IMG/VR virus record: IMGVR_UViG_3300046411_000678
Span: 1 to 30,376 of that record
Length of the DNA stretch: 30,376 nt
From: a virus
Direction: 5' to 3' (one strand)
Part shown: positions 1 through 30,376 of the stretch, one piece after another
Position numbering within the stretch: the first letter of the stretch is position 1
Layout: the number at the start of each line of letters is the position of its first letter
The notes under the pieces: generated by a model
Databases searched by the model: none
Seen by the model: the letters and a program-made list of their open reading frames with translations, nothing else
Told to the model about the DNA's origin: nothing
Translations under genes and position numbers: made by a program

Positions 1-1239
1 ATCGACTAACTTTAACGCATTGCCCATCCTATCAATAGCAACAAAGCCTTCTCCGCTTGTTGCTTTAAAACCATTGCCATCAGCGGCAAAAGTTTGTGTA
101 CTTTGTAATTTACCCAGTTTAGCAATTATAACCAACTTTGCTTTGATCAGCATCATGTATAAATCATACACTGCTGTGATTTCTCCTGCATGTTGTTTTA
201 TAAACTCTACTGTTCTAACCATACTTTCTGTTTTAGCATCTTTTGTTGCCTGTCTTTTTACAGCATCAATTTTTTTAGTTGACATTTCAATCCATTTTAC
301 AACAAATTCTTTTGCTAAACTTTCAGGTGAACCTAAATCACCTGCTCTAATCTTGTTATTCACTGTGGCCTTTAGTTGTTGTAGGAAATCTTTACCTACT
401 AAATCGTTACCTTTCTCTAACCAATTAAATACATCTCTGCCAATTTTCTTAGTGTATGAATCTGCAGCGGCTATTGCTGACAGCACTTCTTTAGATTCTT
501 CTGCTGTCATTGTAACAGTACCTGATACATCTTTAATGTTGGCATCTGTTTGCCATACACTAGACGAACTGCCTAATCTGCTAGAGTCAAACCCAAATTT
601 AGCCTGTGTATCTGCTAAGTTAGGTCCGCCTGCATATTCTGTGTGCCACACTATGCCTAATTCTGCACTTAACATTTCTTTTGCAAGTTCGCTATCCTTA
701 GGAACTGCGTATGCAAGTGTGTTAGGCTTAAAATATATTAATTCTTCGCCGTCCTGTTGCATTTCCTTAATGTCTTTTTTGAGAAACATTAAGTCGCCTT
801 GTGCTACAGTGTCCCAATTTAGTTTGCTCAGATGCTGCAAACATACTTTTAATTTATCTCGTAATCCGCTACCATCTTGTTCGCCACGATCTGCGTGGTT
901 TGTTTCGATATCTTGATCTGTAAAGTTTAATTTTGCTTTTCCTGCAAACACACCTTTAGTTCCAACAAAAAATTTACCAGTTTGTGGGTCTTTACCAGCA
1001 ATGATAGCCGGTGAACCGTCCCACTTAACAGTCATATCAAATTGTCCTTTGGTGTTGCCCTCAAGCATCTGGTGCAAACTGTATAGATAGTCTACTGCTT
1101 CTTTGGCGCCTTGATAACCTTTGTTAAAAATGTTATCCTCTAGGTGCTCCATGTGAGTATTTTTACCTTCTGCTTCTAATAGAAGGCTTTCGTTCAATAC
1201 CCTAACAACAAAAGGTTTTGAAATCTCAACAAAACGCAT
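1..1239 (-). CDS. Conserved phage protein with KWDG motif (partial, runs off left edge)
   Basis: The frame opens with an ATG at 1239 and stays open to base 1, so the C-terminus is missing; at least 413 residues are present. The start abuts the stop of the upstream 933-aa gene (1240), suggesting translational coupling. I recall similar proteins of unknown function in T4-like marine phages (DUF6267-type, from memory). What can be seen is VKWDGSPAI at about residues 71-79, FFVGTKG at 90-96, QGDLMF at 147-152 and ELIYFKPN at 166-173. That order resembles motif I (KxDG), motif III and later motifs of covalent nucleotidyltransferases such as DNA and RNA ligases, which is inference. The gene ends an apparent late block and so could instead be a virion or assembly protein. 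The CDS is certain; the function is not. Confidence 0.85.
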   Translation of the reverse strand, partial: MRFVEISKPFVVRVLNESLLLEAEGKNTHMEHLEDNIFNKGYQGAKEAVDYLYSLHQMLEGNTKGQFDMTVKWDGSPAIIAGKDPQTGKFFVGTKGVFAGKAKLNFTDQDIETNHADRGEQDGSGLRDKLKVCLQHLSKLNWDTVAQGDLMFLKKDIKEMQQDGEELIYFKPNTLAYAVPKDSELAKEMLSAELGIVWHTEYAGGPNLADTQAKFGFDSSRLGSSSSVWQTDANIKDVSGTVTMTAEESKEVLSAIAAADSYTKKIGRDVFNWLEKGNDLVGKDFLQQLKATVNNKIRAGDLGSPESLAKEFVVKWIEMSTKKIDAVKRQATKDAKTESMVRTVEFIKQHAGEITAVYDLYMMLIKAKLVIIAKLGKLQSTQTFAADGNGFKATSGEGFVAIDRMGNALKLVD

Positions 1240-4041
1240 TTATATACCTGCTAAACTTTTCATTTCTTGGAAAGACACAGATTCTTCTAATGCATTTAGT
1301 TCTTTTAATGGAAACAACATCACATTGTTTTCCGTTACAGAAGCTCTATATCCTAAATCTTCCCAACTAAGGTTTACATATTCAAGTACCTTACACAAAT
1401 GCTCATATGCTTCTGTTCTCATACCTCTGGCTATTTTAACAAGATGCGTGTATAATTCTTTATTGTTTTTCATGAATTCTGGATTTCTTTTTAACACTGG
1501 TGCAACTGCACTTGCATATTGCGAAATCTCTTTAGGATCTCCGCCTGCTTTTAACTTAGTTGATAAAAGTTCAACCATGCCTTTTGCGGATTCAACATCT
1601 CCTGTTGATATAACTTTTTGTTGGTAGGCACCTAACTGTCTATGAGATTGTGAACTTAGTGGCTTAACATCTGGCTCTTGTTGAGCATCTGGCTGTGCTT
1701 GTGGTTGTTCAGGTTGCCCTGGCTGTTCTGGTTGCTCTGGCTTAGGTGTGCGACCACCTGCCATTGCACCACCAATAGCTGCGCCTGCAACACCTGCCGC
1801 TTTTCTAAATACTGAGCCTGGCTCGCCTCTGGTTTTTTGTCCTAGTCCTGGTGTTACACCAGACATGTAATCCTTTGCTTTGCCTATAATGCCTTTTTTA
1901 GGCTCTTGTCCTGTAACGTCAAGTCCTACTTGCTTCATTAAGTCTGCTTTCATGGCACCTGTAGCAGGAACTTCTTTAGGATCTAACCATTCACCTTGTT
2001 CTTTACTCCATGTGTATTGAATGTTGTTGACTTTTTTCTTTTCGCCGTCTTTAATTTGGTCTTGGCTGCCTTGTTTTGGTTCTGGTTGTCCACCTTGTGC
2101 CGGTTGTTGTCCACCGCTAGAACCGCCTGTAGGACCGTCTGTAGTGCCCTGTGCGCCACTTTGTTGTCCTTGGGCACCTTGTGCACCACCAGGTGCTTGT
2201 TGTTGCTGTTGAGGTTGTTCCTCACTACCTGGTGCTTGTGGTTGTTCAGGTTGTTCCTCACTACCTGGTGCTTGTGGTTGTTCAGGTTGTCCTGGCTGTT
2301 GAACTCCAGGTCTACCTGCTTGTTTTTGTCCGCCTTGTGCTTTTTGTTGTTGCGTAGGGGCAGGTAACATCTTTGATACTTGCGTTACATCACCTGGTTC
2401 CATTCCTGCTTGGGCTAAAACATTTGCAACTGATTGTGCATCGGTTGGTTTTTTGGCTCTTGTCCATAAACTTGATAACTTTTTAAACGTAATAGTGTTG
2501 CCTAACTCTTTTGCGGCTGCACTTGCACCACCTGCAACAGCACCACCTGCTTTCTTAGCGGCATCACCTACTTTGGCCACAGCATTTGAAGCAAATTTCT
2601 TGATATCTGCTAATCCAATTTCGTTTACTATTTGCTGTTCTGCTTCGTTAAGAGGTACACCAGCCATGTGCTTTGTGTAAATTAGTTCATAATTAACACT
2701 TTCTTTTGCTTTTTCTTCTGAATCTGGCTCTTGCTCAGGTTCTTTTTCGTTATCTCTGCCAACAGTGGCGGCTGTTGCGGCACCTTGTCCTAGTGCTGCC
2801 GCCATATCTGCTATATTCTGGACTTTAGATATATCATTTGCTGTATTACCTGTGAGTGATGCAATTTCTGCTTGTAGTGCAGGGTCCTCTAGTGCGGCTC
2901 TTCCTGCAGCATCAATAGCATTTGCTGCTTCTTTACCGGCACTTATGATCTGTTTTAGTGCTGCTTGATCAGTATTTGCTTTAACTTGTTCAATGTAGTT
3001 GTATGCTTTTGCCATTGCTTCTATTTTTTCTTCAGAGAATGCTCTTCCAGCGGATTGTGCATCTCTCACAAGTCCTCGGTATGTGTCATATTGTTCGCCG
3101 CTCATGACAGTTGGACCACTAAAATAATTACCTGCAACACTATTCGTATTCGCCACTTCAAATTGTACATAAGTGTCTGGGAATGTTTTATCTAATAATT
3201 CTTTTGCTGGACCGCTCTTGGCTATTTCATCAGCAGTGTATTCTGCCACTTTTGCATCTTGTAATGCTTGTTGAGCTGAGGCTAAATCTGCTTCAGCACC
3301 ACTTGCAAACATGTCTTTTAGCTCAGTGCTCAAATATTCAAATGCTTTACCTGCTAAGAAACCAAGTGCGGCTGTCTTAGCACCTTTGCCCACTGCTGTT
3401 GATAATTTATCTCCAGCAAGTAAATCATTTCCTAGTCTAAGAACAAAACCTGCTGTGGCACCACCTGCTGGACCACCCGCAAAAGCGGCTGCCGTGGTTA
3501 ATAGACCTATTAAGAATTTTGTTTTACCTGGATTATCTTTAGCAGCTTGTGCCATTGTTTCAATGGCTTTATTAATTTTAGAGTCTTTGCCGCCTAATTT
3601 TTGGTTTAAATCTAATTTTGCTTTGTCAAATGCTCTATCTAAACCTTGTACTGGTTTAGTATCTTGGATAATTTTACCTAATTCATTAATTTTAGCATTG
3701 ATTTGAGCAACAACACCACTGGCTAATTTAACACCACCTGCTACTGCTTTACCTGCAACGGCAGCTTTCTCTCCTGCCTTGCCTGCTAGTGTTTGATATT
3801 TTCCTGAATTCTGTGCAAATGTTTCTGCATCTTTGAATATGGCAGATATTTGATTAGCAGTGAGGTCTGCCTCTGAAAGTTTTTCGTATTCTTCTAGTAA
3901 AGGCCAAAGTTCTTGTTCCCATATATTAATATGAGACTTTGTTTCTTCATCTAGTTGACGCCAAACACTTTCTGTGAGTAATTTATGACTTTTGCTTTCG
4001 TGTAAATTTAGACTATTGTAAAGGTTATCGCGTAGTATCAT
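1240..4041 (-). CDS. Large Ala/Gly/Gln/Pro-rich probable virion protein
   Basis: A 933-aa protein I cannot assign to a named family. Residues 1-80 are mixed and charged. Residues 80-240 are Ala/Gly/Lys-rich with a hydrophobic stretch near 174-200 that could be membrane-interacting or a packed core helix. Residues about 570-660 are a Gln/Pro/Gly linker containing a 12-residue repeat of the type QPEQPQAPGSEE, and a second Pro/Gln tract lies near 763-790. The last 130 residues look globular. Length, composition and position behind a late-type promoter with the 88-aa gene suggest a structural or internal head/tail protein; that is inference. The start overlaps the end of the 88-aa gene by 17 bp. 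Other frames here are open only because of the repetitive composition. Confidence 0.85.
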   Translation of the reverse strand: MILRDNLYNSLNLHESKSHKLLTESVWRQLDEETKSHINIWEQELWPLLEEYEKLSEADLTANQISAIFKDAETFAQNSGKYQTLAGKAGEKAAVAGKAVAGGVKLASGVVAQINAKINELGKIIQDTKPVQGLDRAFDKAKLDLNQKLGGKDSKINKAIETMAQAAKDNPGKTKFLIGLLTTAAAFAGGPAGGATAGFVLRLGNDLLAGDKLSTAVGKGAKTAALGFLAGKAFEYLSTELKDMFASGAEADLASAQQALQDAKVAEYTADEIAKSGPAKELLDKTFPDTYVQFEVANTNSVAGNYFSGPTVMSGEQYDTYRGLVRDAQSAGRAFSEEKIEAMAKAYNYIEQVKANTDQAALKQIISAGKEAANAIDAAGRAALEDPALQAEIASLTGNTANDISKVQNIADMAAALGQGAATAATVGRDNEKEPEQEPDSEEKAKESVNYELIYTKHMAGVPLNEAEQQIVNEIGLADIKKFASNAVAKVGDAAKKAGGAVAGGASAAAKELGNTITFKKLSSLWTRAKKPTDAQSVANVLAQAGMEPGDVTQVSKMLPAPTQQQKAQGGQKQAGRPGVQQPGQPEQPQAPGSEEQPEQPQAPGSEEQPQQQQQAPGGAQGAQGQQSGAQGTTDGPTGGSSGGQQPAQGGQPEPKQGSQDQIKDGEKKKVNNIQYTWSKEQGEWLDPKEVPATGAMKADLMKQVGLDVTGQEPKKGIIGKAKDYMSGVTPGLGQKTRGEPGSVFRKAAGVAGAAIGGAMAGGRTPKPEQPEQPGQPEQPQAQPDAQQEPDVKPLSSQSHRQLGAYQQKVISTGDVESAKGMVELLSTKLKAGGDPKEISQYASAVAPVLKRNPEFMKNNKELYTHLVKIARGMRTEAYEHLCKVLEYVNLSWEDLGYRASVTENNVMLFPLKELNALEESVSFQEMKSLAGI
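2213..2284. repeat. Two perfect tandem copies of a 36-bp coding repeat
   Basis: Copies at 2213-2248 and 2249-2284 are identical, and a degenerate third copy starts at 2285. The period is a multiple of three and encodes a 12-residue Gln/Pro/Glu linker unit inside the 933-aa protein. There are no spacers and no cas genes, so this is not a CRISPR array. Confidence 0.9.
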
Positions 4042-4291
4042 TATCTTTCCTCTGACTTTCCTTAATAACTTTCTTAATACCTCTACTAAATTTCAAAGGA
4101 TCTCTGCCTTTGATACTGTTTACTAGTCTATTAGAAAGATCTTTAGCGGTGTCAGAGTCATAATGTAACTCTATTTGTTCTAATAAGTTGATTGCACTGT
4201 TAATAACGTGGTCAGCTCTATTTTCCACAGAGTAATCTCTGTCTCGATCTACTGATATTTGATTTAATTCTGCTAAAATACTTTTACGCAC
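4025..4291 (-). CDS. Conserved small phage protein, unknown function
   Basis: An 88-aa protein, highly charged and predicted helical, with no cysteines and no membrane segment. I recall similar small proteins, with a start like MRKSILAEL and a core like AKDLSNRLVNSI, in T4-like marine phages without a known function. It is the first gene after the late-type promoter at 4322-4330 and overlaps the start of the 933-aa gene by 17 bp, so the two are probably co-translated. A role in virion assembly fits the context but is inference. Confidence 0.75.
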   Translation of the reverse strand: MRKSILAELNQISVDRDRDYSVENRADHVINSAINLLEQIELHYDSDTAKDLSNRLVNSIKGRDPLKFSRGIKKVIKESQRKDNDTTR

Positions 4292-4321
4292 AACTTCTCC
4301 ACCGATAAATTGTTATTAACA

Positions 4322-4330
4322 CTATTTATC
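4322..4330 (-). promoter_or_regulatory. T4-like late promoter box (GATAAATAG)
   Basis: Reading the minus strand, GATAAATAG lies about 31 nt upstream of the ATG at 4291, in the short gap between gp41 and the 88-aa gene. T4 late promoters use TATAAATA as their only strong element, read by a phage sigma factor. The match and spacing fit a late start for the structural block; an AT-rich chance match cannot be excluded. Confidence 0.55.
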
Positions 4331-4333
4331 AAA

Positions 4334-5719
4334 TCAGAAGTCATCATTCTTCTTCAGAAACTCATACATGTTGAGTGCTTGAGTCACTGCGTCTTTTTCT
4401 TCTTCGCCTTCTGCTTTTATACTACTTGATCTTTTTAGTTGATCGACGAGATTACCTGTGGTCACAGTCATTGCATCCTCGTCTCCTTCCTCTAAATCCT
4501 CAATCCTCAGTGTATCTGGATCAAATTTTAGGTCTACTTTTGTGCCTACACCAGCACTACTACGAGTTTTCATGAACTGTATTTGATATCTACCACGTTC
4601 TCTCATAGCATTACTTGTAAATATACCCACAACATTATCTGCTGTTTGTATTTTACTAATACCACCTGCAATATGATGGTGGTCAAATTCTATTTCTTCT
4701 ACAGCACCTCTATTCAACTGCGATGCTGTTACCATTAGCAACTCACGTTCCATTGCTAAGTTACGCAACTCCTCAGATACAAACTTATCTTTAATAAATG
4801 TGTTTTCTGCACTTACTTTACCATTAATTGGCATCATTAAATCCAAGTAATCTATTAATAAACAGTCTACTTTCTCACCACATTGTATCTCATATTCACG
4901 CAAGAACACTCTTAAATCATTGGCATTAACACCATTTGGCATGTATTTTACTCTGAGTTTACCAGCACCTTTGGCTTTCATACGCACTCTTAGGTCTACA
5001 TCATCGATGTTTTTCATAACTTCACGTGTGCCATAGCCACTTACCATTGCATCTAGACGCATACTAATTAGTTGTTCACTAAGTTCTAAACTAACATAAA
5101 CAACGTTCATGCCTGCCATCACCCAATTTACAGCAAAGTTCTGTAAGAATAAACTTTTACCTGCACCAGAACCTCCTGCAAATATTGTTATCTCTCCCCT
5201 GTTTAGTCCACCATATAGTTTCTGATCTATGCCTTTCCAGCCTGTGCTTGTTGCACCTGCTTGTTTTTTAATCCATTCTAGCCTTTCCTTTGGATTTTCA
5301 AAATAGTCTAAACCTAAGTCTTTTACGAGTCCTATTTGACTTGCTGCTTTAATTTTTGTTTCTACTTCGCCATAACTTTGTTTTTCTAACAAGTCTGTGC
5401 TTTCAATAATTGCTTTTTCTAAGCCTTTGTGTCTACAAAATGTTTCAAACTCATTTAGGAACCAGTTGTGGTGATCTGGTGTTACATTATCTATAGGCTC
5501 TAATTCAATTTTGCCTACTGCTTGGATTTGATCTAGTGTTGGGATAGAATTGTATTCTGTGCTATGATTTTTTAACAATTCAACTGCTGGTTGAAACTTT
5601 CTGCTGAACCATGCGGGTTCAACAATATTTTGACATCTAGAGAATAGTGTAGGATCACTAATCAAAAATCTCAAGAACAATTCTTGTATTTCTTCGTTAT
5701 ACTCTTTGATATCGCTCAT
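4334..5719 (-). CDS. 41: Replicative DNA helicase, gp41 (DnaB family)
   Basis: A 461-aa RecA-fold hexameric helicase that unwinds DNA ahead of the T4-type replisome and pairs with primase gp61. The N-terminal 140 residues form the helical domain. Walker A is AGGSGAGKS at 181-189. The SLELS segment at 210-214 carries the likely catalytic glutamate (E212), and Walker B is CLLIDYLDLM with D290. A DnaB-like ATASQLNRG-type segment (here VTASQLNRG) follows, then a strand ending with an arginine-rich RERGRYQIQF. The C-terminal tail is acidic. Length matches T4 gp41 (about 475 aa). Its ATG overlaps the primase stop as ATGA, so primase and helicase form one operon driven by the promoter at 6700-6728. 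Confidence 0.96.
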   Translation of the reverse strand: MSDIKEYNEEIQELFLRFLISDPTLFSRCQNIVEPAWFSRKFQPAVELLKNHSTEYNSIPTLDQIQAVGKIELEPIDNVTPDHHNWFLNEFETFCRHKGLEKAIIESTDLLEKQSYGEVETKIKAASQIGLVKDLGLDYFENPKERLEWIKKQAGATSTGWKGIDQKLYGGLNRGEITIFAGGSGAGKSLFLQNFAVNWVMAGMNVVYVSLELSEQLISMRLDAMVSGYGTREVMKNIDDVDLRVRMKAKGAGKLRVKYMPNGVNANDLRVFLREYEIQCGEKVDCLLIDYLDLMMPINGKVSAENTFIKDKFVSEELRNLAMERELLMVTASQLNRGAVEEIEFDHHHIAGGISKIQTADNVVGIFTSNAMRERGRYQIQFMKTRSSAGVGTKVDLKFDPDTLRIEDLEEGDEDAMTVTTGNLVDQLKRSSSIKAEGEEEKDAVTQALNMYEFLKKNDDF

Positions 5720-6693
5720 AACATTCTCATTTTTACTTGTGATTTAATCTTATTATTCGTTGCGTACTTAATTATACTTGCAACTGTTAAAAGTCTGCCA
5801 TATTTGGCTACAGCATCAGCTGCATCTTTGCATTCTGCATGCCATGGCGGGAAACTTACTTCCCATCCTAACTCCAATGCTTGTTCAATTAGATCTTTAC
5901 CCGAACTATCTCTGTCGGGGCATAGTATAACACGTTTGCCTAACCTATCAATTAGGTGTGCCTGCTCTGCTGTTACACTATTACCCATTACACTAACGCC
6001 GTCAACTAATATTGCATCGAATACACCTTCTGTTACAATAACTATTTCTCTTTCGTTATTAGCAAATGCATCAACATTAAACACATATCCAGGCTGTAAT
6101 TTATGCAAATACTTTGGTGTCTTCTTATCTGGTGGGCTGATATGTCTTCCTGTCCAACCTACTATTTCTCCATTGTATGTAAACGGTACTATAACTCTGC
6201 GTTTATTTGCAATGTCGTCAAAGTGGAGTAATGGATATACACCCAGTATACCTCTGTCTTTTGCATACTGCTTCAGTTCGTTATCATCAGATAGTGACTC
6301 TATCATTTTAACATTCTCTGGCAGTACTACTGTGTCAAACTTGCTGAGATTGTACACATAGTTTGATTCATCTTGCTCTTGTATTTCGTCAGCAACCTTG
6401 AGCAACTCCATCTGTGCATTGTGTATGTCTGCTTCTGTTGCACCGAGTCTCATCACTACATCCTTATACTTTTTACCCATATAAGGACTCATACCCCAAC
6501 CTGTTTTGTATCCACAGTTAAAACAGTTATAACTTATCTTAGCACCATTACTAATTACACCAGCACGTTTACGAGTATCATTGCACATAGGACAGTCAAA
6601 GGTTGTCCAACCACTTGGAGTTTTACTACTCCTCACTGGCAAATTATCTATCAATAATCTATGTACTTGTTCTACTATAGAATCCACTGTCAT
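5716..6693 (-). CDS. 61: DNA primase, gp61
   Basis: A 325-aa primase that makes RNA primers for lagging-strand synthesis together with gp41. The N-terminal zinc-binding motif is visible as CPMC (C34, C37) and CFNC (C57, C60). The toprim catalytic core has VTEGVFDA around 220-227, with the metal-binding glutamate, and CPDRD at 258-262 with the two aspartates. Length is close to T4 gp61 (342 aa). The ATG at 6693 is only 7 nt downstream of a TAAAAT -10 box, with no Shine-Dalgarno in between, so the mRNA is probably leaderless. It is first in an operon with gp41. Confidence 0.95.
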   Translation of the reverse strand: MTVDSIVEQVHRLLIDNLPVRSSKTPSGWTTFDCPMCNDTRKRAGVISNGAKISYNCFNCGYKTGWGMSPYMGKKYKDVVMRLGATEADIHNAQMELLKVADEIQEQDESNYVYNLSKFDTVVLPENVKMIESLSDDNELKQYAKDRGILGVYPLLHFDDIANKRRVIVPFTYNGEIVGWTGRHISPPDKKTPKYLHKLQPGYVFNVDAFANNEREIVIVTEGVFDAILVDGVSVMGNSVTAEQAHLIDRLGKRVILCPDRDSSGKDLIEQALELGWEVSFPPWHAECKDAADAVAKYGRLLTVASIIKYATNNKIKSQVKMRML

Positions 6694-6699
6694 GCGTGT

Positions 6700-6728
6700 A
6701 TTTTAGCAGACATTGAGCTGAATGTCAA
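6700..6728 (-). promoter_or_regulatory. Sigma-70 promoter for primase-helicase operon
   Basis: On the minus strand the -35 is TTGACA (6723-6728) and the -10 is TAAAAT (6700-6705), with exactly 17 bp between. The expected +1 is at or within a base of the A of the primase ATG (6693), implying leaderless translation. Confidence 0.85.
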
Positions 6729-6736
6729 GACGTTTT

Positions 6737-7525
6737 TTAATTTCTGAGTTGTACTTTTGAAATAGTGCTGTTAGCATCATCTGGGTAACTTATTACTCTT
6801 ACCCAATTTGCATTTACTTTAAATGATCTATATATAATGCTACTGCTATCCGATAATGCAATGTTGCTAGTAACATCAAACCAATCATGGCTTGTATCAT
6901 CACTACCCGGTGCTCCTAGCAAACAACTTGCCTGTATCTTAACGTTGCCTGTGTATGTGCTTGGCCATATTGCAACACTGTGTTGTGCGTCATTAAAATT
7001 TCTATCCAAGTTACCAAACATAGCACTGGTAACAAATACATTACTTGATGTCTCTGTTAAAGATTCATCTACCTGTGTTGGTACTGGATCAAATACTGCT
7101 TGTCCAGAAATTTCAATATCAAATGAGATATCATTATTTTGATTTGAATAGATTGGTAAGTCTGTGCCTTCACTGTTTGTTCTTGTGATATAAATTTTAT
7201 ATAGACCTGCATCAATGTTTTCTATGTCACCTTTTGTGAGGTAAAGTTTTACAATACCTACATCACTGGTGTTCTCAAGTCTCTTGGTTACTAAACGTTT
7301 CTTAGTTGCAGGGTTTACTAAGTATGCAACTAGTTCATCTGTAAAAACACTTTGAAGTTTTCTATCTCTGTTTCTGATATTAAACTTAATTGTGTTTGTT
7401 AATCCTTTATGTGCTATTAATGATTTATTGTTCATTGGTCTGTTATCCACGTAAAAACTGTTGGTGGTGACCACAAGGTCCACTGCATCTTCATACAAAA
7501 ATAGTCTGTGATCGCCATAATCCAT
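6737..7525 (-). CDS. Probable virion protein with Ig-like/BppU-like N-terminus
   Basis: A 262-aa protein rich in beta-forming residues, with no enzyme motif. Residues about 30-140 (SLIAHKGLTNTIKFNIRNRD, then strands with NPATKKRLV and AGLYKIYITR) resemble the immunoglobulin-like N-terminal module of baseplate upper and tail-fibre proteins; this is pattern recognition, not a search. The C-terminal half is Ser/Asp/Asn-rich, with VRVISYPDD near the end. It stands alone between two divergent or oppositely regulated units and has a late-type box just upstream (7549-7557), which supports a structural role. Which particle part it belongs to cannot be told from sequence. Confidence 0.75.
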   Translation of the reverse strand: MDYGDHRLFLYEDAVDLVVTTNSFYVDNRPMNNKSLIAHKGLTNTIKFNIRNRDRKLQSVFTDELVAYLVNPATKKRLVTKRLENTSDVGIVKLYLTKGDIENIDAGLYKIYITRTNSEGTDLPIYSNQNNDISFDIEISGQAVFDPVPTQVDESLTETSSNVFVTSAMFGNLDRNFNDAQHSVAIWPSTYTGNVKIQASCLLGAPGSDDTSHDWFDVTSNIALSDSSSIIYRSFKVNANWVRVISYPDDANSTISKVQLRN

Positions 7526-7548
7526 AAAATATATACCTTTCTATTGTA

Positions 7549-7557
7549 GTATTTATC
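7549..7557 (-). promoter_or_regulatory. T4-like late promoter box (GATAAATAC)
   Basis: GATAAATAC on the minus strand lies 24-32 nt upstream of the ATG at 7525, in the 54-bp divergent gap. Spacing is good for a late transcript of the likely virion gene. A small dyad TTTACC-AAA-GGTAAA (7558-7572) lies immediately beside it. Confidence 0.55.
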
Positions 7558-7579
7558 TTTACCAAAGGTAAATATCGTT

Positions 7580-7948
7580 ATGCAAGATATTGATCGAGAG
7601 CGGCTCCCCTTTATAACTGGAATCAAATACTCGAATGAAGAATATTACGGCATAGTAGTTAATTACGATAATACAATACTCACTTTATACGACCTGTCTA
7701 AGATGCCTGATCAAAAGACAAGACAGGAATTTGTTAACCTAGGAGAAACTTGGTGGTGGGAGTCAAACAGACAACTACCAATTGACGTTTTCCTTCATCA
7801 CGAAATGAAATCATTCCAGCCCTTTCTCACTACAGTGGTGATGAAAGATGTTGAACATCTATTTGGTCCTATGACCAGTCTTCAAAACTTACTTAAAAAA
7901 CGTATCAAACGTAGAGGCATTCAGCTCGTAAAAAAACAAGACGATTAA
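7580..7948 (+). CDS. Conserved T4-like phage protein on the opposite strand, unknown function
   Basis: A 122-aa protein, and one of the very few plus-strand genes here. It has a tryptophan-rich centre (GETWWWESNRQLP, about residues 51-63) and a basic C-terminus (KKRIKRRG), which suggests nucleic-acid contact. I recall close relatives across marine T4-like phages with no assigned role. A weak AAGG-type site lies about 10 nt before the ATG. Its stop codon overlaps the stop of the convergent 192-aa gene by 4 bp (TTAA at 7945-7948), and no terminator separates them. The minus strand has no competing gene, so the call is firm. Confidence 0.8.
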   Translation: MQDIDRERLPFITGIKYSNEEYYGIVVNYDNTILTLYDLSKMPDQKTRQEFVNLGETWWWESNRQLPIDVFLHHEMKSFQPFLTTVVMKDVEHLFGPMTSLQNLLKKRIKRRGIQLVKKQDD

Positions 7949-8523
7949 CGAGCTTCTTCACATATTAAATTTAATTGAACAACGATTGCTGTTGCAAAGG
8001 CTATGGCGTGTGCTTTCTTAAAATAATACTCGCCGTCTTGAGGTTTTTCCCAAACAGATTTTTCTATCTCTTCAAAAGATTTACCTACTAGATGTTTTTT
8101 TGCAGGACGTATAATTGCTAGTATCATTGCTAACTGCTCGACACTAGTAGGCTTATATGATTTAACAATGTCTAAATAATTATTGATGTGGTACAATTGA
8201 CTCACAACTTCTTGATGTTCTAACAAGGCCCACATAGGTTTTGTTTTTAGTAGTTGATCTAAGTGTGCTTCATCTTTTACATTCTGATACACACTGTTGT
8301 TTAGAAAGTCAACTTTAAACCAACCATCAAGTTCTGCTTCCTTATGATCTATAGTGCTGTATCCTTCGAGGGGAAACATTGGAATAGTTTGAAAGTACAC
8401 GCCAGTGTTATGTTTAGTAAACTTTTCATCTTTCTTAATACTTGCAGGAGTATGTTTAACCAAACGCAGAAACTCATCTCTGTTAGCCATATCAATGTCT
8501 ACATCAAAATCAAACTTATTCAT
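7945..8523 (-). CDS. Conserved phage protein resembling a fragment of C-family DNA polymerase
   Basis: A 192-aa protein. Several segments look like ordered pieces of the bacterial DNA polymerase III alpha subunit: GWFKVDFLNNSVYQ (about 67-80) like the KxDFLGL region, SVEQLAMILAIIRPAKK (about 127-143) like the IEDLIALNALYRPG region, and YYFKKAHAIAFATAIVVQLN (about 167-186) like the FNKSHAxAYA region. The catalytic Asp motifs of the palm are not evident, so it should not be an active polymerase. I recall similar stand-alone proteins in marine T4-like phages. A -10-like TATAAT (8531-8536) sits 7 nt before the ATG. The function is unknown; the polymerase resemblance is inference. Confidence 0.75.
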   Translation of the reverse strand: MNKFDFDVDIDMANRDEFLRLVKHTPASIKKDEKFTKHNTGVYFQTIPMFPLEGYSTIDHKEAELDGWFKVDFLNNSVYQNVKDEAHLDQLLKTKPMWALLEHQEVVSQLYHINNYLDIVKSYKPTSVEQLAMILAIIRPAKKHLVGKSFEEIEKSVWEKPQDGEYYFKKAHAIAFATAIVVQLNLICEEAR

Positions 8524-8530
8524 ACTCTAT

Positions 8531-8558
8531 ATTATACACTCTTTTTTTGCTTTGTAAA
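8531..8558 (-). promoter_or_regulatory. Probable promoter for the 192-aa gene
   Basis: On the minus strand a perfect TATAAT (8531-8536) lies 16 bp downstream of TTTACA (8553-8558), a weaker -35. The -10 overlaps the stop codon of the upstream methyltransferase and ends 7 nt before the ATG at 8523, so any transcript would be nearly leaderless. Confidence 0.55.
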
Positions 8559-9665
8559 GACATAAATTCCTTCAAATTTTTCTACACCATCTTGCTTTCC
8601 ATTACCAACGCCAGGTCTAGTGTTCAACATCATCTTAACTGTTTCGACATGTTTAAATCCTAACTTTTCTGCTGTTTCAATCCAGCGGTCAACAACTTTG
8701 AATTCTTCTTTAGGAGTTTTATAGTCTGCAATGTTTGTTGCAAAAGTACCTTCTTCATTTAAGCCTTTATGTATGTTACGCATTGTAGGTGCTACATATC
8801 CTTCAAACCAATTATCCAAACTATCGTATCGGTTCATACATTGTGTGGGTTCATCTGAATACTTCTCTAAATTAAAGTAAGGCGGACTGCTAAATGCACA
8901 ATCTATATTTTCAGGTACAAACTCTTCGCTAACACTTTGATGTATTTCCCCTTCTCTGCCACCACTCTCAATAATAAAATGGTTTAGTAGTTTTAAGTTC
9001 TCTACGGTTTCCGTATTAGGGTCAACACCAACATAATCAAATTGAAGATTACTGCTTGTAACGCCCAGTAAACGTCCTCCATATCCGGAACTATAATCAT
9101 ATACCCTACCCCATAACACAGGGCAACAATACTCAGCAATAGCCCGAGCGTTCTGAGGCTTAAAATTTTGAATATTTTCTCCGGTGACCAATTCAAGAGA
9201 TCGTCTAATAGCAGTAGGGTAAACAAGACTGTTCCCGTCCCTAAATTCAAAACAAATACGAATTGCTCTGCGAAGTTTTGTATCATCATAAAATCTATCC
9301 TTTAAACTATTTGAACCCCTGCCTTTAGGCTCCGCTGTCATCATGTTTGGAAACATAAATCTATTGATTGTTTGTCCTCTATTGTTTCCTAAACCTATCC
9401 TCCCATTTTGTATATTGTTATAACTGCTATCTCGAAACTTCTTTATTGCATCTACAATACCTTGTTCTGTATAATAGACGATAGGCACTATGTTGATACT
9501 GCGGTATAATTCAAATACTGCTTCAATAGTGCCTTGTGGGTCTGCTTCGTATGTTTCGTTTGTAAATTTATCAAACTCTGAGTACAATGGTTCGTATCCT
9601 GTAAACTCGGCGCCGTGTATGTTCTCAGGCTTAATATTCCAAAACGAATAAATTTTATCTAACAT
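8532..9665 (-). CDS. DNA methyltransferase, SPPY type (N6-adenine or N4-cytosine)
   Basis: A 377-aa protein. The SAM-binding motif I region is VYDYSSGYGGRLLG (188-201), followed by YVGVDPN (211-217) and the catalytic motif IV SSPPYF (259-264). The SPPY type is used by amino-methyltransferases acting on adenine N6 or cytosine N4. Motif I precedes motif IV, as in the alpha or gamma arrangement. The first 180 residues are an unassigned domain, possibly target recognition, which is unusual in length. The product could protect phage DNA from restriction or mark it for regulation. No restriction nuclease is adjacent. The start at 9665 abuts the MazG-like stop. Alternative substrates cannot be excluded. 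Confidence 0.85.
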   Translation of the reverse strand: MLDKIYSFWNIKPENIHGAEFTGYEPLYSEFDKFTNETYEADPQGTIEAVFELYRSINIVPIVYYTEQGIVDAIKKFRDSSYNNIQNGRIGLGNNRGQTINRFMFPNMMTAEPKGRGSNSLKDRFYDDTKLRRAIRICFEFRDGNSLVYPTAIRRSLELVTGENIQNFKPQNARAIAEYCCPVLWGRVYDYSSGYGGRLLGVTSSNLQFDYVGVDPNTETVENLKLLNHFIIESGGREGEIHQSVSEEFVPENIDCAFSSPPYFNLEKYSDEPTQCMNRYDSLDNWFEGYVAPTMRNIHKGLNEEGTFATNIADYKTPKEEFKVVDRWIETAEKLGFKHVETVKMMLNTRPGVGNGKQDGVEKFEGIYVFTKQKKSV

Positions 9666-9919
9666 TATTTCTCAAATAACTTACTCCACTTTTTTAATTT
9701 ATGAAGTTTCTCTTGTTCTCTATCTTTTAAACCGGCTTCGTTAATTAATCCACGTTGTATTAAAACTTGAATGAGGCAGTATACATCACCTGCCTCATCC
9801 TGTAAGTTTTGATGGTATTTTTTCTTACCATCACTGCGTATCATTTTACTACATGCCTGCACTAGTTCTCCACATTCTTCCATTGTTATTACTAGTGCTT
9901 CTATGTCTTTACTCTTCAT
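9665..9919 (-). CDS. mazG: MazG-like nucleotide pyrophosphohydrolase
   Basis: An 84-aa all-helical protein. The metal-binding signature of the MazG/all-alpha NTP pyrophosphatase superfamily is visible: MEECGEL (E14, E15, E18) and DEAGDVY (E42, D45). Members hydrolyse (d)NTPs to monophosphates; phage versions are thought to adjust nucleotide pools during infection. The length is that of a single minimal domain rather than the two-domain E. coli MazG. It overlaps the upstream lipoprotein gene by 11 bp and abuts the DNA methyltransferase, so all three should share one transcript. Confidence 0.82.
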   Translation of the reverse strand: MKSKDIEALVITMEECGELVQACSKMIRSDGKKKYHQNLQDEAGDVYCLIQVLIQRGLINEAGLKDREQEKLHKLKKWSKLFEK

Positions 9920-11618
9920 TGCCGTACCATATGTTTATGAATCCAGACTTGTTTTCAAATGCACTTGCAGTAACACCAGCCTCATACATCCAGTCGTGTA
10001 ACTGAGGAACAACTACGCCTGTGTGCCATTGTATTACATCCATAACACCATCGCCATTCATATCTGCAAAGAAACTATCTGCTTCTAGATCCAAACATAT
10101 ATTGTTCTCATCACATATTGTATATCCTGCTATGCTAGGTAAATCGTTTGTACTGGTCTGAACCAATTTACCAGTTTGGTCGTTCAACCAAAGTAAAGGC
10201 AACGTATCGTGTCCCCAACCATTAGCAGTGAACCAATCCATGTAGCCATCACCATTAACGTCAATGGCTTGCTTTAATACACCGCCTCCTGGTGTGAGGT
10301 CTGTGTCAAAAGGAGACTCAACCCATTCAAGCCTTCCTGAATTAAACTCAAACATTGTCATAATAGTTGCTTCGTAAAATTCAGTATCACAATCATACGT
10401 TGCATTAGGGTCGTATTCCTCACCATATGGCAGAGTCTTTGTAGCTGCCATTGCAAGTAATACTGGCTGACTGTCTGGTGTTGGGTACCATATCTCAAAG
10501 TGGTCCCAAGCAAATCCACCAAAGTAGGGTCGATCATTGTGGAATACAATTTCTCGTCGACCGCACCATTGGTCTTCACCTTGACCCCAATCAATCCACT
10601 CTTTGTTATCATATACATTCCAGTAATCTAGTTGTGTAGGAGCACCACCATTAAGTTGGTATAATGCAATACCAGCACCATCTCCTGCTACTGCATAGTC
10701 AACGTTAATAGACTTTGTTGTACCAAAAGGAGTATCATTAAAAGAATCAATTGCCTGAATATAATCATGATTACCCATATTGTATTTTACAGAGTCGTCA
10801 TAGTACTCTTGTGAAACATCAACAAATTCTTCGCCATCTTGTCTGAATGCCATAGGCATATCATTAAGCGGATCCATATCCCAATAAGTATATAATATAT
10901 CCCAATTATAATTCATATTAGGAATACCTATTACACCTTGTGCCCAAATAGGCTCACCAAGCTCTTTCATTTCATACTTGCCATCCAAATTAGGTACAAG
11001 TATACCTTGCTTAGAAACAAGGTTGCTCATATCAGATTTATACTTACGTTGAAAGTCATCTCTACTAACAACATAACTGATTAACGGTAATCCGCCATTG
11101 GGGTTTTCTAGTGGTGTAAAGAATCCTGCTACACCACCAAATTGTTCGCCGCCAAGTTCCATGTCATTTTTACCAAATAGACTTTGGTTATCCACGGCAT
11201 AGCCGCCACCTGGTTGACTAACTAGTGCCAACATTGTATTGCGGAAAGGTAGCTCGTGTTCAACTTGATCTCCTGGCCAATCAACATCAGGGTCACCACA
11301 CAACACAAACATCAGCATGTCCAACTGACTGTCGTTGTTTAAGTCTAATGTGATAACATGTTGTATATTAGATAAAGTACAATAGTCAATATCTAATTGT
11401 GCAACTGCATCTGTGATGCCTACATCAGGCTCAGTGTTATATCCAATATCACTGCCGGGCATTGTATGAGGATATGTTGGCGATGGTGGTGGTGTTGGAT
11501 TCAATGGTTGTAGTCCTACTGCTGGAGATGTGCCACCGCCACCGCCACAGCCTACAACTAGAATAATGCAAGTAGTTTGCAATAAAGTTCTAAATAGTTC
11601 CACTTTGTTTACTCCCAT
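9909..11618 (-). CDS. Secreted lipoprotein with FG-GAP/VCBS-type repeats
   Basis: A 569-aa protein with a clear lipoprotein signal: short n-region, hydrophobic core TLLQTTCIILVV and lipobox VVGC with C24, followed by a Gly run and a Pro-rich linker (to about 52). The rest looks like a beta-propeller. Calcium-loop repeats are seen as LDLNNDSQLD (91-100), IDVNGDGYMD (about 451-460) and ADMNGDGVMD (about 517-526), with many Trp/Tyr/Asp residues. Such domains mediate surface binding in bacterial proteins. The likely location is the host envelope or outer membrane. An alternative GTG start at 11603 has a better Shine-Dalgarno (GGGAG) and would still keep the signal peptide. It is first in a unit with the MazG-like protein and the DNA methyltransferase, behind a consensus promoter. 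Confidence 0.85.
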   Translation of the reverse strand: MGVNKVELFRTLLQTTCIILVVGCGGGGGTSPAVGLQPLNPTPPPSPTYPHTMPGSDIGYNTEPDVGITDAVAQLDIDYCTLSNIQHVITLDLNNDSQLDMLMFVLCGDPDVDWPGDQVEHELPFRNTMLALVSQPGGGYAVDNQSLFGKNDMELGGEQFGGVAGFFTPLENPNGGLPLISYVVSRDDFQRKYKSDMSNLVSKQGILVPNLDGKYEMKELGEPIWAQGVIGIPNMNYNWDILYTYWDMDPLNDMPMAFRQDGEEFVDVSQEYYDDSVKYNMGNHDYIQAIDSFNDTPFGTTKSINVDYAVAGDGAGIALYQLNGGAPTQLDYWNVYDNKEWIDWGQGEDQWCGRREIVFHNDRPYFGGFAWDHFEIWYPTPDSQPVLLAMAATKTLPYGEEYDPNATYDCDTEFYEATIMTMFEFNSGRLEWVESPFDTDLTPGGGVLKQAIDVNGDGYMDWFTANGWGHDTLPLLWLNDQTGKLVQTSTNDLPSIAGYTICDENNICLDLEADSFFADMNGDGVMDVIQWHTGVVVPQLHDWMYEAGVTASAFENKSGFINIWYGNEE

Positions 11619-11639
11619 AGTAACTTAATAAGTTCGTAT

Positions 11640-11668
11640 ATTATACCTTATTTTGACGTAAATGTCAA
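11640..11668 (-). promoter_or_regulatory. Consensus sigma-70 promoter for the lipoprotein unit
   Basis: On the minus strand TTGACA (11663-11668) and TATAAT (11640-11645) are both perfect and separated by 17 bp. It lies in the gap between the 2OG-oxygenase-like gene and the lipoprotein gene and gives a leader of about 15-30 nt depending on the start codon. Confidence 0.9.
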
Positions 11669-11696
11669 GAGTAAATTATGTTTTAAAATCAGTAAC

Positions 11697-12332
11697 TTAG
11701 CCGCTAAATGTGGCTTTAATTGCTAGTTGAGTGAGGTTAAAGTTACAACTAATGCTATATCTTACACTATTTCCTACAACAGGACTAGTATAATGTGATA
11801 AAGTAGACGGAAATATGTACATTTCTCCTTCTTCTGGTTGTACTGTTATTTGTGTTTTTCCAAATCCATTTGGTGATGCTTCACCGTATCGAAAATGTAA
11901 TTGTCCTAACTGATCTTCATCTTTGTTATTTGTAAAATGTTCTGCACTATTATCGAGCGATATTTTTGGGAATATAACACATACCAAATCCGTACCAGGA
12001 TAATGTACATGTGGAGGATTATACTCTAGTGCAATCTGCTTGTTATACCATGCATTTGTTAATTCTAAACAATCAACTCCATGTAATAATGCATTGTTGT
12101 AAAAACCACAGTCTACCATCAAGTACGATTCCATGTTCTGATGTATTGTTTGATAAACATCTAATGGTTTTAGTTGTTCAACAATATAGTATTCTTCTCT
12201 GAGGTAGCCTACGAGATTTGGATTAGCCTTGTGATCATTTGGCTTGCAAATATTGTATAAACTTTGTGTATCTTCATCGCTGAGATTATACTTTACAATT
12301 TTTGGTCCAAATCCCCCAAGTACTTCCATCAT
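11697..12332 (-). CDS. Putative 2-oxoglutarate/Fe(II)-dependent oxygenase
   Basis: A 211-aa protein with a double-stranded beta-helix pattern. NPPHVHYPGTDLVCVIF (about 105-121) supplies a candidate HxH metal pair (H108, H110), and IFPSTLSHYTSPV (about 173-185) supplies the distal His (H180); R191 in SVRYSIS would bind 2-oxoglutarate. The classical motif is HxD...H, so HxH is a variant. Phages often carry such proteins; possible substrates include proteins, nucleic acids or small molecules, and nothing here decides. The ATG overlaps the thyX stop as ATGA, and the gene is the last of the long uvsW-led run. Confidence 0.72.
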   Translation of the reverse strand: MMEVLGGFGPKIVKYNLSDEDTQSLYNICKPNDHKANPNLVGYLREEYYIVEQLKPLDVYQTIHQNMESYLMVDCGFYNNALLHGVDCLELTNAWYNKQIALEYNPPHVHYPGTDLVCVIFPKISLDNSAEHFTNNKDEDQLGQLHFRYGEASPNGFGKTQITVQPEEGEMYIFPSTLSHYTSPVVGNSVRYSISCNFNLTQLAIKATFSG

Positions 12333-13000
12333 AACTCTTTGTCTTTGAACTCTTCTGCAAGTGGAAATATTTTTGTAATGACATCTGCTACTGCATGGGC
12401 AAGTTCAATATGTTCTAACTGTGTTCCGTTGGCTCCACGCAATTCTATGTAATGTATCCAACTACGCAATGTTCCGTTTACATAGAGCCTGCTTAACGTG
12501 TTTCCTTCAGGTAGCACTACTCTGGCCTGCTCTTTAGCAATACCGTTGCTTACAGCGAAGTTATATGCGTCTAAGGCGGCGTCTATAACTTTGTTTTGCA
12601 TTTCTGTCCAATGGCTTTGTAATAATGTATCATCTGTTGGAATGCTGTTTTGTCGATTCTTAGGGTCTTGTAGTCTTGCTTCACGTAATTCAAACTCTAA
12701 GTCTTTTGTAGGATCAGCATAACGTTGACTAAACTCTTGAAAACTAAAACTCCTGTGTCGTAGTAATTGTCTTCCAATGTCCCTGGTTGTTTCTATTTCC
12801 AAACACACACTGACCATTTCAAGTGGTGACCAGTGTTTATGCTTCATTAAATACTTAATAAGTTTTTCGCTGGTTTCTTTGTTATTTTGATTACCAGGAT
12901 TACTAACCCTTGCACAATATGCAACAAGCTCTGTTGCACTTGTAGTATCTATGAGATAACTACCGTCTGATTTGCTGTAACTAACCAAGTTAACTTTCAT
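12329..13000 (-). CDS. thyX: Flavin-dependent thymidylate synthase ThyX
   Basis: A 223-aa enzyme converting dUMP to dTMP using FAD, NADPH and methylene-tetrahydrofolate, supplying thymidine for phage DNA. The diagnostic RHRx7S signature is present as RHRSFSFQEFS (81-91), followed by QRYADP. VYVNGTLRSW-like sequence (here LYVNGTLRSWIHY) matches the dUMP-binding region, and ELRGANGTQLEHIELA follows as in the family. Length is typical. It overlaps the upstream methyltransferase by 11 bp and the downstream oxygenase-like gene by 4 bp. Confidence 0.96.
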   Translation of the reverse strand: MKVNLVSYSKSDGSYLIDTTSATELVAYCARVSNPGNQNNKETSEKLIKYLMKHKHWSPLEMVSVCLEIETTRDIGRQLLRHRSFSFQEFSQRYADPTKDLEFELREARLQDPKNRQNSIPTDDTLLQSHWTEMQNKVIDAALDAYNFAVSNGIAKEQARVVLPEGNTLSRLYVNGTLRSWIHYIELRGANGTQLEHIELAHAVADVITKIFPLAEEFKDKEL

Positions 13001-13589
13001 TTACTTTTCCTTTCATTATTGTTTGAGATCGAGGATGAATAACTTTTGCTCTTTCTAATTTCCAACCTACACTGTTTGCTATTTCTTCCATAGTAGATTG
13101 TTTGTAGTAAAAATCTTTTCTTGCATGGCTTTCTGTTGGATTTTGTTTTTCTTTTTTCTGTTGATTTTCTTCAAAATATGTAAAATAAAATACACTGTCA
13201 TTAGATGAGATAGTTTTTAGATTTGAGAAACATTTGGCTATGTCCTCTTTGACTAAATGAGAAAACAAACTGTTTGCCCATGCAACATCATAACTTGGAC
13301 AAAAATTAAAATCAAATGTGCTGTTAATTGCAAAGGACGGTCTTTTACTTAGGTCGTTATGTAATTCTTTGTCTATGCCTTCATTGAGCATTCTATCATA
13401 TGCTTCTAGGCCATAATATTTTCCTGTATTCAAATAAGGTATCAGATGTTTACCTAGGCGTAAACTACCACATGCAATGTCTAATATAGTTGTATTTGGT
13501 TGTATGTCTGCAATGTCTTTGAGAGTGTTGAATTGCCACAGGCCAATCCTTTCAAAATCACCGCCAACGTACTCGCGATGGCCTTCCAT
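12990..13589 (-). CDS. SAM-dependent class I methyltransferase
   Basis: A 199-aa protein. Motif I is ILDIACGSLRLG (35-46), followed by an acidic residue at the end of the next strand in YYGLEAYD (58-65), where SAM ribose would bind. A conserved-looking DVAWANSLFSHL (about 100-111) is where small-molecule or peptide methyltransferases place motif IV. There is no NPPY/SPPY, so DNA amino-methylation is unlikely; the substrate is unknown. It lies 24 bp after a DSBH protein and overlaps thyX by 11 bp. Confidence 0.8.
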   Translation of the reverse strand: MEGHREYVGGDFERIGLWQFNTLKDIADIQPNTTILDIACGSLRLGKHLIPYLNTGKYYGLEAYDRMLNEGIDKELHNDLSKRPSFAINSTFDFNFCPSYDVAWANSLFSHLVKEDIAKCFSNLKTISSNDSVFYFTYFEENQQKKEKQNPTESHARKDFYYKQSTMEEIANSVGWKLERAKVIHPRSQTIMKGKVNES

Positions 13590-13613
13590 AATCTTTCCTT
13601 GTGTAAGGATTAC

Positions 13614-14213
13614 TTATACTTTTCCTGTGATTTTTTTACGATATTCAGGCTTCATTGGAGCAATAAAAGAGCACAAAAATAGTATGTGATCAGCTCGTCC
13701 TTGATTAACAGTTAGTCCCCAAGGAATGTGAGAAGGCCAAAACACCAACTTATGTTTACGAGCCTTTACGACGTGATTATCACCTTGTAGTAGGTTAGGA
13801 GATGAAAATAGTTTTGTACCAAAGTTTTCAAAATATAGATCGCCGCCTTTGGTATGCTGTAACCATATAGCACAATTATACCAACGTTCTTTGTCTAAGT
13901 TTACAGGAAATATATGCTCTGGTTTCAAAGATATTAAGTAAGGGTTCAACACACTGAGATTACGTTCGTGCAATGGAAGAACTTTATTTACTTCCTTATA
14001 AAAGTAATCGCCGATTAGCATTTGCAATTTTTTTAATTGACTATCCAATGGATATTCTTTGTTTGTGATTACACCATAATTTGTTTCCATAGCAATAGCA
14101 GAGTCCAAACTTTTGTTTGCTCCTCCAATAATTGCAGAATCTATCTCTGGCGTAACTTCAATCTTACCTTCAAAAATGTAATCTGGAAAAAGTGTTGATA
14201 CTCTAAATGGCAT
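13614..14213 (-). CDS. Double-stranded beta-helix (2OG-oxygenase-like) protein
   Basis: A 199-aa protein. The segments WLQHTKGGDLYFENFG (about 117-132), VKARKHKLVFWPSHIPWGLT (about 147-166) and ADHILFLCSFI follow the strand order of prolyl-hydroxylase-like folds, where GGxLxF and FxPSxxHxxxPV-type motifs are usual. The distal His of the metal triad is plausible; a clear HxD is not obvious, so activity is doubtful. Its first half (MPFRVSTLFPDYIFEGKIEV) is unassigned. The start abuts the zinc-finger gene stop. A DSBH protein of unknown substrate is the safest call. Confidence 0.62.
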   Translation of the reverse strand: MPFRVSTLFPDYIFEGKIEVTPEIDSAIIGGANKSLDSAIAMETNYGVITNKEYPLDSQLKKLQMLIGDYFYKEVNKVLPLHERNLSVLNPYLISLKPEHIFPVNLDKERWYNCAIWLQHTKGGDLYFENFGTKLFSSPNLLQGDNHVVKARKHKLVFWPSHIPWGLTVNQGRADHILFLCSFIAPMKPEYRKKITGKV

Positions 14214-14918
14214 TTATATTCCTGCTACTTCGCAAGTCTGTTTTACTTCGCGAACTTCTTCTTTGTTCTTTGTGAACAGTTTCATCCAAAACGGAGCATC
14301 AATAATGTGTTGTATCATTTTTACTTGCTCTGTGTTTAAGTTATTTAGCAATTGATCACCAGTTCCACTTAGATATATTAGCCAAGGAGATATCTTGGCT
14401 GCTCTGATATCATGTACTGCTCTAGCCGGAGTTACTTTTGTAAAGTATGCTTGCCAAATGTTGTCTGTTTCTTCTGCCCAGTTAGACAAGTAAATAATAT
14501 TTCTTTCTAATGCTCTCATGCCTGTTTCTTTTTTAACAAACTCTAATAAGTACTCATCATAAAGTGCATCACTGCTCCAGTCTTTTAATTTTTTACCAGT
14601 TTTAATTAACCATTCTGCAAATTTCTCTGGCTCTAAATATTCATTGCGAATACAACTTCTGCCAAATTTTACAAAGCCTTCGTAGTAGTTACTGGTGATA
14701 AAATCCTCTATGCTTTTGGATTTACTTGCTGTTGTGTTTAGTTCATAAAACATTTGGAACACTCTGTAACCTAAACGTACATGTGTCATATCTTTGTCTG
14801 CAAATCTTCTTTTCTTTACACACATATGAACACTAAGAGTTCTTTCACTCTTGAATGACTTCCCACACCATTTACATGTGAAATTATTTTCCGAAGATGT
14901 CTTTGATTGTTTTGTCAT
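14214..14918 (-). CDS. Zinc-finger phage protein, unknown function
   Basis: A 234-aa protein with an N-terminal C2HC zinc finger: FTCKWCGKSF with C15 and C18, then HMC with H31 and C33. A basic patch VKKRRF follows. The rest is helical, with SPWLIYLSGTGDQLLNNL near 176-193. I recall homologues in marine T4-like phages next to the 158-aa gene upstream. The finger suggests binding to DNA, RNA or a protein partner, perhaps in regulating transcription. Its start lies inside the upstream gene (35 bp overlap). Confidence 0.78.
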   Translation of the reverse strand: MTKQSKTSSENNFTCKWCGKSFKSERTLSVHMCVKKRRFADKDMTHVRLGYRVFQMFYELNTTASKSKSIEDFITSNYYEGFVKFGRSCIRNEYLEPEKFAEWLIKTGKKLKDWSSDALYDEYLLEFVKKETGMRALERNIIYLSNWAEETDNIWQAYFTKVTPARAVHDIRAAKISPWLIYLSGTGDQLLNNLNTEQVKMIQHIIDAPFWMKLFTKNKEEVREVKQTCEVAGI

Positions 14919-15360
14919 CGTATCCGTGTGCTACTGCTAATTCTTTTAGTTCCTGTTTGCTATTAATTTTTAACATTAATTCTACCTCATCACTTTTTAT
15001 ATGAGGGTATAAGTCAGAAATAAAATTACTAACTTTGTCTTTTTTCTTCCTTGCATTAGGTGGTTTCAAATAAGGATGAAACTGTATTTTGCCAACGCCA
15101 CATGCACTTAACAATAACCATTGAAGTTCTGGATGTTTGCTAACTTCCATAAAGTCTTTGTTAACAAGTTCATTTGTCATGTAAATATAGTGTGCGGCAT
15201 CTTTGCCTTGTACACTGCTAGAGTAACGCATCATCATCCATGCACTAAAGGCTTTCTTTTGTTCAGACGTCAGTCTATTATAAAACTTCCTATCTTTTTT
15301 GTCAAGAGCAGACATAACATCTTTTAAAGGTATTGCTGGTGCTTTTTTAGCCATTATCAT
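14884..15360 (-). CDS. Conserved phage protein, unknown function
   Basis: A 158-aa soluble protein. Helical segments (KDRKFYNRLTSEQKKAFSAW, about 22-41) are followed by PELQWLLLSACGVGKIQFHP (about 77-96) and a lysine-rich linker. The GVGK string is not in a P-loop context. ATGs at 15360 and 15354 are both possible; an AGGTAA site 4-10 nt upstream serves either. It overlaps the upstream FkbM gene by 14 bp and the downstream zinc-finger gene by 35 bp, so the pair is probably functionally linked. I recall this pair in other marine T4-like phages. Confidence 0.75.
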   Translation of the reverse strand: MIMAKKAPAIPLKDVMSALDKKDRKFYNRLTSEQKKAFSAWMMMRYSSSVQGKDAAHYIYMTNELVNKDFMEVSKHPELQWLLLSACGVGKIQFHPYLKPPNARKKKDKVSNFISDLYPHIKSDEVELMLKINSKQELKELAVAHGYDDKTIKDIFGK

Positions 15361-15904
15361 TTACCTGTGTATATTTATATAGTGCATTTGCTTTTTCATT
15401 GCCTATAAGATTGAAGCCATTAGACACCAGTAATTCATTACATGCATCACCTTCAATAAGAATATAGTCTATTTTATATTTGTCAAAAGGAAAAACTGAT
15501 AGTACTTCATGTTCGCTACCTTCTAAGTCTATTTTTAAAAACGTTATTTCGTTGATATTGTTTTCATCTAAAATTGTTTCAAGTTTTTTACACTCTACTC
15601 TTTTAGTTTTCATGTATGGTGATGCAAAAATATCTATGTTTGGAAAAACTGCTTGAGCCTTAGACATATACAAATTTTCTTTGACGCCGCTATAAAACTT
15701 TAAGTCAGGGTGTACATTTCCTAAGTCATAAAAATCAACATATCCATCATAACTGTATACTGCATAATTTATTCTAGCATCAACATGTATGCCTTTCCAA
15801 CCAGCATCTTCAAACTTTTTAGTTTCTGCTCTTTCTTCTGAACAACCTAAATCAACATAAAAACCAGTGGCATTTTTCTTTAAGATTTCCTCTAACACTA
15901 CCAC
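15347..15904 (-). CDS. FkbM-family SAM-dependent methyltransferase
   Basis: A 185-aa protein. The SAM motif I is FYVDLGCS (15-22) and the family-defining segment FLKIDLEGSEHEVL (122-135) is clear. FkbM-type enzymes usually O-methylate sugars or small molecules; in phages they are often suspected of altering glycans or other surface polymers. The domain is compact and complete. It overlaps the 85-aa gene by 7 bp upstream and the 158-aa gene by 14 bp downstream, and lies just after the SAM-supply genes metK-apt-mtnN. Confidence 0.88.
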   Translation of the reverse strand: MVVLEEILKKNATGFYVDLGCSEERAETKKFEDAGWKGIHVDARINYAVYSYDGYVDFYDLGNVHPDLKFYSGVKENLYMSKAQAVFPNIDIFASPYMKTKRVECKKLETILDENNINEITFLKIDLEGSEHEVLSVFPFDKYKIDYILIEGDACNELLVSNGFNLIGNEKANALYKYTQVNDNG

Positions 15905-16155
15905 TTCTCCAAGTTAACACCGCGAGTATTGAATGTTCCTTTTGGTTTTGATTTTGTGTGGTCAAAAGGGACAGATACTGAATATGGATCTCTTAGACCT
16001 TTACCTATCCATTTAAACTTGTCGTAAACTGTAGAAGGGTTTACATGATCAAAATATCTTATTACCCATGTATCTTGCTTTTCTGCGTATGCTTCGACTT
16101 CTTCATATGTACCATAAACCAATTCTTCATTATCTAATTTTGCTAGTTCTATCAT
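15898..16155 (-). CDS. Small protein of unknown function
   Basis: An 85-aa soluble protein rich in aromatic and charged residues (TWVIRYFDHVNPSTVYDKFK in the centre), with no cysteines, membrane segment or recognised motif. I do not recognise the family. Its start overlaps the MTA/SAH nucleosidase stop (ATGA) and its end overlaps the FkbM start, so it is tightly coupled to both. That position makes it a candidate partner of either enzyme, which is inference. Confidence 0.7.
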   Translation of the reverse strand: MIELAKLDNEELVYGTYEEVEAYAEKQDTWVIRYFDHVNPSTVYDKFKWIGKGLRDPYSVSVPFDHTKSKPKGTFNTRGVNLEKW

Positions 16156-16673
16156 TTGTCATTGTAAATTTTAATAAAATGTTCTTCGCCTTTAGCGACG
16201 TTTTCTAACCAACTTGTATCTGCAGAATCATCTGCACTATCACTAACATACTTATAGCATTTAAACTCGACGTGTGCTAGTTTACAGGCTTTAGCAATAG
16301 CAAAAGCCTCCATATCAACTACATGAGCAGGGTGTTCTAAGTTAGGGTCTGTAACAAAGTTGTCTCCTGTGCTACAAGTATAACCAACACCCATTGATAT
16401 TGTAATTGGGTCTTTTGGTAACATTAGTTCTAATGCTTCTGGACATTTGCCTTTATCACGTTCTACGAAGTTTACCATTTCGTGGCAACCATGATCTAAT
16501 TTGATTCCACCTGCTGTACCAAAGTTCCAAACAGTATCTGGTTTATATTTTTGTATTAATTTTGCTGCTGTGATAGCGGCATTAATTTTGCCTACACCCG
16601 TAAAGAATACATTATCCCACTTAGCCATGTTAGGTGCTTCATTTTCTAATGCAATCAAAATGATGTCTTTCAT
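16152..16673 (-). CDS. mtnN: MTA/SAH nucleosidase-like purine nucleosidase
   Basis: A 173-aa member of the PNP/UDP phosphorylase-nucleosidase superfamily. Bacterial MTAN hydrolyses methylthioadenosine and S-adenosylhomocysteine, releasing adenine. Key positions agree with E. coli MTAN: E12 in ALENEAP, FGTAGGI (51-57), VDMEAFAIA (119-127) with ribose-binding E122, and YVSDSAD (142-148) with the base-protonating Asp (D145). It is about 60 residues shorter than the E. coli enzyme, with middle loops reduced, so another nucleoside substrate is possible. It follows apt directly, which could turn the released adenine into AMP. Confidence 0.85.
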   Translation of the reverse strand: MKDIILIALENEAPNMAKWDNVFFTGVGKINAAITAAKLIQKYKPDTVWNFGTAGGIKLDHGCHEMVNFVERDKGKCPEALELMLPKDPITISMGVGYTCSTGDNFVTDPNLEHPAHVVDMEAFAIAKACKLAHVEFKCYKYVSDSADDSADTSWLENVAKGEEHFIKIYNDK

Positions 16674-17207
16674 TTATTCTCCTTCGTATTCCAGTAGATA
16701 TTCTACATTATATCCTGCTTCTCTTATTATAGCACTTCCTCCTAGATCGGGCAAGTCTATAATTGCAACAATTAATATATCTTCTTTAGGAATATTAAAA
16801 TTTTCGTGTACAAGATCTGCACATGCCATTGCAGTACCGCCTGTGGCAATAAGATCGTCTACGATAACAACTTTACCTGTTATAGGTGAAAGTTTTTGTA
16901 TGTGTATTTCTGTTTCACCATATTCTAACTTAAATGCTTTGCTATAAGTTGGATGTGGAAGTTTGCTTGGCTTTCTTGCTAATATAAAGGGTAGGTCAAA
17001 TTTGGTTGCAACAGGTGCACCAAAAACAAATCCTCTACTTTCAATACCAACAACAGTATTAGCATCAAATCTTGCTGTTGCTACAGACAATCTAGTTATT
17101 GTATGATTGAATGCTTCAGCATTGTCAGTGATGCTTGTGATATCCCTAAATTGTATTCCTGGTATAGGATAGTCGGATACCGTTCTTATAATTTTTTTAA
17201 GATCCAT
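16674..17207 (-). CDS. apt: Adenine phosphoribosyltransferase Apt
   Basis: This enzyme converts adenine and PRPP to AMP. The PRPP-binding motif VVIVDDLIATGGTA is at residues 113-126 when counted from the ATG at 17207. The N-terminal DYPIPGIQFRDIT and GIESRGFVFGAP match the Apt family, and length (177 aa) is normal. An upstream in-frame start at 17264 would add 19 atypical residues lying inside metK, so 17207 is preferred; it leaves an 11-bp overlap with metK. Together with MetK upstream and the nucleosidase downstream it forms a SAM/adenine recycling set. Confidence 0.93.
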   Translation of the reverse strand: MDLKKIIRTVSDYPIPGIQFRDITSITDNAEAFNHTITRLSVATARFDANTVVGIESRGFVFGAPVATKFDLPFILARKPSKLPHPTYSKAFKLEYGETEIHIQKLSPITGKVVIVDDLIATGGTAMACADLVHENFNIPKEDILIVAIIDLPDLGGSAIIREAGYNVEYLLEYEGE

Positions 17208-18306
17208 AATATAAAAATAAATTTGTTTTTTCCCAAGGGAGTTCTGGTTTACCAAAATGTCCATAGTTTGTGGTGTTGGTTAAATCTAAACCAAACAACT
17301 CAAACCTATCAATAATACCTTTTGGTGTTAAGTCAACTTGCTGTTGAAGTTCATATGCTAAGTCTTGTCTTACTACACCATCAGCATAGACATAAACACT
17401 AGTTGGTTCTACAACACCTATTGCATAACTTAGTTGTACTGTGGCATTCTTTGCTTGTCCAGATGCTACAATGTTCTTTGCCAAATATCGTGCCATATAT
17501 GCTGCTGATCTATCGACTTTAGTGCAATCTTTACCTGAAAAAGCACCGCCGCCATGTGGAGCATACCCGCCATAAGTATCCACAATAATTTTTCGTCCAG
17601 TAAGTCCTGTATCTCCATCTGGTCCTCCAATTACAAATCTACCTGTTGGGTTAATTAAAAATTCAGTGTCTGTTAAGTCAAATTCATCGGATAGTTCATC
17701 AACAATAATTTGTTCAACACTATCACGTACAGCCTGTATACTCATATCATCACTATGTTGTGTACTGCATACAATCTTTGTGATACCTGTTGGAGTATTC
17801 ACATCATCATACGACATAGTCACTTGCGACTTACTGTCAGGCCCAAGCCATGATTCTCCATTACGTCTTTCATGTGCAAGTCTGCGTAATATTTTATGGC
17901 TGTAGTATATAGCACTTGGCATATATTCTGGCGTTTCATCACAAGCATAGCCGAACATAAGCCCTTGATCACCTGCACCAAATTCGTCTGTACCTAATGC
18001 TATGTCTGAACTTTGTCCATGTAATTCATTGTAGACTTTTAAACTAGCCCAATGAAAACCATCTTGCTCGTATCCTATATCTTTTACAATGTCTCTTACT
18101 ATGTTTTCAATATGCTGTTTATCAAACTTGTTGCTTTTGTATTCGCCGGCTAATGTAACCATATTAGTTGTTACTAATGTTTCTACTGCGGCTCTGTGAT
18201 TTAGTTTTCCATCTATTAGAAATGTTGCAACTGCATCAGATATCTGATCAGCAATCTTGTCTGGGTGTCCTTCAGAGACACTTTCACTAGTGAATTCATA
18301 TGCCAT
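17197..18306 (-). CDS. metK: S-adenosylmethionine synthetase MetK
   Basis: A 369-aa enzyme making SAM from methionine and ATP. Family signatures are intact: SEGHPDK (11-17) with H14 and D16, the GAGDQG motif (110-115), SKSQVT (158-163) with the phosphate-binding Lys, GGPDGDTGLTGRK (227-239) and the P-loop-like GGGAFSGKD (252-260) followed by KVDRS. Length is close to the bacterial norm (about 383). A Shine-Dalgarno-like GGATGAG precedes the ATG at 18306. A complete metK is uncommon in phages as far as I know. It lies between an APS-kinase-like gene and apt. Confidence 0.97.
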   Translation of the reverse strand: MAYEFTSESVSEGHPDKIADQISDAVATFLIDGKLNHRAAVETLVTTNMVTLAGEYKSNKFDKQHIENIVRDIVKDIGYEQDGFHWASLKVYNELHGQSSDIALGTDEFGAGDQGLMFGYACDETPEYMPSAIYYSHKILRRLAHERRNGESWLGPDSKSQVTMSYDDVNTPTGITKIVCSTQHSDDMSIQAVRDSVEQIIVDELSDEFDLTDTEFLINPTGRFVIGGPDGDTGLTGRKIIVDTYGGYAPHGGGAFSGKDCTKVDRSAAYMARYLAKNIVASGQAKNATVQLSYAIGVVEPTSVYVYADGVVRQDLAYELQQQVDLTPKGIIDRFELFGLDLTNTTNYGHFGKPELPWEKTNLFLYYGS

Positions 18307-18317
18307 ATTATCTCATC

Positions 18318-18746
18318 CTATAATTTAGATTTTATTTTGTCGATCCAAGTATTTACATAATTTTCTTCCCACCAAGTGTCTTTTGTGATAACAAAGTCTA
18401 CTTCTTCTGGGATTGGGTTTTGGAATACTTTATTAGTATCCTCAAACCGACCTTCTTCGATTGTGTTCAGCCAAATTGTTATATCTGCTTCGAAGTGTTC
18501 TCTGGCACTTTCAAATGGACAGACAAAATCACATATAACATTTCTGCCATTACTTTTTTCAAAGTCAGCAAATGTTTTCATGCGATTAGCCTGACGAGAT
18601 CTTCCTTCATCAGTGAAGTCCCAATCATCAGCCATTTTTCTCACTTCATCAGCATTGTACCATGCTGTATCAATCTCTTTCTGTAAACGTTCTGCCAAGT
18701 ATGTTTTTCCTGCACCTGGTAAGCCAAAGATTAATATTTTATTCAT
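18318..18746 (-). CDS. P-loop kinase resembling adenylylsulfate kinase (CysC)
   Basis: A 142-aa P-loop protein. Walker A is GLPGAGKT (8-15). WYNADEVRK (about 29-37) and FTDEGRSRQANRM (about 44-56) match the APS-kinase region where the adenylylsulfate site lies, and ICDFVCPFESARE corresponds to the family's SPxxxxRxxAR region. APS kinases make PAPS; many short phage homologues may instead phosphorylate nucleotides or nucleic-acid ends. The gene is shorter than CysC (about 200 aa). It sits just upstream of metK, perhaps pointing to sulfur metabolism. The kinase fold is firm, the substrate is not. Confidence 0.75.
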   Translation of the reverse strand: MNKILIFGLPGAGKTYLAERLQKEIDTAWYNADEVRKMADDWDFTDEGRSRQANRMKTFADFEKSNGRNVICDFVCPFESAREHFEADITIWLNTIEEGRFEDTNKVFQNPIPEEVDFVITKDTWWEENYVNTWIDKIKSKL

Positions 18747-18748
18747 TT

Positions 18749-19543
18749 TTACTCTCTATCTTCATAGAAGCAATCAAATGCTTCTTTAACAATTTCAGTT
18801 TCTTCCATGTCGTAACTGACATAGTTATCTGATTCATCATGCCATTTTGTGTTAACATAACCAACACTAGCATAATACCCTTTGCCTGTTGTATCAGCAT
18901 AATCAAAATCAACCTGTAGCGGGACACGATCATACCAGTATGATTCTATTATCTCCCCCATGTCAGATTCAATTTGTCCTGTTTGCAGTAATTCTGGGTC
19001 AAAGTCTTTGTTATCTGTTTGAACATATACTTCTCCAAATCCGCCTTTCTCTGAACTAAAGAAAAACAATGTTGGCTGATAGTCCTCCTCATCTTTTGAA
19101 TCAAAGGAATCTGTTGTATAACATTCTCTACTGTATATGTTTGATTCGTATTCGTGTGTGTCTTCCTCACCAATCTCTTCATACATACTTGTACTGTAGT
19201 CGTGGTCTACGCCTTCTTTCCATTGCAACATACCATCTGCATATTCTGCATCTTTGTGTAATTCAATTTCAATTACTCGAAAATGATTATCTGCAAATGG
19301 ACCGTTAACATGTTCCATGTCGTCGTTTTCATTCCAACAATAAAATTCTTCTAATATGGGAGAATTAGGATCTTGCTGTTCCTCATCGTCCCATTCAATG
19401 CCTTGTAAGTGTTCTATTAGATCGCCTTGCCCTTCTTCTGCAATAATAGGTTTCCAATAGTCTACAAATTCTTTACTGACAGAACCTACTGCCATTTCGC
19501 CACCGTAACTGCCAGTGTCAATTTTAAAATATCGTTTGCTCAT
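18749..19543 (-). CDS. Strongly acidic protein of unknown function
   Basis: A 264-aa protein with no recognised family. By my count it holds about 69 Asp/Glu against about 17 Lys/Arg, giving a net charge near -50, and it is rich in Tyr. Acidic runs include DEEQQD and KDEEDYQ; DFDYADTTGKGYYASVGYVN lies near the C-terminus. No signal peptide or membrane segment is present. Such composition is seen in DNA-mimic anti-restriction or anti-recombination proteins, but that is only a possibility. It overlaps the 165-aa gene by 4 bp (ATGA) and lies 2 bp before the APS-kinase-like gene. Confidence 0.75.
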   Translation of the reverse strand: MSKRYFKIDTGSYGGEMAVGSVSKEFVDYWKPIIAEEGQGDLIEHLQGIEWDDEEQQDPNSPILEEFYCWNENDDMEHVNGPFADNHFRVIEIELHKDAEYADGMLQWKEGVDHDYSTSMYEEIGEEDTHEYESNIYSRECYTTDSFDSKDEEDYQPTLFFFSSEKGGFGEVYVQTDNKDFDPELLQTGQIESDMGEIIESYWYDRVPLQVDFDYADTTGKGYYASVGYVNTKWHDESDNYVSYDMEETEIVKEAFDCFYEDRE

Positions 19544-20037
19544 AAAATATCTCCAAAGTCTAAGTCTTTTATTTTATTAATCTCTTTTACAAACAAGGCA
19601 CACTTAGGCTCTGGTTTGTTTTCAAGTGGCACAACTAATATATGCCCATTCTTCAATCTAGGAAAGTACCATTTTACATCTTGATAAACATTAGTAATTT
19701 GTATTTCTTCGTTATCTGGTATACCATTCCTTAATGGATTAAAGACTGGTGTTACAAAACCTCTATTGTTTAAACTTGCGAGTGGAATAACTTCGAGACT
19801 TCCAAAATCTTCATCGCTTGTTAATATACTCCAATCCATTGGCATTTGCACTTGATATTCGCCTATAGTAAGACAAATTGCAGGTGCATGAAAACTCTCA
19901 AGAAATATGAGAGGTAAAAAGAAGTAATCCATATATTCCGGATCACTTGTATCGAATACACAATACCTGAGATCTTCAACCTCTTCAGGCACTGTATCAA
20001 GTTCGTAAACACTATTGTCTACTGTTAGTATTTTCAT
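19540..20037 (-). CDS. Conserved T4-like phage protein downstream of uvsW
   Basis: A 165-aa soluble protein of mixed alpha/beta character with many Pro and acidic residues. Segments such as DTVPEEVEDLRYCVFDTSDP (about 14-33), VQMPMDWSIL (about 63-72) and VYQDVKWYFPRLKNGH (about 118-133) are ones I recall as conserved in marine T4-like phages, with no known role. It starts within the uvsW stop (ATGA) and its own stop overlaps the acidic gene start, so it is likely co-translated with UvsW and could be a partner of it. Confidence 0.78.
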   Translation of the reverse strand: MKILTVDNSVYELDTVPEEVEDLRYCVFDTSDPEYMDYFFLPLIFLESFHAPAICLTIGEYQVQMPMDWSILTSDEDFGSLEVIPLASLNNRGFVTPVFNPLRNGIPDNEEIQITNVYQDVKWYFPRLKNGHILVVPLENKPEPKCALFVKEINKIKDLDFGDIL

Positions 20038-21491
20038 TTATACTCCACTTTAGTTACTGAGAATCTAAACTGCTGCTCTTTATAAAACTGCTTCCTCTTA
20101 GTTAGATGTCTCTTACTATACTTTAGATTGCTTGTTAAGTCAATCACTTTTAGATAATCTTTATCCTCTGCTTTTCTAATACCTCTACCAATGCTTTGTA
20201 TTACACGAACAAAACTCTTACCTGGCTCTAAGAGAACAAGATTAAATATCCTCGGTATATTGATGCCGACTGCCGCTACTCCATAGGTTGCAACGATAAC
20301 TTTATTATTCGTTTCAGATACATCAGCATACTCTTCTTGTCTATCACTAGTTTTCATTTTACCACTAATAAACACCCAATCGTCATTTTTCTCTGCCAGC
20401 ATTTCGCCTGTTTTAATTCTGTCTATCAAAACCAATGTGTTACCTGTTTGTGCTAGTCCATTGACGATACTGCTTATTTGATCAATTCTTGTTGGGTCTG
20501 TAACAAGCCATTTTAATTCTTGTGCATAGCTGCCGAAGCCTAATGCACCATCTTGTAATTGAAAAATATCAATGTCCAAGTCTGCAAGAACGCCCATGTC
20601 CTGTAATTCTTTACTGCTTAAATTTCCTACAACATTACCTAAACAACATGTACAAGCCACCGCTTCATGCTCGTCTTTTGGTATTGTTCCAGTTAATCCC
20701 CATCTTATAGGAACGTTAGCAAATACACCGCTTAAAAGGTCTCTAAGTACTTCTGCTTTGGCTTTATGTACCTCATCTACCATTACGCATGAAACTCCCT
20801 CTAGGAATTCATCAATGGGAAAGTCTGCTTCATAGTTTTTGCTTTTCTTTTCTAGCACACTTAAACTTTGCCATGTGCATATTGTATGAGTTTTATCATA
20901 TTCTTTTCTATCACCAAACAACACACCAACATCAAGGCCCAAATTCTTGTAGTCCCTTTCGGTTTGTACAACCAAGTCTTTGTTTGGTACAATAACAATG
21001 GTACGACCATATTTCTCGCACTTCTGACTGAGTACAGCAGTAATTAAAGTTTTGCCTGCACCAGTTGCTATTTCTTGTAGTGCTTGTGGATTTTTCAAGA
21101 AGTTGTTTATTACGTCAACTTGATAGTCGCGTAGGATAATGGGTGTGCCTTCAACTGGATGACCTTTTGGCCATGCTATGTGATCATAATCAGTTGCTGT
21201 TACATCATCAAATGAAATGTCAAAATGTTGCCTAAAATCTTGTACCTCTATTTGGTACCCACTGTTTGTGACAAGCGGCAGTAATTTATCTAATAAATTA
21301 AGATATGTTCTACCGCCTATGTCACAAAATCTAACGCAACCATCCCATCTCCCTAATTTGTATGCTGGCATATGATATGCATAAGGGAGAAAGTATTTGG
21401 CTTCGTCGGAAATCTTTCGACGAGTTTTAACGTCAAGTCCAACAAACTTAACGTTAACCTCGTCTCTTATTTCCAGTGTGGTTTTTGGCAT
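20034..21491 (-). CDS. uvsW: UvsW-type ATP-dependent DNA helicase
   Basis: A 485-aa SF2 helicase. T4 UvsW unwinds branched DNA and R-loops and helps switch from origin- to recombination-dependent replication. The N-terminal domain (KLGRWDGCVRFCDIGGRTYL, 45-64) is typical of UvsW. Walker A is ATGAGKT (142-148), the DEAH-type box is DEVH (239-242), motif III is LTGT, and motif VI is IQSIGRGIRKA near 430-440. Length matches T4 UvsW (about 500 aa). The ATG lies 6 nt beyond a perfect -10 box with no room for a Shine-Dalgarno, so translation is probably leaderless. It is first in the long run down to 11697. Confidence 0.95.
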   Translation of the reverse strand: MPKTTLEIRDEVNVKFVGLDVKTRRKISDEAKYFLPYAYHMPAYKLGRWDGCVRFCDIGGRTYLNLLDKLLPLVTNSGYQIEVQDFRQHFDISFDDVTATDYDHIAWPKGHPVEGTPIILRDYQVDVINNFLKNPQALQEIATGAGKTLITAVLSQKCEKYGRTIVIVPNKDLVVQTERDYKNLGLDVGVLFGDRKEYDKTHTICTWQSLSVLEKKSKNYEADFPIDEFLEGVSCVMVDEVHKAKAEVLRDLLSGVFANVPIRWGLTGTIPKDEHEAVACTCCLGNVVGNLSSKELQDMGVLADLDIDIFQLQDGALGFGSYAQELKWLVTDPTRIDQISSIVNGLAQTGNTLVLIDRIKTGEMLAEKNDDWVFISGKMKTSDRQEEYADVSETNNKVIVATYGVAAVGINIPRIFNLVLLEPGKSFVRVIQSIGRGIRKAEDKDYLKVIDLTSNLKYSKRHLTKRKQFYKEQQFRFSVTKVEYK

Positions 21492-21496
21492 ACTGT

Positions 21497-21525
21497 ATTA
21501 TACCTTATCTGTACTGTAAAGTCAA
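21497..21525 (-). promoter_or_regulatory. Consensus sigma-70 promoter for uvsW, inside the 3' end of the TonB receptor gene
   Basis: On the minus strand TTGACT (21520-21525) and TATAAT (21497-21502) are 17 bp apart. The -35 and spacer overlap the last codons of the receptor gene. The expected +1 coincides with the A of the uvsW ATG (21491). Confidence 0.88.
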
Positions 21526-23127
21526 CAATACTTTACGTCCACCAACATCATAGCCTGGTAAAATTTCAGTTACATCATCAAGCAAATCTTGTACCGTCAA
21601 TGAAAGCTCAAACTTGTCTGATACTTTTCTTGATATTACAAAATCAAAAGACGATACATCTTCTAATGATGGGCCGTCCCATGGACCAGGCTCTCTTTCA
21701 AACTGGCCTCTCCATCTAAGTTCTGTGGTTGTATTACCGAATGATGCAAAATAAGCAAGGCTACCCATATACTCTGGCACTCTAGGTTGATCAGTGTCTG
21801 TGTATCCTGCTTTCAATCTTAGAGCTCCATATGGTACAACAAAGTTGTGCTTGATTCTAAGACCTTTTGTAGTGTACTCACCTGTGTTTACATACTGACT
21901 TATAGAACCATCATAGTCAATGTTCTGATCGAAGTCATATGCAAAAAGTGATACACCAAAGTAACCAATTTCGATACCCATACCTTCTTCTGGTTCTAAG
22001 TTAGGGTTTGGTTGTACCCATGAGTCGCCATACTGTTGGTATAGTGTAGGATTTCTATAACTTGTACTAAAGTTAGTAAAGAAGCCATCAACTGCATAGC
22101 CTACACGATAAACTCTCGCATCTTCACTTAAACGTGTACCTACTTGAAATCTATCTTGAAAGTTAAGTGTTGCATAACCACTGAGGTTAGTTTGGTCTTC
22201 TCCGGCATACTCTTCTTTGTCGAATGTAATACCTGCTATTAATTTTGCAGCCGGGTAACCTATATCAAAAGATTCTCTAGCATCAAAGTAATAACGTTTT
22301 GCTTCACTTTCATAAGTGCTAACACCTTCTGTGAAGTATTCGCTGTCAGAAGAACTGTATCCAAGTGTGAACATATCATTTCTAACACTTATATCTGTCT
22401 TTTCACCTGACTGTAAACAATCATTAGACTGCGACCAATCTGCTCCGTAGCAATTATCATAATCATAATCATAATCAGTACGCGACATTGCAACAGTTAC
22501 TCCATAGAACTCTTTTACTGCCTTAACAGTAGTGTTCTTGTAATCATCTTCTTCTGTGTTGTCATTCCTAACACTATCGTTAGATACATCAAATGATGTA
22601 ATACTGATAGCATCTAATAATGCAACATTTATAAGAGTATGGTCAGAACCTGCTCTTATTACTGCTTGGTTTGAAATCTCATCATTGATAAAGACAGTGC
22701 CACCTAGGCTACCAGAGCCATATAGTACACCGTTAGGTCCAGATACAACTTTAACATTTTCTAATCCAGTAACAACATCATGACCGAAATCATACCAACC
22801 TGCACCAGCATCATTCACCGGTACGCCATTCTTATACACTGTAGTGTGTACGGTTTGTGTGCCACGTTCATTGTACAACGCTGCCCCGCCGTATCCACCA
22901 GATGTAAAAGACATTGCTGGCATTAGTGTTTCAATTATTGTGAGATCCTGTGATACTTCTGTTGCATCCTGCATCTCTGAACTACCAACTACTACAATCT
23001 CTTCAATAAGATCATCACTTTCCTCTTCCGCTTTAACTTCAGTAGCACATACCATTAGTAGCATAAAAACTACTGTAGCATATAACGGGCTAAAGTTTAA
23101 GTGAAAGTTCTTTCTAAAGTCATTCAT
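21505..23127 (-). CDS. TonB-dependent outer-membrane receptor (BtuB-like)
   Basis: A 540-aa protein with an N-terminal signal peptide (hydrophobic core about 17-27, likely cleavage after VKA at 33). A TonB box EEIVVVGS (42-49) is followed by a plug domain: NGVPVNDAGAGWYDFG (100-115) and GVLYGSGSLGGTVF (133-146). Many alternating aromatic/polar strands then make the barrel, and NPNLEPEEG (about 376) is the usual conserved periplasmic-turn motif. The family imports vitamin B12, siderophores or sugars using TonB energy. It is shorter than BtuB (614 aa). The C-terminus ends in LTLQYR rather than an aromatic residue. A strong Shine-Dalgarno (AAGGAG) precedes the ATG. A terminator lies just upstream, and I see no consensus promoter after it. 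Confidence 0.93.
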   Translation of the reverse strand: MNDFRKNFHLNFSPLYATVVFMLLMVCATEVKAEEESDDLIEEIVVVGSSEMQDATEVSQDLTIIETLMPAMSFTSGGYGGAALYNERGTQTVHTTVYKNGVPVNDAGAGWYDFGHDVVTGLENVKVVSGPNGVLYGSGSLGGTVFINDEISNQAVIRAGSDHTLINVALLDAISITSFDVSNDSVRNDNTEEDDYKNTTVKAVKEFYGVTVAMSRTDYDYDYDNCYGADWSQSNDCLQSGEKTDISVRNDMFTLGYSSSDSEYFTEGVSTYESEAKRYYFDARESFDIGYPAAKLIAGITFDKEEYAGEDQTNLSGYATLNFQDRFQVGTRLSEDARVYRVGYAVDGFFTNFSTSYRNPTLYQQYGDSWVQPNPNLEPEEGMGIEIGYFGVSLFAYDFDQNIDYDGSISQYVNTGEYTTKGLRIKHNFVVPYGALRLKAGYTDTDQPRVPEYMGSLAYFASFGNTTTELRWRGQFEREPGPWDGPSLEDVSSFDFVISRKVSDKFELSLTVQDLLDDVTEILPGYDVGGRKVLLTLQYR

Positions 23128-23151
23128 TTTTTCTCCTTGTTATAATGAATT

Positions 23152-23185
23152 AAAAAAGACACACTCCCCTTATTGGGAGTGTGTC
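23152..23185 (-). terminator. Rho-independent terminator after the AAA+ ATPase gene
   Basis: A perfect 11-bp stem (23158-23168 with 23175-23185) with a 6-nt loop is followed on the minus strand by six T's. It ends transcription from the AAA+ gene and insulates the TonB receptor gene. Confidence 0.92.
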
Positions 23186-23221
23186 ACCGAAACGTTAAAT
23201 ATTTCTACTTGTGGGAGTATT

Positions 23222-24250
23222 TTAAAATATTACACGTTTCATACAAGTGCTCTCGGCCAATGCTTTCCATGTGTCGGGAGACATTTGTTTTAGGTCTGCA
23301 ATTTTTAGAACCATTCTCAATGAAATCTCCCTAAGCCTTGCTGACTTCTCAACCATGAAGTCCACTACTTCTTGATTACCTTCGTCACCGAATTTGTATT
23401 CACTAAGCATACCATCTCCAACGATCTGGTTGATTCTTAGGAACCTGTCCCTAACTGAATCCATCTCTAGATCCATGTAGTGACACCTTGACATCAATGC
23501 ACTAAGGTGATCTTTAATCTTTTTACTACGAACATTTTCGAAGTTCACGTTAGTAATAAAGATACATCCACCTGCAAAGTCAAACCTATCAGGTATACCT
23601 TCTCTACGCAATGCCGCTGACTCTGACTTCCAAGAAATAGTTCTCTTCTTACCTGAGTCTAAAACAGCCTTCAACATGTTCAAACAAACTTCGTCAAACA
23701 ATATGCTATCACAGTCATCAAACACAAGGATATCACCTTTGTTTGAATTGTTAAACAATGTTTGGTACAAACCAATTGGTGTCATTGAACCTTTAACTAC
23801 TTCAGTTCTTGGTGGACGACCAGCAAGTTTAGTTTCTGCATCGTACATATCAAGAATAGTCTCAACTCCATATGACTTACCAACTCCTGGAGGGCCACTT
23901 ACAATAAGTCCTCTAACAACACCGTTAGCCACAGCGTCAGTCATCTGATCAAGAATGTCGAATCTTTCACGTATTCTAACAATCGCTTCTTCGTCAGTTT
24001 CTTTCTTCTCAGGCTTTGCTTCGGGTGAAGCAGTTACCTCGACATTTGCTTCGTCTTCGATAGGCTCAACACTTGCCAAAGTTGGCACTACAACACGGAT
24101 AGAAGTTCTTTCTGAACCTAATAATGCTGATGCATCTACAGTCACAAAATATCCTTTCTTACCTTGCTGAGTTGGTTTAATCAAAGGAAACACTCCTTCG
24201 ATCGGCTGGTTGCGGTATATACCGTCTTTTATTTTTACAAAGTTTGTCAT
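23222..24250 (-). CDS. AAA+ ATPase of marine T4-like phages
   Basis: A 342-aa protein. Residues 1-60 form a small beta-rich domain, and 63-90 an acidic/Lys linker. The AAA+ core has Walker A GPPGVGKS (119-126), Walker B ILVFDDCD (174-181) and a sensor-I-like FITNVN (about 241-246). It differs from the clamp loader gp44. I recall relatives in marine phages annotated only as ATPase. A remodelling role in replication or packaging is possible. It has its own consensus promoter and a Shine-Dalgarno (GGAGG) about 9 nt before the ATG, and it ends at a strong terminator, so it is a single-gene unit. Confidence 0.85.
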   Translation of the reverse strand: MTNFVKIKDGIYRNQPIEGVFPLIKPTQQGKKGYFVTVDASALLGSERTSIRVVVPTLASVEPIEDEANVEVTASPEAKPEKKETDEEAIVRIRERFDILDQMTDAVANGVVRGLIVSGPPGVGKSYGVETILDMYDAETKLAGRPPRTEVVKGSMTPIGLYQTLFNNSNKGDILVFDDCDSILFDEVCLNMLKAVLDSGKKRTISWKSESAALRREGIPDRFDFAGGCIFITNVNFENVRSKKIKDHLSALMSRCHYMDLEMDSVRDRFLRINQIVGDGMLSEYKFGDEGNQEVVDFMVEKSARLREISLRMVLKIADLKQMSPDTWKALAESTCMKRVIF

Positions 24251-24295
24251 ATTTTAGCCCTCCCACAGGCGTTAAATTAGTTAAACAATAAGTGT

Positions 24296-24324
24296 ATTAT
24301 ACAGTAGGTTTGGCTTTGTGTCAA
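24296..24324 (-). promoter_or_regulatory. Consensus sigma-70 promoter for the AAA+ gene
   Basis: On the minus strand TTGACA (24319-24324) and TATAAT (24296-24301) are both perfect with a 17-bp spacer. The -35 overlaps the stop codon of the 49-aa gene. Confidence 0.9.
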
Positions 24325-24470
24325 CCTATTAGTAAACTTAATATCCAAAGTACAAATACAATTCCACCTAAGTATGAAAAAACTTCAACAGAACCATCAC
24401 AATCGGATAAACCTTTACCAGTTGAGTAAAATACCCAAATAATAAAACCTAATCCTAATAATGTTCCCAT
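24321..24470 (-). CDS. Small membrane protein, 49 aa
   Basis: A short ORF that reads MGTLLGLGFIIWVFYSTGKG at its start and has a second hydrophobic segment YLGGIVFVLWILSLLIG at its end, so two transmembrane helices with a short polar loop (SDCDGS) are likely. A good Shine-Dalgarno (AAGGAG) stands about 7 nt before the ATG, and a consensus promoter lies just upstream. Both support a real gene. It could be an early host-envelope effector or a holin-like protein; no family is recognised. Confidence 0.75.
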   Translation of the reverse strand: MGTLLGLGFIIWVFYSTGKGLSDCDGSVEVFSYLGGIVFVLWILSLLIG

Positions 24471-24493
24471 CTATTTCTCCTTACTATGTGTAT

Positions 24494-24522
24494 ATTATAC
24501 AAAATAAGGGCGGGAAAGTCAA
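24494..24522 (-). promoter_or_regulatory. Consensus sigma-70 promoter for the 49-aa membrane protein
   Basis: On the minus strand TTGACT (24517-24522) and TATAAT (24494-24499) are 17 bp apart, giving a leader of about 15-20 nt that carries the AAGGAG ribosome-binding site. Confidence 0.88.
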
Positions 24523-24555
24523 GTGAAAATATACTTTATTTTTCAATGACTTACG

Positions 24556-25017
24556 TTAGTCTATGACAATATCTTCCATTCCTGCTGTACGCAGACGTGT
24601 AATGTGTCCAATTTGCCATTGTTTAGTGTCTAAGCCTTTCATAATACCTAAGTATTTGTTTCTTAGTAATGCAAATTGATTACATAAATGTGTGAGATCA
24701 ATAACACTTTGTTCGCCATCAACATACTTTTCAGCATCTCTACTGCTAAGTTGTCTGTTATAAGTCTCGAAGTATCTACGGAATACTTGACTGCGTTCTT
24801 TTCTTAATGCAATGTTTAAGTGCTCTAGTATTGCTTCGATTTCTTGTAACTGATTGAATCTATACTCTGTAATACCAGGTAAGGCAGCACTGGATTTCTC
24901 CAGGCTACCTTTAATACCACATTCATACCTTGCTTCTTGCAGTTCATTCTCATAGTATTCTATAGCATTAACTATATTTCCTAAATCGTCAACTACTTTA
25001 TTATAGAAGGTACTCAT
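24556..25017 (-). CDS. Possible UvsY-like recombination mediator (conserved phage protein)
   Basis: A 153-aa, highly charged, helical and probably coiled-coil protein. It follows uvsX and the 78-aa gene in the gp32-uvsX operon. Size and shape fit T4 UvsY (137 aa), which loads UvsX onto gp32-covered DNA: a charged central helix (RKERSQVFRRYFETYNRQL, about 77-95) and a C-terminal segment QWQIGHITRLRTAGMED comparable to UvsY's FAIKHIQDMRAFEAG. The similarity is by eye and weak. I recall the family as conserved in marine T4-like phages, sometimes without this name. Confidence 0.7.
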   Translation of the reverse strand: MSTFYNKVVDDLGNIVNAIEYYENELQEARYECGIKGSLEKSSAALPGITEYRFNQLQEIEAILEHLNIALRKERSQVFRRYFETYNRQLSSRDAEKYVDGEQSVIDLTHLCNQFALLRNKYLGIMKGLDTKQWQIGHITRLRTAGMEDIVID

Positions 25018-25020
25018 ATT

Positions 25021-25257
25021 TTATTCCCAGTCGTGATCTTCTTGGTCTTCGTCATCTAACCCAATACTAAAGTGTTCTACTAATGCAGTTTTAATTGCAT
25101 GGTCAAACTCATTGAGATGAGGTTCAATATCACCGATATCAGCATATTCGTCAAAAACTCTAACAACTGATTCTGCTAATTGAAGTCTCTCTTTCTTTGG
25201 CGTAAAGGTTTTAATGCTATCCCAGAGATCGTGTAAAAAAGATATATCAGGATTCAT
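25021..25257 (-). CDS. Small acidic conserved phage protein
   Basis: A 78-aa soluble protein with a helical body (FLHDLWDSIKTFTPKKERLQ, about 7-26) and an Asp/Glu-rich tail (LDDEDQEDHD). I recall relatives between uvsX and downstream genes in marine T4-like phages, with no function given. It overlaps the uvsX end by 11 bp and ends 3 bp before the next gene, so it is co-translated with the recombination genes. Confidence 0.75.
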   Translation of the reverse strand: MNPDISFLHDLWDSIKTFTPKKERLQLAESVVRVFDEYADIGDIEPHLNEFDHAIKTALVEHFSIGLDDEDQEDHDWE

Positions 25258-26353
25258 CTATAAATTCCTCAGTGTCATTATCAAAAGAGTCTGGATCGAT
25301 ATCACCTACATCTAAATCTTCTGCTGTAGGATTTTCGTTCCATTCATCAATAATTACCTGAAGTCTTTCTGATGTCCACTGTTTTCTGAATTCTTTAATA
25401 GATTCGCCGGTTATAGGACTAATATATTCTAGTTTATTACCCACTTTGTCAACAAGCCCTTTGGCTTCAAACATTTCAAGTAATCCACTATATGGGTCCA
25501 TACCTGTTTCATATGGAATCTTAACTTGTACACCTTCAAACGGTTTACTATATCGAGATTTCATAACTTTACAAGCGGCTCTAATACCTTGAACAGTACT
25601 AGTTTTATTACCGTCTTCATCTTCTTTTAGTTTCAGTTTCTTCATTGCTACTACAATACTACTTGCATATATAAAGCCTTGACCCCCTGATATCTTATCA
25701 TCAGGATCAAACATGTCTTGTGATGCGTATGTATGGTTAGTTGCAACAATACCTACTGGGTATGGTGCAATTTGGTTAACCATGTTACGCACTAGAGCAG
25801 TTAAAGCCTTAGGCTTTCTACCCATATCACCTTTCATGTCGCCTTTTTCAAATTGTGCAACATCAGTTGGTGTAAGTAACATACCTAAACTATCAACAAC
25901 AAACAACAACTTAGGCATTTCATCATACTCTAAATCGCCATAGTTTGCTCTGTAGTCTTTCATGAAGTCACTCATAGTTTTAGCAACATCGTCGATCATG
26001 CTAACACTAATACGCAATAACTTCTCAGGTGATGTGTCAACATCAAGTGCTTGTAACCACTCTTCATCAAGTGCGTTCTCTGAATCAAACAACACTACTT
26101 GACATCCTTGGTCTTGGGCATTCTTTACGATGTTGCCGGAACAGATAAAAGATTTACCTGAACCGGACTCGCCTGCAAAAACACTAACTTTACCTAGCGG
26201 AATACCTTGTGTAAAGTCTCCACTTATTAAGTAGTTTAGTGTGTAGTTTCCTGTACTAATCCAATCCTGTGGATCATGGAAGCCTGCACTAATTCCAGAT
26301 ATGGACTTTGTGACAGACGTCCTGAATTTAGTTAAGTCAAATGGTTTTTGCAT
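25247..26353 (-). CDS. uvsX: UvsX recombinase (RecA family)
   Basis: A 368-aa strand-exchange recombinase acting in phage recombination-dependent replication and repair. Walker A is GESGSGKS (61-68), the likely catalytic glutamate follows in FDSENALDEEW (89-99), and Walker B is LLFVVDSLG (149-157). The L2-region segment DKISGGQGFIYASS matches RecA/UvsX, and the acidic C-terminus is typical. A Shine-Dalgarno AAGGAG lies 5 nt before the ATG. It is 9 bp downstream of gp32 and shares the gp32 promoter. Confidence 0.96.
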   Translation of the reverse strand: MQKPFDLTKFRTSVTKSISGISAGFHDPQDWISTGNYTLNYLISGDFTQGIPLGKVSVFAGESGSGKSFICSGNIVKNAQDQGCQVVLFDSENALDEEWLQALDVDTSPEKLLRISVSMIDDVAKTMSDFMKDYRANYGDLEYDEMPKLLFVVDSLGMLLTPTDVAQFEKGDMKGDMGRKPKALTALVRNMVNQIAPYPVGIVATNHTYASQDMFDPDDKISGGQGFIYASSIVVAMKKLKLKEDEDGNKTSTVQGIRAACKVMKSRYSKPFEGVQVKIPYETGMDPYSGLLEMFEAKGLVDKVGNKLEYISPITGESIKEFRKQWTSERLQVIIDEWNENPTAEDLDVGDIDPDSFDNDTEEFIDES

Positions 26354-26362
26354 GTTCTCTCC

Positions 26363-27379
26363 TTAAGATTGACGGTTACGAATCATTGCAAGAATATCAT
26401 CTGCACTTGCACTTCCACCTTCTGCTGGTGCAGGCTCAGCCACTGGTGCTGGTTCTGCCGCTACTGGTTGAGGTGCAGGTTCAACTGCTGGTGCTACCGG
26501 AGCCGCTTCTACTACAGGAGCAACTGGAGCCGGAGCCGGTGCTACTGGTGCAGGTTGAGCTGATGCACTTGTTGATTGAACTGCTGTACTTGGTACTTCA
26601 ACGCCATATGGCTTATAGAAGTTACCCCATCTTGCTGGATCATAAAGTTCACCATCTACAGATGCCGCAAACATTTCACTGATTGCTTGATATGCTTCTG
26701 CCGAAGGGTGTGCAGGTAAGTAATCTTTTAGATTAAACAAACCGTTTGCATCAATAGCTGCAAGTTGAGTTTCATCTAATCCACTTTCTTTACGAGCCCA
26801 CTTACTTGTAGAATAGTCTGCATATTGCCCTTTAGTGGTTTTACTTACACGGAAATCTGTACCATTTACATAGTCAGTTGGAATATTTTCCATGTCTGGG
26901 TCCATCAAAGATGCTTTGATGATATTAAAGATTTGTGGTGAAATTACAAATCTACGAATAGGGTTTTCAGGTGATTGTTCGTTGAGAGGATTCTCAGTTA
27001 CAAAACCTTGGAAAATGTAAGAACGTTTTTTCCAATACTTACGTCCTAAGTCTTCCAGTGAAGCATCCTTGAACCAAGGACGTACTTCAGTTAGTACAGG
27101 ACATGTGTCTCCGTACATTTCTCCACAAGGTACCTGAACTGTTACAGGTTTGTTATCACCACCTTTAACTCCTGGGAAAGTCAAACGAATCATTTGACGT
27201 TCAACCCAAAAGAAGTCGTTGGTGTTATCACCATCAGGCAAGAAACGTAGTGTTGCACTTGTTCCTTCGTCTATATTCCAGTGTGGGTAAATTGCGTTGT
27301 CACTTTGCTGTGACGATTGATTAGAACCTTTCGATTCCATTGCGGCGAGCTTTGCTCGGATTTCTGCTAATGAGGCCAT
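26363..27379 (-). CDS. 32: Single-stranded DNA-binding protein, gp32
   Basis: A 338-aa replication and recombination SSB. The N-terminal SLAEIRAKLAAMES is the basic/cooperativity region. The DNA-binding core starts near residue 30 (YPHWNIDEGTSATLRFLPDG) and includes VPCGEMYGDTCPV (83-95), corresponding to the T4 zinc subdomain. Only C85 and C93 are visible there, with no obvious further Cys pair, so zinc binding is probably altered. Residues about 265-320 are an Ala/Pro/Val linker, and the tail SADDILAMIRNRQ is the likely partner-binding end. A Shine-Dalgarno AAGGAG and the promoter at 27448-27476 precede it. Confidence 0.93.
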   Translation of the reverse strand: MASLAEIRAKLAAMESKGSNQSSQQSDNAIYPHWNIDEGTSATLRFLPDGDNTNDFFWVERQMIRLTFPGVKGGDNKPVTVQVPCGEMYGDTCPVLTEVRPWFKDASLEDLGRKYWKKRSYIFQGFVTENPLNEQSPENPIRRFVISPQIFNIIKASLMDPDMENIPTDYVNGTDFRVSKTTKGQYADYSTSKWARKESGLDETQLAAIDANGLFNLKDYLPAHPSAEAYQAISEMFAASVDGELYDPARWGNFYKPYGVEVPSTAVQSTSASAQPAPVAPAPAPVAPVVEAAPVAPAVEPAPQPVAAEPAPVAEPAPAEGGSASADDILAMIRNRQS

Positions 27380-27447
27380 AATGTTTTCTCCTTTGTATGT
27401 GCCATGTTTGCCATGTGTGCTATCTACTAAATGTGTATAGCGGGTTT

Positions 27448-27476
27448 ATTATAATTGCCTAGATAAACAAAGTCAA
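27448..27476 (-). promoter_or_regulatory. Consensus sigma-70 promoter for the gp32-uvsX operon
   Basis: On the minus strand TTGACT (27471-27476) and TATAAT (27448-27453) are 17 bp apart. The leader is about 60 nt and ends in AAGGAG before the gp32 ATG. Two near-identical CATGGCA-type words in the leader could be a translational operator for gp32 autoregulation, which is speculative. Confidence 0.9.
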
Positions 27477-27613
27477 CCGTTTCCTAAGAATGTTGACACA
27501 TTTTTGTTTAACAATGTTATTTAGCAAAAAATCTTCATTAACACGGTTTTTTTGGAAAAGTTACTAAATAAGCATTGGTAATAATCTATCATAATTAAAA
27601 CTTATATACAATA
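27477..27613. other. AT-rich intergenic region between divergent units
   Basis: About 137 bp with no gene on either strand, lying between the gp32 promoter and the plus-strand 30-aa pair. It is very AT-rich and holds T/A runs (for example GGTTTTTTTGG near 27545). It should contain the promoter for the plus-strand pair, but I see no convincing -35/-10. A replication-start role cannot be judged from sequence. Confidence 0.5.
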
Positions 27614-27706
27614 ATGGACTTAGACAAACTCAGAGACGGAGCAGAACTATTCACACTGATCTCAATATTTTTAGTAAGTGTTTTGGCACTGACACCAGCA
27701 GTATGA
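27614..27706 (+). CDS. 30-aa membrane peptide (first of a coupled pair)
   Basis: A short ORF with a charged start (MDLDKLRDGAEL) and one hydrophobic segment (FTLISIFLVSVLALTPAV), typical of a single-pass membrane peptide. Its TGA overlaps the ATG of the next ORF (ATGA), and a terminator follows the pair, which supports a real two-gene transcript. No clear Shine-Dalgarno is seen. The family is not recognised. Confidence 0.55.
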   Translation: MDLDKLRDGAELFTLISIFLVSVLALTPAV

Positions 27707-27795
27707 AACAGGCAATAATTTTAGGGCTAATATTTATACCCTGGGAGATTCCTGTGTTTGTTCTATTGACTACTTTGTTGTCGATTTTTAATTGA
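27703..27795 (+). CDS. 30-aa membrane peptide (second of a coupled pair)
   Basis: A hydrophobic peptide that begins MKQAIILGLIFIPWEIPVFV and is hydrophobic throughout, overlapping the previous ORF by 4 bp. It ends about 20 bp before the terminator at 27814-27841. The same length as its partner and the coupling suggest a small membrane complex. The function is unknown; a lysis or envelope-effector role is a guess. Confidence 0.52.
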   Translation: MKQAIILGLIFIPWEIPVFVLLTTLLSIFN

Positions 27796-27813
27796 TATAA
27801 AAACCTCCTTCAT

Positions 27814-27841
27814 AAAAAAACCCGCCTAGTGCGGGTTTTTT
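27814..27841. terminator. Bidirectional Rho-independent terminator
   Basis: CCCGC (27821-27825) pairs with GCGGG (27831-27835) around CTAGT, flanked by A7 on the left and T6 on the right, so the A/T pairs extend the stem. It serves the plus-strand peptide pair and, on the minus strand, nfuA, whose stop is at 27855. Confidence 0.9.
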
Positions 27842-27854
27842 CTACATGCTTTGT

Positions 27855-28454
27855 TTATTGATATGCGTTTTCTGATTGAGTGTGATCCGTCATATCTCTG
27901 ATGCCTTTTATCTCAGGAACTTTTTCTAACAGTAATTGCTCAATACCGTGTGTAAGTGTTATATCTATTGCACTACAACCTTGACATCCGCCACCAAATT
28001 CTAATACTGCTATATTATCTTCTGTTATTGTATGCAGTTTTACATTGCCGCCATGTGATGCTAACATAGGTGCCACATCATTGTACAAGTAATAATTAAC
28101 TTTTTCCTCCAACGTAGAGTCGTCATCTAACTTGGATACTCTAGAGTTGGGTGCTTTAATAGTTAATTGGCCACCAAAATTATCTTTGTCATAGTTAATT
28201 TGTGCTTCATCTAAAAACTTGATGCTATGTCTATCTATATACATATCAAAATTTTCAAAAGGCATAACTTCAGAATCACCTTTATCTACTTCTTTACAAT
28301 ACGATAGCATTGTTTCTGCGTGTGGAGTTCCTGGGTTTTCTATAGAAACTTTAATGTTACTCTTTGGACCTTTAGGGTCTTGCATGTCTACTGATTCCAA
28401 TAGTCCTTGCAAAAAGTCTATTGCACTATCTGTAACTTCTATATTAATATCCAT
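27855..28454 (-). CDS. nfuA: Fe-S carrier NfuA (A-type-like plus NifU domain)
   Basis: A 199-aa iron-sulfur cluster carrier. The N-terminal degenerate A-type domain has IENPGTPHAETMLSYC (38-53) and QLTIKAPNSR (96-105). The NifU C-terminal domain carries the [4Fe-4S]-binding CxxC in FGGGCQGCS (C157, C160), and GIRDMTDH follows. The layout and wording match gammaproteobacterial NfuA along its length (E. coli 191 aa). The ATG at 28454, with GAGGTG just upstream, is preferred over a GTG at 28475. It has its own promoter and lies between two terminators, so it is an independent unit. A phage copy may support Fe-S enzymes during infection. Confidence 0.93.
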   Translation of the reverse strand: MDINIEVTDSAIDFLQGLLESVDMQDPKGPKSNIKVSIENPGTPHAETMLSYCKEVDKGDSEVMPFENFDMYIDRHSIKFLDEAQINYDKDNFGGQLTIKAPNSRVSKLDDDSTLEEKVNYYLYNDVAPMLASHGGNVKLHTITEDNIAVLEFGGGCQGCSAIDITLTHGIEQLLLEKVPEIKGIRDMTDHTQSENAYQ

Positions 28455-28477
28455 ATTCACCTCTATACTGTTCACAC

Positions 28478-28506
28478 ATTTTTACATATTTAAAATACTG
28501 TGTCAA
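28478..28506 (-). promoter_or_regulatory. Promoter for nfuA
   Basis: On the minus strand TTGACA (28501-28506) is perfect. The -10 is TAAAAAT (28478-28484), giving a 16-17 bp spacer. It lies directly after the terminator at 28519-28545. Confidence 0.7.
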
Positions 28507-28518
28507 TACTTTTATTAG

Positions 28519-28545
28519 AAAAAACCCGCACTCAGCGGGTTTTTA
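28519..28545 (-). terminator. Rho-independent terminator after the 420-aa gene
   Basis: CCCGC (28525-28529) and GCGGG (28535-28539) form a stem extended by A/T pairs, with a T6 run on the minus strand. It lies about 35 bp past the stop at 28580 and closes the gp17-linked unit. Confidence 0.88.
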
Positions 28546-28579
28546 TTCTACTCTGTGCGACGTTTCTCAACGTTTCTTC

Positions 28580-29842
28580 TTATAATATATCAAATTTCTC
28601 TAAGAATGTTTCGTAGTTTGCGCCTAAGTCTTCACTGCTTTCATTGTACTCGCTTCTAACTTGATTAGCACTTAATAGACAACTCTTGATTGCACCATAT
28701 TCAAATTGGTTAAGTTGTCCGCCGGATGTAATCTTTTTACTAATGCCTTGGAGGTATGAACTAAGTTGTGGATCTTTTGATGTATAACTTAGTTGGTTAA
28801 CCTGATGCCCTAATTTTGCCTGTGGTGTAGCAAAGTCAATCATGTCATTCTCTATTAACGCATTTCTGAGACCTTCAAATGTTTCATTTGCTATTGCTCT
28901 AGTAATGTAACCTTCAAATGCTTGTTTCCTAATAGAAGCATTTTGTAGTGTTCCCATAACGTCTGCAACACGTCTATCAAAATGCTTGACTGTAAATTTA
29001 CTTTCTAAGTCTAGATCGTCTTCAATTATTTCTACACTCTCAGTTTGTGCTAGACTTTCTACTGCTGATTCATAAGTTTTAGTGCCGCTTATTTTACTAA
29101 ATGAATTTTTAATTTGATTAATGTTTTCTTTTGCAAGTGTAACGTACTCTTCATTTTCTTCGTTGACAATTTTTGCTGATTGTACATAACGTACAAATTC
29201 ACGAAGTTTCTTTAAGTCTGATGCCATTTCAACAATTTTACTGCCTACTTGGTCAAAAACTTCTCCGCCTTTTTGTACATGACGAGCCATTGCTCTAGCC
29301 ATTTGCAGATTGTTTTCAGGAAGTTTGAAACGCTCGTCACCGCGTTGTATAAAGATACTGTGTATTTGTCTACTACGTGATCCACGTACCTCTTCGTTCA
29401 CAGGCTTCTTGTGCTTCACTACAATTTTAATATTTTCTAATGTTTGATAACTTGTTTTACTTGATCCCTCTAAAGAACCAAATCCTTCCATAACGTCTGC
29501 CATGTCTTTCTCCGCTTGTCGTGCTATATCTGCTGATTCCCCTTTTGCTTTAATAGTTCTATTAAATATTTTGAAATCAAAATTCATTAATGAATCATGA
29601 CTTAGATTTTTTAGCATTTTTCTTACTTTATGATCTGCTAAATCTTCACTAGTGTTTAGTACTAGTGTCTCAGTTGTTGGGTCTAGTCTTACTAATATGT
29701 TCGGCTCGCTGATTACAAAGCGAGTAGCCTCTGTTGGATCAACTACTTGCTTGCCTTCTAGATCATAACTATCTACACCGTACCCAAACCCTTTGAGGAT
29801 ATTAAATACTTTTTCTGCAATGCCGGATATGTTTACACTCAT
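28580..29842 (-). CDS. Conserved phage protein downstream of gp17, probable virion or assembly protein
   Basis: A 420-aa protein whose family I recall in marine T4-like phages but without a firm name. The N-terminal 100 residues are alpha/beta (SVNISGIAEKVFNILKGFGY). Residues about 95-290 are helical and charged with RSRQIHSIFIQRGDERFKLP in the middle, and the C-terminal 130 residues are helical. It has no enzyme motif. The ATG at 29842 is preferred over a TTG at 29857 that would add five residues. It starts 15 bp after the terminase stop with no Shine-Dalgarno, suggesting coupling. A GATAAATA box overlaps this gap but lies too close for a leader. Confidence 0.75.
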   Translation of the reverse strand: MSVNISGIAEKVFNILKGFGYGVDSYDLEGKQVVDPTEATRFVISEPNILVRLDPTTETLVLNTSEDLADHKVRKMLKNLSHDSLMNFDFKIFNRTIKAKGESADIARQAEKDMADVMEGFGSLEGSSKTSYQTLENIKIVVKHKKPVNEEVRGSRSRQIHSIFIQRGDERFKLPENNLQMARAMARHVQKGGEVFDQVGSKIVEMASDLKKLREFVRYVQSAKIVNEENEEYVTLAKENINQIKNSFSKISGTKTYESAVESLAQTESVEIIEDDLDLESKFTVKHFDRRVADVMGTLQNASIRKQAFEGYITRAIANETFEGLRNALIENDMIDFATPQAKLGHQVNQLSYTSKDPQLSSYLQGISKKITSGGQLNQFEYGAIKSCLLSANQVRSEYNESSEDLGANYETFLEKFDIL

Positions 29843-29846
29843 AACT

Positions 29847-29856
29847 ATATTTATCA
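29847..29856 (-). promoter_or_regulatory. Possible late promoter box (TGATAAATAT)
   Basis: A T4-late-like word in the 15-bp gap after gp17. If used, transcription would start at or inside the start codon of the 420-aa gene. AT-rich sequence makes a chance match quite possible. Confidence 0.3.
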
Positions 29857-29857
29857 A

Positions 29858-30376
29858 TTAAAGGAAGCCGACCGGTAACGGCCCATCGTCCTCATCATCA
29901 GCAGGATCATCTATGATACCGCTATGTACTGCATCATAAATTGCATCTTCAAATGTACTAATATAGTTTATCATACGAACTTGTAACATCATAGCCATAA
30001 CCAAGTCGTCCATCTCTCCAGGTTTGGCTGCAAAACTATTGCCTCTAGAAACAAAGTTTTTAAGTTCGCTAATTAGTGCTTTACTTTTAACTGTTATTCT
30101 GTCATGTTCAAGTAAACGTTTAAAATTTAAACATGCTTCCATTTTACTTCTATGCCCTGTGTGAAAACCTTTACGTCCACGTTTGCCCTGCACTTTCTTT
30201 GGTTCATTTAAAAATTCGCCGGGGAATTGTTCTTCTCCTGTATCTCTAATAACAACAAGAGCAGCTTCACCAATGGTGTTATTTTCTACTGTCCAGTATA
30301 AATTTTTACACCCAGAGTCGCTTAGATACATTAATATATCCATCATTATTTTCATCTGGCCTTCAACCGGTGTTCT
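29858..30376 (-). CDS. 17: Terminase large subunit gp17, C-terminal nuclease domain (partial, runs off right edge)
   Basis: The frame is open from the right edge through 30355 (residues RTPVEGQ precede the first internal Met), so the N-terminal ATPase domain lies outside the window. About 172 residues remain, from the RNase-H-like nuclease that cuts concatemeric DNA during headful packaging. YWTVENNTIGEAAL carries the middle catalytic acid and GEMDDLVMAMML the last one. RGRKGFHTGHRSKMEACLNF fits the DNA-binding face. The acidic tail (DDPADDEDDGP) is common in gp17. The family call is firm despite truncation. Confidence 0.9.
   Translation of the reverse strand, partial: RTPVEGQMKIMMDILMYLSDSGCKNLYWTVENNTIGEAALVVIRDTGEEQFPGEFLNEPKKVQGKRGRKGFHTGHRSKMEACLNFKRLLEHDRITVKSKALISELKNFVSRGNSFAAKPGEMDDLVMAMMLQVRMINYISTFEDAIYDAVHSGIIDDPADDEDDGPLPVGFL

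Follow-up and report, generated by a model that had tools for sequence, protein, structure and literature searches.

A metK–apt–mtnN gene cluster centred on Apt in a marine T4-like phage probably serves SAM supply and adenine salvage

A 30,376-base fragment of a marine T4-like phage, an IMG/VR record hereafter called the window, carries genes for S-adenosylmethionine (SAM) synthetase (metK), adenine phosphoribosyltransferase (apt) and a short MTA/SAH-type nucleosidase (mtnN) head to tail on its minus strand. We read the cluster as probably being a jumbo-phage auxiliary module that would supply SAM, dispose of its by-products and salvage adenine, with adenine salvage at its centre. Apt is the hub of the cluster, partnered by metK alone in most phages, by mtnN alone in others, and by both in 19 contigs. 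The reading draws on gene identities, layout, co-occurrence, catalytic residues, fold and purifying selection, from which we infer expression, activity, substrate and a benefit to the phage.

The window contains T4-like replication genes encoding a DnaB-like helicase, primase, UvsX, UvsW and gp32, and part of the terminase gene. Its source is probably a jumbo phage, that is, one with a genome over 200 kb; the window itself is a 30-kb fragment, and a 340-kb contig (G001) is syntenic with it over its entire length, with DUF6267, DnaB, thyX, mtnN-apt, uvsW, a TonB-dependent receptor, UvsX, gp32 and terminase. In addition, the nearest UvsX proteins among named phages belong to phages of 337–490 kb.

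The metK gene (17197–18306, minus strand) encodes a protein scoring 437.7 bits against the NCBIfam model TIGR01034, above its cut-off of 309.4, and each of the three Pfam MetK domains (PF00438, PF02772 and PF02773) likewise scored above cut-off. The apt open reading frame spans 16674–17264 on the same strand, and its start is likely to lie at the ATG at 17205–17207 rather than at 17264, as judged from homologues and the sequence, giving a gene of 16674–17207. Apt reached 164.2 bits on NF002636 (cut-off 125) and 151.9 on TIGR01090, short of the cut-off of 185.85, and contains the PRPP motif VDDLIATGGTA and an RKxxKLP loop typical of the family, within which DD..ATGGT and RK..KLP are invariant in 21 sequences. 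The 5′ end of apt overlaps the end of metK by 11 nt, and mtnN (16152–16673, minus strand) starts directly past the apt stop with an AAGGAG site in front. The end of mtnN is in turn overlapped by 4 nt by an 85-aa open reading frame (15898–16155, minus strand) with no assigned function, which is conserved in a few close relatives only. For metK, apt and mtnN, dN was 0.024–0.138 against dS of 0.60–1.91, indicating strong purifying selection. Coordinates, family scores, motifs and selection thus uphold the initial annotation, which had described three intact genes that overlap or abut. In a scan for promoters and terminators, promoters were no commoner than in shuffled sequence.

MtnN matched Pfam PNP_UDP_1 (PF01048) at 53 bits against a cut-off of 25.1. 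Its best NCBIfam matches were all nucleosidase or MTAN models and all fell under their cut-offs (TIGR01704, 48.1 versus 73.8; NF004168 'nucleosidase', 94 versus 129), as do the bacterial members of its group. The phage enzyme shares the fold of E. coli MtnN/Pfs, an MTA/SAH/5′-deoxyadenosine nucleosidase, and is about 60 residues shorter. E12, E122 and D145 stand at the positions of the E. coli catalytic residues E12, E174 and D197. None of these sites, nor those matching M173 and F151, varies across an alignment of 27 phage and bacterial sequences. By contrast, the 5′ pocket differs from that of E. coli and lacks part of it, with R193 replaced by an invariant K and F207 by an invariant W, and V102 and F105 not conserved. 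An AF2 model (pLDDT 87.6) was led by MTANs in a Foldseek search of the PDB (best E 2.4e-11), the best 50 matches being MTANs or futalosine-hydrolase-type enzymes, while a fold search of BFVD returned only distant giant-virus nucleoside phosphorylases. Because the catalytic residues are conserved and the modelled fold is MTAN-like, the predicted nucleosidase chemistry is well supported, and the substrate may be SAH, MTA or 5′-deoxyadenosine. The chemistry proposed initially for the cluster fits the active-site residues.

To follow the cluster in related phages, we assembled 95 distinct viral contigs, most of them retrieved by searching with metK, apt and mtnN themselves and so biased towards the cluster. 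Both metK and apt were in view in 71 of the 95 and adjacent in 68 of these (65 metK-apt, 3 apt-metK, the latter order being that of a separate phage group); apt and mtnN were both in view in 28, always adjacent and within 30 nt of each other in 27; and all three genes occurred in 19, the window included. Because of the query bias, a second sample was drawn through a flanking gene, g158, chosen regardless of the cluster, which gave 50 loci whose upstream flank could be seen, close relatives still included. In this sample apt was present at 48 of 50 loci, metK at 45 and mtnN at 21, each mtnN being accompanied by apt. The arrangement recurs in dozens of contigs with dN well below dS, and is therefore not a product of chance. 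In nearly all relatives g158 adjoins a conserved C2H2-zinc-finger-like protein gene (14214–14918, minus strand in the window).

The presence of the three genes is modular. At a minimum, a uvsW tree covering 64 loci calls for 5 changes in Apt type, 5 in mtnN and 6 in metK. Two Apt lineages, A (IESRGF, the type in the window) and B (DARGF, 169–192 bits on NF002636), alternate at the same locus, one replacing the other, so that apt is swapped but almost never lost; lineage B is nearer to the Apts of Verrucomicrobia metagenome-assembled genomes (MAGs), which directly precede the same nucleosidase. In three phages a displaced metK is still kept away from apt-mtnN, 116 kb off in G001 and 13–16 kb off in two others (G007 and G023). 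A search of 15 records without a local metK found none elsewhere; most are fragments, which makes this a weak absence except in the complete genome of phage C48C1. The expectation that the genes would co-occur in related phages was therefore confirmed across the 95 contigs and the g158 sample, even where metK is displaced, and their adjacency recurs. The idea of a three-gene unit held only in part, as the majority of relatives carry metK-apt but no mtnN, and some, such as C48C1, carry apt-mtnN but no metK; these frequent partial pairs rule out a strict unit.

Under the adenine-salvage reading, MetK would convert methionine and ATP to SAM in the infected cell, and SAM-using enzymes of phage and host would release adenosine-type by-products, namely SAH, MTA or 5′-deoxyadenosine. 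MtnN would free adenine from these by hydrolysis and so relieve product inhibition. Apt would join adenine to PRPP to give AMP, returning the purine consumed in SAM to the nucleotide pool that feeds DNA synthesis; where the phage lacks mtnN, the adenine would come from a host nucleosidase. The near-constancy of Apt suggests, at the level of gene content, that the shared need is adenine recovery rather than methylation. E. coli MtnN is known to clear SAH, MTA and 5′-deoxyadenosine, thereby relieving inhibition of SAM enzymes (PMC10986504).

Several points count against a SAM-economy module. Hosts normally possess MetK, Apt and nucleosidase activities themselves. Over half of the relatives have no mtnN, and metK is absent from the complete 156-kb genome of C48C1 and from a 250-kb contig (G024). 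The changed 5′ pocket and the MTAN scores under cut-off weigh in the same direction. A phage PRPP synthetase was looked for and none was found, nor was LuxS in 17 records; the loop is therefore not closed by the phage alone, which would rely on its host for PRPP and for the handling of ribosylhomocysteine.

As consumers of SAM, the window had been credited with three methyltransferases, two of which exceed Pfam cut-offs: a class I SAM methyltransferase (12990–13589, minus strand; PF08242, 33.0 bits versus 30) and an FkbM-type methyltransferase (15347–15904, minus strand; PF05050, 47.9 versus 22.7). The third, a putative DNA methyltransferase and possible SAM consumer (8532–9665, minus strand), is weaker, at 20.1 bits versus a cut-off of 26.7 for N6_N4_Mtase (PF01555), but an SPPY motif is present in its close homologues. 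The suggested link between these genes and the cluster failed: among the relatives examined the FkbM gene was found in none and the class I gene in one only, and the 8532–9665 family, kept in G001 (about 80% identical) and in a contig closer to the window (G003), is widespread in phages that lack the cluster. Synteny and a scan with the 8532–9665 protein thus led us to reject methyltransferase linkage as a general rule, a further count against a SAM-economy module. A polyamine route, with SpeD making MTA, was also rejected, PF02675 being found in a single contig (G010). This AdoMet decarboxylase gene lies at 9484–9771 (L129), on a contig with apt-mtnN and without metK.

A different consumer is suggested by G001, in which a motif scan revealed the 8532–9665 homologue as the only evident methyltransferase against 11 radical-SAM (PF04055) matches. 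The displaced metK sits there in the order rSAM-metK-SDR-rSAM-rSAM, which is conserved in four contigs of this lineage. At the contig ends (331.8–337.0 kb and 4.9–13.8 kb; L163 and L147) we noted about nine radical-SAM genes, some of them SPASM, with metK inside. Radical-SAM enzymes release 5′-deoxyadenosine, which MtnN-type enzymes accept (PMC10986504, PMC6302742), raising the alternative that the by-product cleared is 5′-deoxyadenosine and not methyltransferase SAH, with MetK feeding radical-SAM proteins, MtnN removing the inhibitory 5′-deoxyadenosine and Apt saving the adenine. However, metK lies amid radical-SAM genes in one lineage only, a PF04055 search of the contigs closest to the window (G003, G004 and G006, fragments of 92–102 kb) gave no match, and the radical-SAM-rich 250-kb contig has neither metK nor mtnN. 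We hold this alternative to be rather unlikely, at perhaps one chance in several.

The surroundings of the cluster bear on a second alternative, that the three auxiliary genes serve nucleotide and SAM metabolism independently of one another within an island of rapid gene exchange, and that they adjoin because a bacterial apt-mtnN operon was captured and regulation is shared, no pathway joining them during infection. The presence of the genes is modular, the locus is rich in accessory genes with several insertions between cluster genes, and bacteria already have adjacent apt and mtnN. Nevertheless, the metK-apt pairing occurs in two gene orders, a displaced metK is retained, and apt is exchanged but hardly ever lost, and we regard the absence of any joint pathway as unlikely, slightly more so than the radical-SAM alternative. 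Other genes near the cluster include a 569-aa lipoprotein-like FG-GAP repeat protein (9909–11618, minus strand), partly conserved in the clade with widely varying identity, and two open reading frames flanking thyX and the methyltransferase (11697–12332 and 13614–14213, minus strand), of which one is a 2OG-Fe(II) oxygenase by Pfam and the other looks similar without a Pfam match. A truncated P-loop kinase gene (18318–18746, minus strand) has counterparts in sister phages encoding a single 266-aa protein, a kinase plus an NMNAT-like part; the full-length form (e.g. L083:187-984) has a C-terminal HxGH nucleotidyltransferase domain resembling NMNAT, and this second domain is missing in the window copy.

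A wider reading of the island takes in a 540-aa BtuB-like TonB-dependent receptor (21505–23127, minus strand; PF07715 Plug), with a signal peptide, a TonB-box-like IEEIVVVGS and a model (pLDDT 71) whose leading PDB fold matches are BtuB. The receptor gene adjoins uvsW in much of the marine jumbo-phage clade, in the same conserved island as the cluster, and is found beside uvsW at each of the 18 distinct mtnN-bearing loci versus 11 of the 24 that lack mtnN, an association confounded by relatedness. In E. coli, mtn lies next to btuF, and this adjacency makes a B12-methionine-SAM connection worth testing. We nevertheless consider it improbable that the island as a whole forms a viral SAM economy, in which the receptor would import B12 for methionine regeneration by host MetH, SAM would be made, and by-products of radical-SAM or methyl-transfer reactions would be turned into AMP. 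Finally, some host defences deplete ATP or NAD, and Apt, alone or together with MtnN, could act as a counter-defence that salvages the adenine they release and restores the adenylate pool, but this idea, for which the near-invariance of Apt and the kinase and NMNAT-like neighbour of many sister phages speak, leaves the tight metK link unexplained and is very improbable.

Turning to known systems, metK is a recurrent viral auxiliary gene, and phage-borne SAM synthetases like that of the window, about 47–53% identical to it, occur in phages and prophages of Streptococcus, Helicobacter and others. In Verrucomicrobia MAGs and SAR116, a gene for a nucleosidase of this short family follows immediately after apt, and the two genes are divergent in Polynucleobacter; these bacterial pairs have no adjoining metK, and their nucleosidases are 36–51% identical to the phage protein. 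In two Verrucomicrobia MAG contigs (L182 and L189) a tgt-like gene, judged by eye to encode tRNA-guanine transglycosylase, comes after apt-mtnN. Adenine is likewise freed from SAM in queuosine synthesis. Among phages, C48C1 (OQ984149, annotated as Kyanoviridae) has adjacent apt-mtnN with a nucleosidase 57% identical to that of the window; in its complete genome, which lacks metK, the pair sits after ribonucleotide reductase and is annotated as hypothetical.

The closest precedent is the Lake Baikal methylotroph phage VP_139, reported in 2020 to carry metK, an MTA/SAH nucleosidase and three methyltransferases, read as boosting the 'S-adenosyl-L-methionine cycle' (PMC7678222). The pathway had initially been thought undescribed in phages, whereas most of it, minus Apt, had thus already been proposed. 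As in VP_139, metK and the nucleosidase occur here in one phage genome, in each of the 19 contigs with all three genes, and the window has methyltransferases too, but these are not conserved with the cluster. The main text on VP_139 (PMC7678222) names no phosphoribosyltransferase, whereas here Apt is the hub of a marine jumbo-phage operon seen in dozens of contigs. Searches of full text and of titles and abstracts, with incomplete coverage, found no paper combining metK, a nucleosidase, adenine phosphoribosyltransferase and phage. What is new is the Apt branch together with the operon, its occurrence in two gene orders and its retention across a clade of marine jumbo phages, an uncultured lineage in which genes for making SAM and salvaging adenine form a conserved operon that has been put together repeatedly. 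Through one small enzyme, MtnN, it becomes testable which of the SAM by-products is limiting in infection, and Apt, missing from the published phage SAM-cycle model, is the gene nearly always kept.

Follow-up and report, generated by a model that had tools for sequence, protein, structure and literature searches.

A BtuB-like TonB-dependent transporter gene is an old core gene in the replication module of a group of probable jumbo phages

An open reading frame among the replication genes of a virus encodes a protein with the intact anatomy of a TonB-dependent transporter. The gene lies in a 30,376-base virus record (hereafter the window, meaning the whole stretch of DNA that was analysed) and belongs to a family that is an old core gene of its phage group, lost later in places. 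Its nearest class among known receptors is BtuB, the vitamin B12 type. The reading we narrowly favour is that the protein is a functional BtuB-like transporter, captured once, that would import a corrinoid during infection.

The frame runs from ATG to stop, and the following parts of the gene and its product can be assigned:

21505..23127, minus strand: BtuB-like TonB-dependent transporter gene, 540 aa (open reading frame, Plug PF07715, AlphaFold model, PDB profile and fold matches to BtuB)
23029..23127, minus strand: apparent signal peptide, residues 1-33 (MNDFRKNFHLNFSPLYATVVFMLLMVCATEVKA), read from the sequence
22987..23007, minus strand: TonB box IEEIVVV, residues 41-47, read from the sequence and from its conservation
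22669..22986, minus strand: Plug domain, about residues 48-153 (PF07715 at residues 44-144)
21508..22668, minus strand: predicted beta barrel of 22 strands, roughly residues 154-540 (from DSSP of the AlphaFold model, with manual pairing of strands)
22534..22569, minus strand: loop L2 motif RNDNTEEDDYKN, with E192 and D194 in 39/39 homologues (profile alignment to BtuB)
22417..22473, minus strand: loop L3 motif YDYDYDNCYGADWSQSNDC region, with D224, C226, N235 and C237 in 39/39 homologues

A preliminary description of this DNA had named a complete signal peptide, TonB box, plug and barrel, and all four are recovered, the signal peptide as an apparent one only. Specifically, the N-terminus is hydrophobic and ends VKA|E, as judged by eye. 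The plug match (E 3.6e-11, 44 bits against a curated cut-off of 23.9) is the only one that Pfam returns for the protein. The AlphaFold model, built on a 39-row family alignment, has a pLDDT of 81.8 and a pTM of 0.81, and a hand count from its DSSP output gives 22 strands; the barrel is thus predicted to be complete and unbroken, where a broken one would have told against the preliminary description. The C-terminal residue is W or Y in 21 of the 39 homologues, and the window protein ends LTLQYR, with R in place of an aromatic residue. A C-terminal aromatic residue is a usual, although not universal, part of the outer-membrane beta-signal.

The N-termini of the homologues resemble that of the window protein in many cases and are unrelated to it in others. 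In L089 and L101, for instance, the mature N-terminal regions are almost identical but stand behind unrelated signal peptides (NFHxNFSPLY versus FFxKHxxKI type), as if signal modules had been exchanged within the family. The signal module that members share at the N-terminus did not turn up in other ORFs of phages.

Conservation is greatest at the energy-coupling end of the protein. Residue E42 of the TonB box (I41-E-E-I-V-V-V47) is identical in 39/39 homologues, the mean majority-residue fraction of residues 41-48 (0.78) is the highest among the main segments, and the plug, at 0.67, joins the TonB box as the most conserved part. This pattern favours energised transport rather than a passive decoy. 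Of the functions proposed in the preliminary description, nutrient import fits best, and a decoupled plug is disfavoured by the conservation. Coupling would use the TonB-ExbBD system of the host, since no phage-encoded TonB is present in any of the 11 large receptor-bearing contigs, each of which carries one receptor.

Indels concentrate in two of the predicted extracellular loops, L5 and L8, where insertions over 38 homologues add up to 177 and 488 residues. Such insertions suit an alternative in which a host TonB-dependent transporter that serves other phages or bacteriocins faces competition from the phage receptor or is replaced by it, or in which the phage receptor changes which virions adsorb to the infected cell, such that superinfection control matters more than import. 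The class itself lends this some weight, because BtuB-type proteins serve phages and colicins as receptors, E. coli BtuB being the known case. However, loops L2, L3, L7 and L9 are not hypervariable but conserved (C226 and C237 of L3 probably form a disulfide pair), and a near-invariant TonB box and plug would be needless in a decoy or blocker. We regard surface remodelling as unlikely to be the main role, while ranking it first among the alternatives; import and surface remodelling are not mutually exclusive.

The single receptor sequence is uninformative on class, as phmmer returns the colicin I receptor (E 0.003) for the plug only. The family profile settles the matter among solved structures: in the PDB it matches BtuB with E 2e-22, and the next TonB-dependent transporter at 0.0096. 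It also aligns with bacterial BtuBs across 496 columns in a profile-profile comparison (E 1.5e-41). Similarly, E. coli BtuB fills ranks 1-12 of a Foldseek search with the model (E 4.5e-21 and TM 0.75 at best), ahead of Bacteroides BtuB and other receptors. Among 369 gammaproteobacterial genomes there are 17 matches at 1e-10, and a cobalamin riboswitch lies directly upstream in 13/17, compared with 0/14 generic TonB-dependent transporter loci (146 kb) that served as the control. The structure prediction and receptor-family search that the preliminary description had proposed for settling the class therefore point to the BtuB (B12) type rather than to a siderophore or sugar type.

The profile alignment sets the invariant E192, D194 and D224 (39/39) on BtuB D193, D195 and D230, calcium ligands of that protein. 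Three of the five positions of the calcium cage thus align, and D179 and D241 lack a clear counterpart in the phage receptor. In BtuB, the five-aspartate cage raises cobalamin affinity 1000-fold (PMC7360065). The calcium-site acids and an RGx4H motif had been considered as marks of BtuB only, and were dropped as too unspecific in the sample; the calcium-site acids are present in other sampled receptors too.

Compared with BtuB (TIGR01779; E. coli 1NQG and 2GSK), the phage receptor is alike in its plug and 22-strand design, size class and TonB box, in its acidic residues at three aligned calcium-cage positions, and in that its nearest bacterial relatives are riboswitch-controlled BtuBs. It differs in its low identity (about 20%), its conserved L3 cysteine pair, its viral operon context and the long L5 and L8 insertions of some members. 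No cobalamin riboswitch is present in the leaders of the window and six other receptor-carrying viral loci. The score against the TIGR01779 equivalog, 62 bits, is far from the cut-off of 599.7, and we therefore call the protein BtuB-like rather than BtuB and regard its substrate as putative. Some riboswitch-linked bacterial BtuBs likewise fall below this cut-off, and so the shortfall blocks the name, not the likeness.

A BtuB-derived barrel could also import something else, such as a siderophore, haem, a metal chelate or a glycan. The identity to known BtuBs of only about 20-30% leaves room for this, as do the distance from the B12-receptor equivalog score and the weak second matches to haem receptor families. 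The phages also carry an iron-requiring class I ribonucleotide reductase and a NifU-like protein. Against these points, all strong matches in the PDB and in bacterial genomes are to BtuB, mostly under riboswitch control, and a short barrel protein of 540 aa has the size of BtuB. Another substrate is unlikely in our estimate, and we place it second among the alternatives to corrinoid import.

The preliminary description had set the gene amid T4-type replication genes, and its coordinates prove exact. On the minus strand, the neighbours run in the order gp32, UvsX, UvsY, an AAA protein, the receptor and UvsW, and the surrounding T4-type genes also include a DnaB-like helicase and a Toprim primase. 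Two neighbours are conserved:

23222..24250, minus strand: AAA ATPase, upstream neighbour (phrog_1250, E 5.7e-83)
20034..21491, minus strand: UvsW-type helicase, downstream neighbour (phrog_16, E 1.4e-71)

TonB receptors are abundant in bacteria and nearly absent from phage records, which would suit a chimeric assembly or a bacterial gene lately acquired by one phage, the former being what the preliminary description had said would refute it. That description had also suggested looking for the gene in related phage contigs. A scan with the receptor found 119 relatives, of which the best 80 were kept (36-86% identity), and in 80/80 of these the receptor has the AAA gene, uvsW or both beside it in the same orientation, within the reach of each contig. 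The same junction in 80 independent viral contigs rules out chimeric assembly or contamination, and synteny with phage replication genes in these relatives marks the receptor as virus-encoded. The receptor gene has about 38% GC, like its neighbours, and the viral receptors form a single fully supported clade apart from all bacterial ones sampled. Chimera and recent cargo together retain an almost negligible probability.

A second scan, anchored on UvsW and independent of the receptor, yielded 80 contigs. The receptor is present in 70 of them and absent from eight; L109 has a different ORF in its place, and the upstream stretch of L126 is too short for a verdict. UvsW proteins of the receptor-less phages, five distinct sequences, group with full support in a single clade inside the receptor-bearing phages, which points to gene loss. 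In two contigs, L127 and L128, the promoters, the ribosome-binding site and a stub (MNKMFTFAATMLLAF) are retained ahead of a deletion, and the stub is the signal peptide of the intact receptor genes in L074, L076 and L078. We read this scar as a second, recent loss. The synteny in receptor contigs, the nested loss clade and the scar together identify an old core gene with later losses.

The scar regions (L127:3039-3529 and L128:5510-6000) also contain a duplicated promoter-like sequence and a small ORF after the stub. In L109 (IMGVR_UViG_3300021368_001755), which is closely related to the window, the receptor slot upstream of uvsW contains an unrelated ORF (L109:1-640), perhaps a replacement. 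The nearest matches to the UvsX protein of the window come from phages of about 350-490 kb, with 66.6% identity for Sinorhizobium phage Phosso, and related contigs reach 250 kb; the carriers, a large uncultured group, are therefore probably jumbo phages. In Phosso itself, the interval between UvsY and UvsW contains three unrelated ORFs and no receptor.

Signals for expression of the receptor and of the gene that follows it can be read around the frame:

23158..23185, minus strand: intrinsic terminator hairpin separating the receptor gene from the AAA gene (11-bp stem and T-run)
23133..23138, minus strand: Shine-Dalgarno sequence AAGGAG, 5 nt ahead of the receptor start codon, read from the sequence
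21497..21525, minus strand: sigma70-like uvsW promoter TTGACT-17-TATAAT, overlapping the receptor 3' end (11/12 consensus bases; a consensus match only)

The 101-nt receptor leader has a fold z-score of -4.4. In the window there is no good sigma70 -35 box between the terminator and the receptor; many relatives have at this place a TTGAC(A/T)-16-TATAAT promoter, again a consensus match only. The commonest distance from receptor stop to uvsW start is 11 nt.

Across ten pairs, receptor dN/dS is 0.07-0.18 and that of the neighbours mostly 0.01-0.1, which shows clear, if somewhat relaxed, purifying selection on the receptor. Several close pairs differ far more in the receptor than in its flanks, at silent sites too. 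Between L009 and L010, the flanking bins are mostly 96-100% identical (90% in the gene-adjoining bin) and the receptor 72-92%, with a dS of 0.72 in the receptor and 0.03-0.19 in the neighbours; some of the larger dS values are near saturation and allow a loose reading only. Raised silent divergence with sharp borders suggests that receptor alleles are swapped by recombination. Exchange of this kind is typical of biotic-conflict genes and so would also suit surface remodelling, but it is also expected if the protein must fit the host or the corrinoid type. A more elaborate proposal is that a corrinoid importer serves as a core replication-module gene of a probable jumbo-phage clade, and that its alleles are swapped as cassettes because one protein both feeds the cell and sets its exposure to phage and bacteriocin attack. 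We give this version little credence, less than either alternative to corrinoid import discussed above.

Under the corrinoid-import reading, a phage ancestor would have taken a BtuB-like gene once from a bacterium and held it at one locus. Which bacteria might have supplied it? The sister of the viral clade in both receptor trees, which have moderate support and long branches, is the BtuB of a small-genome gammaproteobacterial order (support 96 SH-aLRT and 84/84). Seven BtuB loci fetched from this order have 29-39% GC, and a full-length dsrA in 47/83 of its genomes suggests SUP05/Thioglobus-like bacteria. A YD-C...NDC-like loop L3 motif occurs in some riboswitch-linked BtuBs of the dsrA-bearing order as well. 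The AU test leaves a placement beside the Cycloclasticus BtuBs standing (p 0.097), and a donor among dsrA-bearing, SUP05-like bacteria, and with it the host, is offered as a lead only. SAR86 is rejected as donor, there being no match at 1e-10 in the 151 genomes of its order.

During infection, the receptor would be exported through the host Sec and Bam machinery to the outer membrane. There the TonB box would link it to the TonB-ExbBD of the host, and the imported substrate would be B12 or a related corrinoid. The likely benefit would be a continued supply of cofactor for host and phage enzymes, chiefly in the methionine/SAM cycle, despite the shutdown of host gene expression. In a host that relies on MetH, the supply of methionine needs B12. 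The window also encodes methyltransferases and three genes of related metabolism:

17197..18306, minus strand: MetK, S-adenosylmethionine synthetase (PF00438, PF02772, PF02773)
16152..16673, minus strand: phosphorylase-superfamily protein, possibly an MTA/SAH nucleosidase (PF01048, E 4e-14)
16674..17264, minus strand: phosphoribosyltransferase, APRT-like, putatively adenine-specific (PF00156, E 2.1e-10)

Together with the methyltransferases, these genes resemble a set for SAM use and salvage. A strict linkage of receptor and metK is not supported: metK is kept in receptor-less phages, and a receptor-bearing sister clade has no metK nearby. Radical SAM proteins with a B12-binding domain are encoded in 2/11 receptor-bearing contigs (L287:58-1908 and L288:1-2184, both minus strand), and that of L287 has one weak match only among 50,697 phage records; isolated phages seldom carry such proteins. 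A B12-dependent class II ribonucleotide reductase was rejected as a reason for B12 uptake. The phage enzyme is class I, with a small subunit in nine of the ten contigs that have the large subunit, the tenth being truncated by the end of its contig. In sum, intact anatomy, purifying selection, BtuB class, aligned calcium acids, SAM-related genes and radical SAM proteins were counted for corrinoid import, and the missed equivalog, the lack of a viral riboswitch, the class I reductase, the loose metK link, the presence of the calcium acids in other receptors and the terminal R against it.

Other genes of the window were noted as well. A 569-aa exported lipoprotein with lipobox VVGC and FG-GAP repeats (9909-11618, minus strand) was found, in a scan with the protein, in eight other viral contigs only. 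Its candidacy as a BtuG-like partner is unsupported; it survives in L109 without an adjoining receptor, and its model has a pLDDT of 53. An FkbM-type methyltransferase and a 2OG-Fe(II) oxygenase (15347-15904 and 11697-12332, both minus strand) lie near ThyX and MetK. One protein (27855-28475, minus strand) joins Fe-S_biosyn (A-type) and NifU domains and would be a phage iron-sulphur cluster carrier.

The rarity of phage TonB receptors, asserted in the preliminary description, is borne out by tblastn over the same 50,697 phage records, which gives distant matches only (22-36% identity), mostly bacterial receptor genes filed as phages. No close homologue is present in the records of isolated phages. 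An 'autotransporter' annotation beside the terminase of Agrobacterium phage Atu_ph07 (L161:1231-3465, plus strand) receives no support from Pfam.

In the open literature searched (few subscription journals, no preprints), a single precedent in phages emerges: megaphage Mar_Mega_1 and LR745206 encode a TonB-dependent receptor, SusC, described as a putative auxiliary metabolic gene with no conserved locus (PMC9723777). This SusC is comparable in being a TonB-dependent receptor in a very large marine phage, but belongs to another family: BFVD entry A0A8D9FQQ5, which we infer from its name to be the Mar_Mega_1 protein, is an 805-aa SusC-type receptor with 11% identity over the fold match. Within the literature covered, no phage clade appears to have been reported with a BtuB-like receptor among its conserved core genes.

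Other phage genes have been connected with B12 or with TonB-dependent receptors. Marine-phage cobS and other cobalamin-related auxiliary genes have been proposed to touch B12 supply; CobS acts in cytoplasmic cobalamin synthesis, whereas the BtuB-like receptor would act in uptake at the outer membrane. Llp of phage T5, a small lipoprotein, blocks host FhuA to bring about superinfection exclusion. Both Llp and the present protein are phage products tied to TonB-dependent receptors at the host outer membrane, but Llp blocks a host receptor and the BtuB-like protein is itself a full one.

Host-helping phage genes usually act in the cytoplasm. The family described here would be a new class of phage-carried nutrient-uptake gene, one for the outer membrane, and is kept as a core gene. 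It offers dozens of natural alleles, a clade without the gene and a deletion scar for comparison. Sea water contains little vitamin B12, a compound that many marine bacteria are unable to make. If these phages do maintain a conserved outer-membrane active transporter of single origin, then they would control vitamin uptake across the cell envelope. Because proteins of this class are the attachment point of many phages and colicins, one gene could link nutrition with superinfection, and the phages that carry it probably either keep vitamin uptake going in the infected cell or remodel its surface.
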